A stretch of DNA of 64,000 nucleotides from Opitutales bacterium (GTDB lineage: Bacteria > Verrucomicrobiota > Verrucomicrobiia > Opitutales > Coraliomargaritaceae). Each line of letters begins with the position of its first letter. Positions within the stretch are counted from its first letter, which is position 1. Both the position numbers and the translations under genes were made by a program. The stretch spans positions 1-64,000 of the forward strand of contig JABBCA010000015.1 in the NCBI GenBank assembly GCA_018607135.1, given 5' to 3'. The notes beneath the pieces were generated by a model. That model saw only the letters and a program-made list of their open reading frames with translations. It was not told where the DNA came from and did not search any database. Below, piece by piece: positions 1 to 64,000 of this stretch.

Positions 1-36
1 TGTAGCACGTGCTTCTATGCGAAGCATCGAGCGCGT
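1..36 (+). repeat. REP-like palindromic repeat, family B, copy 1
   Basis: The sequence begins TGTAGCACGTGCTTCTATGC and continues into GAAGCATCGAGCGCGT, so it contains a short hairpin (GATGC-type arms). A nearly identical copy lies in the opposite orientation at 1334-1369 and a third at 12611-12646. The two first copies bracket the nucleotidyltransferase gene. It reads as an intergenic REP-type repeat; the element may begin before the window. Confidence 0.7.
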
Positions 37-228
37 CCCAAGACACTCCTTGACTCAGAAACGCACTCCCATCGGTAAGCGCATGCTACAATTCTAGCGA
101 GTGCGCTGTCGTAGAATTTTTTGCACGTAGCCGCAAGCGTAAGCTTCTGTAGCGTTCTAGTTAAAGAAGTGTAAGCGACTCCTGCCTGACATGCGCTCGG
201 CGGCGTGGGACAGGCCAGACTGCATGAG

Positions 229-1137
229 CTACAATTTCGCTGGATACTCACCATTCGCGATCAGTGTCTGAATACTTTCCTGCACAAATGGTTTATCTTC
301 GGGGTAGGTAACTCCGAACCAGGAACCGCTGGTCTCGATCACTGCGCATTCGGTCTGCTCGCTTTGAATCAAGTCGTCGATGACGGTGGGAATGTAACAC
401 TCCGATTTAGCCTCCTGTCCGTGCTCTTTTAAAAAGTCGATAAAATGCGCTTCAAGTGTCGCGAACAGCGCTGGGCTGAAGCCCCAGAAATTCATGGACA
501 CAATGTCGTCGGCATTCAAGTTGACACGTTGGTCGGTGAGATTACTACCGCGGATGACGCCGTCTTCGCCTTTCGCGATCACGGAGTGTTCCTCCACACC
601 TTGAAGTGTGCCGTTTTCGACGATGCACAGCCCGCGATTCACCGAGCCGTGCTCGGAGAGGGTATTCTCGAGTCGATAGCCCACCATGCAGGTGCGTAGC
701 TCGGGTTGGTCCTTGCTAGTCTTGAAGTAGTCCGCGAGTTGCTGGTAAGCATCTTGGCCGTAAAAGTCGTCGGCATTGATCACCGCAAATGGAGCGTCGA
801 CAGCGTTGCGTGCGGCGCGCACTGCGTGCGCAGTGCCCCATGGTTTTTCACGACCTTCAGGCACGGAAAAGCCCTCGGGTAAGTCGGTGAGTTCTTGAAA
901 GGCATACTCCACTTCAATGCGGTCTGCAAATTTATCGCCCACAGCTTCCCTGAAGGCATCCGCAAAATCACGGCGTATCACAAAGACCACCTTGCCAAAT
1001 CCCGCGCGAATGGCGTCGTAAACCGAGTAGTCGAGCACGGTTTCGCCATTTGGCCCCATGGGGTCCAATTGTTTGAGGCCGCCATAACGGCTGCCCATAC
1101 CAGCTGCGAGAATTAGTAGAGTCGGTTGCATGCGCAC
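229..1137 (-). CDS. Sugar nucleotidyltransferase (NTP_transferase family)
   Basis: Protein of 302 residues. The N-terminus carries the nucleotide-binding signature of sugar-1-phosphate nucleotidyltransferases (LAAGMGSRYGG, residues 10-20), followed by GTAHAV (101-106) and the metal/sugar-binding NADDFYG (121-127). Such enzymes join a sugar-1-phosphate to an NTP to give an NDP-sugar for cell-surface polysaccharide synthesis in the cytoplasm. I cannot tell the sugar or base from sequence alone. The next Met (residue 3) could also be the start. The gene stands alone, flanked by inverted copies of a REP-like repeat, and has no operon partner in view. Confidence 0.85.
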   Translation of the reverse strand: MRMQPTLLILAAGMGSRYGGLKQLDPMGPNGETVLDYSVYDAIRAGFGKVVFVIRRDFADAFREAVGDKFADRIEVEYAFQELTDLPEGFSVPEGREKPWGTAHAVRAARNAVDAPFAVINADDFYGQDAYQQLADYFKTSKDQPELRTCMVGYRLENTLSEHGSVNRGLCIVENGTLQGVEEHSVIAKGEDGVIRGSNLTDQRVNLNADDIVSMNFWGFSPALFATLEAHFIDFLKEHGQEAKSECYIPTVIDDLIQSEQTECAVIETSGSWFGVTYPEDKPFVQESIQTLIANGEYPAKL

Positions 1138-1200
1138 ATCTAGAGCGCTGTCGGCACGCAGCGCAAATGGTTTTCGCTTGAATGATGACCTGATTCGAAA

Positions 1201-1230
1201 GCGCTGGCCGAAACGAGTTCCTCGTTCCGC
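1201..1230 (+). repeat. REP-like repeat, family C, copy 1
   Basis: Core GCTGGCCGAAACGAGTTCCT followed by CGTTCCGC; the AACGAG...CTCGTT arms form a hairpin. The same core recurs at 11598-11626, where it is paired with an inverted variant at 11529-11558. Confidence 0.7.
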
Positions 1231-1333
1231 GGCTTGAGTCGTGGTGTTTCTATCATAAGGGTTCCTGGGTTGAAAAGTTGTCGCACGTGCCTTCCGAAGG
1301 GGTCACGTAGATCGTTGAGCGCTTGGATCTGAA

Positions 1334-1369
1334 ACGCGCTCGATGCTGCCCATAGAAGCACGTGCTACA
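1334..1369 (-). repeat. REP-like repeat, family B, copy 2
   Basis: Reverse complement of the repeat at 1-36 with few differences (AGCACGTGCTTCTATGGGC on the minus strand). It lies upstream of the nucleotidyltransferase gene. Confidence 0.75.
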
Positions 1370-1653
1370 ATGGAAATGTAGTGGTTCGTAACGCACTCAG
1401 TTGTTGGAAATATGCTACGCGTGGTGCTGTTCCCAAGTGGGCTCCTGCAGCCTTCTAGATCCATAAACTACCTCTGATGCTGATATGAGGATAGCTGAAT
1501 TTCGATTAAGATTAGCTTTGATGCTTTTTAGAGGCCCTTGAATGCTGGTAGTAGGCGGCTTTCGGTTAAAATGTTTCAAGTTTTACTTGCGTTAGGTTTC
1601 ACCGTTTGCATAGTTCAAATCATTCCTGATTACACGTTAGCCCCTACGAAGAC

Positions 1654-2223
1654 ATGATTGAATGGTTCACCAACCTCGGCCTTGAATACCAAATTTTTTA
1701 TGGTATCGGGATCTTTTCACTCGCAGTGGTCATCGTGCAAATGGTGATGACCTTGATTGGCTTCGATCACGATGGTGGCTTCGATGTAGAGCTCGGTGAT
1801 ATGGATCACGGTTCCGGTGTCGGCATCTTCTCCTCTCAAACACTGGGCGCATTCTTTCTCGCCTTTGGATGGATCGGCGCGGCCGCTTTGAAAAGTGGTG
1901 CGACGCTCATTGTGAGTAGCATCATTGCGATTGTCTGTGGCGTCGGCGCGATGTTTGCGATGCTCGTGTTGCTTCGCAGCATGCTCAAGCTTCAGGCAAA
2001 AGGCAATCTCGACTACTCCAGTGTGATCGGTCAAGAGGGCACTGTCTATGTGACCATTCCAGGCGGCGATGCCGATGAAGGTGGTCAGATACAAATCAAT
2101 ATTCAAGGTCGCTACACCACCGCCTCCGCGCGCAAAGAAACTGCTGGCTCACTCAAGCCCGGCCAGCGTGTCCGTGTCACAGGCGTCAATGGTCCTGCCT
2201 CATTCATCGTCGAGGAAGCGTAA
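1654..2223 (+). CDS. NfeD-like membrane protein with OB-fold
   Basis: Protein of 189 residues. Hydrophobic segments occur at about 13-36 and at about 65-110 (two closely spaced helices), followed by a soluble beta-rich tail (about 120-189, from GQEGTVYVTI to the C-terminus) that fits the OB-fold of NfeD/YqiJ proteins. In known systems NfeD-like proteins are encoded beside flotillins and help them act in membrane microdomains; the gene 54 bases downstream encodes exactly such an SPFH protein, which is the strongest support. The assignment is by architecture and context, since NfeD sequences are poorly conserved. Confidence 0.75.
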   Translation: MIEWFTNLGLEYQIFYGIGIFSLAVVIVQMVMTLIGFDHDGGFDVELGDMDHGSGVGIFSSQTLGAFFLAFGWIGAAALKSGATLIVSSIIAIVCGVGAMFAMLVLLRSMLKLQAKGNLDYSSVIGQEGTVYVTIPGGDADEGGQIQINIQGRYTTASARKETAGSLKPGQRVRVTGVNGPASFIVEEA

Positions 2224-2277
2224 GCCGCACTCAATTTCGAACTTCTACATGCTCACTCCTAACTTCTTTTAAAACTT

Positions 2278-3777
2278 ATGGAAATACTCATCCCCGCAGC
2301 TATACTGTTTTTATTCTTTGTCGCGACCATCATCGCGTTTGCCAGTCGCTACAAGCGCTGTCCGTCCGACCGCTTGTTGGTCGTTTACGGCAAAGTCGCC
2401 GGTGGTAAGTCTGCCAACTGCTATCACGGTGGTGCGGCCTTTATCTGGCCCGTCATTCAAGGCTACCAGTGGCTCGACCTCACGCCATTACCGATCGACA
2501 TTCGCCTCGAAGGTGCGCTGTCTAAGCAAAACATTCGCGTCAATACACCTTCCACGTTCACCGTCGGTATTTCCACCGAGCCAGGTGTCATGGAAAACGC
2601 TGCCGAACGTATGCTCGGTCTCGGTCTTGCCGAAATCAAGGAACTCGCGAAGGACATTATCTTCGGTCAAATGCGCGTCGTGATCGCGACCATGGACATT
2701 GAAGAAATCAACGCCGACCGTGATAAGTTGATCGCCAACATTTCCACCGGTGTGGAAGTCGAGCTCAAGAAAGTCGGTCTGCGTTTGATCAATGTGAACG
2801 TGCAGGACATCACCGACGAGTCCGGCTACATCAATGCTCTCGGTCAAGAAGCCGCTTCCAAGGCGATTGCTGAAGCAAAGGTGAAGGTCGCCCAAGCTGA
2901 ACGTGATGGTGATATCGGTGCCGCAGAAGCCGCCCGTGACCAACGTGTCCGCGTGGCCGACGCCAATGCGAAAGCGACCGATGGTGAAAATACCGCGACC
3001 GTTGAAATTGCCAATTCGAATGCCGATCGACGTATGAAAGAGGCGGAAGCGGAACGCTCGGCATCGGCAGCAGAAAAGGTTAAGGCTGCGCAAGCCCTAC
3101 AGGAAGCCTACGCTGCCGAGCAAACCTCTGAAATCGAGCGTGCCAAGCGTGAGAAAGCGACTCAGCAGGCGAATATCATTGTCCCCGCTGAAATTGCTAA
3201 GGAAAAAGCCATCGTCGATGCAGAAGCGAGTGCCGAGTCTGTGCGCCGCACACAAATGGGTGAGGCCGACGCGGTCCGCCTCGATAAGCAAGCCGAAGCC
3301 GACGGTCTCAAAGCCGTCAAGCAAGCGGAAGCCGACGGCTTACGATTCAAGCTTACCGCGGAGGCAGACGGCACACGTCTCAAGCTCCTCGCGGAAGCGG
3401 AAGGTGTCGAAGCCGTCCTTACCAAGAAGGCGAAGGGGTTCACCGACATCGTCAACTCTGCTGGCAACGACAAGCAATTGGCTTCCATGCTCCTCATGAT
3501 CGAGCAGTTGCCGAAGCTCGTGGAAGAACAAGCCAAGGCCATCTCCAACCTCAAGATCGACAAGATCACTGTGTGGGACAACGGCAAAGGCAAGGACGGC
3601 AAAGGCAGCACCGCAGACTTCCTTTCTGGAATGATCGGCTCCTTGCCGCCGCTGCATGAGATCACCAAGAACGCTGGCATCGAACTCCCTGAGTTCCTAG
3701 GCAAACTCGCCGAGCAAGAAGCTGCTCCAAAGGAAGTCCCTGCGGACGACGAAGCTCCGGAAAAGACTGAAAAGTAA
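2278..3777 (+). CDS. Flotillin/YqiK-like SPFH-domain protein
   Basis: Protein of 499 residues. One N-terminal membrane helix (about 4-25), then an SPFH/band-7 domain (about 30-210), then a long Ala/Glu-rich coiled coil (about 190-390) with a repeated AEADG motif between about 325 and 385, and a soluble tail ending in an acidic segment. This is the layout of bacterial flotillins (FloT/YqiK), which oligomerise at the inner membrane and organise microdomains. It forms a two-gene unit with the NfeD-like gene upstream and is followed directly by a hairpin terminator. Large antisense open frames over this gene come from its biased codons and are not genes. Confidence 0.9.
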   Translation: MEILIPAAILFLFFVATIIAFASRYKRCPSDRLLVVYGKVAGGKSANCYHGGAAFIWPVIQGYQWLDLTPLPIDIRLEGALSKQNIRVNTPSTFTVGISTEPGVMENAAERMLGLGLAEIKELAKDIIFGQMRVVIATMDIEEINADRDKLIANISTGVEVELKKVGLRLINVNVQDITDESGYINALGQEAASKAIAEAKVKVAQAERDGDIGAAEAARDQRVRVADANAKATDGENTATVEIANSNADRRMKEAEAERSASAAEKVKAAQALQEAYAAEQTSEIERAKREKATQQANIIVPAEIAKEKAIVDAEASAESVRRTQMGEADAVRLDKQAEADGLKAVKQAEADGLRFKLTAEADGTRLKLLAEAEGVEAVLTKKAKGFTDIVNSAGNDKQLASMLLMIEQLPKLVEEQAKAISNLKIDKITVWDNGKGKDGKGSTADFLSGMIGSLPPLHEITKNAGIELPEFLGKLAEQEAAPKEVPADDEAPEKTEK

Positions 3778-3783
3778 TTTCAA

Positions 3784-3811
3784 AGGGTCGCCGATTTCGG
3801 CGGCCCTTTTT
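3784..3811 (+). terminator. Rho-independent terminator after the flotillin gene
   Basis: AGGGTCGCCG, a four-base loop, then CGGCGGCCCT (one G-T wobble), followed by a run of T. It ends the NfeD-like/flotillin unit six bases after the stop codon. Confidence 0.88.
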
Positions 3812-3830
3812 ATCGCTCAATCACAGATTC

Positions 3831-3959
3831 GACAGAATGATTTTTCGACAGAATAATTGATTCTGTAACGCTGTTATGTCTAAGCTATCTACGGTTGCTT
3901 ATCTAAGTAACTTAGCCGCAAATCTATCAATAATCATTCTGTCGAAAAATTATTCTGTC
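3831..3959. repeat. MITE-like inverted-repeat element
   Basis: Two 28-base arms (3831-3858 and 3932-3959) are inverted copies of each other with about two mismatches. Each arm contains the GACAGAAT(G/A)ATT unit twice. The 73-base centre codes for nothing and contains a smaller palindrome (CTAAG...CTTAG). This is the structure of a small non-autonomous element or long hairpin. No matching transposase is in the window. Confidence 0.7.
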
Positions 3960-3996
3960 TGAAAAACAGAGCCAAAGCCTGACCCCATAAACCATC

Positions 3997-4404
3997 ATGG
4001 AATTTTTAGAAAAACTATTCAGCGGCGATCAAGGTTCCTCGCTCCATCCAGCAGTGACTCAAGCTGAACGCGAAGCGATCATCGACCTGCTGCTCCTAGC
4101 GATTTATATCGATGGGCATCTGTCCTTGGCCGAATCCAATGAGTTCAACAGCGCCGCCGATTCACTCGGTTGGGAGTCCAGCACAGGCCCTTCAGTTTAT
4201 ATCAGCACCGCAACCGATCGCGCACGCAACGCACGCACCAGCGAAGACTCGGTTGCAGAATTGATTCGCTTCGTCGCGTTGCGTTTAAGCTCAGCGGGCT
4301 CCAAGGAGCGCGCCTTAGTATTGCTCAATCGATTGCTTACTTCTGACGGCAAAACCGAAAAGGAAAAAGTCTTCTTCAAGCAGGTGGAGGCAGCGTTCGC
4401 TTGA
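3997..4404 (+). CDS. TerB-like helical protein
   Basis: Protein of 135 residues, soluble and predicted all-helical. The stretch EREAIIDLLLLAIYIDGHLS, followed by an SNEF segment and a later LLTSDGKTEKEK, resembles the TerB/DjlA-N fold (DG... helices, acidic metal-binding loops). TerB-domain proteins act as accessory stress or membrane-associated factors; no precise role can be given. The gene stands alone after the MITE-like repeat. The family assignment rests on motif pattern and length. Confidence 0.6.
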   Translation: MEFLEKLFSGDQGSSLHPAVTQAEREAIIDLLLLAIYIDGHLSLAESNEFNSAADSLGWESSTGPSVYISTATDRARNARTSEDSVAELIRFVALRLSSAGSKERALVLLNRLLTSDGKTEKEKVFFKQVEAAFA

Positions 4405-4478
4405 ATTCAGTTTGTTGCGAGATCATCCCAATTCGGATGATATCGTAAGTGACATAATAATACGTTAGTAAAAATAAT

Positions 4479-4979
4479 ATGGAAGCAGCCATTTGGGGAT
4501 TTATTGGAACTATTGTAGGTGCTCTAGCGAGTATCCTTACAACGTTTTTAGTTAGCTGGAATAATCGATGGCTACAGAGTGATGCGAATAAATTTAAAAG
4601 GGAAGAGAAACGAAAAGAATTCCAAAGAACGACCCTCATGCAGTTGCAGGATGCCGTCATGAGCGCAATTAGGCTAGCAGTTCGAGTCCACATAGAGGAC
4701 ACTCACTACTACAGAAATAATCCTGATACCGATAGGCCCGGTCTTTTGCCTGAAGAACTGAGCAATGAACTGATGCTATCTATCCAAGAACTCAACAGAC
4801 TCATCGAAAGAGTAGATGACGATAGCCTTCGAATAAACCTAAAAAACCTAAGGATAAAAATTTGCGAGATACAGAGATCGACGTCAGAGAGTCATAGCCA
4901 CGCCTTAGTTCAGGATGCTAACACAGCATTTGGTGTAGTGCAGGAAGAAATTGGTGCAATACTTAGGCAGAACCAATGA
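4479..4979 (+). CDS. Hypothetical membrane-anchored coiled-coil protein
   Basis: Protein of 166 residues that I do not recognise. Residues 5-27 form one glycine-containing membrane helix; the rest is charged and helical (coiled-coil-like between about 35-75 and 95-135) and probably cytoplasmic. The DNA here is visibly richer in A and T, and less like its neighbours in codon choice, than the flanking genes. That, together with the next gene, suggests recent acquisition. It lies 25 bases upstream of another hypothetical membrane gene. Confidence 0.6.
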   Translation: MEAAIWGFIGTIVGALASILTTFLVSWNNRWLQSDANKFKREEKRKEFQRTTLMQLQDAVMSAIRLAVRVHIEDTHYYRNNPDTDRPGLLPEELSNELMLSIQELNRLIERVDDDSLRINLKNLRIKICEIQRSTSESHSHALVQDANTAFGVVQEEIGAILRQNQ

Positions 4980-5004
4980 ATAGCAGAGAACTAACTAGCC
5001 GAGC

Positions 5005-5679
5005 ATGAGCAAGGAGATTGAGCTAAAGTGGTGTGTTGAATTTCTAAGTGCATTTTATGTCTTAGGGCTTATCTATCTAGCATGCACGCAAGACACTTTT
5101 TATTTAACTAAAGTAGGGTTGGCATGGTGGATCATTGGTGGGATGATCATAGTCGCTTTACGTCTCTTGGTAAAAAGGAAGGCTGATCAAGCGCAAGGGA
5201 ATCTACATGGATCGAATATTCATCCAAATCATCACACGATGGAAGCTGGCGATGTAACCAGCGAGTTCAGGTCGAGTCTTCCACTTATATATGTGGTCAT
5301 CGGAAGTGTTCTGATTGCGATGATGGTTGTTCCTTACGATCTAAATGAGTCAGAGTCTTATTGGGAGAGCCTTGGTAATTCTTTGTTTTGGTTGATGTGT
5401 TGTCTACTCCTGGTTTTAGGAGGGCTGAGGTCATGGAAATCGCCTTATGTTAGATTCTATGATGAACTTATCATTTTAAATTCAGGATGGAGTTCAGTGT
5501 ATATTCCCATCGATTTGATTAAAGCGATGGAGAGGAAGAAAACGAAAACTCTGTTTTGGATGTTTGACGAAGCAAAGTTGTCGATCGATCACTCAATGAT
5601 TCCATCAAGTCAGCATGCCGATCTGAACGTCGCGTTAGAAGTATTTGAGAAGAAACTGACTCATTCGCTTAAGAACTAA
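5005..5679 (+). CDS. Hypothetical four-helix membrane protein with PH-like tail
   Basis: Protein of 224 residues. Hydrophobic segments at about 10-27, 36-56, 90-108 and 122-142 give a likely four-helix membrane part in two hairpins. The C-terminal third (from VRFYDELIILNSG to IDHSMIP) has the alternating beta pattern of bacterial PH-like domains found in small membrane proteins. I do not recognise a family and give no function. The codon use is AT-rich, as in the gene before it. Confidence 0.6.
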   Translation: MSKEIELKWCVEFLSAFYVLGLIYLACTQDTFYLTKVGLAWWIIGGMIIVALRLLVKRKADQAQGNLHGSNIHPNHHTMEAGDVTSEFRSSLPLIYVVIGSVLIAMMVVPYDLNESESYWESLGNSLFWLMCCLLLVLGGLRSWKSPYVRFYDELIILNSGWSSVYIPIDLIKAMERKKTKTLFWMFDEAKLSIDHSMIPSSQHADLNVALEVFEKKLTHSLKN

Positions 5680-5711
5680 GGGGGCAGCCCCATTACCTGA
5701 CAAATTGAATT

Positions 5712-6059
5712 ATGAACGACCTAGAAACAGGAAAGAAACTCGACCGCATTACGTTTTTGTTGGCGGCTAATTTAATGGTCATCGCGCTTACTGCGCTGGG
5801 ATTGCTGTTTGGTTTGTTGCCAAAGTTGGAACGTGTGACGGCATCGACTGAGCGAGTGGAAGCACGCTTCCAAGAATTTGCGGATGAAGTTCAGCCAGTG
5901 GTTTCTGCGGGTGCGGGCAAGGCGATTGAATCGATTAAAAAGATGGATGCCGAAAAGCTTTCCGAGACTGCGACTAGCAAGTCCGATGAATTGATGAAAG
6001 CGGCCGCCGAAAAGGCGAAGCGTTATCTGAATCGTGATCAGAACTCTGAGAGTGAGTAA
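5712..6059 (+). CDS. Small single-pass membrane protein with coiled coil
   Basis: Protein of 115 residues. A single membrane helix (about 15-37) is followed by a charged amphipathic helical region (about 40-110) rich in Glu, Lys and Ala, with the look of a coiled coil facing one side of the membrane. No known domain is recognised. The base composition has returned to that of the general genome. It begins 32 bases after the preceding hypothetical gene and could share its transcript. Confidence 0.6.
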   Translation: MNDLETGKKLDRITFLLAANLMVIALTALGLLFGLLPKLERVTASTERVEARFQEFADEVQPVVSAGAGKAIESIKKMDAEKLSETATSKSDELMKAAAEKAKRYLNRDQNSESE

Positions 6060-6424
6060 TCACGCGAAGACCTAAAGACTTGGGTTACGTATGCGGGGTT
6101 CTGCGTGAACTAGAACTGAAGCTGACTCAGGCGTTGATTTAAACCGCAGAGCACACAGAGGGCGCAGAGAGGGGGAGGAGACTGAGGATTGATCTTGGTT
6201 TTGACTCCACGCCCTCGGCGTTCTCAAGCGAAGCGGGCTGGTTAATAATTCATGTGGAGGGACATGCTCCGCTATGTCCGCCGTTGTGTGATTCCGTTCG
6301 GCGTATTCTAAGCCGTGGGTATCGTCGACGTATTGCGGTCAGACCAGCATGTGCGCCGTAGCTGACTAGCGTCGGTGTAAAGCTGACCCTCCATTGAGGA
6401 TTCGTTGAAGCCTACCGACTCTTT
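6060..6424. other. Intergenic region between convergent genes, with repeats
   Basis: A 365-base gap between converging genes. It contains a purine-rich AACCGCAGAGCACACAGAGG-type stretch (6142-6176), similar in style to dispersed repeats of many genomes, and a compact hairpin GGACAT...ATGTCC at 6260-6279. No gene is evident; the reading frame at 6366-6680 is a shadow of the cytochrome gene. Confidence 0.5.
6260..6279. repeat. Short hairpin repeat
   Basis: GGACAT, eight-base loop, ATGTCC. It lies between convergent genes and may be REP-like or help to end transcription; there is no T-run next to it. Confidence 0.4.
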
Positions 6425-6880
6425 TTACTCTGCCGCTGCTTTTGATTTTGGATGGATAAACTCGGGAGCTACGAAGTCGCCATAGTCTGCGCCTTGATGG
6501 ATCCATGCTTTGATGGTGTCGGTTTGCGCTTTGGTGAGCGGATCGCCTTTGGCGGGCATGATGTCGTCGTGGTCTTCGGGTAAAATGGTGGTGGTGTAGA
6601 AGGTGCTGGCTTCGGCGTCGCCTGCGACGATGACGAACTCTTGTTCGTTCTCGTCGTTCATATAACCTTTTTGAATCCATTCAGGAGTATCGAGGCGTAG
6701 GCCACCCTTCGGGGTTTTGATCCGTCCACGTGTGTCTTCGTAAGGTGCGGAGTGGCAGCCGATACAGCTCCCGCGAATGATTGGATAAATGTCATCGCCG
6801 AAATCAATGGTGTCGGCTGCGGACATGGTGAGTGTTGCGGCGAAGAGGCTTGTGGCGCAAAGTGTGACTGGTCGTTTCAT
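6425..6880 (-). CDS. Small planctomycete-type cytochrome c
   Basis: Protein of 151 residues with a Sec signal peptide (about 1-21, Lys-Arg then hydrophobic, likely cut near Ala21). A single haem-binding CIGCH motif lies at 39-43 and a plausible distal Met at 108 (DDIMPAKGDPLT). The pattern matches the PSCyt1 domain known from Planctomycetes and Verrucomicrobia, normally fused to large DUF1549/DUF1553 proteins; here it is free-standing. It would sit in the periplasm as an electron carrier. No redox partner is adjacent. It is downstream of the AMP-ligase on the same strand, separated by 129 bases with repeats, so it is probably a separate unit. Confidence 0.8.
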   Translation of the reverse strand: MKRPVTLCATSLFAATLTMSAADTIDFGDDIYPIIRGSCIGCHSAPYEDTRGRIKTPKGGLRLDTPEWIQKGYMNDENEQEFVIVAGDAEASTFYTTTILPEDHDDIMPAKGDPLTKAQTDTIKAWIHQGADYGDFVAPEFIHPKSKAAAE

Positions 6881-6930
6881 TGTAGTGTAGTCTCTTATGG
6901 GATGTGGAATCTAAAGGCTTAAGGCTTTGT

Positions 6931-7007
6931 GAATAAGGAAGCCAGGAAGCGGTTCGCATTTATCTGTTTAGATTACGCATGTTTTGTGTTTCCTGTTTTC
7001 CTTATTG
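6931..7007. repeat. Inverted repeat pair of GAATAAGGAA type
   Basis: GAATAAGGAAGCCAGGAAGC at 6931-6950 is mirrored by TTTCCTGTTTTCCTTATTG at 6989-7007. A third copy (GCTTCCTGCTTTCCTTATTC) is at 20378-20397, next to the tag gene. These form a dispersed intergenic repeat family. Confidence 0.6.
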
Positions 7008-7009
7008 AT

Positions 7010-8359
7010 TTAATCAGAGGCGTTGTGGTCCTGTCCCGTGGTTATTTTTTTGAGTCGTGAATTGGTGGAGAGTTCCTTGGTGATTGTGATTTGACTGGGG
7101 ATTTTCCATGGGGCGAGTTTTCCGCGACAGAAGTTGCGGATACGTCGTTTCCATGTGCGTAAGTCGTCCTTGTTTTGGGTCACGATCGCGCAGGCGATTG
7201 CATTACCAGTGATCGGGTCTTGTTTGGAAGCTACGGAGCAGGCTTCAATCTCGGGAAGCTCGTGGAGCACGGCTTCGATTTCGGCGGGGTGCACCTTTTG
7301 TCCGCCAACGTTGATGAGGGCGCTCTCTCGACCGATGATGCGGATACTGCCGTCTTCGCCTTCTTCGACGAGGTCGCCGGTAGCATACCAGCCGTCGGCT
7401 TCGAGTGAACGTTCATCGGCGTTGAGATAGCCGAGTATGCGGGAGGGTGTTTTCAACCAGAGTGCATCCTCGAGGATCTTCCATTCGGTGTCGTGATCTT
7501 GGATTTTGAAGAACAGGCTGTCTTTGTTGGTGCTTTTGATTCGAACGGTGCCTGTTTCGCTAGTGCCGAACTTTTGTTGAATGTCGGCTTGAGGGAAGGC
7601 GTTGTTCACTCGTTGCAACAGTGGTGCGGGCATGGCCTCGGCTCCGTAGGCGATGATCTCTAAGGAACTGCAATCGTATTTGGTCGGCACTTGCGCGAGC
7701 AGCATCAAATTGAGAAAGGTCGGTGATGCGGGCAGCACGTTGACTTGATGCTCGGCAATGGCCGCGCCAGTATCATCGGGTGTGCGGGTCTTGGGCACGA
7801 TCAGGGTGGAGCCTGAAAAGAGTGTGCGAAACGCGGAATCGAGTCCGCCGATGTGATCGATGAGCAGTAGGAGCAGGCTGCGGTCGCTGCGTGGGGTGAC
7901 GGATGTGTAGCGGTCGAGCAATGCGTTGAGGTGGTGCAGCATGGCTTTGGGTTCGCCGCTGGTGCCGCTGCTGAAGAGTAGAAGTCCGCTTTGCTTGAGT
8001 TGCTGGTAAAGTGCGGGTGTCTTTTGAGCTATGAGTGCTGTGACTTGAAAGTTACCGCTGGTGCCAGTGAGTTGATGCGTTACCGCTGCGACCGTGCGCA
8101 TACTGTCTTGCTCGTTGGCTGGAAGTTCGAGCGGTAAGGGAAGCGCGATGTGTGGCGTGTCTGCAATCGCAATGAGGGCGGCGAGGCCTTCAATCGAAGT
8201 GTCCGTCTGAATCGCGATAACGGATTGCGGTGCGTCTGGCAGGACGGCTTGAATTTGCTGAATGGCTTGAGTGAACTGCTGGTAGGTCCATGTGCGATTG
8301 ACTTCGTGGCACGCGATGCGCTCAGCGAAGGAATCGAGCTTTGTTTGGATCCAGTTCAT
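7010..8359 (-). CDS. AMP-dependent acyl ligase (ANL superfamily)
   Basis: About 449 residues if it starts at the ATG at 8359. An ATG at 8431 is in frame, but the extra 24 residues would be encoded by a REP pair, so I reject it. The enzyme shows the ANL core motifs in order: SSGTSGEPK (P-loop), YGAEAMP, FGTSETG, TGDLVEEGEDG, GRESALINVGGQKVHPAEIE and the C-terminal NSRLKK lysine. It would activate a carboxylic acid as acyl-AMP and pass it to CoA or, more likely here, to the acyl carrier protein encoded upstream. At 449 residues it is shorter than typical acyl-CoA synthetases. It is the last gene of the sugar transferase/ACP/SDR set. Confidence 0.85.
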   Translation of the reverse strand: MNWIQTKLDSFAERIACHEVNRTWTYQQFTQAIQQIQAVLPDAPQSVIAIQTDTSIEGLAALIAIADTPHIALPLPLELPANEQDSMRTVAAVTHQLTGTSGNFQVTALIAQKTPALYQQLKQSGLLLFSSGTSGEPKAMLHHLNALLDRYTSVTPRSDRSLLLLLIDHIGGLDSAFRTLFSGSTLIVPKTRTPDDTGAAIAEHQVNVLPASPTFLNLMLLAQVPTKYDCSSLEIIAYGAEAMPAPLLQRVNNAFPQADIQQKFGTSETGTVRIKSTNKDSLFFKIQDHDTEWKILEDALWLKTPSRILGYLNADERSLEADGWYATGDLVEEGEDGSIRIIGRESALINVGGQKVHPAEIEAVLHELPEIEACSVASKQDPITGNAIACAIVTQNKDDLRTWKRRIRNFCRGKLAPWKIPSQITITKELSTNSRLKKITTGQDHNASD

Positions 8360-8367
8360 TTCGTTTT

Positions 8368-8444
8368 GTAGTGTGCGCGCTTGTCGCGCGCCAGAGTCGG
8401 TGATGGGTTGGGGTTGGAAGGCGCGCGGCAAGCGCGCACACTAC
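8368..8444. repeat. REP pair (BIME-like), family A
   Basis: GTAGTGTGCGCGCTTGTCGC... at 8368-8392 and its inverted copy at 8420-8444, each a hairpin with a GTAGTGTG outer end. The outer end is shared with the repeats next to the transposase at 14.5 kb and with those at 56.5 kb. The pair sits just upstream of the AMP-ligase start and decides the start choice there. Confidence 0.8.
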
Positions 8445-8474
8445 GCTAGTTGATGCCGTAAAGTGGGAGCGTCC

Positions 8475-8557
8475 GGCTCTATCCAGACTTAGGTTCTGAT
8501 TTGCATGTTTAAGCTGTCGTGTGCGGACGCGGAGGTCCGCGCTCCCATGTAAGCCTT
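8475..8557. repeat. Palindromic repeat between SDR and AMP-ligase genes
   Basis: GTGGGAGCGTCC on the left and GGTCCGCGCTCCCAT on the right, with the hairpin GCGGACGCGGAGGTCCGC in between. It resembles the REP-like pairs elsewhere in the window but has its own core sequence. It lengthens the space inside what is otherwise an operon. Confidence 0.45.
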
Positions 8558-8608
8558 TCCGTTATTTCGTAGTTAAAATGTAATTCGTCAGATAAGTGTT
8601 TCAGTGAG

Positions 8609-9304
8609 TTAGCACACGCCGCCGAGGTAGAGCACTTGTCCAGTGATGAAGTCGCTCTCGTCGCGTAGGAAAAAGTCGACTGCGTTGATCACGTCGTTGA
8701 CGTCGCCCATGCGCTGTATGGCTTGGCGGGCGAGTAGGGCGTCCATTTTATCGGAAGGCACGCCGCGGATGAGATCCGTTTCGATGGGGGTTGGGCCGAC
8801 TGCGTTGACGGTGATCGTGAGCTCGGCGAGTTCGCAGGCAAGGATGCGAGTGAGGCTTTCGACTGCGGCTTTGCTAGCTGCGTAGATCGCTTCGCCTTCA
8901 AGGTTCAGTGGGTGTGCGACTGTAGTGAAATTTACGATACGCCCGGCTTGTGTGCCGCGCATGAGCTTTGCCATTTCGCGACAGAATAAAAAGGTGCCGA
9001 CTACATTGGTTTGAAGGATGCGGTTTACGGTTGAGGCGGGCGTCAGTAGGGCGTGGTTCATTGAGGCGATGCCTGCGTTGTTGAGGAGCGCATCGACCTT
9101 GCCAAATTGCTTTTTCAATGTGCGGGCCATTTTGATGACTGCCTCTTCGTCGCTAACATCGAGTGAGAAGTGGGTGTAGGCTTGGTGGTCGATGGAACTA
9201 TCGCCACGGCTGCAGCCTGCGACTTGCCAGCCAGCATTTAGGTAGTGCTCGGCGAGTGCCTTGCCGATGCCCTTGCGGGTGCCTGTGATAACGATGGACT
9301 TCAT
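8609..9304 (-). CDS. SDR-family oxidoreductase (FabG-like)
   Basis: Protein of 231 residues with the classical short-chain dehydrogenase pattern: TGTRKGIG cofactor loop (7-14), NNAG (75-78) and YAASK (141-145). The usual catalytic Ser, 13 residues before the Tyr, is Thr128. Family members reduce 3-oxoacyl groups or sugar ketones with NAD(P)H. It overlaps the ACP gene upstream by four bases (ATGA), so the two are translationally coupled, and a role in reducing an ACP-bound group is a fair inference. It could also act on a nucleotide sugar, given the sugar transferase at the head of the operon. Confidence 0.85.
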   Translation of the reverse strand: MKSIVITGTRKGIGKALAEHYLNAGWQVAGCSRGDSSIDHQAYTHFSLDVSDEEAVIKMARTLKKQFGKVDALLNNAGIASMNHALLTPASTVNRILQTNVVGTFLFCREMAKLMRGTQAGRIVNFTTVAHPLNLEGEAIYAASKAAVESLTRILACELAELTITVNAVGPTPIETDLIRGVPSDKMDALLARQAIQRMGDVNDVINAVDFFLRDESDFITGQVLYLGGVC

Positions 9305-9597
9305 GCTTCGATCCTTTCCAGTGTGGCGTCGGTCAAGCTGCGGACATTTCGGTAGGGGGAATTCTTAGCGCTCATGGCTTTTTCGTCGGCGAGGGCGATG
9401 GAGGCGTCGAAGTGTTCGGAGACGGCGTCTTCGATGTCGGCGATTAGGTTGACGAGTGCCATGCTGTCGAGTGCCCCATCGTTACCATAGAGTGCACTCT
9501 CGGCGGTTGGTTTAAGGAGGGCTTCGATCTCGAAGTCTTCGGCGAGTGTGCGCACGGATTCGAGGATGAGGGCTTCAATGTCGGAGCGATTAGGCAT
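9301..9597 (-). CDS. Acyl carrier protein
   Basis: About 98 residues from the ATG at 9597; the longer frame to 9660 overlaps the upstream gene and adds a non-conserved tail. It is small, acidic and helical with the phosphopantetheine attachment site at Ser45 in the ALDSMAL motif. It would carry an acyl group as a thioester. It overlaps the sugar transferase gene by eight bases at its start and the SDR gene by four at its end. This is a specialised ACP outside any fatty-acid synthesis cluster, pointing to a dedicated acyl-modification pathway. Confidence 0.85.
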   Translation of the reverse strand: MPNRSDIEALILESVRTLAEDFEIEALLKPTAESALYGNDGALDSMALVNLIADIEDAVSEHFDASIALADEKAMSAKNSPYRNVRSLTDATLERIEA

Positions 9598-10198
9598 CAG
9601 TTTTGGAGTGGTCGGGTGTCGGGGCTGTTTGTGTGCCGAAAAATTCACCGCGTGTCGCAAAGCCTTCGGCGGAGATGTCTTTGCGGCTGATGACGGTCCA
9701 CACAGTTAACCATAAGATTTTAAGATCGAGCAAGAAGGAACGGTTTTCGACATACCAGAGGTCGAGCTTAAATTGATCGTCCCAGGTGAGGTCGTTGCGT
9801 CCGTTGACTTGTGCCCAGCCTGTGATGCCTGGGCGCACTTCGTGGCGGCGTGCTTGCTCGGGTGTGTAACGATCGAGATACAGAGTGGGTAAGGGGCGTG
9901 GGCCGACAAGGCTCATTTCACCAATCAGCACGTTCCAAAGCTCTGGGAGTTCGTCTAGGCTGGTGGAGCGAAGGAGTTGGCCCCATGGGGTCATGCGCTC
10001 TTCGTCGCTGCCTTCACCGTTGAGCATGGTGCGAAATTTCAAGATGGAGAAGGCTTTACCGTGTTGCCCCGCGCGCACTTGACGAAAGAAAATGGGGCTG
10101 CCGATCTTTATCCTTTGAATGACGCCGAGCGCTAACAGTGGCAGGCAAAGCGCACTGAGGCCTAGTATGGTCACTAATATATCTAAGAGGCGTTTCAT
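9590..10198 (-). CDS. Bacterial sugar transferase (phosphoglycosyl transferase)
   Basis: About 202 residues from the ATG at 10198 (the frame opens at 10252, but family members begin with the MKRLLDI-type segment). One hydrophobic re-entrant or membrane helix at about 5-28 is followed by the compact catalytic domain: KFRTM, the [20 protein letters not shown] signature and GPRPLP. Monotopic PglC/WcaJ-type enzymes of this kind transfer a phospho-sugar from an NDP-sugar to undecaprenyl phosphate and so start synthesis of capsule, O-antigen or glycoprotein glycan. It heads a minus-strand operon with ACP, SDR and AMP-ligase genes. Confidence 0.9.
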
Positions 10199-10339
10199 TG
10201 TATCTGGTGAATCTGTAAGGTTTGGGAATACGCTACGATTCCATCTACTCAAACAGAGCAGTCAAACCTAGCTTTGACATGAATTCCTCAGCAATTATGC
10301 TGAATTATCTTATCAACTATTACCTAAACGTTAAAGAAT

Positions 10340-11512
10340 ATGATACTCGACGCCAACGAACGCACTTTCCCTGAATTTAGCCTCACTCGCTTGCTCACGA
10401 CATGCTTTGGGCATGGTAACGGCGAGAAGGTCTGCATCTTGATCGATCTACCGAATCCAGCGGATATTGAAGACTTTAAATTTTTGGGGGACGAGACACT
10501 CTCGATTCAAAACTATGGTCATGAGACTTTCTACAAAGGTTTTAAGAATGGTGGCCTCGACGCCATGAACTGGACGGGCGGCGAGATCTATGCTTACAAG
10601 GAAACAGGTGGCAGCAACCTCGATATGGAAGATGAGTGCTACGATCCAGACGGCAATTTGCTGAGTTTGGACAAAGACATCTACAGCAAGTATGACATCA
10701 TTTTAACCGTTTCGACTTTTTCTGCGACGGCTCCACTGACTGCGAAGTGTAAGGAGTTTGGTTTCCGTGGCGCGACCTTACATGGCTTGAATCAAATCAT
10801 TCTAGCTACGGGGCTTTCGGTGGATTACGATGTGGTGAGTGATGAAGCGGAAAAGTTACGCTTGGGGCTGACAAAGGCAGACACCTTCGAGATCGACTTT
10901 GAAGTCGAGAGTAAGGTCTACACTTTGAAGCTACATACGAACGGGCAAGAAGCGCAAAAAAGCCACGGCTTGTGCCCTCCGGGTAAGCCAGACGTGGCGA
11001 ATCTTCCCGCGGGTGAAGTGTATTTCGTTCCAGAGAGTGCGGAGGGTGTGTTCCCATTCAAGTATGATGAGAGCACGATCGGTCTGCTGCATGTTGAAGA
11101 TGGCAAGATCGTGAAGTCGCAATTTGTTTATGGCGACTATGCTGAGATTGAAGATCACAATCGTCGCCTGAAAGACGATCCGATGATAGGCGCGCTGGGT
11201 GAGCTTGGTTTTGGCACGCAGGTGTTGCCGTTCTCAGGTCGCGACATTCAAGATGAGAAAATCCTTGGCACGATCCACGTGGCAACGGGGCGCGACGACC
11301 ACCTAGGTGGTAACATCACTCCCGACCTGTTCAAGGAGCACAAAAACGCTTCACACGACGATGTGCTCTACGCGCCGCACAAAACTCCCGAAATTCGCCT
11401 GCAGCAGGCGCGTATGATCAAGCAGGGTGAAACTACCGTTCTGATTGAGAATTACAAACCGGCGAAGTTCATGGTGGACCTGCTGGAAGCGGAGCTGCCT
11501 GTAGAGGCGTAG
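10340..11512 (+). CDS. M29-like aminopeptidase family protein
   Basis: Protein of 390 residues, soluble. The C-terminal half has the pattern of AmpS/AmpT metallo-aminopeptidases (M29): NLPAGEVYFVPES, ELGFGTQ, KILGTIHVATGRDDHLGG and HDDVLYAP, which supply the Glu, His and Asp metal ligands in that order. The N-terminal half is more divergent. It would cleave N-terminal residues from peptides in the cytoplasm, though divergence means catalysis is not certain. The gene is divergent from the sugar transferase operon, with a 141-base gap that should hold both promoters. Confidence 0.7.
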   Translation: MILDANERTFPEFSLTRLLTTCFGHGNGEKVCILIDLPNPADIEDFKFLGDETLSIQNYGHETFYKGFKNGGLDAMNWTGGEIYAYKETGGSNLDMEDECYDPDGNLLSLDKDIYSKYDIILTVSTFSATAPLTAKCKEFGFRGATLHGLNQIILATGLSVDYDVVSDEAEKLRLGLTKADTFEIDFEVESKVYTLKLHTNGQEAQKSHGLCPPGKPDVANLPAGEVYFVPESAEGVFPFKYDESTIGLLHVEDGKIVKSQFVYGDYAEIEDHNRRLKDDPMIGALGELGFGTQVLPFSGRDIQDEKILGTIHVATGRDDHLGGNITPDLFKEHKNASHDDVLYAPHKTPEIRLQQARMIKQGETTVLIENYKPAKFMVDLLEAELPVEA

Positions 11513-11849
11513 GGATCACTTTATTCGTAGCGGAAGTGCGCAGCACTTTCGGCCAGCGTTTGCTTTGTTTTTGGCGCATTTGCTTGCCGGTGCAGACGCT
11601 GGCCGAAACGAGTTCCTCGTTCCGCTGGTGTGAAGAGTGCAAGAATATTGTGTGTTAAAGTGGATTTTACGTTTTCACAGCGGTATTGAAGTTATGGTGG
11701 TATCTGTATCGTAATGTATGGGGTGCCAGTTTGAGTGTCTTTTGCTCGGCTGGCTCTCTTCATGTCATCTGCTTTTGAAATGAATTAGATCAGGTTGAAA
11801 AGTAGCTGCTCGCTTGCCGTTTGGTGAGTGGCATGTATCACTATTTGAA
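11513..11849. other. Intergenic region with a REP pair
   Basis: This gap of 337 bases contains an inverted pair of family C repeats (11529-11626), described separately. The rest is AT-richer and should hold the promoter of the methyltransferase gene. A TTG at 11814 would extend that gene by 12 residues. Confidence 0.55.
11529..11626. repeat. REP pair (BIME-like), family C
   Basis: Left copy AGCGGAAGTGCGCAGCACTT... (11529-11558), right copy GCTGGCCGAAACGAGTTCCT... (11598-11626). The outer and inner ends (AGCGGAA, TTCGGCCAGCG) are inverted copies while the hairpin cores differ (GTGCGCAGCAC versus ACGAGTTCCTCGT). A single copy of the right type is at 1201-1230. Confidence 0.8.
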
Positions 11850-12593
11850 ATGATCAACCCTTACGAATCGGACGAGCTGTTGCAGCAGTATTTAGTTTTT
11901 CACTACGCAAGCGCGGCGGAGCAGTTCCCGTATCCGTTCGGTGGCGCCGATGCTTTGGACTTTCCAAAACGCTGTGCTTTGCAGGGGCCTGACGTTACGA
12001 AAATTAAAACAGGTTCGAGGGCATTGGACCTTGGTTGCTCGGTGGGGCGTTCGAGTTTTGAGCTCGCGCGTTATTGTGAAGAGGTGATCGGCATTGATTA
12101 TTCACATGCGTTTATCGATGCCGCAACACGCATGCAAGCAGATGGAGTGCATCCCGCGACTCGCTTGGATGAGGGCTCCGCAAGCACGGCCTTAGAGGTG
12201 AGTGTGGATTCTGAAATTGATCGCGGTCGTGTCTCGTTTGAACAGGGAGACGCTCAAGCGATTCGTAACGATATTGGCCAGTTTGAGGTCGTGATCGCTT
12301 GCAACTTGATTTGTCGTCTGCCCGAGCCGATGAAGGTCTTGAATCGCTTGATTGAATTGGTGAAGCCCGGAGGACAGCTGTTTATCACTACCCCGTTTAC
12401 CTGGCTTGAGGAGTTTACGCCGTCGGAGAATTGGTTGGGTGATGGAGCACAAGATTCATTCGCAGGGTTGATCCATGCACTGGAGCCAAGCTTTAAATTA
12501 GAGAAGCGCTGGGATATGCAGTTCTTGATTCGTGAGCACGCGCGCAAGTTTCAATATAGTATCGCGCAGGCGAGTCGTTGGACGCGGGTGTGA
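11850..12593 (+). CDS. Putative 4-mercaptohistidine N1-methyltransferase (OvoA C-terminal type)
   Basis: About 247 residues from the ATG at 11850; a TTG at 11814 is an alternative. The N-terminal stretch NPYESDELLQQYLVFHYASA with the following FPKRCAL matches the region that marks the C-terminal methyltransferase domain of ovothiol synthase OvoA. The class I SAM-binding motif LDLGCSVGRSSFEL lies near residue 55. In OvoA this domain methylates the imidazole of 4-mercaptohistidine, the last step to ovothiol A. Here it is a separate gene and no sulfoxide synthase is in view. The name is by family; activity is inferred. Confidence 0.75.
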   Translation: MINPYESDELLQQYLVFHYASAAEQFPYPFGGADALDFPKRCALQGPDVTKIKTGSRALDLGCSVGRSSFELARYCEEVIGIDYSHAFIDAATRMQADGVHPATRLDEGSASTALEVSVDSEIDRGRVSFEQGDAQAIRNDIGQFEVVIACNLICRLPEPMKVLNRLIELVKPGGQLFITTPFTWLEEFTPSENWLGDGAQDSFAGLIHALEPSFKLEKRWDMQFLIREHARKFQYSIAQASRWTRV

Positions 12594-12610
12594 CGGCGTT
12601 GGGGATAAGT

Positions 12611-12646
12611 TGTTGCACGTGCTTCGATGCGTAGCATCGAACGCGT
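12611..12646 (+). repeat. REP-like repeat, family B, copy 3
   Basis: TGTTGCACGTGCTTCGATGC followed by GTAGCATCGAACGCGT. The GATGC...GCATC arms are better matched than in the copy at 1-36. It lies between convergent genes. Confidence 0.75.
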
Positions 12647-12693
12647 CGTCGTTGGATCCTCGGTTAAAAACACGCGCTCTCTATGGGAGAACT

Positions 12694-13362
12694 CTAGGCG
12701 CCTTTCGCTTCGACTGGGTTTTCGATTTGCACGGCTCGGCCGTTCTGTGGATCAGGCACGACTGCACCCCCTGAAATAATAACCTTCATTCCGTCAGCGA
12801 TACTCATTTTTAAACGAGTGACATCGCTTTCGGGTAGCATAAGGAGAAAGCCGCTTGTTGGGTTGGGTGTGGTAGGCACGAAGATGTTGAGCACGTTCTC
12901 TTCAGTTATTTTCTGAGTTTCGCCTTTGGCTGCGCCGGTTAGAAAGCCGAGCACGTAGCAGCGTGGGCGTGGGTATTCAATGAGCACGACTTCTTGAAAG
13001 ACCGCCTTCTCTTGTTGGCTGAAAGTATCGACGATTTGTTTGACGGTGCGGTAGATCGTGTTGATGAGTGGCACGCGGTCGAGCAGACGCTCAATACTAC
13101 TGAGCATGATTCGGCCGATAAAGAACTTTGAAAAGTAGCCGAGCAGCGTGATCAGTAAAAAGACGACAACAATCGAAATGAGCTTCAGCGCCAGTTCTAC
13201 GGCGGGATGCTCGCGAAGCCCTGAGTCGAGATACCAAAAGAAGAAATTACTCGCGGGCGTGCCGAGCCGTTCAAGTAGGAAACTGATGACGATCATCGTC
13301 ACCCCAAGGGGAAGAATGACAATGACTCCAGTGATGAAAGCATTACGTAGAGAGCGTAGCAT
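12694..13362 (-). CDS. DUF502 family membrane protein
   Basis: Protein of 222 residues. Two membrane helices near the N-terminus (about 8-30 and 55-80) surround a short periplasmic or outer loop, followed by a soluble beta-rich domain with the conserved PLINTIYRTVKQIVD and EYPRP segments typical of DUF502 (COG2928). The family is widespread, with no established biochemical role. The start codon fits the usual N-terminus (LRSLRNAFITG). It is divergent from the VWA-like gene, 69 bases apart, so the promoters must lie close together. Confidence 0.88.
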   Translation of the reverse strand: MLRSLRNAFITGVIVILPLGVTMIVISFLLERLGTPASNFFFWYLDSGLREHPAVELALKLISIVVVFLLITLLGYFSKFFIGRIMLSSIERLLDRVPLINTIYRTVKQIVDTFSQQEKAVFQEVVLIEYPRPRCYVLGFLTGAAKGETQKITEENVLNIFVPTTPNPTSGFLLMLPESDVTRLKMSIADGMKVIISGGAVVPDPQNGRAVQIENPVEAKGA

Positions 13363-13431
13363 GATAAGTGATTTTTAAATGAGTGAATCAGGTTTTGCCA
13401 TAAGTTGATTTACACACAAGTTTATCCTTCA

Positions 13432-14436
13432 ATGACTAGCCTTTCTCGTCGCATAAATAAAAAGCCACGTCGGTCCAAGATTGGCCCTTTGGCCTTGGCG
13501 CTGGTTATTCAGTTGGCTCTGTTGTTGATGGCGGTGTTTGTGGTGGTGCTGGTTCCTGACTTCAAAGAAGACCCAGAATTTGTGGCACGTAAGAAGATCT
13601 ATCTGCCTCAGAAAGAATTGGAGCATAAGGTGGCCTTGGCCGAATTCCAAAATGCGGCCAGTTCACCGATGCAATTAGAACGTATTAGCACCTCGGCGCT
13701 GTTGCCCGACTCGATGCCGTCCTTGCCGAATTTGCCAAAGAGCGAGTTTAGTCCGATCGAGCGCAACCCTGCTGCGCTGCAGTCGGATGCTTTGCTGGGG
13801 CAGTCGGGCGTGTTGGGTGCGTTGCAAGGCCTGCAAACGGAGTCGTCTTCGGCGTCGTTATTTGGAATCGAAGATCAAGGTCAGCGGATCTTGATCCTAT
13901 TTGATAACAGTTCCACGGTCTGGAATAAGGCGAGCGCGGCGGGAGTGAGCACCGATGCGTTTGTGCAGGAGTTGGCCTTGTTGATTGATGGACTGAATGC
14001 GAACACCTTGTTTGGTTTAGTGCCGTTTGCCCAACAGGTGGGCACCTTTCGAGACTACATGATCGCTGCGGGTGCGCGTAATAAGCAGGCCGCAAAACTT
14101 TGGATGAGGGAAAATGTGCGGTCGTCGCGAAAAAGCACACAGCTCGCATTCGATGTGAATGGCATACAAGGAGCGCTCACGGTCGCGTTTCAGCTGGAGC
14201 CTGAGGTGATCTTCATTATCTCTGACGGAGATTTTCAAAGGACCAAGACCGACCAAGTTCAAGGTGGTGATGTGCCCTGGGAGGATGTGGAGAAGACGCT
14301 GCGTGATCTGACCCGAGAGTATGGTATCCAGCCGCGAATTCATTTTATCGGGTTTAAGGTCGATGAGGACGCGGCAGATGCCATTGAGACGATCACGCGC
14401 CGCTACAAAGGGAAGTTTAGTGATTTCTCGATGTAG
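13432..14436 (+). CDS. Membrane-anchored VWA-like protein
   Basis: About 334 residues from the ATG at 13432; a TTG at 13405 would add nine residues. A basic N-terminus precedes one membrane helix (about 20-43), a low-complexity linker and a C-terminal domain from RILILFDNSST onwards. It has the order of a von Willebrand A domain (DxSxS-like DNSST, then SDGDF near the fourth strand), but the metal site DNSST is not the standard DxSxS. It would face the periplasm and bind partner proteins. No ATPase partner lies next to it. Confidence 0.7.
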   Translation: MTSLSRRINKKPRRSKIGPLALALVIQLALLLMAVFVVVLVPDFKEDPEFVARKKIYLPQKELEHKVALAEFQNAASSPMQLERISTSALLPDSMPSLPNLPKSEFSPIERNPAALQSDALLGQSGVLGALQGLQTESSSASLFGIEDQGQRILILFDNSSTVWNKASAAGVSTDAFVQELALLIDGLNANTLFGLVPFAQQVGTFRDYMIAAGARNKQAAKLWMRENVRSSRKSTQLAFDVNGIQGALTVAFQLEPEVIFIISDGDFQRTKTDQVQGGDVPWEDVEKTLRDLTREYGIQPRIHFIGFKVDEDAADAIETITRRYKGKFSDFSM

Positions 14437-14460
14437 GATCGATGGGTTCTTCTGGATGCT

Positions 14461-14522
14461 GGTGCGAGCAAGCTCGCACACTACTGTGTTGTCGTTTAGT
14501 AGTGTCTGAGCTTGCTCAGGCC
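14461..14522. repeat. REP pair (BIME-like), family A, upstream of the transposase
   Basis: TGCGAGCAAGCTCGCACACTAC (22 bases, 14463-14484) and the inverted variant at 14499-14522 (GTAGTGTCTGAGCTTGCTCA then GGCC). Each is a hairpin with a GTAGTGT outer end. They stand 24 bases before the REP-associated transposase gene, and a third copy stands after it. Confidence 0.85.
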
Positions 14523-14545
14523 TTTTCGAGTGGCAGAGTTGGACT

Positions 14546-15109
14546 ATGTCTCGGTTGAATCATAATGGCATGGATAATCTGCGTCATGGGCGGGCGTCGG
14601 TGCCGAATGGCAGGTATTTTATTACGATTTGCACTAAAGGTAGACAGGTCGACCTTAATCAAGGTCGAGTCTTTCGGAAAGTGGTGGAGAGTCTTCGCGA
14701 AATGCATTTGAACTCTGATATCTACTTATACTGTGCAACGATAATGCCTGACCATCTGCATTTGTTGTATCGATTGGGAGAGTCACTAAAGCTTGGCCAA
14801 ATTCAGGCAAAGCTGAAATCGCAAACTCGTGAGTCGTTGAATGCTGAAGGATTTTTGTGGCAGGATAATTACTACGACCACTATCTACGTGAAGACGACG
14901 CGCTGGAAGGGTTCGCAAAGTATATCTATCTGAACCCCCATGTTAAAAGACTCATTTCACTGGATTCTGATTGGCCCTACTGGTTGTTGAATCGAGACTA
15001 TAAACCTGAATTTATTGATTTGGTTGAAAGTTGCGGGGGTGTTCCTGAGGAGTGGGTTGCGAGTGCGATGTCGGCAAATGATTTGATCGAATCGTATCGT
15101 CGCGTTTAA
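14546..15109 (+). CDS. REP-associated tyrosine transposase (RAYT, Y1_Tnp family)
   Basis: Protein of 187 residues with the N-terminal GRASVPNGRYFITIC motif, the HUH metal-binding pair His70-x-His72 (PDHLHLL), and the downstream KYIYLNPHVKRL segment holding the candidate catalytic Tyr (126 or 128). RAYTs are single-copy, single-strand-acting relatives of the IS200/IS605 transposase that recognise REP hairpins. REP copies lie immediately on both sides (14463-14522 and 15156-15182), and further copies are at 8.4 and 56.5 kb. The frame is intact. Its natural substrate is very probably the family A repeats. Confidence 0.93.
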   Translation: MSRLNHNGMDNLRHGRASVPNGRYFITICTKGRQVDLNQGRVFRKVVESLREMHLNSDIYLYCATIMPDHLHLLYRLGESLKLGQIQAKLKSQTRESLNAEGFLWQDNYYDHYLREDDALEGFAKYIYLNPHVKRLISLDSDWPYWLLNRDYKPEFIDLVESCGGVPEEWVASAMSANDLIESYRRV

Positions 15110-15155
15110 GCCGAGGTTGGAGGTGTGATGGAGGGATTGGATGCGCTGTGGGAAT

Positions 15156-15182
15156 GCTGGCGCGAGCAAGCTCGCACACTAC
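15156..15182 (-). repeat. REP repeat, family A, downstream of the transposase
   Basis: GCTGGCGCGAGCAAGCTCGC followed by ACACTAC. On the minus strand its GTAGTGTGCG end supplies the TAG stop codon (15179-15181) of the glycosyltransferase gene, so the repeat overlaps a coding sequence by three bases. Confidence 0.85.
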
Positions 15183-16312
15183 GCTGACTCAGCGATGGCT
15201 TCTTCGAGGTCTATTACAAATTGAGAAACAATTCCTTCCCAGCCTAGGGCCTCTGCGGTCTGGCGTGCGGATTGTCGAATCGCTTTCCATTGGGTGCGTT
15301 GCTCAAGTGCGGTGTCGAGGGATTGTAGGAAGTCATCACTCTGGTCGAAGTTCGCGAGATAGCCGCTGCGGCCGTGCTCGATATAACGCCTCGGTGCGGC
15401 GTAGTCGTAGGCGAGTGTCACCAGTCCAGAGGCCATGGCTTCTGTGACTACATTTCCGAAGGTCTCGGTGACGCTTGGAAAAACGAACAGATCTGCGGAT
15501 GCGTAGTGCCGCGCGAGGTCTTCACCTTTTTGCATGCCTGCGAAAATATAGTCGGGGTGCGCTTTTTCTAGCTTCGCCCGCTCGGGACCGTCGCCAACGA
15601 AGACGCAAGCAACTTTTTTGTGTTGCGCTTTGATACGCTCAAAAGCTTTAGCCGCGAGTGGTATATTTTTTTCTGCTGCGAGTCGACTGACGAAGAGCGC
15701 GACGACACCGTCCTCTTCCGTAATGCCCCAGCGCTGGCGTAGGGCGTTGTCGCGTTTCTCTGGATGAAAGAGTTCGGTATCGACGCCTCGACCTAGAAGA
15801 CGTGTGCCTTTGATTCCCATCGCTTTGAGCTTTTCGATCACGTCAGAGGAGGGCGCAAAGGTGCGAAGTGTGCGGTTATGTGTTTTACGTAGGAAGCCCT
15901 CCACCATGTTTGCGAGGATAGGAAGTTTGTAATGCTTCATGTATTCGTGGAAATTGGTGTGAAAACCAGAGACGATAGGGATGCCGAGGTCTTCGGCGGC
16001 ACGAATCGCAGATTGTCCGAGCGGGCCTTCGGTTCCTGCGTAAATGATGTCGGGTGTCTGTTTGGCCCAGAGCTTCTTCAGTTTGCGCCGGCAGGGGAGC
16101 CCGAATCGCAGGGCATCATAGCCGGGGAGTGGTAAGCCTCTGATAATGGTTTCGTCTTGGTAGCACGCGTTTTGCGCTTCTGAGCTTTGGCGCGGGCGCA
16201 CAATGGTGACGCGGTGGCCTTGTTTACGTAGTTCGCCACTGATTCGATAGAGCGTCATTGCCACGCCGTTGACTTCGGGTGGGTAGGTTTCGGTCACGAT
16301 ACAAATTTTCAT
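15179..16312 (-). CDS. Glycosyltransferase family 4 (MgtA-like)
   Basis: Protein of 377 residues with a GT-B fold. The N-terminus TETYPPEVNGVAMTL and the later FHTNFHEYMKHYKLP match the MgtA/alpha-mannosyltransferase branch of GT4, and the C-terminal donor-binding part has VGDGPERAKLE, FAGMQKGEDL and FPSVTETFGNVVTEAMASG (the EX7E region). It probably transfers a hexose, such as mannose from GDP-mannose, to a lipid or glycan acceptor at the membrane. The stop codon is the TAG of a REP repeat. It is divergent from miaA. Confidence 0.88.
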   Translation of the reverse strand: MKICIVTETYPPEVNGVAMTLYRISGELRKQGHRVTIVRPRQSSEAQNACYQDETIIRGLPLPGYDALRFGLPCRRKLKKLWAKQTPDIIYAGTEGPLGQSAIRAAEDLGIPIVSGFHTNFHEYMKHYKLPILANMVEGFLRKTHNRTLRTFAPSSDVIEKLKAMGIKGTRLLGRGVDTELFHPEKRDNALRQRWGITEEDGVVALFVSRLAAEKNIPLAAKAFERIKAQHKKVACVFVGDGPERAKLEKAHPDYIFAGMQKGEDLARHYASADLFVFPSVTETFGNVVTEAMASGLVTLAYDYAAPRRYIEHGRSGYLANFDQSDDFLQSLDTALEQRTQWKAIRQSARQTAEALGWEGIVSQFVIDLEEAIAESA

Positions 16313-16414
16313 AGGTATGGATACTCTATTGCCTTGCTGGTGATAGGCGACAGGTTTCCATTTGCACTGGCTTGTTACAAGCCGAGAACCATCAAATTAC
16401 TGCTCGTGACACGA

Positions 16415-17290
16415 ATGTTACATATCATCACCGGCCCGACTGCGGTCGGTAAAACGGAGACTGCGCTGCGGTATGCGGAGGAGCATGATGCCGAGATTGT
16501 ATCTTGTGATGCATCCTTGTTTTATCGCGGGATGGATATTGGCACCGCCAAGCCCTCTGCTGAAGAGAGGACGCGTGTTCCGCACCATATGATTGATATA
16601 CGTGATGTGGATCAGCCTTATGATATTGTGCAGTTTGATCGCGAAGTTCGCGAGGTGATCGAATCCATTCTCACTCGTGGTAAAGCGGTGGTAGTTACCG
16701 GTGGGAGTGGGTTTTATTTGAAGAGCTTTCTGGCTCCTGTGATTGATACTGTGGTGGTTTCGGGTGAAGTCCGCGAAGCGGTGGCTGAGGTGTATGGAAC
16801 TCGCGGTTTGAATGGTTTATTGGATGAGCTCGATAGATGCAGCCCTGAGGGTATTGGTAATTTGGATACGAAAAACCCGCGCCGTGTTCTGCGTGCGCTG
16901 GAGCGTTGTATAGCTTCTGGTAAGTCTTTGCTGGCACTGCAGAAAGAATTTTCCGCCCGCCCAGAGCCCTATGCTGATTTTCAGAAGAAGTTGATTCTAC
17001 TTGAGAGGGATGCCGACGAATTGCGCGCACGCGTGGCATTGCGAGCTGGGCAGATGATTGCTCAAGGACTGATTGAAGAGGTGGAGAGTTTGCTCAGTCA
17101 GGGCATCGAGTGTAATCCTAGTGCAGCTTCGGCGATTGGTTATCGAGAGACTCTAGCTCTGTTGAGAGGTGAGCTCGGTCGGGACGATTTACTGCCCGCG
17201 ATCATTCAAAATACAAATCATCTCGTGAAAAAGCAGCGAACATGGTTTAGAACCCAAATTCGAGAGCCCGATGAGCGGATTTGCTTTTAA
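16415..17290 (+). CDS. miaA: tRNA dimethylallyltransferase MiaA
   Basis: About 291 residues starting at ATG 16415, where the family N-terminus begins (the frame runs back to 16334 without likely coding value). The P-loop GPTAVGKT (6-13), the substrate motif SCDASLFYRGMDIGTAKPS and the C-terminal QNTNHLVKKQRTWFR segment identify MiaA, which adds a dimethylallyl group to A37 of tRNAs reading UNN codons. The usual catalytic Asp of the D-S-x-x-x-Y loop is kept (SCDASLFY). It is divergent from the GT4 gene and not linked to hfq or mutL here. Confidence 0.95.
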   Translation: MLHIITGPTAVGKTETALRYAEEHDAEIVSCDASLFYRGMDIGTAKPSAEERTRVPHHMIDIRDVDQPYDIVQFDREVREVIESILTRGKAVVVTGGSGFYLKSFLAPVIDTVVVSGEVREAVAEVYGTRGLNGLLDELDRCSPEGIGNLDTKNPRRVLRALERCIASGKSLLALQKEFSARPEPYADFQKKLILLERDADELRARVALRAGQMIAQGLIEEVESLLSQGIECNPSAASAIGYRETLALLRGELGRDDLLPAIIQNTNHLVKKQRTWFRTQIREPDERICF

Positions 17291-17483
17291 GTCGTGGCGA
17301 TTATTTAGAGTCCATTTGAATCTCTTTTCATGTGTAATATATCGGAAAAACTACTCGACTGAGCGCTTACCCTGAGTCTTTATTGCGCCTCAATCTCGCT
17401 TTCGCTTAGGATCACTCAACCCCGATTCTCCAGTTTCGAATTTCGAGACCTTTTAAACGTTTTCAGACATAACCCTAATTATT

Positions 17484-18602
17484 ATGAAAAAAGCACTTAT
17501 TACCGGCGTGACCGGACAAGATGGATCCTACCTCGCAGAATTCTTACTAGAAAAAGGATACGAAGTTCATGGCATCAAACGCCGTGCATCCTCACTGAAC
17601 ACCCAGCGCGTGGATCATATTTATGAAGATCCGCATATTGAAAATGCTCGATTTCATCTCCATTATGGGGATTTGACGGACTCTTCCAATCTGACTCGTA
17701 TCATCAGTGAGGTTCAGCCGGATGAAGTTTACAATCTTGGAGCGCAGTCACATGTAGCTGTTTCATTTGAATCTCCTGAGTATACAGCAGATGTGGATGC
17801 TATCGGCACACTGCGTCTGTTGGAAGCAATCCGCTTTCTCGGCTTAGAGAAAAAGACCAAGTTTTACCAAGCATCTACCTCTGAGCTCTTTGGTGAGGTG
17901 CAAGAAATCCCTCAAAGAGAAACAACGCCCTTCTACCCGCGTTCGCCGTATGCTGCTGCTAAGATGTATGCCTACTGGATCACTGTAAATTACCGTGAGT
18001 CCTATGGGATCTACGCTTGTAATGGTATCCTCTTTAATCACGAGTCGCCCCGCCGTGGTGAGACCTTTGTGACGCGTAAGATCACCCGTGCGATTGCCAA
18101 TATTGCTCAAGGTTTAGAGCCATGCCTCTATCTTGGTAACATGGATGCCTTGCGCGACTGGGGACATGCCAAGGATTATGTGCGTATGCAGTGGATGATG
18201 CTTCAACAAGAAGAAGCCGAAGACTTCGTGATCGCGACCGGCAAGCAAATCTCAGTGCGTGAGTTCGTGACCATGTCTGCTCGCGAGGCAGGTATCGAGC
18301 TTGAGTTTACGGGTGAAGGCCTAGAAGAGGTCGCAACTGTCACTAAGGTGGACGAAGCGAAGGCTCCTTCCGTAAAAGTCGGTGATGTGATCGTAAAAGT
18401 GGATCCTCGCTACTTCCGTCCTGCGGAAGTTGAAACGCTTCTTGGTGATCCCACTAAAGCGAAAGAAAAATTGGGCTGGGTTCCTGAAATCACTGTTGAG
18501 GAAATGTGCTCCGAAATGGTCGCCAATGATCTGGATATTGCCAAGCGTCACGCACTCTTGAAGTCGCATGGCTATAATGTCGCCGTCGCAATCGAGTCTT
18601 AA
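17484..18602 (+). CDS. gmd: GDP-mannose 4,6-dehydratase
   Basis: Protein of 372 residues, an extended SDR enzyme. The [12 protein letters not shown] cofactor loop (8-19), Thr132 and Glu134 in STSELFGE, and Tyr156 with Lys160 in SPYAAAK form the expected active site. It converts GDP-D-mannose to GDP-4-keto-6-deoxymannose in the cytoplasm. The fcl gene follows after 20 bases, so the pair makes GDP-L-fucose for a surface glycan. The 193 bases before it carry no obvious ribosome-binding sequence at the ATG. Length fits the family. Confidence 0.96.
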
Positions 18603-18622
18603 TTTGTGAACTCAGGGACGCT

Positions 18623-19561
18623 ATGAAGAAACTTCTCATCCTCGGAGCCCGTGGAATGGTTGGCTCAGCAGTCGTGCGAGCTGCTACTGAGCGCGGCTAC
18701 ACTGATATCTTGCAACCTCGAAGTAAGGATCTGAACCTGCTCAACCAAGCAGAGACACATGCGTATCTGGCTAAGCATCGTCCAGATGCAGTCGTCGTCG
18801 CAGCTGCGAAAGTGGGAGGTATTCATGCGAACAGCACCTATCCCGCTGAGTTCATGTATCAAAACTTGATGATTGCTGCCAATGCCATCGAAGGGGCGTA
18901 TCAAGCAGGAGTAGAGCGCTTAATGTTTTTGGGCAGCACGTGCATCTATCCAAAATTTGCGGAGCAGCCCATTCAAGAGGATTCATTGCTTACGTCTGCG
19001 CTTGAGCCAACCAATGAGGCCTATGCCGTGGCTAAAATCGCGGGCTTGAAACTCTGTCAGCATTATCGTCAGCAATACGGGGTGACTTATCACTCCGCCA
19101 TGCCGACTAATCTTTACGGTGCTGGGGATAATTATCATCCGCAAAATTCACACGTGCTTCCCGCGCTCATTCGTCGTTTTCATGAAGCCAAGCTCAATAA
19201 TACTCCTGAAGTCGCAATTTGGGGAACGGGCACACCGCTTCGTGAGTTTTTACATGCCGACGATGCGGCAGCGGGCATCCTACATCTACTAGAACTAGAG
19301 AATCCACCAGAGTGGGTGAATCTCGGTTGCGGCACTGATATCTCGATCGGCGACCTTGCGCGTTTGGTTAAAGACGCAGTCGGCTACGAGGGCGAATTGA
19401 CTTTCGATACTTCGAAGCCAGATGGCACGCCACGAAAGTTGACGGATATCTCAAAGATCAAAGCAACTGGGTGGGCACCAAAGATTTCAATCGAGCAAGG
19501 CGTCCCCATGGCTTATCAATCCTTTTTGGATGAGCAGGCAGCAGGCGCACTGCGTGAGTGA
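18623..19561 (+). CDS. fcl: GDP-L-fucose synthase
   Basis: Protein of 312 residues (WcaG/Fcl family). [10 protein letters not shown] forms the NADPH-binding loop; Ser105 and Cys107 in GSTCIYP, and Tyr134 with Lys138 in YAVAK, are the catalytic residues; the conserved His is in NSHVLPAL. It epimerises and reduces GDP-4-keto-6-deoxymannose to GDP-L-fucose. It directly follows gmd and should share its transcript. Its stop is only one base away from that of the convergent gene. Confidence 0.96.
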
Positions 19562-19562
19562 T

Positions 19563-20222
19563 TTAGGTTAGCAGCGAAACTACTTGCTTACGTGCGCCTT
19601 TGCGTGCGATTTCAACCGCCTCAAGTGCATCTTCTGCCTGGTGGCTTTTATTTAATGGCTTCGCGTGCCCTTGGTGGACGAGGTAGATGTGATAGGCCAA
19701 TTTGAAAAAGATGTCGCGGCCAAAGCTCGTCAGTAGATCCGGTGTCTCACTTGCGGGGCGGTGAATGAACTGATAGGGATCCTCCAAGAGTTCCGCTGGA
19801 TCGAAATCGAAACGCTCCTTACGGTAATAACTCAGCCCGTCCGCTCGATTGGAGTCTTTTAGAGTGCTAGGTATTTTATCGAAGTAAGCGATGGGGTAGG
19901 GGCAGCTCGCGGCGTGCTTCGTGTCGACACAGGTGAACTCCTTAAACTGAGTCGTCATGTGGTAGGTCGTGATACTTGAGTCAACGATGCGGTCGTCGTT
20001 GATCAAATTCCAAGCGTGTCCGAACGGGATGGTGGCAAGTGTATGAGCGCCGTCTTTCATCACTAGTAAGCCTTCGATCAGGCTGCTTTTATGACCCAGC
20101 ATGTGTGTGAGCGCATGGATGATGACGGCATGTTCACGGCAAAACCAACCCCAGTCGCCATCCTCTGCTGGGGCTTCGTGCAGTATAAAATTGAGTTCTT
20201 TGAGAGCGCTGGATCGGATCAT
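19563..20222 (-). CDS. Transglutaminase-like protein of unknown function
   Basis: Protein of 219 residues. I do not recognise a named family, but Cys28 (CREHAVI), His69 (FGHAWNLI) and Asp81 (RIVDSS) fall in the order and spacing expected of a transglutaminase-like Cys-His-Asp triad, with a helix after the Cys. Such folds include peptidases and peptide-modifying enzymes. The stretch from 100 to 219 has no clear match. It is soluble, without signal peptide. The reading of the triad is an inference from spacing only. Confidence 0.55.
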   Translation of the reverse strand: MIRSSALKELNFILHEAPAEDGDWGWFCREHAVIIHALTHMLGHKSSLIEGLLVMKDGAHTLATIPFGHAWNLINDDRIVDSSITTYHMTTQFKEFTCVDTKHAASCPYPIAYFDKIPSTLKDSNRADGLSYYRKERFDFDPAELLEDPYQFIHRPASETPDLLTSFGRDIFFKLAYHIYLVHQGHAKPLNKSHQAEDALEAVEIARKGARKQVVSLLT

Positions 20223-20377
20223 CGGAGGAGTGGTTCGAATTCTGAATAGAGCCCGGAACGGTATGTATTGGTGGGTTTAGGTCGATGTCCAAATAAGTGG
20301 CACCAGCATTCCTGTTCGTGAGGTTCTATGGGGGTAACAAGCAGGAATGTCTGTTTCACCGCTGGGCGACCTTTCTT

Positions 20378-20400
20378 GCTTCCTGCTTTCCTTATTCATC
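20378..20400 (-). repeat. GAATAAGGAA-type repeat, third copy
   Basis: GCTTCCTGCTTTCCTTATTC at 20378-20397 followed by ATC. It matches the repeat pair at 6931-7007 and lies just before the tag start at 20422. Confidence 0.5.
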
Positions 20401-20421
20401 GCATCACGTAGCCTCAGTCGT

Positions 20422-20979
20422 ATGTGTAAGCGCTGCCAATGGTCACAAGGCTCGGAAATTGAGCAAAAGTATCACGATGAAGAATGGGGTGTCCCCGTCT
20501 GGGAGGATCGTTTGCTTTTTGAGTTTTTGATTCTCGAAGGTGCTCAAGCGGGACTGAGTTGGGTGACGATTTTGAAGAAGCGTGAACATTACCGTGAGGT
20601 CTATGATCACTTCGATGCGGCGAAGATCGCTCAATATGAGAATGCTAAAGTCGCAGAGCTGTTATCTGATGCTGGCATAGTGCGCAACCGTTTAAAGATT
20701 GCGGCTTCTATTGGGAATGCCAAAGTGTTCCTCAATATCATCGAGCGTGAAGGAGCCTTTGCTCCTTGGCTTTGGCAGTTTGTCGGCGGCAAGCCGATTC
20801 AAAATACTTGGGCCGGTTTCGAGCAGGTTCCTGTTTCCACTCCAGAGTCGGACGCAATGAGCAAAGCTTTGAAGAAAGAAGGCTTCAAATTTGTAGGGAC
20901 CACGATTTGCTATGCCTTCATGCAAGCAGTCGGGATGGTGAATGACCATACGACGGATTGTTATCGTCATGCTATGCTG
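20422..20979 (+). CDS. tag: DNA-3-methyladenine glycosylase I
   Basis: About 185 residues, from ATG 20422; the upstream frame back to 20347 is non-coding and holds a repeat. The protein follows E. coli Tag closely in outline: an N-terminal CxxCQW, YHDEEWGVP, LEGAQAGLSWVTILKKR, GTTICYAFMQAVGMVNDH and a terminal CYRH. The Cys and His residues at both ends form the zinc site. It removes 3-methyladenine from alkylated DNA in base-excision repair. No ada or alk gene lies nearby. Confidence 0.95.
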
Positions 20980-21059
20980 TGATTTATGGTGATTCTTTCT
21001 ACTTGAATCGACTTGTCGCTTAGAAAATTCGCGTTACTAATGATTTAAATATTACTACT

Positions 21060-22202
21060 ATGAATTTTGGATATACAACGAATGGTAAGCTGTATCTTGC
21101 TGCAGGGAGCGCGCAGCCAGCTGAAATTAAAAGTGAATTTGCTGAGCAAGTGATTCAACGACATCGAAAAGCTGCTGAGAAGGGAGCGTGGAAGTCGGAG
21201 TCGGATGGGAAATCTGCAGGGTTTGATATATGGGGAAAACAAGCTTCTGTTGGTGCTGAGGCTTACGTGAAAATCAAGTCAGTGGTTCCAGTCATCGGAA
21301 AAAAGGATCTGTTCTATACCTTGCAGACTGAATCGGTCGGTGGGCTCTTTCGTTATGATTTAGTCGAAAAAGAGGAATCGCGAATCTTTCACAAGGAAGG
21401 TGTGGATATTCAGGATTTATGCATGGGCTCTGATGGGCAAATGCTTTGCGCTGCGCGCGATGGAATGAGCAGCAGCATTGCGTTGCTGAGCACGTCTCGG
21501 TTCAAGCTGGATTTTATAACCGAAGGAGATGCTCAAGATATCGCCCCCAGTTGGACAAATATAGCCGATGAATTTGTTTTTCAAAGTTCAGGTATCGGTC
21601 GCAACCAAGACGGGCATATCGTGACGCTTGGTAATGCCACTATTGATAAGGTGAACTTATCTAATGGTGCTCAGGAAACGCTCTTGGACGATGCTAGGTA
21701 TGATTTTTTAAGCCCTAAAGTGGATTCCGCTGGAAACTTATACTGTATTCGTCGTCCATACTCAGCGTCTGGAAATTACGCCTCGCATTTCGAAATGCTT
21801 AAGGATTTCGTGATGATGCCATTTCGCTTATTAAAAGCGCTGTTTGGCTTTTTGGATGTGATGTCTCGTATCTTTGGAAAGCAGACTCTTTCAAATGCAT
21901 CTACGGGTGCGGCCAAAGATGTCGATATGAAGGAGGCTTATATTAAAGGCGCTTACGTTAAATTATCTAAAGCAGATCAACGGCAAGAAGATGCTAGTGT
22001 CATACCTTCAGACTGGGAGCTCATTCGAATGGCTTCGGATGGCTCCATTGAGGTGATCGAATCCAAGGTTTTGGATTTTGAAATCACTTCAGACGACGAA
22101 ATTGTTTATACGAATGGGTTTTCCGTTCGGATTCGAGAGGAGGGCAAATCTCGTGCGATCTTCAAAGGCAAAGAGATCATTGACGATGTCTTTATCTATT
22201 GA
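21060..22202 (+). CDS. Putative TolB-like beta-propeller protein
   Basis: Protein of 380 residues that I do not recognise as a known family. Segments such as DIAPSWTNIADEFVFQSSG and LSPKVDSAGNLYCIRRP follow the PD40/TolB pattern (aPsWSpDG..iaF.S), and the spacing between them suggests beta-propeller blades. A hydrophobic stretch near residues 243-268 could be an amphipathic surface helix. No signal peptide is visible, so it is probably cytoplasmic. It is separated from tag by 78 bases. Fold call is moderate, function unknown. Confidence 0.55.
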   Translation: MNFGYTTNGKLYLAAGSAQPAEIKSEFAEQVIQRHRKAAEKGAWKSESDGKSAGFDIWGKQASVGAEAYVKIKSVVPVIGKKDLFYTLQTESVGGLFRYDLVEKEESRIFHKEGVDIQDLCMGSDGQMLCAARDGMSSSIALLSTSRFKLDFITEGDAQDIAPSWTNIADEFVFQSSGIGRNQDGHIVTLGNATIDKVNLSNGAQETLLDDARYDFLSPKVDSAGNLYCIRRPYSASGNYASHFEMLKDFVMMPFRLLKALFGFLDVMSRIFGKQTLSNASTGAAKDVDMKEAYIKGAYVKLSKADQRQEDASVIPSDWELIRMASDGSIEVIESKVLDFEITSDDEIVYTNGFSVRIREEGKSRAIFKGKEIIDDVFIY

Positions 22203-22205
22203 TGC

Positions 22206-22817
22206 TTAAGCCAAAGGCGGCAGATCTTCTTTAATAATGTCCTGAAGTGGCTTGAGACGGCCGTCGGTCAGGCTGTAAATCCAGCTATGGATCTCGATGG
22301 ATTGGCCACGTTTCCAAGCTTCGCGCACGATGGATGTGCGGCGTAAATTGTTGCTTTGAGCAACGACATTGAGTTCACAGAGACGGTTGATATGATCTTC
22401 TTTGCTGAGTGGCTCAAGCTCGGCGATATTGAGCGTTTGGATGTCTTGGATGTGGCGTAGCCAATTGTCGATAATACCAATATGGTCGTCTTGGGCGGCT
22501 GCGCGGATGCCGCCACAGCCGTAGTGTCCGCAAACGATGATGTGTTCGACCTTTAAAATATCGACCGCGTATTGCAGCACCGAGAGTAGGTTGAGGTCGG
22601 TATGGACGACAACATTTGCAATATTACGGTGCACGAAGACTTCACCTGGCATCAATCCCGTAATTTGGTTCGCGGGCACGCGACTATCGGAGCAACCAAT
22701 CCAAAGGTATTTGGGGTGCTGTTGTTCTGATAAAGTTTTAAAGAAGTTTGGGTCTTCTTTGGCGACATGAGCCGCCCATTCGCGATTGCGTTCGAGGAGT
22801 TTGAAGAGAGTGGGCAT
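22206..22817 (-). CDS. can: Beta-class carbonic anhydrase
   Basis: Protein of 203 residues. Zinc ligands Cys42 and Asp44 (CSDSRVP), His98 and Cys101 (GHYGCGG) are in place, along with HRNIANVV and the ALFV-type middle. It interconverts CO2 and bicarbonate in the cytoplasm and supplies bicarbonate for carboxylases. Length and motifs are those of plant-type beta enzymes such as E. coli Can. It is divergent from the marR gene; the operator at 22903-22914 could also affect its promoter. It ends three bases from the previous gene. Confidence 0.95.
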   Translation of the reverse strand: MPTLFKLLERNREWAAHVAKEDPNFFKTLSEQQHPKYLWIGCSDSRVPANQITGLMPGEVFVHRNIANVVVHTDLNLLSVLQYAVDILKVEHIIVCGHYGCGGIRAAAQDDHIGIIDNWLRHIQDIQTLNIAELEPLSKEDHINRLCELNVVAQSNNLRRTSIVREAWKRGQSIEIHSWIYSLTDGRLKPLQDIIKEDLPPLA

Positions 22818-22902
22818 GGTTCTATAGGTTTCGCACTTTACATTGAGTCAGTTCTTAGGAAGCCCTGCAAGTCTCAGAGAGTGTGAAAACTTTTTAATTT
22901 AC

Positions 22903-22914
22903 CTTGACATCAAG
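22903..22914. promoter_or_regulatory. MarR-type operator, copy 1
   Basis: CTTGACATCAAG, an inverted repeat CTTGA-NN-TCAAG. The same 12 bases occur at 23405-23416, upstream of doxX. It overlaps the TTGACA of a possible -35 box. This fits autoregulation of the MarR protein encoded just downstream. Confidence 0.7.
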
Positions 22915-22932
22915 ATGAAAGTGGGCAGCGTG

Positions 22933-23388
22933 ATGGCCATGGCTAAGATTTATCAACATTCTGGATCGCATCTCTTCCTCCTCATGTGGAAGGCGTCTCG
23001 TGCGGTGATGACTTACGATCAGGCAAGTATTGGCCAGTCTGGCTTTTCCTCATTGTCGGATTTCGCGGTTTTGGAGGTATTGCTGCACAAAGGATCGCTG
23101 CCCGTAAATACAATTGGCGAGAAGGTGATGTTGACGAGTGGATCAATAACGACTGCGGTTCAGCGTCTAGAAAAGAAGGAACTGGTGCGTCGCGAGAAAA
23201 GTGCAGAGGACGCTCGTGTCGTGCACGTTCATTTAACCGAAACGGGGCGAGCGCTGATTGAGGAGGCGTTCGAGGCGCACTCGGCGAATTTAGATCAACT
23301 CTTCGAGACTTTTGAAATTAAGGAGCGCGAACAGTTTGCTGCTTTGATGCGCAAGATTGGCCAGCGTGCCGAAGCTTTAAAACCATAA
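22933..23388 (+). CDS. MarR-family transcriptional regulator
   Basis: About 151 residues from the ATG at 22933. In-frame ATGs at 22915 and 22939 and a TTG at 22843 are alternatives, but the longer versions would put the operator inside the gene. The winged helix is seen from LSDFAVLEVLLHKG through SGSITTAVQRLEKKELVRR and DARVVHVHLTETG. MarR proteins bind palindromic operators as dimers and often sense oxidised or aromatic ligands. The protein very probably binds the identical inverted repeats upstream of itself and of doxX. Confidence 0.85.
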   Translation: MAMAKIYQHSGSHLFLLMWKASRAVMTYDQASIGQSGFSSLSDFAVLEVLLHKGSLPVNTIGEKVMLTSGSITTAVQRLEKKELVRREKSAEDARVVHVHLTETGRALIEEAFEAHSANLDQLFETFEIKEREQFAALMRKIGQRAEALKP

Positions 23389-23404
23389 CAATTTACTTAT
23401 ATAC

Positions 23405-23416
23405 CTTGACATCAAG
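23405..23416. promoter_or_regulatory. MarR-type operator, copy 2
   Basis: CTTGACATCAAG again, 43 bases before the doxX start and overlapping a TTGACA that could be a -35 box. A clear -10 box is not visible, so the promoter assignment is tentative. Binding by the upstream MarR protein would link control of doxX and the pirin gene. Confidence 0.7.
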
Positions 23417-23458
23417 GTAGTTGGATCAACTGAAAAAAATAAAACGGAAAGAACACCT

Positions 23459-23899
23459 ATGAAAATCAAAGAAATCATCCTAAATACATCGAACACGGTC
23501 GCTTTTCTCCCAATTCGCGTAGGAGTCGGCGTGGTTATGACCGCCCATGGGGCGCAAAAGCTCTTCGGCTGGTTCGGGGGCTACGGTTTACAAGGCACAG
23601 GGCAGTTTTTTGCTGAGAATCTCGGCTTGAAACCCGGCGTGCTGATGGCGGCGATGGCCGGTGGCACCGAATTCATTGGTGGTCTACTTTTGATCATTGG
23701 CTTGTTGACCCGTGTGTCAGGTGTGGCACTGGCAGGCACGATGGCTGTGGCCATTGTAACCGCACACTCGAGTGCTTTCTTCGCTAGCAATGGTGGAATG
23801 GAGTATCCGCTGACATTGTTGTTAGCGAGCGTGACTTTAGCCATCGGTGGCGGTGGCGCATTCTCGGTCGACCGCAAGTTGGCTGAGGCGGAGGAGTGA
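23459..23899 (+). CDS. DoxX family membrane protein
   Basis: Protein of 146 residues with four membrane helices (about 15-37, 58-80, 82-104 and 112-134). The PIRVGVGVVMTAHGAQKLFG and GTEFIGGLLLIIGLLTR segments are hallmarks of the DoxX group, which sits in the inner membrane and is linked to redox stress. It follows the MarR gene and its second operator and is followed by the pirin gene after 34 bases. MarR-DoxX-pirin units are common in bacteria, with a likely role in response to electrophiles or oxidants. Confidence 0.92.
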   Translation: MKIKEIILNTSNTVAFLPIRVGVGVVMTAHGAQKLFGWFGGYGLQGTGQFFAENLGLKPGVLMAAMAGGTEFIGGLLLIIGLLTRVSGVALAGTMAVAIVTAHSSAFFASNGGMEYPLTLLLASVTLAIGGGGAFSVDRKLAEAEE

Positions 23900-23933
23900 T
23901 AAAGCGCAACTATTTAGATTTGGGAAACAGCAT

Positions 23934-24659
23934 ATGAAAAAGACAACTACATTAATTACGCGTTCGGAGGATCGAATGCATACGCAAATTGACTGGCTGG
24001 ACAGTCGGCACAGTTTCTCTTTTGGAGGGCATTATGATGCCGACCGAATGGGCTTTGGTCCGCTGCGGGTGGTGAATGACGATGTCGTTGCCCCCGGAGG
24101 TGGCTTTGCGCCGCACCCTCACAGTGACATGGAAATTATCAGCATCGTTTTGGACGGCCAGTTACAGCACAAGGACAGTCTGGGTAATGGGCGCGTGATA
24201 CAAACGGGCGATATCCAATATATGAGCGCGGGCAGCGGTGTGACGCATAGTGAGTTCAATCCATCGGCTGAGAAGTCCTCTCATTTCATGCAGATCTGGA
24301 TTGAACCAAATGCGAAAGGGCTCGAGCCACGGTATGCGGATCAGCCTTTGGTCGGCGCTGAGGATGACGAATGGAGCTTGGTGCTTGCGCCTGACGGGCG
24401 TGATGGTTCGATTTCGATTCGACAGGATGTTGAGTTGCGCGCGGCGCGCTTGCTACCTGGGTCTAGCATTAAGTATCAAGTGGCTAAGCCCAATCGTGGA
24501 CTTTGGGTCTTTGTGATCGAAGGCTCTGTTTCGCTGGGTGATGAGCAGCTGGATAAAGGAGATTCGATTGCTTTGAGCGAGGTGGAAGGGGTCCAGCTAC
24601 GCAATGCGGGGGATCAGACCGCAAAAGTCATGGTGTTTGACGTGCCGCTCGGAGAGTAG
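23934..24659 (+). CDS. Pirin family protein
   Basis: About 241 residues from ATG 23934; the open frame begins earlier, inside doxX, but the family N-terminus starts here. The cupin metal site is visible as HPHSDMEI, with a further His (VTHSEFNP) and Glu. HSFSFGGHYD and the overall bicupin length fit pirin/YhhW proteins. Some family members oxidise quercetin; others act as redox switches. It is downstream of doxX in the same unit. The actual substrate cannot be read from sequence. Confidence 0.92.
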   Translation: MKKTTTLITRSEDRMHTQIDWLDSRHSFSFGGHYDADRMGFGPLRVVNDDVVAPGGGFAPHPHSDMEIISIVLDGQLQHKDSLGNGRVIQTGDIQYMSAGSGVTHSEFNPSAEKSSHFMQIWIEPNAKGLEPRYADQPLVGAEDDEWSLVLAPDGRDGSISIRQDVELRAARLLPGSSIKYQVAKPNRGLWVFVIEGSVSLGDEQLDKGDSIALSEVEGVQLRNAGDQTAKVMVFDVPLGE

Positions 24660-24706
24660 GTGGATACTCTGGGAGAGTCTTGCTCTCCGAGTGTAGCCGT
24701 CACGTT

Positions 24707-24780
24707 GTAGGGGCGTGACTTGACACGCCCGTCCGTGGTATTGCTTTGCCCTGAGCGGGCGCATCAAGTTGCGCCCCTAC
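24707..24780. repeat. REP pair (BIME-like), family D, between convergent genes
   Basis: GTAGGGGCGTGACTTGACAC then GCCC (24707-24732) and an inverted variant GGGCGCATCAAGTTGCGCCC then CTAC (24757-24780). Each arm can fold; both have a GTAGGGGCG outer end. Read on the minus strand, the right copy supplies the TAG stop (24777-24779) of tmk. Confidence 0.8.
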
Positions 24781-25421
24781 GATTTATGGGAGGGCGAAAG
24801 GCGCTTGGAGACGGCTTCCCAGATTTGGGACTGTAGGGCTTCGATACTTTGGCCGCCGTCGAGCACTAGAAAGCGCTCGGGTTCGTCGGCGGCTAGCTTG
24901 AGGTAGCCTGCGCGCACGGCTTCGAAGAATTCGAGGGCTTCTTGCTCCATGCGGTCGAGTTCACCGTTGCCGCGTGAGCGGACACGGGTCATTCCGACAT
25001 CGGGTGAGAGATCGATGAGAATCGTCAATTCTGGGCGGGTGTTACCTACCGCGAATTGATTGATCGTTGCGACCGACAGGCTGTCGATTTGGCGGGCGAC
25101 TCCTTGGTAGACCGTGGTCGAATCCATGAAACGGTCGCAGAGCACGACTTGGTCGGCATCGAGTGCGGGCTGGATACGTTCGCGCGTGAGTTGCGCACGG
25201 CTGGCGGTGAAGAGTAACAGTTCCGCTTCGGGAGCCATGCCTTCGCCTGCTTTGTCGTGTTGCAAAAGCTTGCGAACGGTTTCGCCGAGGGGCGTGCCTC
25301 CGGGCTCGCGCGTTTGCAGCACGGTGTTGCCGTCGGCTTCGAGGCGTTCGCGAAGTAGGCGAATCTGAGTGGATTTCCCACAGCCTTCGCCGCCTTCGAA
25401 AGTGATGAAGAGTCCAGCCAC
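24777..25421 (-). CDS. tmk: Thymidylate kinase
   Basis: About 214 residues from a GTG at 25421, four bases after the stop of the PfkB gene; the frame continues upstream into that gene and is not coding there. FEGGEGCGKST is the P-loop (about 8-18), DRFMDSTTVYQG the DR(F/Y/H) motif, and RSRGNGELDRME the LID. It phosphorylates dTMP to dTDP for DNA synthesis. The stop codon is the TAG of a REP-like repeat. Close spacing suggests co-transcription with the sugar kinase gene. Confidence 0.94.
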   Translation of the reverse strand: MAGLFITFEGGEGCGKSTQIRLLRERLEADGNTVLQTREPGGTPLGETVRKLLQHDKAGEGMAPEAELLLFTASRAQLTRERIQPALDADQVVLCDRFMDSTTVYQGVARQIDSLSVATINQFAVGNTRPELTILIDLSPDVGMTRVRSRGNGELDRMEQEALEFFEAVRAGYLKLAADEPERFLVLDGGQSIEALQSQIWEAVSKRLSPSHKS

Positions 25422-25425
25422 GTGT

Positions 25426-26535
25426 TTACCAGGTGCCGATGAATTCTTGCAGCTCGTCGAGTGATGGGCTGACCGCGGTGCGGACGTAGAAGCCTGAGGT
25501 GGCAACTGCGACTGTGAGCGCGGCCGTGGGTGACAAGCCGATCATACGCCCTGTGACAAAACCAGAATTGAAGTGGTCGCCTGCGCCCGTCGTGATCTTT
25601 GGCTTTTCGCAGTAAGGACCTTTGACGTAAGCAGTGCCCTCAGGAGTCGCGCAAGCAGCGTCGTGCGTTGGGTGAACCACGACAGTGTTGAGCTTGAGCT
25701 TGGTGCGAATGCGTTCGGCGAGGACCTGTAAGTTTTCTGGTGTGTTCTCAAGCGGGCTGAAGCCGAGGAGCTTATCGACTTGCTCTGCTTCACGTAGGTT
25801 GAGGCCTAGAATGACTTTGCCGAACTGCTCAAATTTACCGAAGAGACCGAGCACTTCGAGAAGGTCTTCATCGGAGCGCTTTTCTGGATCGGCGAGGTCA
25901 AAAAAGAAGATGCGGTCTGGGTTTTCTTTGACGCCGGGGAGAAGGCGATTCAGGAAGTCGTTGAAGACGTCGGAGAGGAACGGAATCATCGTCCAGTTGA
26001 CCATGGCGATGCTGTCAGAATCGTTGAAAATCTCCGTGAGAGTATCGGCACCTACTGCGGTAATGATATGCTCGTAGTTGATCTCGTCGAGACTCGCCAT
26101 GGAGCCGAGCATGATCTTGCCGTCGGTAAATTCTGCTGCGTGCGTGATGCCTGGGTCAGTGATGGAGATCGCATTGGTGCGCTTGGCAAAGTCTTCGAAG
26201 ACAGGGTGGATGCTGGTTTTTCCGAGTGCGCCAAGATAGCGAACCTGAATGCCGTGCGCGCTTTGCGCGTTGGCCATGATCGGGCCATTGCCGCCGAGCT
26301 TTTCCACGACAGGTGCGAGCTCGATGTTTGCGCTCTTGCCTGCGGCGGAGCTGATGCGCGCCCCAAACTCTGCGATGGTTGGGATCGCATCAAACTGATC
26401 GCCTGGACCGTGGCGTTTGTCGACCGGGTGCACGATCTTGTCGACAAATCCATCGATGCCGACGAGTGCTTTTTTACTGTTTGCGAGAGCGGCGTTCTCT
26501 TTCAGTTCGCTAAGGGTAAGTGTTTTATTGTGCAT
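25426..26535 (-). CDS. PfkB family carbohydrate kinase
   Basis: Protein of 369 residues. GIDGFVDKIV at the N-terminus and ITTGAGDHFNSGFVTG near the C-terminus are PfkB (ribokinase-like) signatures; the Asp of GAGDHF is the catalytic base. LGGNGPIMANA lies in the substrate region. The middle is longer than ribokinase and carries a DEINYEH segment. It would phosphorylate a sugar or nucleoside with ATP; the substrate is not readable. It is followed by tmk in the same transcription unit. Confidence 0.88.
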   Translation of the reverse strand: MHNKTLTLSELKENAALANSKKALVGIDGFVDKIVHPVDKRHGPGDQFDAIPTIAEFGARISSAAGKSANIELAPVVEKLGGNGPIMANAQSAHGIQVRYLGALGKTSIHPVFEDFAKRTNAISITDPGITHAAEFTDGKIMLGSMASLDEINYEHIITAVGADTLTEIFNDSDSIAMVNWTMIPFLSDVFNDFLNRLLPGVKENPDRIFFFDLADPEKRSDEDLLEVLGLFGKFEQFGKVILGLNLREAEQVDKLLGFSPLENTPENLQVLAERIRTKLKLNTVVVHPTHDAACATPEGTAYVKGPYCEKPKITTGAGDHFNSGFVTGRMIGLSPTAALTVAVATSGFYVRTAVSPSLDELQEFIGTW

Positions 26536-26697
26536 ATATGAATAAAATCAGTTTCGTTTTTGTATGCGTATGTTTTCCGTCTCGCAAACCATTTGTGGAT
26601 AGAGTGTGGAAAGCTTTTTCGGTTTTTTGCTGGCAGGCAATTGAACGCACGTTGTTAATAGCGGTCTATCCAGCAAACACCTTTCAACTATTCGTTT

Positions 26698-27432
26698 ATG
26701 AGCCTTCCTTTTGCCTTCGATTCATTGTTAATTTACGCAGCCTCTGGCCCCAACGTGTTTACTTATTTCGGGCAGTCTAATTTTGCAGGTAAGGTCGTTA
26801 TCCTGATTCTTGCACTTTTTAGCATCGTGGCTTGGACGGTGATGCTCGGCAAGCACCTCGACCTTTCCAAGCTTCGCTCACAGAATCTTCGCTATGAGCG
26901 TGCGCTCAGCAAAGAAGCACAGTTGCTCGCCCTGGATGCAGATCGGCCAGGAAAGGGCAGTGGGCTTTATTACAACATCGTGCGCGAGGCGCTGGAAGCA
27001 TTCTACCGTTACGGCGGTGCAGTGGTGGACAAAGACACACATCGTGCCACCTTGCGTATGGGGCACGTGGAAAATGCACTACAACGTGCCGTGGCCGAGC
27101 AGATCATTCGCTATGAATCGAAGATGGTGGTGCTGGGCTCGATTGTGACGGGTGCGCCGTTTCTGGGTCTGCTTGGAACTGTCTGGGGCGTGATGGATGC
27201 TTTTGGCGGCATGGCTGGTGCTGGTTCCGCGAGTTTGCAGAGTTTAGCGCCGGGTGTTTCGGGCGCGTTGTTGACCACGGTGATGGGGCTCGTCGTGGCG
27301 ATTCCTTCGGTGTTTGGCTATAACTACCTTTTGCAAAATACCAAGATCGCCGTGGTCGAGCTGGAGAACTTTGCGAGCACGGTTGCCGACCGCATTGAAC
27401 TCGAAGCCCAAGCCGCCGCAGCCGAAGCGTAG
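26698..27432 (+). CDS. MotA/TolQ/ExbB proton channel family protein
   Basis: Protein of 244 residues with three membrane helices (about 30-55, 135-160 and 175-205). The GAPFLGLLGTVWGVMDAFGGM and LSPGVSGALLTTVMGLVVAIPS-type stretches are the conserved core of ExbB/TolQ. The protein forms the inner-membrane channel that, with the ExbD-like protein downstream, drives a TonB- or TolA-like protein. It begins the three-gene plus-strand energy module (26698-28654). Absence of TolB and Pal genes nearby leaves Exb and Tol options open. Confidence 0.92.
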   Translation: MSLPFAFDSLLIYAASGPNVFTYFGQSNFAGKVVILILALFSIVAWTVMLGKHLDLSKLRSQNLRYERALSKEAQLLALDADRPGKGSGLYYNIVREALEAFYRYGGAVVDKDTHRATLRMGHVENALQRAVAEQIIRYESKMVVLGSIVTGAPFLGLLGTVWGVMDAFGGMAGAGSASLQSLAPGVSGALLTTVMGLVVAIPSVFGYNYLLQNTKIAVVELENFASTVADRIELEAQAAAAEA

Positions 27433-27469
27433 TATTCGCCATTAGTAATCACTCATTATTCATTAAGTT

Positions 27470-27883
27470 TTGGCTCGTAAATTTCATAGAAAGAATCGGC
27501 TCTCTGCGCTGACCGAGATCAACGTCACTCCGCTGATTGACCTCGCCTTTGCCTTGTTGATTATCTTCATGATCACAACTCCGTTGTTGGAGCAAACCAT
27601 CGAGGTGAGCCTTCCTGTAGAGTCTGCAAAGGCTCAACCCGAAGAGCGTGAAGACTTTCAGTCCATCTCGATCGATGCGTCCGGCAACCATTATTGGGGA
27701 GAGAACCCAGTGACGATTGTCGAGCTCGGTGATTTACTTGATACCGTTGCAATGAACCCGGACCCTCCCGTCTTGAGCCTTCGCGCGGATTCGCAGCTCA
27801 CATACCAAAAGGTCATCACCGTGGTGGATATGATCAAGCAACGTAAACTCTCAAAGATCAGCCTCGATACCAAAGTCGAGTAG
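27470..27883 (+). CDS. ExbD/TolR family biopolymer transport protein
   Basis: Protein of 137 residues, starting with TTG at 27470. The N-terminal helix carries the channel Asp24 in NVTPLIDLAFALLIIFM, which is the proton-path residue in ExbD/TolR, and is followed by a periplasmic domain from about 45. It joins the ExbB-like protein in a proton-driven motor. It lies 37 bases after the ExbB-like gene and nine bases before the TonB-like gene. The low sequence similarity outside the helix is normal for the family. Confidence 0.9.
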   Translation: MARKFHRKNRLSALTEINVTPLIDLAFALLIIFMITTPLLEQTIEVSLPVESAKAQPEEREDFQSISIDASGNHYWGENPVTIVELGDLLDTVAMNPDPPVLSLRADSQLTYQKVITVVDMIKQRKLSKISLDTKVE

Positions 27884-27892
27884 TGTGACATC

Positions 27893-28654
27893 ATGAATTT
27901 TCGTAAGAACCAAGCATTTTGGACCTCCGTGATTCTGCACCTTGTGGTGCTGTTTGCGTTGTTGCTTGGAGTCATCATAGAGGCCTTTAAGCCGAAGGAG
28001 AAGTTGCACGTGTTTCAAATGGTGGATCCGCCTAGCAATAGCATGACGCCTTCCTTGGACACGCCTCCGCCGCAAGTGCAGCCGCAGGAGTCGAAGCCGC
28101 TCGACCTACCTGATATCCCTGCCCTCGCACCTGTTCCTGAGCCCGTTTTACCCGACCCGCCGGCTCCGACCGAGGCGAAGCCAAAGCCTAAGCCGAAGCC
28201 AGTTGAACCATTGATGAGTGCTGACGAATTCTTTAAAAAGAACCCGATCAAGGAAAAGAAGCCGCGCACGCAGACCCAGCCAAAGCCAGTGCCAAACATC
28301 AAACTCGACCGTAGTGAGATTCGCGTGCCAGATACGTATATTCCTTCGCCCTCGAATCAAAGCATGACTTCGCAGGAGCAAGACGCCATGCGCCGTTATG
28401 TCGGGCAAATTTCGGCAATGTTGAATCGCGCGTGGATCAAGCCCGGTAGCCTTGCGGGATTGGACCTAAAAGTGGTCGCCACCTTCTATGTCGATTCTTC
28501 GGGTCGCATTAGCAACATCAGCTTCCGACCTGGATCTGGAAATGCGTCGTTTGATACTTCGGTGAGAGCTGCATTTGCGAAAATCCGCACGGCAGGTCCC
28601 ACGCCTACTGGGAAGGGGCAGGAGATTCGGATTAGTTTCAATATGTTGGATTAG
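27893..28654 (+). CDS. TonB/TolA-like energy transducer
   Basis: Protein of 253 residues. A membrane helix (about 10-32) is followed by a Pro/Lys-rich extended region (about 45-125, including repeated PKPKPKP) that can span the periplasm, then a C-terminal domain (about 165-253) with VVATFYVDSSGRISNISF. That layout is shared by TonB and TolA; the C-terminus looks more TonB_C-like. It couples the ExbB/ExbD motor to an outer-membrane partner. It is the last gene of the unit and is followed by a hairpin terminator. Confidence 0.88.
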   Translation: MNFRKNQAFWTSVILHLVVLFALLLGVIIEAFKPKEKLHVFQMVDPPSNSMTPSLDTPPPQVQPQESKPLDLPDIPALAPVPEPVLPDPPAPTEAKPKPKPKPVEPLMSADEFFKKNPIKEKKPRTQTQPKPVPNIKLDRSEIRVPDTYIPSPSNQSMTSQEQDAMRRYVGQISAMLNRAWIKPGSLAGLDLKVVATFYVDSSGRISNISFRPGSGNASFDTSVRAAFAKIRTAGPTPTGKGQEIRISFNMLD

Positions 28655-28710
28655 CATCGGAGGCCCGCGCAAGCGCGGACGCCACGTGATGGCTCTAGGT
28701 TTTTGACAAA

Positions 28711-28741
28711 AAAGGCCGCCCTCGAATTGAAGGCGGCCTTT
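28711..28741. terminator. Bidirectional rho-independent terminator
   Basis: AAAGGCCGCC, 11-base loop, GGCGGCCTTT, with A-tract on the left and T on the right, so it works on both strands. It separates the ExbB/ExbD/TonB unit from the convergent dapL gene. Confidence 0.92.
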
Positions 28742-28764
28742 GTGGAAATCGTTCTAGCAGGTGC

Positions 28765-30009
28765 TTAGAAGGTGAACTGGTAGTTCGCGAGGCGTTGACC
28801 GATTTCCGCCATGATGGCCTTTTCGGCGTCTTCACCTTTTCCTGCGAAAGTCACTGAGAAGCGGACGAAATTACCGCAATCATCCCAAGGCACGGTGCTG
28901 ATGAGTTCGTTGGTGATGAGCCATTGGCTGAATGCTTCACCGCTGTCGAACTCAGTGGTTTCGCCATTGAAAGTCACTGCAGACGGTGCGGTCACATAGA
29001 GGAAGAAGCTGCCTTGTGGCTTCTTCGCGGAGAAACCTGCGCTGTTGAGGGCTTCGACTAGGAAATCCATGCGACGAGAGTATTTCGCAGCGATCTCTTC
29101 AGTGATTTGCGGGTTCGCGAGTGCGGCTGCACCTGCCTTTTGGATGGCAAGAAACTGACCCGAGTCGGAGTTGTCCTTCATGTCAGCATAAGCCTTGACG
29201 ATGAGCGGGTTGCCGACGACGAAACCGATGCGCCAGCCAGTCATGTTGTAGCTCTTAGAGAGGGAGTGGAGCTCGATGGCCACTTCCTTTGCGCCTTCGA
29301 CTTGGAAGATCGAAGTTGGGCTACCTTCAAAAATGAGTGAAGCGTAGGCTGCGTCCTGTAGGATAATGAGGTTGTTTGCTTTGGCAAAAGCCACTGCCTT
29401 TTCGAAGAACTCAAGTGTCGCCGATGCGCCAGTTGGGTTGTTCGGGTAGTTGAGCACCATGATCTTTGCCTTCGCGACGACGTCTGCTGGCACGGCATCG
29501 AGGTCGGGTAGGAAGTGGTTCGCCTCCTCGAGCTTCATGTTATAAACCTCGCCGCCGAGATATTTAGCATGTGTGCCCAGCACAGGGTAGCCAGGGACGG
29601 TCATGAGCACGTAGTCGCCTGGGTTGATAAAGCAGGCGGGGATCATGGAAAGTGCGGTCTTTGAACCGATGGAGTGCACCACTTCAGTTTCAGCGCAGAT
29701 GTCGTTCACGCCGAAGACTTCAGCCATGTATTTCGCGGCCGCAGCTTTGAATTCGTCGCCACCGTTGTCCGCATAGCCGCGGTTCTCTTCCTTGGCGGCT
29801 TCAGCTTGTAAGGTTTCAACGACGATTGGGAACGCCATTTCGTCAGGCTCACCCACGCCCATGTCGATCAAGTCGACATCAGGCTTTGCTTTTTTAGCCG
29901 CCTTCTTCGCGCGTTTGATTTTCTCAAACTTATAGATGGCAGTGGACTTGCCATATTGATTGCCACCGATACGTTCGGCGAAAAGTTCTTGGATGTAAGG
30001 ATCGCTCAT
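28765..30009 (-). CDS. dapL: LL-diaminopimelate aminotransferase
   Basis: Protein of 414 residues, class I/II PLP aminotransferase. GVGEPDEMAF near the N-terminus, NYPNNPTGA, and the Schiff-base region SLSKSYNMTGWRIGF (Lys in SKS) are visible. The N-terminal ERIGGNQYGKSTAIYKFEKI is typical of the DapL group, which converts tetrahydrodipicolinate to LL-diaminopimelate in one step for lysine and peptidoglycan. Such DapL enzymes are known in Verrucomicrobium. It ends close to the bidirectional terminator. Confidence 0.88.
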   Translation of the reverse strand: MSDPYIQELFAERIGGNQYGKSTAIYKFEKIKRAKKAAKKAKPDVDLIDMGVGEPDEMAFPIVVETLQAEAAKEENRGYADNGGDEFKAAAAKYMAEVFGVNDICAETEVVHSIGSKTALSMIPACFINPGDYVLMTVPGYPVLGTHAKYLGGEVYNMKLEEANHFLPDLDAVPADVVAKAKIMVLNYPNNPTGASATLEFFEKAVAFAKANNLIILQDAAYASLIFEGSPTSIFQVEGAKEVAIELHSLSKSYNMTGWRIGFVVGNPLIVKAYADMKDNSDSGQFLAIQKAGAAALANPQITEEIAAKYSRRMDFLVEALNSAGFSAKKPQGSFFLYVTAPSAVTFNGETTEFDSGEAFSQWLITNELISTVPWDDCGNFVRFSVTFAGKGEDAEKAIMAEIGQRLANYQFTF

Positions 30010-30117
30010 AATTAAATGACTAATGATATCTAGCTAATAGCTAGGAGTTCTAGGTTGTGGATGAATATTATTGTGAAAAAGTAGGTAACCGATACGAAAT
30101 CTAAGAGAAACCTTGTT

Positions 30118-30960
30118 ATGCAGACAATTCAATCGGTCAACGAAATGCAATCTCACGCCATCGGCTTGCGCTCTAGCGGTCGATTGATCGCGCTGGTCCC
30201 TACGATGGGCTGCCTGCACGAAGGCCATCTCTCCCTGATAGATATTGCCAAAGAGAAGGCTGACAAAGTCATTGTTTCGATATTTGTCAACCCCACCCAG
30301 TTTGGGCCCAACGAGGATTACGATAAATATCCCCGTATGTTGGAGCAAGATATCGAGAAATGCCGCGAGCGCGGAGCAGATATCGTCTTTAATCCGTCGC
30401 TCAGCGAAATGTATCCAGAGGGCTTCTCCACGTATGTGAATGAAGAGGAGATCACTGATGGCCTATGTGGAATTTCGCGCCCCAATCATTTTCGTGGAGT
30501 GACGACGGTCTGTCTGAAGCTATTTAACATCACACGTCCAGACATTGCCGTTTTTGGGCAGAAGGACGCCCAGCAATGTGCCGTGATTCGTAAGATGGTA
30601 GAGGATTTAAACATTCCCGCAGAAATCGTCGTCGGCGCGACGCATCGCGATCCAGATGGCCTTGCGACTAGCTCGCGTAATGCGTATTTAACATCACTCC
30701 AGCGCCAAGAGGCGCTGAGCATTTCGAAGTCGCTTAACATCGCTATAGGCATGGTTGAAGAGGGCGTGCGTAGCGTCGATCGCGTCGTCGCCGAGATTAC
30801 GCACCACTTGTCACTTTCCCGAAAAGTTCGCGTGATCTATGTGCAAATCGTGCACCGCGACACGATGAAGCCCGCACGCGAAATCATACCCGGAAAGCAA
30901 GTGATCACCGTTGCTGTCTGGGTCGACCAAACACGTTTGATTGATAATGCGTTGATTTAG
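30118..30960 (+). CDS. panC: Pantothenate synthetase
   Basis: Protein of 280 residues. PTMGCLHEGHLSLI has the HxGH nucleotide-binding motif (His34, His37), and PTQFGPNEDYDKYPR and the KMSKS-like SSRN region are in place. It joins pantoate and beta-alanine with ATP to make pantothenate. panE is at 34.7 kb and coaB at 59.3 kb in this window, but panB, panD and coaC are absent, so the CoA pathway is scattered. It is divergent from dapL, 108 bases apart. Confidence 0.95.
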   Translation: MQTIQSVNEMQSHAIGLRSSGRLIALVPTMGCLHEGHLSLIDIAKEKADKVIVSIFVNPTQFGPNEDYDKYPRMLEQDIEKCRERGADIVFNPSLSEMYPEGFSTYVNEEEITDGLCGISRPNHFRGVTTVCLKLFNITRPDIAVFGQKDAQQCAVIRKMVEDLNIPAEIVVGATHRDPDGLATSSRNAYLTSLQRQEALSISKSLNIAIGMVEEGVRSVDRVVAEITHHLSLSRKVRVIYVQIVHRDTMKPAREIIPGKQVITVAVWVDQTRLIDNALI

Positions 30961-31053
30961 AAAAGAAGTTAGAATTCAGAAGCTAGAACTTAGTTTCGGA
31001 ATTCTGTGATTTGCTTCTAACTACTACCTACTACCTACTATTTTCTTTTTTTA

Positions 31054-32664
31054 ATGTCCAATTCTTATGATGTAATTGTCGTCGGCAGTGGTATTGCTGG
31101 TTTGAGCTATGCGTTGAAGGTAGCGGAGGCTCGGCGTCGGGTTGCGATTATTACGAAAAAGAATTCTGCGGAATCGAATACGAACTACGCGCAGGGCGGA
31201 ATCGCTGCGGTGACTTCTCAGACCGACAACGTGGAAATGCATGTTTCGGATACTTTGATTGCGGGCGATGGACTTTGTGATGAGGCCGTGGTGCGTGAGA
31301 TTTTGAAAGATGGCGCCGAAGGTATCGAAGAATTGGCGAGCCGAGGCGTCGAGTTTACTCAGCTCGAAGATGGTCGTGTGTCACTCGGCAAAGAGGGTGG
31401 GCATTCGAAGCGGCGTATTCTGCACGTGAAGGATGTTACAGGGAAGGCCATTGAGGATGCCTTAGTGCATAGCATTGAGAGCTCGCCGAATATTGATATT
31501 TTTGAGCATCACTTTGCGATCGAATTGATTACCTCGTCGAAGCTGAAGAAGCTTGGCCACTCTGCTCCTGCGGGGGAGGATCGAGTGTTGGGTCTTTACG
31601 CGCTGGATACGCATAGTGAGCACGTTGAAACGTTTTCGGCTCCAGTGGTGATGCTCGCGACGGGTGGTATCGGCCAAGTGTATCAATATACCACCAATCC
31701 ATTTATTGCGACCGGAGATGGGATTGCGATGGCGTATCGCGCGGGCGTCGAAGTGCGAAATATGGAGTTTATTCAGTTTCATCCGACTGCATTTTATGGA
31801 GTCGGCTCCGACCGCTTTTTGATCTCTGAGGCCGTTCGTGGCGAAGGTGCGATTCTGCGTAATTTAAAAGGCGAGGCTTTCATGGAGAAGTATGATGAGC
31901 GCAAGGAGCTGGCGCCACGCGATGTGGTTGCTCGGGCGATCGACTCCGAGATGAAGCAGTCGGGCTCGCGTCATGTCTGGCTGGATACACGTGGGATTTC
32001 TCTGAAGGAATTACATGAACGCTTCCCTAATATCTACGATTATTGTGCCAAGCAAGGCATCGCACTTGAAAAAGACATGATCCCAGTGGTCCCAGCGGCG
32101 CACTATTTGTGTGGGGGAGTGAAGACGAATTTAGAGGGTGAAACCTCGCTGCCGGGTCTGCTGGCATGCGGCGAAGTGGCGAGCACGGGGCTGCATGGGG
32201 CGAATCGCTTGGCGAGTAATTCATTGCTTGAAGCAGTTGTGATGGCCAATCGTGGTGCGGAGACCACCTGTGCGTATTTATCAAAATCAAAGCTCAGCGA
32301 AGTAACGCTACCCGATTGGGTCGATGGCGACGTGCGCGACTCGGATGAGCGCGTGGTCCTTCTCCATAATTGGGATGAGGTGAAACGCACGATGTGGGAC
32401 TACGTTGGCATTGTGCGCACAGACAAGCGCCTTGAAAGGGCGCGCACGCGTATTCAAACCTTAGAGCGAGAGATTAACGAATACTATTGGGACTTCAAGG
32501 TGGACGAGAGTTTGCTTGAGTTGCGCAATTTAATTCTGGTAGCAAGTCTTGTAGTGGATTGTGCACTACAGCGTAAAGAGAGCCGTGGGCTACATTACAC
32601 TTTAGACTATCCTGAGAAGTCTACGAGCCTAGTTGATTCACGTGTTCACTTGGATATACGTTAG
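31054..32664 (+). CDS. nadB: L-aspartate oxidase
   Basis: Protein of 536 residues. The FAD-binding GSGIAGLSYAL (12-22) and the substrate loop NYAQGGIAAV are followed by ATGGIGQVYQYTTNP, the FIQFHPTAFYG catalytic segment and the HxxGANRLASNSLLEAVV motif near the C-terminal side, exactly as in NadB and its fumarate reductase relatives. It makes iminoaspartate, the first step to NAD. nadA and nadC are not in this window. It lies downstream of panC by about 90 bases with a repetitive TACTACC-type leader. Confidence 0.95.
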   Translation: MSNSYDVIVVGSGIAGLSYALKVAEARRRVAIITKKNSAESNTNYAQGGIAAVTSQTDNVEMHVSDTLIAGDGLCDEAVVREILKDGAEGIEELASRGVEFTQLEDGRVSLGKEGGHSKRRILHVKDVTGKAIEDALVHSIESSPNIDIFEHHFAIELITSSKLKKLGHSAPAGEDRVLGLYALDTHSEHVETFSAPVVMLATGGIGQVYQYTTNPFIATGDGIAMAYRAGVEVRNMEFIQFHPTAFYGVGSDRFLISEAVRGEGAILRNLKGEAFMEKYDERKELAPRDVVARAIDSEMKQSGSRHVWLDTRGISLKELHERFPNIYDYCAKQGIALEKDMIPVVPAAHYLCGGVKTNLEGETSLPGLLACGEVASTGLHGANRLASNSLLEAVVMANRGAETTCAYLSKSKLSEVTLPDWVDGDVRDSDERVVLLHNWDEVKRTMWDYVGIVRTDKRLERARTRIQTLEREINEYYWDFKVDESLLELRNLILVASLVVDCALQRKESRGLHYTLDYPEKSTSLVDSRVHLDIR

Positions 32665-32674
32665 GCTCGCTCAC

Positions 32675-34486
32675 TTACAACCCGTGTAGCCCGTAGGGCA
32701 TTCTCGTATAGATGCCGCGTGGGTCATTGAGCCCGCGAACTTGCTTGCTGAGCGCTTCGATTTCAGTGGTGATTTGGTTCAGTGCGCTCGGGCTTTTGGC
32801 AACTGGCGCCGCGCCGACTTCTTCAAGTAACAGGGTGATGCTTTCAGCAAGTGTGGCTGGTGCTGGGACTTGCTCGATCATTGGGGCAGTTAAATTGGCT
32901 GAACTGACCGCCGCCATGATGGCCTCGTTTAGACCGCCCATTTTATCCACAAGTGAATGGTCCTGCGCGCTTGCGCCGCTCCAAACACGGCCCTGGGCGA
33001 GCTCGCGAACCTTGCTTGTTTCGATGCTACGACCCTCCGCTACTTTGTGGATGAAGGCATCGTAAATCTCATCGGTGAATTGTTGTATGAGCGCCATTTC
33101 CTCGTCGGAGCGCGGACGAGTTGCAGTATAGATGTCGGCAAAGGGGGAGGTCTTTACGCCGTCGAATTGGATGGCAAAATTTCCCGCAGCGCCTTCAAAA
33201 TTAAAGACCAAGCCGAACACGCCGATCGATCCTGTAATGGTATACGGTTGCGCGTAAATCGTGTCGGCATACGCGGAGATCCAATAGCCACCGCTGGCGG
33301 CATAGCTTCCCATGGAAACAATCAAGGGTTTCTGGTCGGCGAGTAGTCGTGTTTCTCGCTGAATGACTTCAGAGGCGAGTGCGCTGCCGCCGGGACTGTT
33401 GACGCGCAGCACCACTGCTTTGACGTCTGCATCCTTACGTAATCGGCGCAATTCGGATGCAAGCCAGTCGCCTCCGACGTATTGCGGCATATAATCTCCG
33501 TCAATGATGTCGCCTTCCGCATAGACGACTGCAATGCGCTCTCCAGTTTTCGCGGTGCTGTCCCATTCAAAGCCACGGGCATCGGCATAGTCCACTAGAT
33601 CGATTTGCTGAAAGCTATCGTCAGCCTTTGAATAATTGTGAGTCTGAGATAGGTGCTCAATGAGTTCATCGAGGTAGCCAAGTTTGTCGGCTAAATTTAC
33701 GGCTTTGGCATCGATAGCAGTGAAAAAAGCCTGTTCGTTGCTTAGCTTTAGAATCGCTTGCAGATTCATTTTTCGTGAGTTGCTGATCTCGGATAGTAGC
33801 CCGTTCCACAAATCATTGAGTAAGGTCACTTTTTGTTCACGATCGGCATCGCTCATCTCGGTGCGAGTAAACATTTCGACTGCGGATTTATAGGCACCAA
33901 CGCGAGTGGTTTGCACGCCAATGCCATATTTTTCAAAAGTGTCTGCTAAAAACGGCCCATTGGTTGCTAAGCCATTGAGTGAAAGGGTGCCAAATGGATT
34001 GACCCAAATTTCGTCAGCAACGCTTGCCAAGTAGTAGTCTTTTTGCGTTGGTGTCACCACATACGCATACACTGGCTTGCCTGAAGTTTTGAAATCTTCG
34101 AGGGCCTTGCGAACTTCTGAAATGGCAGCTAGCCCAGATCCGTAGCCACCTTGTAGGAGGTTGCCGTGTAGGAGTAGGGCGGAGATGTCGGAATCGGTCT
34201 TCGCGCGTTCAATGGCATCGACTACTTTGAGCAAATAGATGGTTGGGTGGACTTGGCCGGTTATGGCTTCCTGTAGGGCATCTTCGAGATTCGCGCCGAG
34301 CGGCGCGTCGTGGACACTCGTATTCAGGTTGAAGACTAGGACACTGCCTGAGTTGACTTCTATCAAGGGTTGCTCGCTTAAAGACACCAGCGCGCCGATG
34401 AAAGCGAAGAATGCAAATATGCAGAGGCATCCCAGTAAGATGAATGCGGTGAGTGATCCGAGTAAGCTTTGAAAAAATCCCTTCAT
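32675..34486 (-). CDS. sppA: Signal peptide peptidase SppA (67-kDa type)
   Basis: Protein of 603 residues with an N-terminal membrane helix (about 8-32) and two S49 domains. Lys200 (VGAYKSAVE) in the first domain and Ser398 (SYAASGGYW) in the second form the Ser-Lys dyad across the duplication, as in E. coli SppA. It degrades cleaved signal peptides at the inner membrane. It is convergent with nadB, leaving ten bases, and has its own minus-strand promoter region in the 238-base gap to panE. Confidence 0.94.
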   Translation of the reverse strand: MKGFFQSLLGSLTAFILLGCLCIFAFFAFIGALVSLSEQPLIEVNSGSVLVFNLNTSVHDAPLGANLEDALQEAITGQVHPTIYLLKVVDAIERAKTDSDISALLLHGNLLQGGYGSGLAAISEVRKALEDFKTSGKPVYAYVVTPTQKDYYLASVADEIWVNPFGTLSLNGLATNGPFLADTFEKYGIGVQTTRVGAYKSAVEMFTRTEMSDADREQKVTLLNDLWNGLLSEISNSRKMNLQAILKLSNEQAFFTAIDAKAVNLADKLGYLDELIEHLSQTHNYSKADDSFQQIDLVDYADARGFEWDSTAKTGERIAVVYAEGDIIDGDYMPQYVGGDWLASELRRLRKDADVKAVVLRVNSPGGSALASEVIQRETRLLADQKPLIVSMGSYAASGGYWISAYADTIYAQPYTITGSIGVFGLVFNFEGAAGNFAIQFDGVKTSPFADIYTATRPRSDEEMALIQQFTDEIYDAFIHKVAEGRSIETSKVRELAQGRVWSGASAQDHSLVDKMGGLNEAIMAAVSSANLTAPMIEQVPAPATLAESITLLLEEVGAAPVAKSPSALNQITTEIEALSKQVRGLNDPRGIYTRMPYGLHGL

Positions 34487-34577
34487 ATCTCAGTATGTAT
34501 GAGTGCAGAGATAGGGGGTAGGCAACCTAACAGTTGATACTGAAGGTAGATGAATTCTTATACTGCGACAGTCGCGC

Positions 34578-34668
34578 TCTTAATCTTAATCTTAATCGAG
34601 TCGTGAGTATAGTAAGGACTGATGGAAGGTGGGGAAGATTACGATTAAGAGTAAGATTATGATTAAGA
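34578..34668 (-). repeat. Mini-element with TTAATC termini (non-autonomous copy)
   Basis: A 91-base element. Its left arm (34578-34598) is TTAATC repeats; its right arm (34636-34668) contains 26 bases (34643-34668) identical, in reverse, to 59938-59963, the left end of the four-helix-bundle element. The left arm matches the reverse of that element's right end (60387-60420). So both ends of the larger element are present, in reverse orientation, with the gene missing. Confidence 0.75.
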
Positions 34669-34724
34669 AACTGCGCCGACGATTCTTTTCGCCAAACCTC
34701 GCATTAGCGTAATAACTATGGCTG

Positions 34725-35672
34725 ATGTCAGCAGTTAGTTTATCCAGTTCGTTTGCGCTCCTTGGTCCCGGAGCAATCGGCCTCTACTATGGTGGCTTTT
34801 TGGCCAAGGCGGGAGCGTCGTTACATGTGCTCGCTCGCTCCGATGCAGCGGTGATGTCGGAGCGGGGGATTCTGATTCGAATGATCGATCCACGCACAGA
34901 GGAGTTGAATGCAGAGTATTGTGTGCGGCCGGCTCAGGTGGCTGAGTCTGCTGTAGCGATTGGCACGGTGGACGTGGTGGTGATCACTGCGAAGACCACG
35001 GTGAATGCCTCTTTGGTTGAGAGCTTGAGGGACTTGGTAGAGCCGAAGCGAACGGTCATCTTGACTTTGCAAAATGGGATGGGGAACGCTGAGTTTTATG
35101 CGAAGCATTTTCCTGAGAACCCTGTGTTGTCGAGTCTCTGTTTTGTTTGTGCCAATCGCACTAAGCCCGCAGTCGTCGAGAACTATTTATCGGGGCGTGT
35201 TGAGATTGGCTCCTTGAATAATCAATGGCCAGAGCTGGTCGAGGCAATGGTTGCAGTCTTTGTTGCAGCCGATTTGCGTTGTAGTGCCTCGTCCTCGTTG
35301 GATCAATCCCTATGGCGGAAGCTCTGTTGGAATGTTCCATTTAACGGCCTTTCTATAGCGTGTGGTGGGATGACTACCGACAAGATTCTAGCCGATCCTC
35401 ATATGGCGAGGCGAGCGTGGGCATTGATGCGCGAGCTACAGTCTGCTGCGGGCAAGGCCGGTTACGAGATAAAGGAAAGCTTTCTGCAAGGACAGTTCGA
35501 CGTAACGGAGAAGATGGGAGCTTATCAGCCATCCTCACTGATCGATTTTCTAGCAGGTCGAGCAGTCGAAGTAGAAAGCCTTTGGGGCGAACCGTTACGT
35601 CGTGGGCAGGCTCTGGGTGTCGCAATGCCAGAGCTCGAGAAGCTATATGCGGAGATTCAGGCGTTGGTTTAA
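34725..35672 (+). CDS. panE: 2-dehydropantoate 2-reductase (PanE/ApbA)
   Basis: Protein of 315 residues. LLGPGAIGLYYGG gives the NADPH-binding Rossmann loop; TLQNGMGN and the C-terminal LWRKLCWNVPFNGLS with its catalytic Lys are in place. It reduces ketopantoate to pantoate, the precursor used by PanC. An ATG at 34718 is out of use because its frame stops at once. It is followed by a strong palindrome (35683-35742). Confidence 0.93.
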   Translation: MSAVSLSSSFALLGPGAIGLYYGGFLAKAGASLHVLARSDAAVMSERGILIRMIDPRTEELNAEYCVRPAQVAESAVAIGTVDVVVITAKTTVNASLVESLRDLVEPKRTVILTLQNGMGNAEFYAKHFPENPVLSSLCFVCANRTKPAVVENYLSGRVEIGSLNNQWPELVEAMVAVFVAADLRCSASSSLDQSLWRKLCWNVPFNGLSIACGGMTTDKILADPHMARRAWALMRELQSAAGKAGYEIKESFLQGQFDVTEKMGAYQPSSLIDFLAGRAVEVESLWGEPLRRGQALGVAMPELEKLYAEIQALV

Positions 35673-35682
35673 ATTCTTAGTC

Positions 35683-35742
35683 TAGCGTGCCGCTTTAGCA
35701 AACGTTCGGAGGCAACGTGTCGTTTGCTAAAGCGGCTCGCTA
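35683..35742. repeat. Long palindrome after panE
   Basis: GCCGCTTTAGCAAACG (35689-35704) pairs with CGTTTGCTAAAGCGGC (35721-35736), plus outer TAGCG...CGCTA. A stem of about 16 bases around a 16-base loop; no T-run follows. It is REP-like (family E) and may stabilise or end the panE message. Confidence 0.75.
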
Positions 35743-35909
35743 CGGGATACGCATGATAGATCGAGGGTTGCAGCTACCGCGATTGAAACGATGACTTTTC
35801 GGGAATCTCTAAATAGCTGCGTTTTTCTGGGATTTTAGTTCGTATTGCTTCATGAATCCGTTAGCAAATGATAGGGTAACAGTTTAATTACCGAACAACA
35901 GGCATATCT

Positions 35910-36938
35910 ATGGAATGGTTTTATGAAAAAAACGGCGCTCAACAAGGGCCTGTCGCTGAAGATGAGTTGAAGCGCTTAGTGGGCGCTGGTGATGTGAACC
36001 CTCGGAATCTGGTATGGCGTGAGGGGATGGCAGACTGGTCTCCATACGCTACAGTCTTTGCCGATCCTGTTGCTGCTGGAGCGACTGATTGCCCCACTTG
36101 TGGAGCCTCGGTCGATTCGGAGCAATTGATTCCTGCGGGGGATCGTCAAGTTTGTCCGAACTGCCGCGATTCCTATGCGCAGGGCCTAAAGGAAGGGGTG
36201 ACGCATAACGCACGTTTCTCTAGTGGCCGTGGCACTGGTGGTATGACGCCCAACGGGGAACTACGTGCAATGGCAAAGGAGACACTCTCTGGTCAATGGG
36301 GCGGCGGTGTGGTGATTACCTTGGTGTTCACGGTAATTCAATCTGTGGTTGGTTTTATTCCCTTTATAGGTGGTTTAATTCAATGGGCGATTACGGGCCC
36401 AATGACGATCGGTTTCAATCGTGCGTTCTTGGCAATGTATCGCGGGGATACTCCGGATTCGGGTTTAATCTTTAGTGCTTTTGACAAATTTTGGCGAGGG
36501 TTTGGGCTCTATTTTATGGTCAGCTTGATCATTGGCCTCGGCGCACTGGCTGCGGCGATTCCCGGAGGCATTTTGGCGATTATTATTATTTCTGGTGATT
36601 CAGGCGCCTATGCGACTCCCGAGGAGAATCCGCTCTTCATTCTTGGTATTGTTTGTGCCGTAATTCCGGCAGTGGTGGTCAGCATCTATTTGTATTTGCG
36701 TTACGCGCTGACCTATTACCTCGCGACAGATTACCCTGAGATGGGCGTCTTTGACCTGATTGAAGAGAGTAAGCGAAAGATGGATGGCCATAAGAAGAAA
36801 CTATTTTGGCTCTATTTGAGTTTTATCCCATATCACTTTCTCGGCTGTATTGCATTGTTCATCGGGTTGCTATGGTCGATGACCTTTATGTATACCGGAA
36901 TCGCTGCGTTTTACGACGATTTGGGCGAAGAGTCTTAA
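35910..36938 (+). CDS. GYF_2 / zinc-ribbon / DUF975 membrane protein
   Basis: Protein of 342 residues with three parts. A GYF_2 (DUF4339) domain fills residues 1-50 (WFYEKNGAQQGPVAEDEL, WREGMADWSPY). A zinc ribbon follows (about 61-95, CPTCGASV...CPNC). The remainder (about 110-340) has five or six membrane helices as in DUF975. GYF_2 domains bind proline-rich or peptide segments; the whole family is membrane-linked and poorly characterised. It begins the long operon that runs on to the MoxR genes. Its zinc ribbon is close to that of the gene at 45568. Confidence 0.82.
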   Translation: MEWFYEKNGAQQGPVAEDELKRLVGAGDVNPRNLVWREGMADWSPYATVFADPVAAGATDCPTCGASVDSEQLIPAGDRQVCPNCRDSYAQGLKEGVTHNARFSSGRGTGGMTPNGELRAMAKETLSGQWGGGVVITLVFTVIQSVVGFIPFIGGLIQWAITGPMTIGFNRAFLAMYRGDTPDSGLIFSAFDKFWRGFGLYFMVSLIIGLGALAAAIPGGILAIIIISGDSGAYATPEENPLFILGIVCAVIPAVVVSIYLYLRYALTYYLATDYPEMGVFDLIEESKRKMDGHKKKLFWLYLSFIPYHFLGCIALFIGLLWSMTFMYTGIAAFYDDLGEES

Positions 36939-36962
36939 CGGCTACTCTAAATAGGCAAATCG

Positions 36963-37544
36963 ATGGAAACAGAGCTGAGGTCTTTACGCAGTATGCGCGC
37001 GATGCCGATGCCGGATCGTGTGAAAACTACCGATTACGGTCGCGAGTATGTGGGGGAGGCGCACTCAGTGCGCTTGTTTCCTGCGGCGATTCGTAAGCAG
37101 TCTTTGGTTGAAGCCGAAGAGGTGATGGAAGGTGGGCAAAGCACTTGCTTTTTTCACGCGAAGCTTCCTGCGACTGCGATCTGCGATGTGAGTGGTCGTA
37201 TGATTTGTGATCTCTGCAAGACTGATTATCAGGGCAAAACGGTCAGCTTCGAAGCGTTACAATCCCTCATCGGTAAAAAGAGCCCTGCAGATGCGAAGCG
37301 ATCGCGCACGAAGTGGGATGACATCGCTCTGGCATTAGTCATCTTGCCGTTTCTGTTTTGGCCACTACTGGCGATCACGGCTCCAATAGCAATTGGCATT
37401 TGCGCGTTTCAATGGCGTAAAGGGCCAACGAGTTTAGTGCGTCGAAGTCGCTGGCGCTACCTACTGGCTACCTTTCTCGGTTCGCTCGAGTTGATCGGTG
37501 TCGGATTCTTTATCTACAGCATGATGAAAGTGGGGTCGACGTGA
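36963..37544 (+). CDS. Hypothetical membrane protein with Cys-rich motif
   Basis: Protein of 193 residues. A central Cys/His cluster (CFFHAKLPATAICDVSGRMI then CDLCKTDY, residues about 60-90) resembles the B-box-type zinc motif FxH...A...C..C found in small membrane proteins, also seen in the gene at 38134. Two hydrophobic helices lie at about 122-142 and 168-190. No function is recognised. It sits between the GYF/DUF975 gene and an overlapping hypothetical gene, so it belongs to the operon. Confidence 0.65.
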   Translation: METELRSLRSMRAMPMPDRVKTTDYGREYVGEAHSVRLFPAAIRKQSLVEAEEVMEGGQSTCFFHAKLPATAICDVSGRMICDLCKTDYQGKTVSFEALQSLIGKKSPADAKRSRTKWDDIALALVILPFLFWPLLAITAPIAIGICAFQWRKGPTSLVRRSRWRYLLATFLGSLELIGVGFFIYSMMKVGST

Positions 37545-38134
37545 TGGAGCCAGCTACGCAAAAATATCGAAAACTCGCCGGGCGTTCGAGCATGAGTGTG
37601 CAGAAGGCGTATCTCGGCGACGATCATGTTCTGGTGGTCGATGGTCAGTTTACCGAGACTTATAAGCGGCTCGCGTATGAGGACATTCAAGCGATCCTAG
37701 TATGTCCCACAAAGTCTGCGAATATCATCGCTTTGATTCTACTGTTAGTCGGGATTCCGATGCTGCTATCGCTGCCAGTGAGTGGTATGGATTACATCCC
37801 GATGTTTATTTTTGGTCTCATTTTTGTGGGATTCGGCGGGCTGCTCCTTTGGGGGCGGGGCTCGGTGATGTTTGGTATCAAAACCGCAGTGCAGACTGTG
37901 GTGATCAGTGGTATCAACTCGAAGCGCAAAGCCAAGAAGGCCGAAGCCAAACTGGTCGAAGCAATTGAGCGCGTTCAAGGGGTGTTGACCGATGAGGATT
38001 TGCAGCAAGCGATCTACAAAGATGCGGGTAGTCGTCCATCCAAGGTTGAGGTGTCTGCACCCAAGGCTGCGACTGTTGCAACTCCACCTCCGATTCAGTC
38101 CTCTGCCGAGCGGGAAACTCCTTCAGAAGTTTGA
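37544..38134 (+). CDS. Hypothetical two-helix membrane protein
   Basis: Protein of about 196 residues from the ATG at 37544, which overlaps the previous stop codon; a GTG at 37541 is one codon earlier. It has an N-terminal soluble beta-rich part (about 15-55), two membrane helices (about 63-85 and 88-107), and a charged C-terminal tail ending in a Pro-rich stretch. No known family is recognised. The overlap on both sides (38132-38134 stop with the next ATG) indicates translational coupling within the operon. Confidence 0.65.
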   Translation: MEPATQKYRKLAGRSSMSVQKAYLGDDHVLVVDGQFTETYKRLAYEDIQAILVCPTKSANIIALILLLVGIPMLLSLPVSGMDYIPMFIFGLIFVGFGGLLLWGRGSVMFGIKTAVQTVVISGINSKRKAKKAEAKLVEAIERVQGVLTDEDLQQAIYKDAGSRPSKVEVSAPKAATVATPPPIQSSAERETPSEV

Positions 38135-38442
38135 TGTCTTCGCTCTCACAATCGCGTTGTTTTCAGCACGTCAGCCGCGAAGCGGTCGCGCGTTGTCCAG
38201 ATTGTGAGCGTTTTTACTGTCGAGAATGTGTGACGGAGCATGACGGACGCATGATTTGTCGGCCCTGCCTAGATGGGATTTTGGAAGCTGCGCCGAAGGC
38301 CCAATCGGGGTGGGTTAAGGCCGCGCGTGGATGGTTTATGGCTGGGCTCGGTTTCTTTCTTGCGGTCTATGCCTTCTATCTTGTCGGCAAGATCTTACTC
38401 GGAATTCCTTCTCAATTTCACAACGGCGTTTTCTTGGATTGA
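38134..38442 (+). CDS. Small B-box-like zinc-binding membrane protein
   Basis: Protein of 102 residues starting at ATG 38134, inside the stop codon of the preceding gene. Residues 9-46 hold a Cys/His cluster (CFQHVSREAVARCPDC, FYCRECV, ICRPC) like B-box zinc fingers; a membrane helix follows (about 68-92). The small size and place in the operon suggest an adaptor for the MoxR-linked membrane complex, but that is inference. It ends one base inside the next gene start (TGATG). Confidence 0.65.
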   Translation: MSSLSQSRCFQHVSREAVARCPDCERFYCRECVTEHDGRMICRPCLDGILEAAPKAQSGWVKAARGWFMAGLGFFLAVYAFYLVGKILLGIPSQFHNGVFLD

Positions 38443-40130
38443 TGGCTAAGAAAAAGCAGAAGCCGCCGAAGATAACAAAAGGGCAGCAGCGCTCTCGGCG
38501 ACGTCGTGCAAAGCAAGATGGCGAGCCCAGCGCGATGGATTTGATTGAGGAGGGGATGCACTTGTTGCGCCATGTTTCTATATCCACGTGGACGGTCTAT
38601 CTGTTTGGTGTGGCGCCGTTTATTTTTGGTTTTTTGTTTTTCTGGTCAGAGATGTCGTCGAGTGGCTATGCCGAGCGCTCATTGTTTCCGGGAGCTGTGG
38701 GGCTCGGGCTGCTCTTCATTTGGTTTAAGCTCACGCAGGCGTATTTTGCCGATGGCTTACGTGCCGCTCTTGTTGGCGTCGAGGCTGAGCCTTGGAGGCT
38801 TCGCGACTGGTTAAAGGCCTTACGTATTCAAAGTTTTTGGCAGTCCACTGCTTTGGTTAGCTTGCCGATAGCCTTCGTGCTTACACTACCGTTTCCATAT
38901 GTATATGCGTTTTATCAAAACATCCTGATTACGGACCCTCGCGAGGAGCGGTCGGAGCGAGAATTGGTTAACGAAAGTTGGCGTCTGGGGCGAATGTGGA
39001 ATGAGCAGAGCTGGGTCCTGCTCACACTATTTAGCCTCGTGTATCTCTTATGTTTTGTAAATTGGCTGACTGTCTTGATGTCGGTTCCTTATTTACTGAA
39101 GACTCTGCTCGGCGTGGAGACTGTCTTTTCGCGCTCGGGCTACCATCTCTTAAATAGCACCTCGCTATTTGTCTGTGCGATACTTGCTTTCGCCGTGATC
39201 GATCCGCTGGTTAAAGCCGTCTATATGTTGCGTCGTCATTATTGTGAGTCGCGACGCAGCGGCGCAGATTTGCGCTTACGATTGAGAACCTGCCTACAGT
39301 CAAAGGCAATGCGCTTGGGATTGGTTTTATTGGTGCTATCGCCGCTAGTCGCTCCGAAGGAACTGGGTTTATTGGGTCAAGCGCAGGTGGGTGTCGCAGT
39401 GCCACCAGCAATTTCACCGGAAGAGTTGGATGTGTCGATTGATCAAGTGATGCAGCAGCGTGAGTTTGTATGGCGTTTTCCGCGTGAAGAAGTGGAAGCA
39501 GGGGAAGCAGACGTCTCTTGGCTGAAAGGCTTGTTTGAGACCATTGAGCGTTGGCAAGAAAAACTGGAACTTTGGCTAGAGGAGCTCTTTGGAAAAGAGG
39601 ATGAGTCGTCGTCTGATATGAATTGGGGTGGCTTCCTTGGTTTGGGTAATGCGTTGAGTTACTTAATTATTGGGTGCTTTGTTCTCTTACTCGTGTATTT
39701 TGCAGTGAAGGCGTTTCGTCTATATCAACCGCTTGATACGGTAGAAGGCAATGCTGCGACCGACGCAGAGGCCGTGCCCGACTTAACTGCAGACGATGTA
39801 GCTGCGGACGTGTTGCCTCGCAATAAGTGGGTGGAAATGGCGCGCGACTTGATCGCAAAAGGAGACTATCGTTTGGCGCTTCGTGCCTATTTTCTTGCGC
39901 AATTATCGGCACTCGCGAGTGAAGGCCTTGTGGTCATTCGCTTGTCTAAGAGCAATCGCGAGTATGCAAAGGAGCTATCGAGTCGTGCACATGGGCACGT
40001 GCAGTTGCCTGAATTGTATCGTAAAGAAATGCGGCTTTTTGAGTCTGTCTGGTATGGCGATCGCTCAATCGGTCCGAATGAGATCTCAGAGATGGAAGCG
40101 TATTTAGCGGAAACGGGGGTCTTGTCGTGA
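38442..40130 (+). CDS. DUF4129 family membrane protein
   Basis: About 562 residues from ATG 38442, where the preceding stop codon overlaps; the frame continues upstream but there lies inside the previous gene. A basic N-terminus (KKKQKPPK... RSRRRRAK) precedes five or six membrane helices. The C-terminal soluble part has WVEMARDLIAKGDYRLALRA and ELYRKEMRLFESVWYGDR, the DUF4129 signature. DUF4129 proteins are found with MoxR and DUF58 proteins and are thought to be transglutaminase-linked membrane components. It overlaps the DUF4350 gene by four bases. Confidence 0.85.
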   Translation: MAKKKQKPPKITKGQQRSRRRRAKQDGEPSAMDLIEEGMHLLRHVSISTWTVYLFGVAPFIFGFLFFWSEMSSSGYAERSLFPGAVGLGLLFIWFKLTQAYFADGLRAALVGVEAEPWRLRDWLKALRIQSFWQSTALVSLPIAFVLTLPFPYVYAFYQNILITDPREERSERELVNESWRLGRMWNEQSWVLLTLFSLVYLLCFVNWLTVLMSVPYLLKTLLGVETVFSRSGYHLLNSTSLFVCAILAFAVIDPLVKAVYMLRRHYCESRRSGADLRLRLRTCLQSKAMRLGLVLLVLSPLVAPKELGLLGQAQVGVAVPPAISPEELDVSIDQVMQQREFVWRFPREEVEAGEADVSWLKGLFETIERWQEKLELWLEELFGKEDESSSDMNWGGFLGLGNALSYLIIGCFVLLLVYFAVKAFRLYQPLDTVEGNAATDAEAVPDLTADDVAADVLPRNKWVEMARDLIAKGDYRLALRAYFLAQLSALASEGLVVIRLSKSNREYAKELSSRAHGHVQLPELYRKEMRLFESVWYGDRSIGPNEISEMEAYLAETGVLS

Positions 40131-41416
40131 GCCGTAAAACTTTCAGCGTGATTGCTTTGATTACTGTGATCGCGGCCTTCCTTGCAAGCACCACTTGGTT
40201 GATCAATTTGCGTTTTGAAAGTGGTGACAGCTACCCTGTGGGTTCAAGTCTGCGGGCCGATCCACTTGGTGCAAAAGCGCTGTTTGAAAGTTATGATGCG
40301 CTCTCGGGAGTGCATTCGATTCGGAATTTTGAGCCCTTTGGCCAAATGAAGCGCTTGCCTGAGGATGGGCTGCTGGTGCTGTTGAATATGAACGCGTATT
40401 CAATGTATTCAATTTCTCACTACGAAGCAGTTGAGGAGTTTGTTTCTAATGGCAGTGGTGTCCTCGTTGCCTTGAATCCTAGTCGTGTAGGATATAAGTA
40501 TCTGGACGACGAGGGTGAGTTTATCGATGAAGCCGACAAAGAGAGCGCCGATGGCGATGAGTCTGTAATCGAAGATCCTGATGAGGATGGTGTCTTTGCG
40601 GATAAAGACAAGGAGAGGAGCAACGAAGATGCCTTCACTCGTCGCGCGACAGAAAAAGAGGAGCGTTTTTGGGGTGAGATTTCTTTGACGCATGGTGAGC
40701 ATGAAGGAGGTGATGCGCAGGCCACTGAGTTGGCAGTCGCGGCTGGTTTGCCGGCGACTTTGCCTTGGCGTGAAGGTGGAATTTTGACGGAACTTGGAGA
40801 CCATTGGCAGCCCTTGTATCAGATCGAAGATGAAGTAGTGATGGCTCAGCAGCTTTCCGCAGGCGGTAGAATTGTGGTGATGACGGATGATTATCTATTC
40901 TCGAATGAGGCGCTGTTGATGCACCGCTATTCAAAATTACTCGCATGGGTAATCGGCGATCACCAGTTCGTGATCTTTGATGAGACACACCTTGGTGTGA
41001 TGGAAAGCACTGGGGTTGCGATACTCATGCGTCGATACCGCCTAGAGGGTTTCTTTCTCGGCTTTGCAGTATTGATGAGCTTGATCGTGTGGCGCGGGAT
41101 GTCTCCGCTGTTGCCCTCTCGTATGGGTAGGGCAAAGACGAATATCATCCTTGCGGAGCATTCTATTGAGGCAGGTTTGAGTGATCTGGTGCAGCGCAGT
41201 GTGCCAGTTTCGGAGCTGCCTAGTGAAGCGTTTCGTCAATGGAAACTTAGTTTTCTCAGAAATGATGCCGACCGTGCTTACTATTCTAAGGAAGTCGAAG
41301 AAGTAGAAACGATTTTATCAGAGTATACTCAACTCAGTCCGCGAAAACGAAAGCCAGCGGAAACACACTCTAAAATTCAATCTATAATGAACCGTAAAAA
41401 GAGGAAAAGCCTATGA
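40127..41416 (+). CDS. DUF4350 domain membrane protein
   Basis: Protein of 429 residues, starting with GTG at 40127 inside the GTGA overlap. N-terminal membrane helix (about 8-26), a soluble domain of the DUF4350 type (about 35-290, with SSLRADPLGAKALFE and FSNEALLMHRY), then a second helix (about 305-325) and a charged tail. A very acidic stretch (about 125-180) is inserted in the middle. DUF4350 genes sit in MoxR/DUF58/DUF4129 operons. The protein is likely to face the periplasm. The ATGA overlap with the MoxR gene is kept. Confidence 0.82.
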   Translation: MSRKTFSVIALITVIAAFLASTTWLINLRFESGDSYPVGSSLRADPLGAKALFESYDALSGVHSIRNFEPFGQMKRLPEDGLLVLLNMNAYSMYSISHYEAVEEFVSNGSGVLVALNPSRVGYKYLDDEGEFIDEADKESADGDESVIEDPDEDGVFADKDKERSNEDAFTRRATEKEERFWGEISLTHGEHEGGDAQATELAVAAGLPATLPWREGGILTELGDHWQPLYQIEDEVVMAQQLSAGGRIVVMTDDYLFSNEALLMHRYSKLLAWVIGDHQFVIFDETHLGVMESTGVAILMRRYRLEGFFLGFAVLMSLIVWRGMSPLLPSRMGRAKTNIILAEHSIEAGLSDLVQRSVPVSELPSEAFRQWKLSFLRNDADRAYYSKEVEEVETILSEYTQLSPRKRKPAETHSKIQSIMNRKKRKSL

Positions 41417-42381
41417 ACGAAACTAGCTTAATAGAATTTCACCAAAAGCTCGAGGCCGCGCGTGCCGAGATTGGCAAGGTGATCATTGGCCAAAATGATG
41501 TGATCGATTTGGCATTGATTACGATTTTGACTGGAGGACATGCCTTGATCGAAGGAGTGCCTGGTGTGGCGAAGACGTTATTGGTGCGCACGCTCGCGTC
41601 GGTGCTCTCGGTCGAATCGAGCCGTATTCAGTTTACGCCTGATCTGATGCCGACCGATATTACGGGCACAAATATCTTCAACATGAAGACGCAGGAATTT
41701 ACTTTGATCAAAGGGCCTGTATTCACGACCTTTCTACTCGCCGACGAAATCAATCGAGCGCCAGCAAAGACACAGTCTGCGTTGTTACAGGCGATGCAAG
41801 AGCGGCGCGTTTCAGTCGATCGGGAAGAAATTGCACTGGATCCGAGCTTTACCGTGTTCGCGACACAAAATCCGATCGAACATGAAGGCACTTACTCTTT
41901 GCCCCAGGCACAGCAGGATCGCTTCATGTTGAAGATCTTGATGGATTACCCTGATGAAGCAGACGAGTTGACCCTCGCGCGGAGTATGTTGAATCGAGCT
42001 TCGCCGGAATCTGTGCTTGCTAGCGGTGTCGTGCAGCCAGTGCTGGGGGTGGGTGAGTTGCAAACGGTTCGTGATACGCTCAATGAGATTGTGGTTCGCG
42101 ATGAATTACTCACCTATATCGTCGAGCTCGTTCGCCGCACTCGTAAGCATGAGTCGGTGCTTGTTGGAGCTGGGCCTCGCGCGACGCAAGCGATGTTGTT
42201 GGCATCCCGCGCTGCGGCGGCAATTGATGGTCGAGACTTTGTCACTCCAGATGATGTGAAGGCACTCGCGGTTCCGATTTTGGCCCACCGGTTAATGCTA
42301 CGCCCTGAGTATGAGATTGAGGGTCTGACCATTGCGGAAGTCATTCGGCAGTTGCTAGAAGTGGTGCCTGTGCCGCGTTAA
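41413..42381 (+). CDS. MoxR-family AAA ATPase
   Basis: Protein of 322 residues. Walker A GVPGVAKT (48-55), Walker B LLADEINRAPAKTQ, the sensor QNPIEHEGTYSLPQAQQDRF and the arginine region are all in place as in MoxR/RavA. These ATPases work as chaperone-like remodelling rings, often together with VWA, DUF58 and DUF4129 membrane proteins. It is centred in the operon, with a four-base overlap to the DUF4350 gene upstream and a 15-base gap to the DUF58 gene downstream. Confidence 0.95.
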   Translation: MNETSLIEFHQKLEAARAEIGKVIIGQNDVIDLALITILTGGHALIEGVPGVAKTLLVRTLASVLSVESSRIQFTPDLMPTDITGTNIFNMKTQEFTLIKGPVFTTFLLADEINRAPAKTQSALLQAMQERRVSVDREEIALDPSFTVFATQNPIEHEGTYSLPQAQQDRFMLKILMDYPDEADELTLARSMLNRASPESVLASGVVQPVLGVGELQTVRDTLNEIVVRDELLTYIVELVRRTRKHESVLVGAGPRATQAMLLASRAAAAIDGRDFVTPDDVKALAVPILAHRLMLRPEYEIEGLTIAEVIRQLLEVVPVPR

Positions 42382-42396
42382 TTTATTTGATCACTG

Positions 42397-43743
42397 ATGC
42401 GTCCTGTTCCTAGTCAACGTAGCTTATTTGTAGCGGCATTACTCATGCCCTTGGGTTTGCTGGGCACTGTCTCTAGTGAGTGGGGCTGGTGGGTGCTGAT
42501 TGGCGCGGCTGCGTTGCTGGTGGCTGCAGTGGTTGATTTGTATGTGTCGGCTCGTTTACTGGATGGGCTGCGAGTCGAGGCAGACCCAGTTACTCGTTTG
42601 GCGCGTGATAATGAGGGGCAATTGACGCTGCATGTTCGAGTGGAGACTGTGGCTCCAGAGCTGATTACCTTAGGCTTGCCGCTGCCAGTTGAGTTTACGC
42701 AAGAGGAAGACTTGAAGCAGGTCAGTCTTTCGGGTGAGGGGGTGAAGCATTGGATGGTTTCGTGGGATGTGACTGCGCGTGCGCGTGGAGTGTATAAATG
42801 TCCGAAGACGTATGTGGAACTGCCGTCTGTGATGAAATTGTTCCGAGTGCGTCGCTCCTTCGAGTCGACGGCTGAAATACGTGTTTACCCAAACCTACGG
42901 CGAGAGCGGCGTCAGTTGGCGAATTTATTTTTAAATCGTGGTGCACTGGGTGTGCACGCGCAGCGAATGGTCGGGCAGGGGCGCGAGTTCGAGCAACTGC
43001 GTGAATATTGCTCGGGGGATAGTATGTTGGATGTGCATTGGAAAGCGTCCGCAAAGCGTGGTGAGTTGGTGACTAAGGCTTACCAAATCGAGCGCACTCA
43101 AGAGATCTATTTAGTGATCGATCATTCTCGCTTGAGTGGTCGTCGTTCCACACGGGACGATGCATCAGTCGATGACGATTATGCGGAGACGATACTCGAG
43201 CGCTATGTTACGGCAGCTAGCGTGCTGGGTATGGTGGCAGAACGTGAAGGCGATTTATTTGGTTTGGTGAGCTTTGGTAAGCAAGTCTCACGATTCGTCC
43301 GAGCCAGCGCGGGTAAGCAGCATGGTCAAGTGATTCAAGATGCTTTGTTTGATTTGAAGACGGAGAATGGCCCGTTTGATTTGGACGAGTTGTTTACGTT
43401 TTTACGTTTACGACTTCGTCGGCGTGCTTTGGTGGTGTTCTTGACCGACTTGAGCGATGTCGCAGCTGCTGAGGAATTTGAAAAGCACATTGGGATGCTG
43501 TCGGCGCAGCACTATGTATTGGTAAATTCAATACGTAGGGAGGGGGTGCATCCGCTTTATCAGGAGGTGTCAACTGCTCCCATTGCTAAACAGATAGCAG
43601 GTCACATGCGATGGGATGGCTTGCGCCAGTTGCAGGTGAAGCTGCGTGCGACGGGTGTGGAGTTTTCAGTTCTCGACGACGAGAAGCTGAGTGTCGATTT
43701 GGTGAACCAATATCTTACCGTTAAACAAAGGCAGTTGCTTTAA
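42397..43743 (+). CDS. DUF58 domain protein
   Basis: Protein of 448 residues. Two N-terminal membrane helices (about 9-48) are followed by a beta-rich domain and the DUF58 core (GREFEQLREYCSGD, LDVHWKASAKRGELV) and a C-terminal VWA-like part with DHSRLSG and FLTDLSD. In known MoxR operons the DUF58/VWA protein is the partner of the ATPase. It directly follows the MoxR gene. No special deviation is visible. Confidence 0.93.
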   Translation: MRPVPSQRSLFVAALLMPLGLLGTVSSEWGWWVLIGAAALLVAAVVDLYVSARLLDGLRVEADPVTRLARDNEGQLTLHVRVETVAPELITLGLPLPVEFTQEEDLKQVSLSGEGVKHWMVSWDVTARARGVYKCPKTYVELPSVMKLFRVRRSFESTAEIRVYPNLRRERRQLANLFLNRGALGVHAQRMVGQGREFEQLREYCSGDSMLDVHWKASAKRGELVTKAYQIERTQEIYLVIDHSRLSGRRSTRDDASVDDDYAETILERYVTAASVLGMVAEREGDLFGLVSFGKQVSRFVRASAGKQHGQVIQDALFDLKTENGPFDLDELFTFLRLRLRRRALVVFLTDLSDVAAAEEFEKHIGMLSAQHYVLVNSIRREGVHPLYQEVSTAPIAKQIAGHMRWDGLRQLQVKLRATGVEFSVLDDEKLSVDLVNQYLTVKQRQLL

Positions 43744-43764
43744 TTGTAATTTACAAAAAAACTT

Positions 43765-44772
43765 ATGATTTTAGATGTTGAAAAGTTTATTCGTGAGCGA
43801 CGTGCCGATTGGAATGAGTTTGAAGGGATGCTGATTCATTTAGAGACGGGAGGAAAGCTTGGGCTTGATGTGGAGCAGGCGCAGCGGTTTCATTATCTGT
43901 ATGAGCGAGTTGCTGCGGACTTAACGAAGCTTGGTGCGTATGCGGTAGAGCCGCAGACGAAGCAGTATTTGGAATCTTTGGTAGCCCGCGGGTTTGGTGA
44001 AATGCATGGCACGGTTTCTCGCCGATTGCCATTTGCGCAAGCATTCGTCTCGCTGCTCTCAGCATTTCCTATCACCGTGCGTCGTCATTTTAGACTGATG
44101 GTTTGGGTCTTTGTGATCTTTGGCGGTGGTATGGTTTTTGGTGCGGGGTCGCTTGCGCTCGATCCAGGTTCGAAGTCGGTGTTGATGCCTTTCTCGCACC
44201 TCTTAGGGGATCCTAGTGATCGTGTCGCGGAGGAGGAAGAACGTAAAGGTGAGCATATGAAAGATGAGCGTGCGACTTTTTCTACACAGCTCATGACGCA
44301 TAACACTAAGGTCGCAATTTTGACTTTAGCTTTGGGCATGACTTTTGGGATTGGGACGGGTATTTTCCTATTCTACAATGGGGCGATACTCGGTGCGGTG
44401 ATGATTGACTATGTGCTTGCCGGAGAGACGATTTTTTTGACTGGCTGGTTGTTACCGCATGGCAGCGTCGAAATACCTGCGATTTTATTGGCAGGCCAAG
44501 GAGGTCTTCTGCTGGGGAGCACTTTACTGTTTGCTAAAAATCGAATGAGCTTAGGTGAGCGCTTGAGGTCGATTCGTGATGATTTAGTGATTTTAATCGC
44601 GGGTATCGCGGTGTTGCTGATTTGGGCGGGAATTATAGAAAGTTTCTTCTCGCAATACCATGAGCCTGTTTTGCCCTATGCGGTGAAGATTGCCTTTGGC
44701 TTATTACAACTTGCGGGAGTGATTGCTTATTTTGTATTCGTTGGTAAGACTCAGGAAGGAGTTCCCGCTTGA
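43765..44772 (+). CDS. SpoIIM-like (stage II sporulation protein M) membrane protein
   Basis: Protein of 335 residues. A soluble N-terminal helical part (residues 1-100) with the VEKFIRERRADWNEFE signature is followed by five or six membrane helices, including the conserved MTHNTKVAILTLALGMTFGI and the GSVEIPAILLAGQGG stretch, as in COG1300/SpoIIM proteins of non-sporulating bacteria. It belongs to the MoxR operon. The name refers to the family only; there is no evidence of sporulation. TTGA overlap with the RDD gene. Confidence 0.9.
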   Translation: MILDVEKFIRERRADWNEFEGMLIHLETGGKLGLDVEQAQRFHYLYERVAADLTKLGAYAVEPQTKQYLESLVARGFGEMHGTVSRRLPFAQAFVSLLSAFPITVRRHFRLMVWVFVIFGGGMVFGAGSLALDPGSKSVLMPFSHLLGDPSDRVAEEEERKGEHMKDERATFSTQLMTHNTKVAILTLALGMTFGIGTGIFLFYNGAILGAVMIDYVLAGETIFLTGWLLPHGSVEIPAILLAGQGGLLLGSTLLFAKNRMSLGERLRSIRDDLVILIAGIAVLLIWAGIIESFFSQYHEPVLPYAVKIAFGLLQLAGVIAYFVFVGKTQEGVPA

Positions 44773-45533
44773 AGACTCGTTTCAATGAGTTGGTGATTCA
44801 GACTCCCGAGGGAGTTCAGTTTGTGCATCGTCTTGCGAGCCCGATCTCGCGCTTTATTGCGGTTTCTGTCGATACCTTTGCAATCTCGACGCTTGCCACC
44901 CTTTTATATGCATGCATCGGCATACTGGGGCTGATCTCTGGGGATTTAGCGATGGCTTTATACATTCTGCTCTACTTTGTGATCTCAATCGGTTACTACA
45001 TTGTGTTAGAAATGGTATGGCGTGGTCAGACTTTCGGTAAGCGCATGATGCGTTTGCGTGTAATTGACGCGAATGGTTTGAAACTGAAGCCCAGTCAGTT
45101 TGTGTTGCGTAACCTGCTAAGGTTCGTGGATAGCTTGCCGATTCTGTATTTCCTAGGAGGCCTTGTTGCGGTGGTGAGCTCTCGGTCGCAACGCTTGGGA
45201 GATTTAGCTGCGGGCACGGTGGTGATTCGTATTCCAGAGATACGTCCCCCGATATTGAGTGCGGTTTTAGATAATATGTATAACTCGTTTCGCGATCATC
45301 CACGGCATGAGGCCGTTTTGAGGCAGCGTATTTCTCCAGATCAATCTGCAATCGCGCTGCATGCACTGCATCGAAGAGATGAAATGGATGCGGCCGAGCG
45401 CGCTCAATTGTTTGCGACGCTTGCCAATGCATTCAAAGCAGAGGTGGTTTTTCCAGACGAAGTCAATGTCACGATGAGTGACGAGCAGTATGTTCGAAAC
45501 TGTGTCGATACGATCTACCGTGTCGCGAAGTAG
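44769..45533 (+). CDS. RDD family membrane protein
   Basis: Protein of 254 residues, starting at TTG 44769 in the overlap with the previous gene. RDD hallmarks are RLASPISRFIAVSVDTFAIS (first helix) and GQTFGKRMMRLRVIDANG, with FVLRNLLRFVD, followed by a third helix. The C-terminal 80 residues are soluble. RDD proteins regularly accompany SpoIIM-like and MoxR genes. Their role is not settled; proposals include transport and membrane-complex assembly. Confidence 0.9.
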   Translation: MKTRFNELVIQTPEGVQFVHRLASPISRFIAVSVDTFAISTLATLLYACIGILGLISGDLAMALYILLYFVISIGYYIVLEMVWRGQTFGKRMMRLRVIDANGLKLKPSQFVLRNLLRFVDSLPILYFLGGLVAVVSSRSQRLGDLAAGTVVIRIPEIRPPILSAVLDNMYNSFRDHPRHEAVLRQRISPDQSAIALHALHRRDEMDAAERAQLFATLANAFKAEVVFPDEVNVTMSDEQYVRNCVDTIYRVAK

Positions 45534-45567
45534 CGATACGCACATTAGAAAAAAACTCCAATAATTT

Positions 45568-46215
45568 ATGAATGATACCGCTATGATAGAATGCCCGACT
45601 TGCTCAATCTTTGTGCAATCCGATTTATTGATACCTGCAGGTGAGACGCAGGTCTGCGCAAATTGTAAAGATGAGTATCTGCAACGAATGAAAGAGGGGG
45701 TCGCCGTCGGACAAACCGGCGAGTGGCTCGCGATACGCCAAGAGCACATTAAGCATGAGGCATCGCTTCGCTCGATCGGTGTTTTGTATTACATCGGAGC
45801 GTTCTTCATGATTGTTGGCGGCTTGACGATGGCCACAACCGTTTCGATGACTGCAAGCGAGAATGAGGGCAGTGCATCGTTTTTTATCGGTATGTTAGTC
45901 TTCTACCTTATCTTTGGTATTATCGCTATTTTGATAGGGCGTGGCTTTCGTAAACTGAAACCGTGGGTGCGTATACCAGGGACCATTTTTGCCGCACTGG
46001 GCTTATTGAGTATTCCCATCGGCACCTTGATCAATGGCTACATCCTCTACCTGATGTTTTCAGCAAAGGGAAAAATGGTTTTTTCTCCTGAGTATTCTGA
46101 GATACGCGAAGCGACTCCAGAGGTGGTCTATAAAACTTCAGCACTCTCATGGATTATTTTAATCGGCTTAGTTGTGGGACTCGTCGCTCTAATTAGTTAC
46201 TTCTCTATGCAGTAA
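45568..46215 (+). CDS. Zinc-ribbon membrane protein
   Basis: Protein of 215 residues. The N-terminal zinc ribbon (about 8-45: CPTCSIFV...LIPAGETQVCANCKDEY) is nearly the same as that in the GYF/DUF975 protein at 35910, and is followed by four membrane helices (from about 68) with no clear family match. The two proteins presumably share an ancestral module placed at both ends of the operon. It is the last gene of the plus-strand MoxR operon as I read it. Confidence 0.7.
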   Translation: MNDTAMIECPTCSIFVQSDLLIPAGETQVCANCKDEYLQRMKEGVAVGQTGEWLAIRQEHIKHEASLRSIGVLYYIGAFFMIVGGLTMATTVSMTASENEGSASFFIGMLVFYLIFGIIAILIGRGFRKLKPWVRIPGTIFAALGLLSIPIGTLINGYILYLMFSAKGKMVFSPEYSEIREATPEVVYKTSALSWIILIGLVVGLVALISYFSMQ

Positions 46216-46490
46216 GCCACTAGCTCCCCTGTAGCGAAAATGTTTGGATTTTCGCCGAATAGCTTGGATACCCCTAAGGGTAATAAATAAATTTTTGTAG
46301 TTTGGATTTATGTCTAATGTGTGTCATCTCTTGAGTATTCACATAAAGTCTGTCCCAAATTTGCCAATAATGACAAATTCCGCACCGCTACTACGGTGTG
46401 CTGACTGTTAGTCGTTTTTCGCATTTATGCAATTAGCTTGAAAACGGCAAATAAACTGCTGTTACGCATCATCTATATTCTTATTCCATT
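46216..46490. promoter_or_regulatory. Leader and probable promoter region of the ATP-grasp operon
   Basis: AT-rich gap of 275 bases before the next operon, with TAATAAATAAATTTTTG near 46282 and no gene. I cannot name -10/-35 boxes with confidence, but the location and composition suit a promoter for the cluster at 46491-56461. Confidence 0.35.
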
Positions 46491-47930
46491 ATGTTTTTCG
46501 ACAAATACTCCACAGACGGCTTCTTCGATGAAATGTTCGACGAGACCGGTGCCGTCCGTCCGCACTACCGAGCCATCCTAGAGCGCTTATCTACACTTAC
46601 AGAGGATAAATACGAGCTGAAGCGCCAAGCCGTTGACCTTTCGTTTCTGCGTCAAGGTATCACCTTCACTGTCTATGGTGACGACGAGGGCACTGAGAAG
46701 ATTTTCCCGTTTGATCTGATGCCACGCATCATTCCACAGTCTGAATGGGAGTTTTTAGAGCGTGGTCTGACGCAGCGTATCCAAGCGCTGAACATGTTCC
46801 TCAAAGATGTGTATTCAGAGCAGCGTATCATTAAGGAGGGCATCATCCCTGCCAGTTACATACTTTCAGGTAAGCATTTTCGCCGCGAATTTATGAATGT
46901 GGATATCCCGCGTGATATTTACATTCACATATGTGGAACGGACCTAATTCGTGACGAAAAGGGTAATTACCTCGTCCTTGAGGACAATGCTCGCAGCCCC
47001 TCAGGCGTTTCCTATCTACTCGAAAATCGCCAAGCGATGAAGCGTGCCTTCCCGACTTTCTTTCCAAAAGCAGGTGTGCGCCCAGTGGAAAATTATTCGG
47101 AAGAGTTGTTAAACACACTTCAATACGTCGCTCCAAATGGCAAGGAGGACCCAGTCTGCGTGCTACTGACGCCTGGGCATTTTAATTCTGCGTATTTCGA
47201 ACATTGTTTCTTGGCCCGACAAATGGGTATTGAGATTGTTGAAGGCAGCGATTTGGTGGTTCGCGACTTCAAAGTTTACATGCGCACGACGCAAGGCTTA
47301 CAGCAAGTCGACGTCATCTACCGCCGAATTGATGATGACTTTATTGATCCCAGCGTCTTTCGCCCGGACTCGATGCTCGGGGTTCCAGGTCTGGTGAATG
47401 CGCTACGTGCGGGTAATGTAAATATCGCCAACGCTATCGGCACTGGTATCGCCGACGACAAGCTGATCTACGCGTTTGTGCCAGATATGATTCGCTTCTA
47501 CATGAGTGAAGAGCCGATTCTTGGCCAGGTGGAGACTTTCTTCGCTTCGGAAGAGAAGGACTTCACTTACATCATGGAGAACTTAGACCAACTGGTTGTT
47601 AAGTCTGCCAATGAGGCAGGTGGCTACGGTATGTTAATCGGGCCCAAGGCTTCCAAGAAAGAAGTCGAAGATTTTCGTGCCATGATTAAGGCCGACCCGC
47701 GTAACTTTATCGCACAACCTCCGATCATGCTTTCGCGTCACCCGACTTGGGCGAAGGGTGACTTTGAGGGCCGCCACGTGGACCTTCGACCCTACATTCT
47801 CTGCGGTGAAAAGACTTCAATTGTGCCCGGCGGTTTGACACGAGTCGCCCTGAATAAGGGATCGCTCGTCGTGAATTCATCACAAGGTGGCGGTAGTAAA
47901 GATACATGGGTTCTCTATTCGGATGAGTGA
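46491..47930 (+). CDS. Circularly permuted type 2 ATP-grasp protein
   Basis: Protein of 479 residues. [61 protein letters not shown] and [17 protein letters not shown] are the conserved blocks of the circularly permuted ATP-grasp type 2 family (DUF404/DUF407). ATP-grasp enzymes ligate a carboxylate to an amine through acyl-phosphate. This group is known to sit with alpha-E and transglutaminase-like genes and is proposed to make or attach a peptide; the product is unknown. It begins a split-module set with the next two genes. Confidence 0.92.
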
Positions 47931-47970
47931 GAACACGAACCTCATTTTATAACTTTAACGATATTTTACT

Positions 47971-48984
47971 ATGCTTTCACGAGTTGCCGATTCTCTCTAC
48001 TGGATGAGCCGCTATATTGAGCGCGCCGAAAACATTGCGCGCCTATTGGACGTTAACCTTCAACTATTGCTCGATTTTGAAGCGATGGATGACGACAAGC
48101 TCAAAGAGCATTGGGAGCCCGTCATTCGTGCAGCGGGTGAAGAGGAACTCTTTAATGAGCTCTATGACCAAGCGGACTCTCAAAGCGTTACCGACTTTCT
48201 GACCTTTAACCGCGAGAATCCAAGCTCCGTGATTTCCTGCATGTTTGCAGCTCGCGAGAATGCACGGATGATCCGAGATCAGATTTCTACTGAGATGTGG
48301 CAGTGTCTCAACCACGCCTATCTTTTCTTGAAGTCCAACAATGCGAAGAAGGTCTGGGAGGACGGCCCCTACGAATTTTATAAACAGATTCTGGATTATA
48401 GTCACCTCTTTCAAGGGATGACTGACTCAACGTTTACGCACACTGAAGGATACTACTTTATGCAGGTAGGGAAGTATTTAGAGCGTGCCGAGAAGACCAG
48501 TCGTATTCTCGATATTAAATACCATATCCTTCTGCCTAGCGTGGAAGATGTCGGCGGCGCGATTGATGCGGTGCAATGGGGGGCGCTTTTGCGCTCATGC
48601 AGTGCATTCGAAGCGTATCATAGTATCTATGTCACCAGCGTGAATCCTCTAAAGGTGTCGGATTTCTTGATCTTTAATTCAAACTTCCCGCGTTCTATTT
48701 TGTTTTCTGTGCGTCATTTGGATAGCAACTTACGTAAGATCTCAGGTAGCAATCCAGGATTCTACTCGAACGACGTGGAGCGCGTATCGGGACGCCTAGT
48801 CAGTGATATGACCTATAGTAATATCGACGACGCCTTTAAATCTGGGCTTCACGAATATCTAGGCATGTTGCAGGAGCGTTTCGTCGAAATCGGTGAAGCC
48901 ATGTTCGCGAACTACATGTTCCACACTCGCCCTGATATGGCTACGGAGATTGCTTCACAGCAACAGCAACAGCAACAACAATAG
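47971..48984 (+). CDS. Alpha-E domain protein
   Basis: Protein of 337 residues, all-helical. MLSRVADSLYWMSRYIERAE at the N-terminus and YFMQVGKYLERAEKTSRILD are the two signature blocks of the alpha-E domain. It is the constant partner of the ATP-grasp protein upstream; the fused protein at 49953 carries both in one chain. The protein ends in eight Gln encoded by CAG/CAA triplets (48958-48981), a likely unstable tract. Role within the complex is inferred. Confidence 0.9.
   Translation: MLSRVADSLYWMSRYIERAENIARLLDVNLQLLLDFEAMDDDKLKEHWEPVIRAAGEEELFNELYDQADSQSVTDFLTFNRENPSSVISCMFAARENARMIRDQISTEMWQCLNHAYLFLKSNNAKKVWEDGPYEFYKQILDYSHLFQGMTDSTFTHTEGYYFMQVGKYLERAEKTSRILDIKYHILLPSVEDVGGAIDAVQWGALLRSCSAFEAYHSIYVTSVNPLKVSDFLIFNSNFPRSILFSVRHLDSNLRKISGSNPGFYSNDVERVSGRLVSDMTYSNIDDAFKSGLHEYLGMLQERFVEIGEAMFANYMFHTRPDMATEIASQQQQQQQQ
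48958..48981 (+). repeat. CAR-triplet tract at the end of the alpha-E gene
   Basis: Eight consecutive glutamine codons (CAG or CAA) end the reading frame just before TAG. The tract could vary in length between strains by slippage. Confidence 0.8.
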
Positions 48985-49050
48985 CACTTTGCGGGTCAGT
49001 CGTTGCTGATCCCACAATACCGCACAAGGGCGGGTCTTTATTGCCGGATT

Positions 49051-49899
49051 ATGAAATACTCGGTTATGCATTCGACACACTATCGCTACGCTTCACCAGT
49101 CAGTGACAGTATCAACGACGCACACCTGTGCCCAGTTTCGGACGATTTTCAACAGTGTGTCTCCTTTCAGTTGGATTTCTCGCCTCAGACGGTCAATGTG
49201 ATGCGTCAGCTCGATTTCTATACGAACCAAGTGCACCACTTTGAAGTGATGGAATCGCATCAGCTCTTGGAGGTTGTGGCGCGCTCGGAAGTGGAGACTT
49301 TTACGGATCAGCGCGATTTTACGGTCTCGTGCCCTCCAGAAATGCTAGTCGGCTTAGGTCGCAATGATCGCTATTATGATTATCTCGCCGGCAGCCAACG
49401 AGTGGCCTTAAGCCCGATGATTCAGCACGAGGCGAAAGAGATCATTGCAGGGATTTCTGACGTGCGTCAGCAAGTAGAGCGGGTTATGGGGTATATTTTT
49501 GAGCATTTTGAGTATGCACCCGGGACTACTCATGTGGAGTCGGATGTGCTGCATGTCTTTCAAATCCAGCGCGGGGTCTGCCAAGACTTTGCGCATGTGA
49601 TGATTGGGCTCTGTCGCTCTGTGGGTATCCCAACTCGTTATGTCAGTGGTTATTTCTATGTTACTCCCAAATCGCAATCGACAGTCGATAATACTGCATC
49701 GCATGCGTGGGTAGAATGCTATCTGCCAAATATTGGCTGGGTTGGCTATGACCCGACGCATGATCGTCGAACAGATGCCTCCTACATCAAAGTTGCGATG
49801 GGGCGTGATTATGTCGACGTCCGTCCTCTCGCGGGCACTTATCGCGGAAAATCGACCGTTGAGATGGATGTGACTGTGTCGGTTCAGCAATTAAGCTAG
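49051..49899 (+). CDS. Transglutaminase-like protein (first of three)
   Basis: About 282 residues from ATG 49051; the frame extends upstream to 49003. It has the N-terminal beta region (YSVMHSTHYRYASPVSDSI) of bacterial transglutaminase-like proteins and the triad Cys177 (GVCQDFAH), His218 (SHAWVECYL) and Asp234 (GYDPTHD). It is likely to act as a peptidase or peptide-transferring enzyme on the product of the ATP-grasp protein. It completes the split set 46491-49899. Confidence 0.92.
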   Translation: MKYSVMHSTHYRYASPVSDSINDAHLCPVSDDFQQCVSFQLDFSPQTVNVMRQLDFYTNQVHHFEVMESHQLLEVVARSEVETFTDQRDFTVSCPPEMLVGLGRNDRYYDYLAGSQRVALSPMIQHEAKEIIAGISDVRQQVERVMGYIFEHFEYAPGTTHVESDVLHVFQIQRGVCQDFAHVMIGLCRSVGIPTRYVSGYFYVTPKSQSTVDNTASHAWVECYLPNIGWVGYDPTHDRRTDASYIKVAMGRDYVDVRPLAGTYRGKSTVEMDVTVSVQQLS

Positions 49900-49952
49900 T
49901 CGCGTCCTTTTAACTTCCCATCGAAGAGGGCTCGATACATTTTCAACGATTC

Positions 49953-52514
49953 ATGCCGATTGTAGACGAAGCCAGTTTAAGAGTAGATCCGTTCCAAGGC
50001 ATTCGAGGAGCGAGTTCGTCTGCGGCCTTTACCCCTGAGGGTGCCGCGCGCGACCCGTATGCGCCGATAGTCGATGTGATCTCGAGCTGCTCGAAGTCCG
50101 ACTTAGTGCAGCGTCAAAAACGTCTGAATCATGCGATTGATGAACTCGGCCTGCAGTTTTCCGATGTCACTCCAGGTCGTATCGACGGCAATCAGTGGCG
50201 TCTCGATCTCTTCCCGCTTTCGCTTGGGGTAGACGAGTGGCAGTGCATATCGAAAGGCGTCGTGCAACGTGCACTCGCATTTAATGCGTATGCTCAAGAC
50301 CTGTATTCCGAACAAAAGATTCTCCGCGAGCGAGTGATCCCGCACGGTCTCGCGCTTCGTGACCCTGCCTTTTTACGTGAACTGAGTGGTATAGAGGTTC
50401 CTTTGGGGGAGTATTCACAATTTGGCGCCTTTGATTTAGTCGATGCGGGTGGTGGAAACTGGCAAATCGTTGAGCATCACATGGGCACTCCATTCGGTGT
50501 GTCACATGTTTTACAGAATCGCCGTATCCTTTCACAGGTGTTTCCCGAGCTTTACGAGGCGTTGGATGTGGCTCCAGTCGCGGGCTTTAGCACGTATTTA
50601 TTGGAAATGTTGCGCGCACAATCGCCCCGCACGAATCCACATGTGCTGCTTTTAACGGATGGTCAGCCAGGGCAAGCATACTTTGAAGAGGCGTTTATTG
50701 CACGTCACATGGGGCTTTCCATCGCACAGCCCGGGGATCTATTAGTGCGCGATAGCCAAGTCTATTTAAAAACGATCCGCGGCCTTGAGCGTGTGGATGT
50801 GATCTACCGCCGTGTTGAAAGCTCAGCACTCGATCCGATTGCGGTGCCAAACGCTCGTGCAAAAGGGGTGCCTGGACTGATCAACGTTTGGCGCAAAGGA
50901 AACGTTGCGATCGTCAATGCCCCTGGTGTCGGCGTGACTGATAACCGTAGCTTGCTCCGTTATAGTGATCAGATCATCAAGCATTATTTAAACGAAAGTC
51001 CTTTACTGCGTTCAGTGCCGACCTATCACCTCAACGATATCGATCAACGCGATTACGTCAGAGAGCATATGGATGAGTTGATTCTGAAGCCGGTTCAAGA
51101 CCATGATATGCTTTGGCAACTGTGCGGCGATCGCCCAGTTCGATCCGATGGCTCCATGGCGCGGATTGCAAAGCGTCATCCAGAGTATTTTGTAGCCCAG
51201 TCAATTCCTGAACCTGCACATTTACCTCGTTTTAAAGATGGAGTATTTGAGCCCAGCAGTGGATATCTGCGAGTCTTTTTCATCCTTGGTAAGGAGCCCA
51301 TTGTTCTGCCAGGAGGGATGGCGCGTCAAAAGACGAGTCAACACCGAACGAATCGACTTACTGTTGTCTCTGGAGGGCTAAAGGATGTCTGCGTGCCTGA
51401 CTCTGTTGTTGAGGAGGCCGCGCCGAAACGTCCGCACGCTCGATCAGGGAAGCGGTTCTCGATTAGTAGTCGCGTGGCAGAGTCTTTGTATTGGGCAGGT
51501 CGATACATCGAGCGTGCTGAAAACACCGCACGCCAGTTTCACACGCTTGAGCGCCTGCGATGGGATCAGATGGCCCATGCAGAACAGCGCACCTACTGGC
51601 CGCTTTTTCAGGCGGTAGCCGCTGCGACCGGGCAAACCAATATTCTAAAAAGAAAAAAGCCACCTCGCGATACGCTGGCATTCTCTAAGAGTCTCTTGTT
51701 GGACGCCGCCGAAGGTGCTTCAGTTCGCTCGTGTATCACGTCGGCACGTTACTCGGTAGAGAGCGTCCGTGAAACCATCAGCCCAGAGTGCCGTGAGGTT
51801 TTAGAGGATGTCTCATTGTATCTGAACCAAGAATCAAAGCGCAAGATGACACGCGCACGGCTGGCTTTAATCTGTGAGCGTATTGTGAGTGAAGCCGCGC
51901 GTTTTAGCGGCACCGCCGAACGCACAATGCCGCATGATGATGCCTGGCAATTCTTTCGTGTCGGGATGTTTTACGAGCGCGCGGTAGGCACGCTTTCAGT
52001 GCTCAAGGTCGCGATACCACGTATTATGAAGACCTACCGTGAGGTCGATGAAGAGAGTGCGGACTTGACTGCCTTGCTTCGTCTCTTGGGTTCGTTGGAT
52101 GCATACCGTCGTGAATTTCGTTCACGCGCGTATATGGATCGTATCTGCAGTTTGGTGCTACAAGGCAAACATGTGCCGAGTTCGGTTAATTTTTGTTTAA
52201 GGAATCTTGATTACGCGATTGGAACGTTGTCGTTTACGGGGAATCGACCCCTCGGAAGCGAACTACAAAAAGAGATTAAAGGCCTTCTTGCAGTGCTCGA
52301 AGCATTTCCACTAGCGGAGCGCCCGAATCTCGAAGATGATAATCTAGACACGGGCATCTTTGAAACAACGGCAATTAAACGGCCCGTGGACTTTGTCGCG
52401 AAAGAGTTTGAGGAACTCACTGCTAAGGTGGAGGTGGTGCACGAGCGAATCGAAGACATTTTCTTTAGCCACCAAGACGTTTTCGCCCGTGATCCAGTTC
52501 TCTTTGAAATGTAA
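49953..52514 (+). CDS. Fused ATP-grasp (type 2) and alpha-E protein
   Basis: Protein of 853 residues joining the two domains that are separate in the preceding genes. Residues about 40-500 repeat the ATP-grasp blocks (VIYRRVESSALDP, GVPGLINVWRKGNVAIVNAP); from about 515 the alpha-E signature appears (SRVAESLYWAGRYIERAENTARQF) and continues to about 820. A linker (about 480-510) is low in conservation. This shows that ATP-grasp and alpha-E act as one unit. It is coupled to transglutaminase genes downstream. Confidence 0.93.
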   Translation: MPIVDEASLRVDPFQGIRGASSSAAFTPEGAARDPYAPIVDVISSCSKSDLVQRQKRLNHAIDELGLQFSDVTPGRIDGNQWRLDLFPLSLGVDEWQCISKGVVQRALAFNAYAQDLYSEQKILRERVIPHGLALRDPAFLRELSGIEVPLGEYSQFGAFDLVDAGGGNWQIVEHHMGTPFGVSHVLQNRRILSQVFPELYEALDVAPVAGFSTYLLEMLRAQSPRTNPHVLLLTDGQPGQAYFEEAFIARHMGLSIAQPGDLLVRDSQVYLKTIRGLERVDVIYRRVESSALDPIAVPNARAKGVPGLINVWRKGNVAIVNAPGVGVTDNRSLLRYSDQIIKHYLNESPLLRSVPTYHLNDIDQRDYVREHMDELILKPVQDHDMLWQLCGDRPVRSDGSMARIAKRHPEYFVAQSIPEPAHLPRFKDGVFEPSSGYLRVFFILGKEPIVLPGGMARQKTSQHRTNRLTVVSGGLKDVCVPDSVVEEAAPKRPHARSGKRFSISSRVAESLYWAGRYIERAENTARQFHTLERLRWDQMAHAEQRTYWPLFQAVAAATGQTNILKRKKPPRDTLAFSKSLLLDAAEGASVRSCITSARYSVESVRETISPECREVLEDVSLYLNQESKRKMTRARLALICERIVSEAARFSGTAERTMPHDDAWQFFRVGMFYERAVGTLSVLKVAIPRIMKTYREVDEESADLTALLRLLGSLDAYRREFRSRAYMDRICSLVLQGKHVPSSVNFCLRNLDYAIGTLSFTGNRPLGSELQKEIKGLLAVLEAFPLAERPNLEDDNLDTGIFETTAIKRPVDFVAKEFEELTAKVEVVHERIEDIFFSHQDVFARDPVLFEM

Positions 52515-52558
52515 ACTCACACAACTGGCTTCCTTTTTGCTACTCCAATAAACACCAT

Positions 52559-53431
52559 ATGCGCTTTAGAGTCTCTCATACCACCGAGTATAAATACGCG
52601 GTCCCAGCTTCCGAGTCGTTTGCGGAGCTGCGTGTCTGGCCACAGGCAAATGCGTCGCAGAAGATTTTGAGCCGTCGTTTAGAGGTGAGTCCCGAGGCGC
52701 GTGTGGACCAATATGTCGATTACTTCGGTAACAACGTAGAGTTCTTTTCTATACCCTATCGTCATAATTCGCTTTCGGTCACTTCCGAGGCAAACGTGGA
52801 AACCTGCACCGTGCAACCACCGCAATCGATGCTTGAAGTATCGGTGGGGGAGGCGCGTCAAATTTTCAATAGTCGTCGTTATCAGCTGTTCGAATTTATG
52901 GAGCCGAGTCACCATGTGCCGCTCGATCAACATAAGCGGATTCGTAAAAAGTTCTTTCGCCAAGCCGATGCCTATGGCGAGGCATTACTGGCATTGAACG
53001 AGTGGATCTATAGAAACTTTGACTATAAGTCGGGCGAAACGAGCATTTCTACTCCAATCGCTGATGTAGTTGCTCAACGACGTGGCGTCTGCCAAGACTT
53101 TGCGCACCTCATGCTTGCGATCTTGCGCAGTAATGGTATCCCCGCTCGCTATGTGAGTGGTTACATCGAAGCGTATGATCCCGAGGTAACCGATTCCGCA
53201 CTGGTCGGTGCTGCGGCAAGTCACGCTTGGGTCGAAGTCTATTTACCGGGCGGCATGTGGTGGGGCCTAGATCCGACCAACAACCAAACCGCGGGCGAGC
53301 GACATATTGAAGTCGCGTTCGGGCGTGACTATAGTGATGTGGCGCCCATGCGGGGCACATACAAAGGCGCGACCGACCAACGCCTAAACGTAATTGTATC
53401 GCTAGAGCGAACCAAGGAAGACACAAAATGA
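52559..53431 (+). CDS. Transglutaminase-like protein (second of three)
   Basis: Protein of 290 residues. Same layout as the gene at 49051: N-terminal beta domain (RFRVSHTTEYKYAVPASESF) and triad Cys178 (GVCQDFAH), His222 (SHAWVEVYL) and Asp238 (GLDPTNN). It overlaps the next transglutaminase gene by four bases. Its pairing with the fused ATP-grasp-alpha-E protein mirrors the first module, so it is the cognate enzyme of that module. Confidence 0.92.
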   Translation: MRFRVSHTTEYKYAVPASESFAELRVWPQANASQKILSRRLEVSPEARVDQYVDYFGNNVEFFSIPYRHNSLSVTSEANVETCTVQPPQSMLEVSVGEARQIFNSRRYQLFEFMEPSHHVPLDQHKRIRKKFFRQADAYGEALLALNEWIYRNFDYKSGETSISTPIADVVAQRRGVCQDFAHLMLAILRSNGIPARYVSGYIEAYDPEVTDSALVGAAASHAWVEVYLPGGMWWGLDPTNNQTAGERHIEVAFGRDYSDVAPMRGTYKGATDQRLNVIVSLERTKEDTK

Positions 53432-54309
53432 AGTTACGCATCAAGCATACCACCTCTCATACCTACGAGAAGCCTGTCAATTTTAGCGAGCACGCGCTGT
53501 TTCTACGTCCCTTAGATAGTCACCGTCGTCAAGTCTCTACGTTTGAAGTGACCACGACTCCAGAGTCCACTCAGCGTTGGGTGAGAGATGCCTATGGTAA
53601 CATTGTGCTACATTGTAACTTTGGCTTGAACGAATCAGAGACCCTCGCATTTACGGCGGTTACAGAGATTGATATCGCAGAAGACAACCCCTTCGACTTT
53701 CTTTTGGCCAGTTATGCGACTGCGTATCCGTTTAACTATCAAGAGCCTGATTTGACTTCATTGAAGCCCTATTTAGACGAGCGGCCAAGCGCCGGCTCCG
53801 TTAAAGTCTTAGATTGGTTTTACCAAGCGGTGCCAAACCCAGTGCAGCATCCAGATGTGGTTCAGTTTTTGTCAGATTTGAACTCTGCAATCCGCCGTGA
53901 GATTACATACGTGCGTCGCGATGAGGAAGGTATTCAAGATCCTGATACGACTTTAACTATAAAGACTGGGTCCTGCCGTGATATGGCGGTGCTGTTTATT
54001 GCGATTCTGCGTCAGCTTGGTTTGGCGGCTCGTTTTTGTAGTGGTTATTTGTATGACCCACCAAGTGATCATGGAGATCACGTGTTTAACCGAGCGGTGG
54101 GTTCAATGCATGCCTGGGCGGAGGTCTATCTGCCCGGTGCAGGCTGGAAAGGCTTCGATCCAACCAATGGTATTCTCGCAAACGGATTTTTTATCCCCTG
54201 TGCGGTTTCCCATCACCCGCAGTCGATTGACCCTATTCAAGGGGTGTATTTTTCCAAAGTGTCCGTAGGCTCTACGATGTCTGTCGACTTGCAGATCGAA
54301 GAGGTGTAG
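53428..54309 (+). CDS. Transglutaminase-like protein (third of three)
   Basis: Protein of 293 residues. N-terminal KLRIKHTTSHTYEKPVNFSE and triad Cys183 (GSCRDMAVLF), His228 (MHAWAEVYL) and Asp244 (GFDPTNG). The Cys motif differs from the CQDFAH of the other two, so this paralogue belongs to a separate branch; it matches the N-terminal half of proteins in which transglutaminase and DUF2126 are fused, and the DUF2126 gene follows 43 bases downstream. It overlaps the second transglutaminase gene (ATGA). Confidence 0.92.
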   Translation: MKLRIKHTTSHTYEKPVNFSEHALFLRPLDSHRRQVSTFEVTTTPESTQRWVRDAYGNIVLHCNFGLNESETLAFTAVTEIDIAEDNPFDFLLASYATAYPFNYQEPDLTSLKPYLDERPSAGSVKVLDWFYQAVPNPVQHPDVVQFLSDLNSAIRREITYVRRDEEGIQDPDTTLTIKTGSCRDMAVLFIAILRQLGLAARFCSGYLYDPPSDHGDHVFNRAVGSMHAWAEVYLPGAGWKGFDPTNGILANGFFIPCAVSHHPQSIDPIQGVYFSKVSVGSTMSVDLQIEEV

Positions 54310-54352
54310 GAGTGAATCTCTCAAGGGGCCGCAGCTGTAATCACATTTTATA

Positions 54353-56461
54353 ATGAATCCAGAAATCCATACTCTCGCTTCAGAAGTCGAAAGCTTCCTC
54401 AAATCCAAAGACATCTCACTGACCATGGGAGGTGAGCCGACGTTCATTTCGGCAAAGCCAGAGACGCCCGAGTGGGCAACGGCGGCGATGGGTGAAGAGA
54501 AGCTCGGCTATGCGCGTCGGATGACGGCGAAGCTGATTGCCGACGTGTATCCAGGGGCGCTTTCGATGCAGGTCTTTGGTAAATGGTATCCAGGCGAGCC
54601 TTTACCCCGCTGGAATTGCATGCTCTTGCATCGCCTCTCTGGTGAGCCTTTATGGCCAGAGACGGATCGTTTACTACTGGATGATGTCGATGGTCGTAAC
54701 CAGCCAAAGGTTGCGGAGAAGTTGATGGCGACGGTCGCAGAGAAGCTTGGATTGAGCAAATACGTGTTGCCGACTTTTGAAGAGGGCAAGGCCAAGGCAA
54801 CTGGCTGGGTGCTGCCTCTAGAGTATGAAGATGGTAAGTGGACTTCAGAGAAGTGGCCGTTTACCGCCAAGAAGCCGCTCACACTCTTTTCGGGTGATAG
54901 CCCTGTAGGCCTGCGTTTGCCATTGGGTGATTTGAAAGAAGATGTGATGCGCACCGCTCTCACAGTTGAGGTGCGTCATGGCGCGCTTGAGGTGTTTGTT
55001 CCGCCTTTGGATTGGGTCGGCTTTCAAGCTTTGATCGAATTTTTTAGGGAGACGATCGGGTCGTCTAAGTTTAACGATTTAGTCTTTTGTGGCTACGCGC
55101 CCAAAGCTGCTGGCGATGAATTACTGAAGTATGGGCTCGCTGCCGACCCAGGTGTGCTAGAGGTCAATTTGCCACCCGCAGCGACGTGGGCTGAGTATGA
55201 TGCAGTGCTTGGGCATTCTGCCGATGCGGCGCAGTCGGTCGGGTTGAAGCTCACGAAACTACAACTGAATGGTGCGATACATGGCACTGGCGGTGGTGCG
55301 CACTTAGCGTTTGGTGGGCCAAGCAAAAAAGAAAATCCGTTCCTTCAAGAGCCGAAGCGTATTGTTTCCTTGCTGCGTTACTGGCAGCAGCACCCCGCAC
55401 TATCGTATCTGTTTACAGGCCAATATGTCGGCCCAGGTAGTCAAGCGCCTCGTGTGGATGAAGGCCCCAGTCACGGGCTCTACGAGCTAGAAGTCGCCTG
55501 TGAAGGGATTCAGGGCAGCACCGTTCGTCCCGATGGTGAGTTGCTCGATCAGTTTTATCGCAATCTCTTAACCGACTCTTCGGGCAATACCCACCGCACC
55601 GAGATTTGCTTCGATAAGTTTTGTAACCCATCTGCACCCAACGGTAAGTGGGGCATTATTGAACTGCGTGCGTTTGAGACGTTCCCGAAAATTGAAACAA
55701 TGTCAGTTATCGCGCTATTTATACGCACGATTTTGGCTCGTTTGTTCAAGGCTCCGTTCACTGAACCACTTCGCCGCTTCGGCCCCTTGTTACACGATCG
55801 TTATTTCTTGCCCGCATTCTTAGCGGAAGATGTCGCCGCGATCTGCGCGGATCTCAAGGAACACGGATTTGATTTTGACCCAGAGTGGTTGGCTCCAGTG
55901 CTGGACTTCCGTTGCCCGAGTGTGGGGCAATTTAAAGTTGCCGATGGTTTCGTGGATGTGCGCCAAGCTTTCGAGTCGTTCCCACTCATGGCTGAGGAGA
56001 GCCAAGGTGCCAGCACCGTGCGCGTGGTGGATAACTCCAGCGACCGTTTACAGCTCACGCTGTCATCCGCAGAACTCGCTGAGAGTGGAAGCTTAATCGT
56101 CAATGGTGTCGAAGCTCCCTTCGAATGTGTCGATGGTCAGATGATCTGTGGTGTGCGCTACAAGTGTGCCAGTGCTTATCCTGCCTTGCATCCCCATGTG
56201 CCGATTCAGTCGCCACTCGAATTTGAATGGGTCTGTAAGGAGACCGGTAAGACTTTGAGCGCTGCGCGTTATTATTTCTGGAATCCTTTCGCGTCTATCT
56301 ACGACGGTCGCCCAGAGGATGCCGACGCCGCTAAGCAACGCCGCTCCGAGCGTTGGCAAGCCGCGGACGATCTCGTCGGTCGTAAGCCGCAACGTTTTGC
56401 CCCCAAGCGCTCGCCTGAATTTAAGCATACCCTCGATTTACGCCGTCAGTTGCGAGGGTGA
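54353..56461 (+). CDS. DUF2126 domain protein
   Basis: Protein of 702 residues. LTMGGEPTFIS near the N-terminus, WYPGEPLPRWNCMLLHRLSG, HGTGGGAHLAFGG and NPSAPNGKWGIIELRAFETFP are DUF2126 (COG4196-related) hallmarks. In many bacteria this domain forms the C-terminal part of a roughly 1,100-residue transglutaminase protein; here it is a gene of its own beside its usual partner. It is last in the cluster. Enzymatic role is unknown but may involve an amide-ligase-like reaction. Confidence 0.9.
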   Translation: MNPEIHTLASEVESFLKSKDISLTMGGEPTFISAKPETPEWATAAMGEEKLGYARRMTAKLIADVYPGALSMQVFGKWYPGEPLPRWNCMLLHRLSGEPLWPETDRLLLDDVDGRNQPKVAEKLMATVAEKLGLSKYVLPTFEEGKAKATGWVLPLEYEDGKWTSEKWPFTAKKPLTLFSGDSPVGLRLPLGDLKEDVMRTALTVEVRHGALEVFVPPLDWVGFQALIEFFRETIGSSKFNDLVFCGYAPKAAGDELLKYGLAADPGVLEVNLPPAATWAEYDAVLGHSADAAQSVGLKLTKLQLNGAIHGTGGGAHLAFGGPSKKENPFLQEPKRIVSLLRYWQQHPALSYLFTGQYVGPGSQAPRVDEGPSHGLYELEVACEGIQGSTVRPDGELLDQFYRNLLTDSSGNTHRTEICFDKFCNPSAPNGKWGIIELRAFETFPKIETMSVIALFIRTILARLFKAPFTEPLRRFGPLLHDRYFLPAFLAEDVAAICADLKEHGFDFDPEWLAPVLDFRCPSVGQFKVADGFVDVRQAFESFPLMAEESQGASTVRVVDNSSDRLQLTLSSAELAESGSLIVNGVEAPFECVDGQMICGVRYKCASAYPALHPHVPIQSPLEFEWVCKETGKTLSAARYYFWNPFASIYDGRPEDADAAKQRRSERWQAADDLVGRKPQRFAPKRSPEFKHTLDLRRQLRG

Positions 56462-56527
56462 ATTCTTCACGCAATATTACAGCTTTCAGCTCAGGGAGCA
56501 CTTTTCCTTGAACGAATCAAAGAGAGT

Positions 56528-56619
56528 GTAGTGTCTGAGCTTGCTCAGGCCAGCGGTGCCTAAGTTTTGGATCCGAAGACTGCTCGACAATCGGGGCGAC
56601 GAGCAAGCTCGCACATTAC
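56528..56619. repeat. REP pair (BIME-like), family A, at 56.5 kb
   Basis: Left GTAGTGTCTGAGCTTGCTCA then GGCC (56528-56551), identical to 14499-14522; right GCGACGAGCAAGCTCGCACA then TTAC (56596-56619), nearly the repeat at 14463-14484. The pair has the same order as that by the RAYT gene but with the two halves reversed. Confidence 0.85.
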
Positions 56620-56696
56620 AGTTTTATGTATGAACTTTTTGAGAAGCGCTCAAACCTCCTCCTCGGCCTCGCGACTTGTATAATCCAAATCGACAC

Positions 56697-56728
56697 AAAA
56701 AATCCCACGGCCTTCACCTAGGGATTTT
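56697..56728 (-). terminator. Rho-independent terminator of glyS
   Basis: Read on the minus strand: AAAATCCC, 14-base loop, GGGATTTT, then a T run (AAAAAA on the plus strand at 56697-56702). It follows the glyS stop by about 37 bases. Confidence 0.7.
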
Positions 56729-56764
56729 GAAAAGGTAGGGCGTGTTTTCAAACGCGCCGGGCGT

Positions 56765-58291
<1,527 letters not shown>

Positions 58292-58339
58292 AAGGCGCTA
58301 GAAGATGGAGCTTCGGGCAGACGGGTCAAGTGGGAAGAG

Positions 58340-58374
58340 GTGAGGGGTGAGGGGTGAGAGGTGAGAGGTGAGAG
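58340..58374. repeat. Five tandem 7-base repeats
   Basis: Units GTGAGGG, GTGAGGG, GTGAGAG, GTGAGAG, GTGAGAG in direct order upstream of the glyS start on its minus strand. A simple tandem array near a possible promoter; its length may vary. Confidence 0.75.
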
Positions 58375-58395
58375 GCTTGGGGGATGGAGAAGCGC

Positions 58396-58420
58396 CTTAA
58401 TCGTAATCTTACTCTTAATC
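58396..58420 (+). repeat. Solo TTAATC arm, same type as the element ends
   Basis: CTTAATCGTAATCTTACTCT then TAATC. It differs by one base from the left end of the four-helix-bundle element (59939-59963). No partner arm is seen near it, so it may be a remnant. Confidence 0.6.
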
Positions 58421-58433
58421 CTCGGGGCGCTGC

Positions 58434-58452
58434 GGTTGCGCGGAGCGCAACC
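58434..58452. terminator. GC-rich hairpin, possible terminator
   Basis: GGTTGCGC, GGA loop, GCGCAACC, ten bases after the end of the VC0807-like gene (58462) on its minus-strand side. No T-run follows, so it may instead be REP-like. Confidence 0.4.
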
Positions 58453-58461
58453 CTCTAGGAA

Positions 58462-59256
58462 TTACGCTTCTTCCTTCTTCTCTTCTGGAGCGCCGTGCAT
58501 GACGTCTTCGAGGGTGAGGCCGGTCATTTCTTTGATGCCTTTGAGGAGCATCCAGAGGGCGACCATCATGATGATCATGCTGGGCACAGCAATCACGGGC
58601 CAGCTCCAGGCCATCATCTTGCTGACTTCTTCGTTGAAGGCGTCACTACCGCTGGGGCTGACTACGATCCAGCGGGCTAGAATGAAGTTGAGCACCGCGC
58701 TGAGGATGAAGGAGCCTGCTAACAGAAGGGTGCATTTGATCAAGAGTTTTTCAAAGGCGCTTTCTTTGCCATGTGCTTCGAGGGCGTCATGCACTTTATC
58801 CACGTCCATGATCTCTGGATTGAACAGTAGGGTGCGAATGAGTGGGTAGGGCGTCTTCAGTGAGATGATCACTGCGAGGCCGAGCAGAAAGGGGATCGCG
58901 GCTTCTTTCACGGCGAACCATTCGGTCGGAATCTCGAAGATGCCGATGCCTCCGGTGAGGAGCACGCTGATTAGGCCAAGGATGGAGAAGATGTTATACT
59001 TCGCGCGTTTGAAGTAGTCGTAGATGAAATAGCCGACAGGAAAGAGGATCGCGATGATGAGGATCGGTATGGCGACATTGTCGAAATGCGGCTCTAGATG
59101 TTCGCCGAACCATTTCTTGCCCTTGTTGAGAATGAGGATGGGCAGGAGGATGTTGAAACCAAGATTCAGAAAGGTATTTTCCTTCTTCACTTCTGGTTTT
59201 TCAGGGGAAGCAGAATTTTCTGTATTTGGTGTGCTGCTGGGTTGCGGATCGCTCAT
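58462..59256 (-). CDS. VC0807-like family membrane protein
   Basis: About 264 residues from ATG 59256, which is 25 bases from the divergent coaB start; the longer frame up to 59394 crosses coaB. A charged N-terminus precedes [20 protein letters not shown], which marks the VC0807 group, and five or six membrane helices follow. The C-terminus is rich in Glu and Lys. The family is widespread in Gram-negative bacteria and has no settled role; some members are called septation-linked. It is divergent from coaB, with which it shares the promoter gap. Confidence 0.8.
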
Positions 59257-59281
59257 GAGTTCGCATAGGGTTTCCCGAGTT

Positions 59282-59932
59282 ATGTCGAACGCAAGCACTA
59301 TTCGCTGTTTAATCACCGCTGGGCCGACTCGTGAGTTTATCGATCCGGTTCGTTTTATTAGTAATCCATCTACTGGAAAGATGGGTTTTGCCATTGCTGA
59401 GGCGGCCGTCGAGGCTGGCTGGACGGTGGACTTGATCGCGGGGCCGGTTTCCTTGCCGGAGCCGGATGATGTGATCCTTTACCCGGTCGTCACCGCCGAG
59501 GAGATGTATCATCAAGTGGATGCGTTGTTTGATGCCTGCGATGTGTTGATCATGACGGCTGCGGTGAGTGATTTTCGCCCAGTCACGCAGCACGCGCAAA
59601 AGGAGAAGAAGGGCGACGCTTCGATGACTATCGAGTTTGAGCGCACGATTGATATTTTGAAAACGGTCTGTGAGCGGAAGGCGCATCAGACCGTGGTCGG
59701 CTTCGCGGCAGAGACGAATGATGTGCTGGAGTATGCGAAAAAGAAACTCGAAGCGAAGAACCTGGACTGGATTGTGGCCAATCAGGTCGGCGTATCGGGT
59801 TCTGGTTTTGCGTCAGATACCAATGAAGTCGTGTTGATCGCGGCGGATGGGAGTAGCGCGAAGCTTGGTCCCACGACGAAGGCGGCGATCGCGAAGGAGC
59901 TCATACAATTAGTTACGCCTACCGCGCAGTAG
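59282..59932 (+). CDS. coaB: Phosphopantothenate-cysteine ligase (CoaB)
   Basis: About 216 residues from ATG 59282. [29 protein letters not shown] is the CoaB signature; AAVSDFRP, the FERTIDIL stretch and [11 protein letters not shown] follow in order. In many bacteria CoaB is fused to CoaC; here only the ligase half is present and no CoaC is found next to it. It condenses phosphopantothenate and cysteine using CTP. The gene stops seven bases before a TTAATC repeat begins. Confidence 0.92.
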
Positions 59933-59937
59933 TGGTT

Positions 59938-60420
59938 TCTTAATCATAATCTTACTCTTAATCCTAATCCTCCCCTGTAGGTCATGTCCGAAGTCTTCGA
60001 TCACGAAAAGCTGAAGGTCTATCAGCGCGCATTGGATTTTGTAGAATTCACAGATGCCTTGCTGTCCACTTTCCCAAAGAGCATGGCGGTGTGTGATCAG
60101 CTCGATCGAGCTTCGACTTCGATTCCGTTAAACATTGCTGGGGGGGATGGCAAATTTACGTCGAAGGATCGCTGTCGTTTCTTTGATATTGCGCGTGGCT
60201 CGGCGCTTGAGTGTGCGACCGCATTAGATGTATTGGTGCGAAAAGGAAAGTCAGAGGAGACGACTGGGACTGAAGGAAAAGAGATTTTGAGAGAAGTCGT
60301 ATCGATGCTGGTTGGTTTGATTCGAAGTCAGAAGACGGATCGCGTTTATGAAGATCAGGGTGATTATGGCTCTGGCGATTAGGGCTGGGATTAAGATTAA
60401 GAATAGGATTAAGATTAAGA
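59938..60420 (+). mobile_element. Small inverted-repeat element encoding a four-helix-bundle protein
   Basis: A 483-base block flanked by TTAATC-rich arms: the left arm at 59938-59970 and the right arm at 60387-60420, inverted. It begins five bases after coaB ends and stops four bases before the histidine kinase start, so it looks inserted. A 91-base copy at 34578-34668 keeps both ends in reverse orientation without the gene, and a solo arm lies at 58396-58420. The mechanism of movement is unknown. Confidence 0.7.
59984..60382 (+). CDS. Four-helix-bundle protein (23S rRNA IVP-like, TIGR02436)
   Basis: Protein of 132 residues, all-helical. The blocks HEKLKVYQRALDFVEFTDAL, RASTSIPLNIAGG, RFFDIARGSALECATALDV are those of the four-helix-bundle family that includes 23S rRNA intervening-sequence proteins and relatives of Avd from diversity-generating retroelements. 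Such proteins bind nucleic acid and form pentamers. The gene fills the TTAATC-flanked element almost completely, which suggests it is the element's only product. Molecular role here is not known. Confidence 0.9.
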   Translation: MSEVFDHEKLKVYQRALDFVEFTDALLSTFPKSMAVCDQLDRASTSIPLNIAGGDGKFTSKDRCRFFDIARGSALECATALDVLVRKGKSEETTGTEGKEILREVVSMLVGLIRSQKTDRVYEDQGDYGSGD

Positions 60421-60424
60421 CTTC

Positions 60425-61594
60425 ATGAAAAACACTGGATTAGACAAAATATTGGGACGGCTCGAAGAGCTTGATTCGGTAAACCTTGGTGTTCTGGTGC
60501 AACGTCTGGCGCGTGAGCGTAAGATGCAGGAGACGGTGTTTAATACCATTCAAGATGGTATCTTGGTGATCGATTCAGATGGGGTGGTGCAATATGCGAA
60601 CGACGCGGCTGCGGGTATTATTGGTCTCAAGGAAGCTGACGTTGGGGTCATGCGTCTGTGGAAGATGGTGCCAGACCTCGCGCAGTCGATGGATCGTGAG
60701 ACGGTTTCAGGGAAGCGGAAGGCCGCGCCTGTTTTGTCACGTGAGGTCGAGTTAAACTATCCAGAGCATCGCATCGTAAGGCTCTACATGGTGCCAATTG
60801 ATGCGCAGGTGGGGCACGATGATAGCGGCGGCTACGTGATCGTAATTTCGGACATCACTGAGGATAAAGTTTCGATGGAGGAAATGATTGAGAGTGAGCG
60901 CACGTCTTCGATTGTGACGCTTGCCGCGGGTGTGGCTCATGAGTTGGGCAATCCGCTGAATTCGTTGACGATCCATTTGCAATTGATCGAGCGCAAGCTG
61001 AAGAAGTTGGCACTCGCGGACGAGGGTAAGAAGCTCTCCGAGTCGCTAGAGGTTTGTCAGGGGGAGGTGAAGCGTTTGGATGGGATCATTACACATTTCC
61101 TTGAGGCGGTGCGTCCGCAGCAGCCTGAGCTGAACGAGCTGGATCTCGTTGGGCTGGTAGAAGAGGTGCTGCGTGTGCAGGAAGTGGAACTTGGAAACCG
61201 TAAGCTCGATGTGAATGTGGAGGTCGATTCTGCATTACCTGCGATTCTCGGAGATCGCGGGCAGATTAAGCAGGTCTTTTTTAATCTGATCAAAAATGCC
61301 ATGGAAGCGATGCAGGCGGGTGGGAAGTTGCGCGTGGTGACTCGCAAGGACGACGATTACGTTTACATGCAGTTTATGGATACGGGGTCGGGTATCTCGG
61401 ATGAAGACCTCTCAAAAGTCTTTCAGGCGTATTACACGACGAAGAAAGAAGGCCACGGCTTGGGGATGATGATCGTGCAGCGTATCATGCGTGAGCATGG
61501 CGGGCATATCTCATTGGAGTCGCGCAAGGATCTGGGCACGGTGATTACACTGCAGTTCCCGCAGCAGCATCGTCGGACGCGGTTATTAAAGTAA
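60425..61594 (+). CDS. PAS-domain sensor histidine kinase
   Basis: Protein of 389 residues. PAS domain about 35-150 ([19 protein letters not shown]), HisKA with phospho-His172 in [10 protein letters not shown], then HATPase with N-box [11 protein letters not shown]1 [11 protein letters not shown] and G2 [12 protein letters not shown]. No membrane helix is seen, so it senses a cytoplasmic signal. No response regulator gene is near. The ribosome-binding area is shared with the right arm of the TTAATC element, four bases away, so insertion may have altered its expression. Confidence 0.92.
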
Positions 61595-61614
61595 CGAGTC
61601 TTTTAGGTGTTATT

Positions 61615-62640
61615 TTACCCGTTTACTAATTCGCAGGAATGTGCGGCAAAGCCTGCGCCGAAGGCCGTTAGCCAATAGTGCCTTGCTAGATCCGTATCTT
61701 GGAGGATCGTTTCTAAGGTGATGAGCACGGAGGGGCTACTGACATTGCCATATGCTTTAAGTGTGTTACGACTTGGAGTTAGGGGTGTCGGCAGGACAGT
61801 TTCTAGCGCATCTAACACATCACGTCCTCCAGTGTGGGAAATGATTGGAGTATCTGGTGATTGCTCGGATTGATTAAATAAATTGTGGACAATGGGTGCT
61901 GCTATTTCTGGGACAGAGCGGTGAAGTTGATTGCGTAGTTTGCCTGCAGAATTGGTGAAACGTAATGCTTCTCTATGTTTAGGAGCGTGGTAGGTATCAA
62001 ACTTCTGAATACGATATCCGGTGCGGGTATCATTGTTTGACCAAATGGATGCGGATGCGGCATCGCCGAAAAGGCAGGCGCTAATCAGCACACCTGGGTC
62101 GTTGTCGAGATAGAAGGCTGCGGAACAGACTTCGACCGCAATGCAGGCGACGGTTGCGTTGGGGTTGGCGGCTAAGAAGCCTTGTGCGCTACGTAGCGTG
62201 GGGATTGCCGCACCACATCCCAAACCTACGATGTCTTGTAGGTAGGTTTGAGGGTCGAGGTTGAGTAGTTCAGCGACATGGCTGGTTAACCCTGGGCAAA
62301 TGTAACCAGTGCAAGTGCAGATAAAGAGGGCGTCGAGCTCGTGGGCATTTAAGTGGGCCTCTGCCAGTGCTTTGGTGAGTGCGTCGCGTGCTAAGCGTGG
62401 GGCGTTGTGTTCGAAATTCTGGTTTAAGGTTTCGGCGTCTAAGGTGAACAGTTGAGTTGGGTTCTCTGTTGCGAAATAGCGTTGTTCGATCCCGGAATCT
62501 CCAAGAAGCACTTTTTCGAGTAAAGCCGCTGAACGCTCGGATAATTTGTTGAGGGCCCCGCTGTGTTGGAGAATTGCCCATGCTTCCTTCTGGCTAAAGG
62601 CATGAGGCGGCACTGCATGGGAGATCGACTGGAGATACAT
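61615..62640 (-). CDS. Type III polyketide synthase
   Basis: Protein of 341 residues in the chalcone synthase-like family. Catalytic Cys142 (GLGCGAAIP), His269 (SHTGGRDVL) and Asn299 (YGNVSS) are in place. It condenses acyl-CoA or acyl-ACP starters with malonyl units to make alkylpyrones or alkylresorcinols, products found in bacterial membranes and pigments. It follows the FAD oxidoreductase gene with a two-base gap and is the last gene of the operon. Convergent with the histidine kinase. Confidence 0.93.
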   Translation of the reverse strand: MYLQSISHAVPPHAFSQKEAWAILQHSGALNKLSERSAALLEKVLLGDSGIEQRYFATENPTQLFTLDAETLNQNFEHNAPRLARDALTKALAEAHLNAHELDALFICTCTGYICPGLTSHVAELLNLDPQTYLQDIVGLGCGAAIPTLRSAQGFLAANPNATVACIAVEVCSAAFYLDNDPGVLISACLFGDAASASIWSNNDTRTGYRIQKFDTYHAPKHREALRFTNSAGKLRNQLHRSVPEIAAPIVHNLFNQSEQSPDTPIISHTGGRDVLDALETVLPTPLTPSRNTLKAYGNVSSPSVLITLETILQDTDLARHYWLTAFGAGFAAHSCELVNG

Positions 62641-62642
62641 AG

Positions 62643-63662
62643 TTAGTGAGTTGCCTTATAGAGTAGGCGAAACGGGAGTAGGTGCAAGCGAGAGAGTGTG
62701 GCTAAGGTGTGTTGTCGTTTGCTTTCGCTGATCCAAGGGTGTAATCGTTTTGCTGCTTTTAATCGACGGCTGAATCGTGTGTCACAAGCTTGTTGAATCT
62801 GGTTGACTGTTTCATCCCAACTTTGCCTGTTGTTGGCGTAAGCGAGACATTTTGGGAAGGCAATTTCAGCGGATTCTAATGCGATGGACATTCCGTTTCC
62901 AGTAAAGGGTGGAATGACGCTGTATGCATCGCCTAATCGCAAGTGTTTGGACGCATGATCTGGCGGTTCGGAAAAGTTTATACCAGCTACCCCGGCGTAG
63001 CTCGCAGGGTCGATCTCGGCTGCAGCGATTCGTTGTCTGACGGTGCTCAAGCCACAAGCGTCCAGATAAGTAAACATCCAGTCCTCGCGGTTGGCTTTAA
63101 GCTCGTCTCTTTTTTTGAATAAGGCACAGACATTGACACGCCCATTTTCAATGGCAGACATTCCGAGGTAAGCATTTTCGCCCAAGTGCAACTCCAGATC
63201 CGCATGGGTAATTAAATTCATGCAGTGAAATTTCAATCCGATCCAGTTAGAGTCAGATGCTTTACGACCGGTGCAATAAATGATGCCATCGGTCTTTTTG
63301 CTGCTGTTGAGTCGTGATCGCAGTTGGAGGGTTCCTCCTAATGCTTGAAAGCGTTCTGCTAAACGCTGATCTAATAAATAACGAGAGATGCCTTGTGCGG
63401 GTAAGGGTAAAGTGGATCGCAGAATGCGTTTTTCTTTTAAATACCAGTGTATACTTTGGTGCAGTAAGGCACCGTCCAGTGCGCGTGACAAACCTAGCTG
63501 CTGTAAAGCTGTGGCACCGCGACCACAGATGAATTCGCCGCAGACCCGATGGCGTGGCAAGGTGCCTGCTTCATGGATAGTGGTCGGAACGCCTGATGCT
63601 TGCAGTGCATTACCAAGCGCAAGACCAGCTAGGCCAGCTCCAGCGATGTGTATTCTTTTCAT
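62643..63662 (-). CDS. FAD-dependent oxidoreductase (geranylgeranyl reductase/halogenase-like)
   Basis: About 339 residues from the ATG at 63662, which overlaps the stop codon of the gene upstream (ATGA); the longer frame to 63722 runs through that gene. GAGLAGLALG (7-16) is the FAD/NAD-binding loop, and the GDAYSVIPPFTGNGMSIA segment near residue 245 is the FAD-binding GD motif of this group. It likely oxidises or reduces the polyketide or a lipid tail. The gene order with type III PKS and a methyltransferase is seen in several phyla. Confidence 0.85.
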   Translation of the reverse strand: MKRIHIAGAGLAGLALGNALQASGVPTTIHEAGTLPRHRVCGEFICGRGATALQQLGLSRALDGALLHQSIHWYLKEKRILRSTLPLPAQGISRYLLDQRLAERFQALGGTLQLRSRLNSSKKTDGIIYCTGRKASDSNWIGLKFHCMNLITHADLELHLGENAYLGMSAIENGRVNVCALFKKRDELKANREDWMFTYLDACGLSTVRQRIAAAEIDPASYAGVAGINFSEPPDHASKHLRLGDAYSVIPPFTGNGMSIALESAEIAFPKCLAYANNRQSWDETVNQIQQACDTRFSRRLKAAKRLHPWISESKRQHTLATLSRLHLLPFRLLYKATH

Positions 63663-64000
63663 CGACGGTGAGCTTCCATTCGGTAAGCACCCATTTTCGT
63701 GGTGGTCACACAGACCAGCCATTCGGCACGTTTTAAGCCTAATTTATGGGCCAGCTCGTTTTCGTTGAAGCCTGCATTGATGCTGATGGTGCCGTCGTAG
63801 AGGGTGACTGCGCTGAACCCGATGAGGCAACCCGCCCAGAGTTGCCATTTATGGATGGTTCGTCGAGAAGGCTCGTTGGCATAGATATGTTGAATACTGG
63901 AGTGTTGGATCCGTCTACCTAGCGCATCGAGTTCTTCGTCGGTGAAATGATGCAAGATTAAATTCGCAAGGAGCAGTTCGGTCGTGCCGAGGTTCTCGTA
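63659..64000 (-). CDS. SAM-dependent methyltransferase, C-terminal part (cut by window)
   Basis: The frame is open to the window edge. The last 114 residues contain the NLGTTELLLANLILHHFTD segment, then DEELDALGRRI, which matches the region after the SAM-binding site in class I methyltransferases of the Mycolic/Ubie type. A TTG at 63955 could be mistaken for a start, but the frame continues upstream without a stop, so the gene is truncated only by the window. Its stop overlaps the FAD oxidoreductase start. Target methylation of the polyketide is a fair inference. Confidence 0.8.
   Translation of the reverse strand, partial: YENLGTTELLLANLILHHFTDEELDALGRRIQHSSIQHIYANEPSRRTIHKWQLWAGCLIGFSAVTLYDGTISINAGFNENELAHKLGLKRAEWLVCVTTTKMGAYRMEAHRR

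Follow-up and report, generated by a model that had tools for sequence, protein, structure and literature searches.

A gene for a four-helix-bundle protein lies between inverted hexamer arrays in the coaB/kinase gap

The window, meaning the whole stretch of 64,000 nucleotides analyzed here, lies on contig C87 of its genome (G000). Between the stop codon of coaB at 59932 and the ATG of a histidine kinase gene at 60425, the gap is filled by one gene of the S23p/IVP family (here IVP) and two inverted arrays of NTAATC hexamers. The positions of arms, gene, coaB, and kinase in the initial annotation were confirmed in the sequence. The features are as follows:

59938 to 59970, plus strand: left arm, TC followed by TTAATC ATAATC TTACTC TTAATC CTAATC, five hexamer units of the form NTA(A/C)TC
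59984 to 60382, plus strand: IVP/S23p four-helix-bundle gene, 132 aa, based on the ORF, profile matches, AlphaFold2 model, and dN/dS
60140 to 60142, plus strand: codon 53 of this gene, GGG (Gly), at a position occupied by Glu in each of the 118 other IVPs examined
60387 to 60420, minus strand: right arm, inverted, with the minus-strand reading TC followed by TTAATC TTAATC CTATTC TTAATC TTAATC

In the predicted RNA fold, the left and right arms pair and leave the IVP gene in the loop. An Rfam search of 59800-60600 returned no match. The IVP gene is the only gene between the arms, with no Pfam match at E<=0.1 besides PF05635, and no known transposase or recombinase is encoded there. The ORF matched PF05635 with 78.3 bits (cut-off, 33.8; E value, 5.9e-22) and TIGR02436 with 72.2 bits (cut-off, 24; E value, 3.6e-20), which bears out the protein family first proposed from the letters. 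The AlphaFold2 model (pLDDT 89.6) is a four-helix bundle whose best structural matches were 2GSC and 2RLD (Z 17.2 and 17.0), entries with five chains each; the S23p of X. campestris is a homopentamer according to work cited in PMC4990558. The next match was Avd of the DGR reverse-transcriptase complex (4DWL and 8UB7; Z 13.6-14.6, rmsd 1.7-1.9), the best of these (Z 14.6, rmsd 1.8 over 110 residues) being the closest match of known function. Because unrelated helical bundles reach Z 13.3, with an rmsd of about 3, the weight of the Avd match lies in its low rmsd.

Six polar residues, Q40, R43, S47, N51, E54, and E77, are 97-100% conserved across 118 IVPs, which suggests that they form a specific binding or catalytic site. 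The window IVP reads NIAGG where these 118 proteins have an invariant Glu. Since the codon sits within a run of seven G, a sequencing error at 60140-60142 is possible; since Gly replaces a residue invariant in 118 relatives, the present activity of the window IVP is doubtful, and this copy may be inactive if the Gly is real.

The coaB/kinase copy appears old and under selection

We compared the same gap in related genomes, a check proposed in the initial annotation, and found that its content varies. Gene and arms are present in five genomes (G000, G002, G010, G018, and G021), the gap is empty, at 8-9 nt, in G004 and G014, it measures 36 nt in G011, and in G001 it holds 54 nt of decayed arms and no gene; the filled and empty states at this site are thus presence and absence between divergent genomes only. 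Synonymous divergence between the gene-carrying genomes is mostly at saturation, but the arms can still be recognized, and the IVP orthologues have dN/dS values of 0.05-0.065 where measurable, indicating purifying selection. From these comparisons we conclude that the coaB/kinase copy is an old one under selection, and that some lineages have lost it or never acquired it. Because the identical site is occupied in all five genomes, the window element looks mostly vertically inherited rather than freshly inserted.

NTAATC arrays recur in the window and the genome

With one mismatch allowed, there were 15 matches to TTAATCNTAATC in the window where 0.8 would be expected, above all 100 shuffles, and its exact matches in the 3.5-Mb genome numbered 78, against 2 for a reversed-pattern control. 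The NTAATC arrays of this genome occupy roughly 40-50 sites, among them the one at 34578, and many of these sites are inverted pairs without a gene. Their arms are built as GTC-TTAATC-NTAATC-NTA(A/C)TC-TTAATC-NTAATC, commonly of five units, in most of which the first base is free; most other positions are ~95% fixed. In eight hand-paired elements, the free N positions of an element agreed between its two arms in 10 of 29 cases (expected fraction, 0.33). Because these positions match only at chance, a conserved sequence motif is favored over mere stem pairing, and a pure stem-pairing constraint was rejected for this small set, in which the N positions did not covary. This suggests that what the NTAATC arms of these eight elements preserve is a sequence motif, beyond a stem. 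Array counts were highest in genomes with an NTAATC-type IVP gene (78, 32, 26, 19, and 17), but some genomes without one contained 11-27 (21 in G001, 17 in G027, and 27 in G032). Since the arrays are not exclusive to genomes with such a gene, they may persist or spread by other means.

Array features of the window away from the coaB/kinase gap are as follows:

30964 to 31046: gene-less TAGAAGT-type heptamer hairpin, with its left array at about 30964-30992 and its right array at 31013-31046
34520 to 34700: decayed copy of a ~212-bp composite repeat with the outer inverted ends GAGACTGTCTCAAAAA
34578 to 34598, plus strand: left NTAATC array of a gene-less copy, belonging to the ~15-copy composite repeat, whose ends are decayed here
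34637 to 34668, minus strand: right NTAATC array of the same gene-less copy; hairpin z-score, -3.8
58397 to 58420, plus strand: solo NTAATC array, with no inverted partner nearby

The exact 26-base reverse complement between 59938-59963 and 34643-34668, on which the initial annotation built its case for a deleted copy of the element, is real. However, the interior and left flank of 34578-34668 are common to about 15 other places, where they form a ~212-bp repeat with NTAATC arrays inside the outer inverted ends and REP-like sequence outside them. An origin by internal deletion is therefore ruled out, since the interior and outer ends belong to this separate repeat, and by its sequence 34578-34668 is a decayed member of it. 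The composite repeat may itself be riding on its REP-like ends. At the orthologous gaps in G001 and G002, the 34578 copy is absent, with divergence too high to show its ends. The proposed autonomous/non-autonomous pattern holds to the extent that the wider family has gene-carrying and gene-less members, but not for the 34578 copy as a deletion derivative. A better gene-less relative in the window, judged by its unit, is the hairpin at 30964-31046: TAGAAGT also brackets the IVP gene at gltB/gltD of the window genome (contig C52).

Two further features were observed in the window. A solo GGTGAGA-type heptamer array at 58332-58379, upstream of the solo NTAATC array, resembles the IVP arms at loci L104 and L111 of other genomes. 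At 14546-15109 lies a RAYT (REP-associated Y1 transposase) flanked by its own REPs, of the GCGAGCAAGCTCGCACACTAC type. The REPs of this RAYT (GCGAGCAAGCTCGC) differ in sequence from the NTAATC arrays, and there were 13 Y1 hits in the window genome and none in the sister genome G002. A RAYT/REP origin of the NTAATC arrays is disfavored by this difference and by G002, which has arrays but no Y1.

IVP genes lie between inverted short arrays in many phyla

Most other IVP genes of the window genome lie between inverted arrays of other units, including TAGAAGT (at gltB/gltD), CAGG-type, GATGCGG, and GCTGAAA among others. At the level of the order, we compared the left flank with the reverse complement of the right at 39 IVP loci from eight genomes, and 36 of the 39 scored above the 99% shuffle level, against 1 of 39 in the same-strand comparison and 4% for mismatched loci. 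We also fetched 80 loci from Acidobacteria, Planctomycetes, Firmicutes, Bacteroidetes, Proteobacteria, Chloroflexi, Spirochaetes, CPR, and an archaeon, which yielded 76 usable IVP genes, with 275 other ORFs from the same contigs as controls; this set, collected with the A2 query, is biased to canonical IVPs, the wider A1 profile being too diverse for a scan of the collection. Inverted arms at score>=25 were found at 75% of the 76 IVP genes versus 2.2% of the 275 control ORFs, leaving about a quarter of the IVP loci without arms at this score, and at score>=35 the figures were 53% versus 0%. Inverted arrays thus do recur around other four-helix-bundle genes, as the initial annotation had asked of a mobile element. 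Among them, L247, a 46%-identical relative of the window IVP from a different family within the order, is flanked by a similar inverted pair of NTAATC type, and a 52%-identical relative (L246) has an NTACTC-like left array.

Of 86 armed loci, 60 had arrays of period 7, 12 of period 8, and 2 of period 6; the left arm contained YAGNNNNYAG in 39 of the 86, with the opposite orientation in 3. Because period 7 and left-arm YAGNNNNYAG prevail, the window element is an atypical member, six-base and of opposite polarity. At non-homologous sites, the unit was common to 32% of protein pairs of >60% identity versus a baseline of about 1%, and none of 1,000 Mantel permutations (0/1000) reached the observed unit-protein correlation. 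Since the unit tracks protein identity, gene and arms travel or evolve together, with units changing faster than proteins. The GATRCGR unit is confined to its own IVP gene plus one other contig end, which rules out dispersal of every unit.

Several observations on individual loci are added here. Contigs C13 and C62 of the window genome have long GATRCGG arrays as their right ends, which probably means that the assembly was interrupted within the right arm of an IVP element; arrays of this kind may generally lead contigs to break. At L186, L189, L212, and L219, strong direct repeats across the IVP gene replace or accompany the inverted arms. A CAGGTGA-array IVP element at 2001-2369 of the Anabaena sp. 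90 plasmid pANA02 (L263) sits in a type I-D CRISPR operon, where it separates cas6 from cas4.

IVP elements were located inside core operons, at coaB/kinase, gltB/gltD, atpA/atpG, accB/accC, and carA/carB, with gene names read from the neighboring sequence. One ATP synthase operon, in G048, contains two different IVP elements, at atpA/atpG (L121) and atpG/atpD (L122); these names were likewise read from the neighboring protein sequence and not from annotation. A tblastn search of 50,697 phage records with one IVP query gave no hit.

Filled and empty sites in cyanobacterial plasmids

Empty sites, which the initial annotation had proposed to seek by aligning flanks, were found by flank comparison for plasmid relatives of the element. 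Plasmid pC052_D carries a ~415-bp IVP element at a site that is empty in pC052_B, pNsp_b, and p057_H, where the sequence reads CAGGTTCTA-G-GTTATGC or a close variant. No target-site duplication was visible at the pC052_D insert, where the flanks are only 85-93% identical and the exact ends are blurred. A different IVP element is present one gene further on in pNsp_c. The elements of pC052_D and pNsp_a differ by 2 nucleotides in 414 (99.5% identical), whereas the flanking genes are ~92% identical; because 2/414 contrasts with a flank difference of about 8%, the element moved or was exchanged after the plasmids parted. In Nostoc edaphicum, an IVP element lies at nrdB/nrdA in antisense orientation to the operon, and Calothrix NIES-4105 lacks it. 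Two Calothrix brevissima plasmids (Calothrix NIES-22) carry an IVP element beside an integrase gene, at a site where Tolypothrix and Nostoc carneum have none.

At a nearby site in the same plasmid family, a gene-less element with the CAGGAGT unit is present in some plasmids and absent in others, and in two plasmids a second gene-less element is nested in the first. As comparisons of sequence go, this presence, absence, and nesting is direct evidence of non-autonomous movement. The plasmid relatives behave as a discrete unit with filled and empty sites, as expected of a transposon, and we conclude from the alignments that in the wider family IVP elements are mobile, gene and arms as one unit. 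The claim that the window holds a mobile element therefore stands for the wider family, through the filled and empty plasmid sites and the presence and absence at coaB/kinase; it does not stand as a recent insertion, the window copy being old and mostly vertical at the same site in five genomes.

A model for IVP elements and its alternatives

Taken together, these data lead us to an explanation that we hold to be probable, if only just: an IVS-like family of mobile elements in which inverted arrays of 6-8-nt units enclose the gene for a pentameric IVP protein, and this protein acts on the arms of its own element. It builds on the architecture and generality described above, the mobility in plasmids with and without the gene, the purifying selection, and the tracking of protein by unit. 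An IVP element would consist of one S23p/IVP gene between two inverted arrays, with a unit usually of 7 nt. Gene and arms would insert into intergenic gaps, often within conserved operons, without a visible target duplication, and in the transcript the arms would pair and leave the gene in a loop, like 23S rRNA IVSs. The IVP ring could then recognize its own array, in DNA or in an RNA hairpin, and would be the mobility or maintenance factor of the element, also for gene-less copies that share its arms. Several points count against this explanation. That S23p/IVP acts on the arms is something we infer, and we know of no catalytic activity for these proteins; units are not always dispersed (GATRCGR), and array counts are not exclusive to genomes with an NTAATC-type IVP; about 15 of the NTAATC sites in the window genome belong to a separate composite repeat surrounded by REP-like sequence; flank identities of 85-93% obscure the exact ends and any target duplication, and about a quarter of the many-phyla loci are armless at the threshold used. 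The S23p of Coxiella has, moreover, been argued to be unexpressed (PMC4990558). A bolder form, which we put forward tentatively and consider rather doubtful, holds that the IVP itself is the mobility enzyme of a previously unrecognized, phylum-spanning class of mobile DNA, with a new Q-R-S-N-E-E active site and a ring that reads tandem arrays of units able to differ from one element to the next, and that rRNA IVSs and several orphan heptamers are its offshoots.

The old, conserved positions in the core operons named above and the strong purifying selection on the IVP could also mean that the elements serve RNA processing in the host, the arms being an RNase III-type processing or insulating hairpin, the IVP an RNA chaperone, and mobility incidental. 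The predicted pairing of the arms with the gene in the loop and the RNase III excision of the Coxiella rRNA IVS (PMC4990558) agree with this. We nevertheless regard it as unlikely, as the elements are present or absent within genera and between closely related plasmids, insert also antisense to an operon (nrdB/nrdA), and vary in position by lineage, and the N positions are not kept paired. That the arrays are independent short repeats, made by slippage or by other transposases such as RAYTs, with IVP genes as passengers, seems quite improbable: a matching inverted array stands on both sides of most IVP genes and almost never of other genes, the unit tracks the protein, and gene and arms were inserted jointly as one block. 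G002, moreover, has 9 IVP matches and 26 array matches yet no Y1 transposase or RVT_1 hit, and the REPs of the window RAYT are of different sequence. In favor of such independence, there are more gene-less arrays than IVP genes, the composite repeat with its REP-like surroundings accounts for about 15 NTAATC sites, and RAYT genes occur commonly in several of the genomes.

The structural likeness to Avd raises the further alternative that the IVP, Avd-like, delivers a hairpin RNA to a cellular reverse transcriptase of a DGR, retron, or group II intron. The predicted RNA stem with the gene in its loop and the lack of a visible target duplication would suit such retro-mobility, as would the rank of Avd as the closest structural match of known function, but G002, G018, and G021 have no RVT_1 match and still carry the coaB/kinase element and many arrays. 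Dependence on a resident reverse transcriptase is disfavored by these three genomes, whose copies may be old and whose assemblies are 91-99% complete, and we consider this route very unlikely. Because the element is kept in G002, G018, and G021 without a reverse transcriptase and in G002 without Y1, a need for either is argued against, past use aside.

If the IVS-like mobile-element explanation is right, S23p/IVP genes, which are common and without known function, gain a testable partner in their own arms, and heptamer arrays, long reported as repeats without an origin, gain IVP elements as a candidate source. The rRNA intervening sequences would become one landing site of a general mobile element, and runs of 6-8-nt arrays beside genes annotated as "four helix bundle protein" could be interpreted as the ends of elements. 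The core operons of ATP synthase, coaB, carAB, accBC, and gltBD carry insertions whose effect on expression is now measurable. Overall, the sequence comparisons point to IVP elements as widespread, largely unrecognized mobile DNA in many bacterial phyla and an archaeon.

Comparison with known systems

IVP elements resemble REP/RAYT systems and REPINs in that short hairpin repeats would be dispersed in trans from one gene copy. They differ in that the RAYT is a Y1 transposase whose palindromes do not form tandem arrays of 6-8-nt units, and the hallmark of a Y1 transposase flanked by the same repeat is missing, G002 carrying the element without a Y1 hit. With DGR Avd, the window IVP shares the fold (Z 13.6-14.6, rmsd 1.7-1.9) at about 8% identity, but no reverse transcriptase, template, or variable repeat is adjacent to the gene, whose neighbors on C87 are coaB and the kinase; the only RVT_1 match in the window genome is on C62. 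Cyanobacterial STRR repeats were reportedly described by Mazel in 1990, and small dispersed repeats are said to have been described by Elhai in 2008. We found no published link between IVP genes and arrays in a search that placed preprints and most subscription journals outside its scope.

The TAACTGA heptamer arrays of Beggiatoaceae, Cyanobacteria, and Bacteroidetes, for which horizontal spread is suspected and a mechanism is not evident (PMC4679880), are likewise intergenic heptamers in lineages that have IVP genes, but they are mostly direct and upstream of starts. None was found in the fetched IVP loci; by analogy, they may be another case of IVP arms. The GGGAATC and GGGGA(C/T)T heptamers of Xanthomonas and Nostoc are intergenic and G4-forming, with 186 GGGAATC arrays and 70 convergent pairs in one genome (Xcc), and have been reported as generally unassociated with mobile elements, with no link to S23p (PMC4692102). 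Their likeness to IVP arms lies in the period of 7, the intergenic location, and the frequent convergent inverted pairs. In the Xanthomonadaceae genomes that we searched, GGGANT arrays lay on both sides of 14 of 30 IVP genes, and because of this bracketing the GGGAATC repeats can plausibly be seen as the arms of IVP elements and of related elements without the gene.

The closest known system is the 23S rRNA IVS, a ~430-nt sequence of sporadic distribution, named in Leptospira, Coxiella, and Brucella, in which an S23p ORF lies between stem-forming terminal inverted repeats (PMC4990558). The statement in the initial annotation that no element of this kind had been described overlooked these IVSs, whose mobility was proposed as early as 1993 according to work cited in PMC4990558. 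In Coxiella, tandem GACAGAT heptamers stand just before the S23p start (PMC4990558), and these, like the Xanthomonas GGGAATC repeats, plausibly fit as arms of IVP elements. IVSs and IVP elements share the protein family and an ORF between inverted, stem-forming ends, and the predicted RNA fold of the window element gives the same stem with an S23p ORF in the loop. IVSs, however, are located within rRNA genes and undergo excision by RNase III, whereas IVP elements lie between protein genes, in the window between coaB and the histidine kinase gene. Unlike the IVSs, IVP elements are bordered on either side by arrays whose units are exchangeable, they have relatives that lack the gene, and empty sites can be demonstrated for them.
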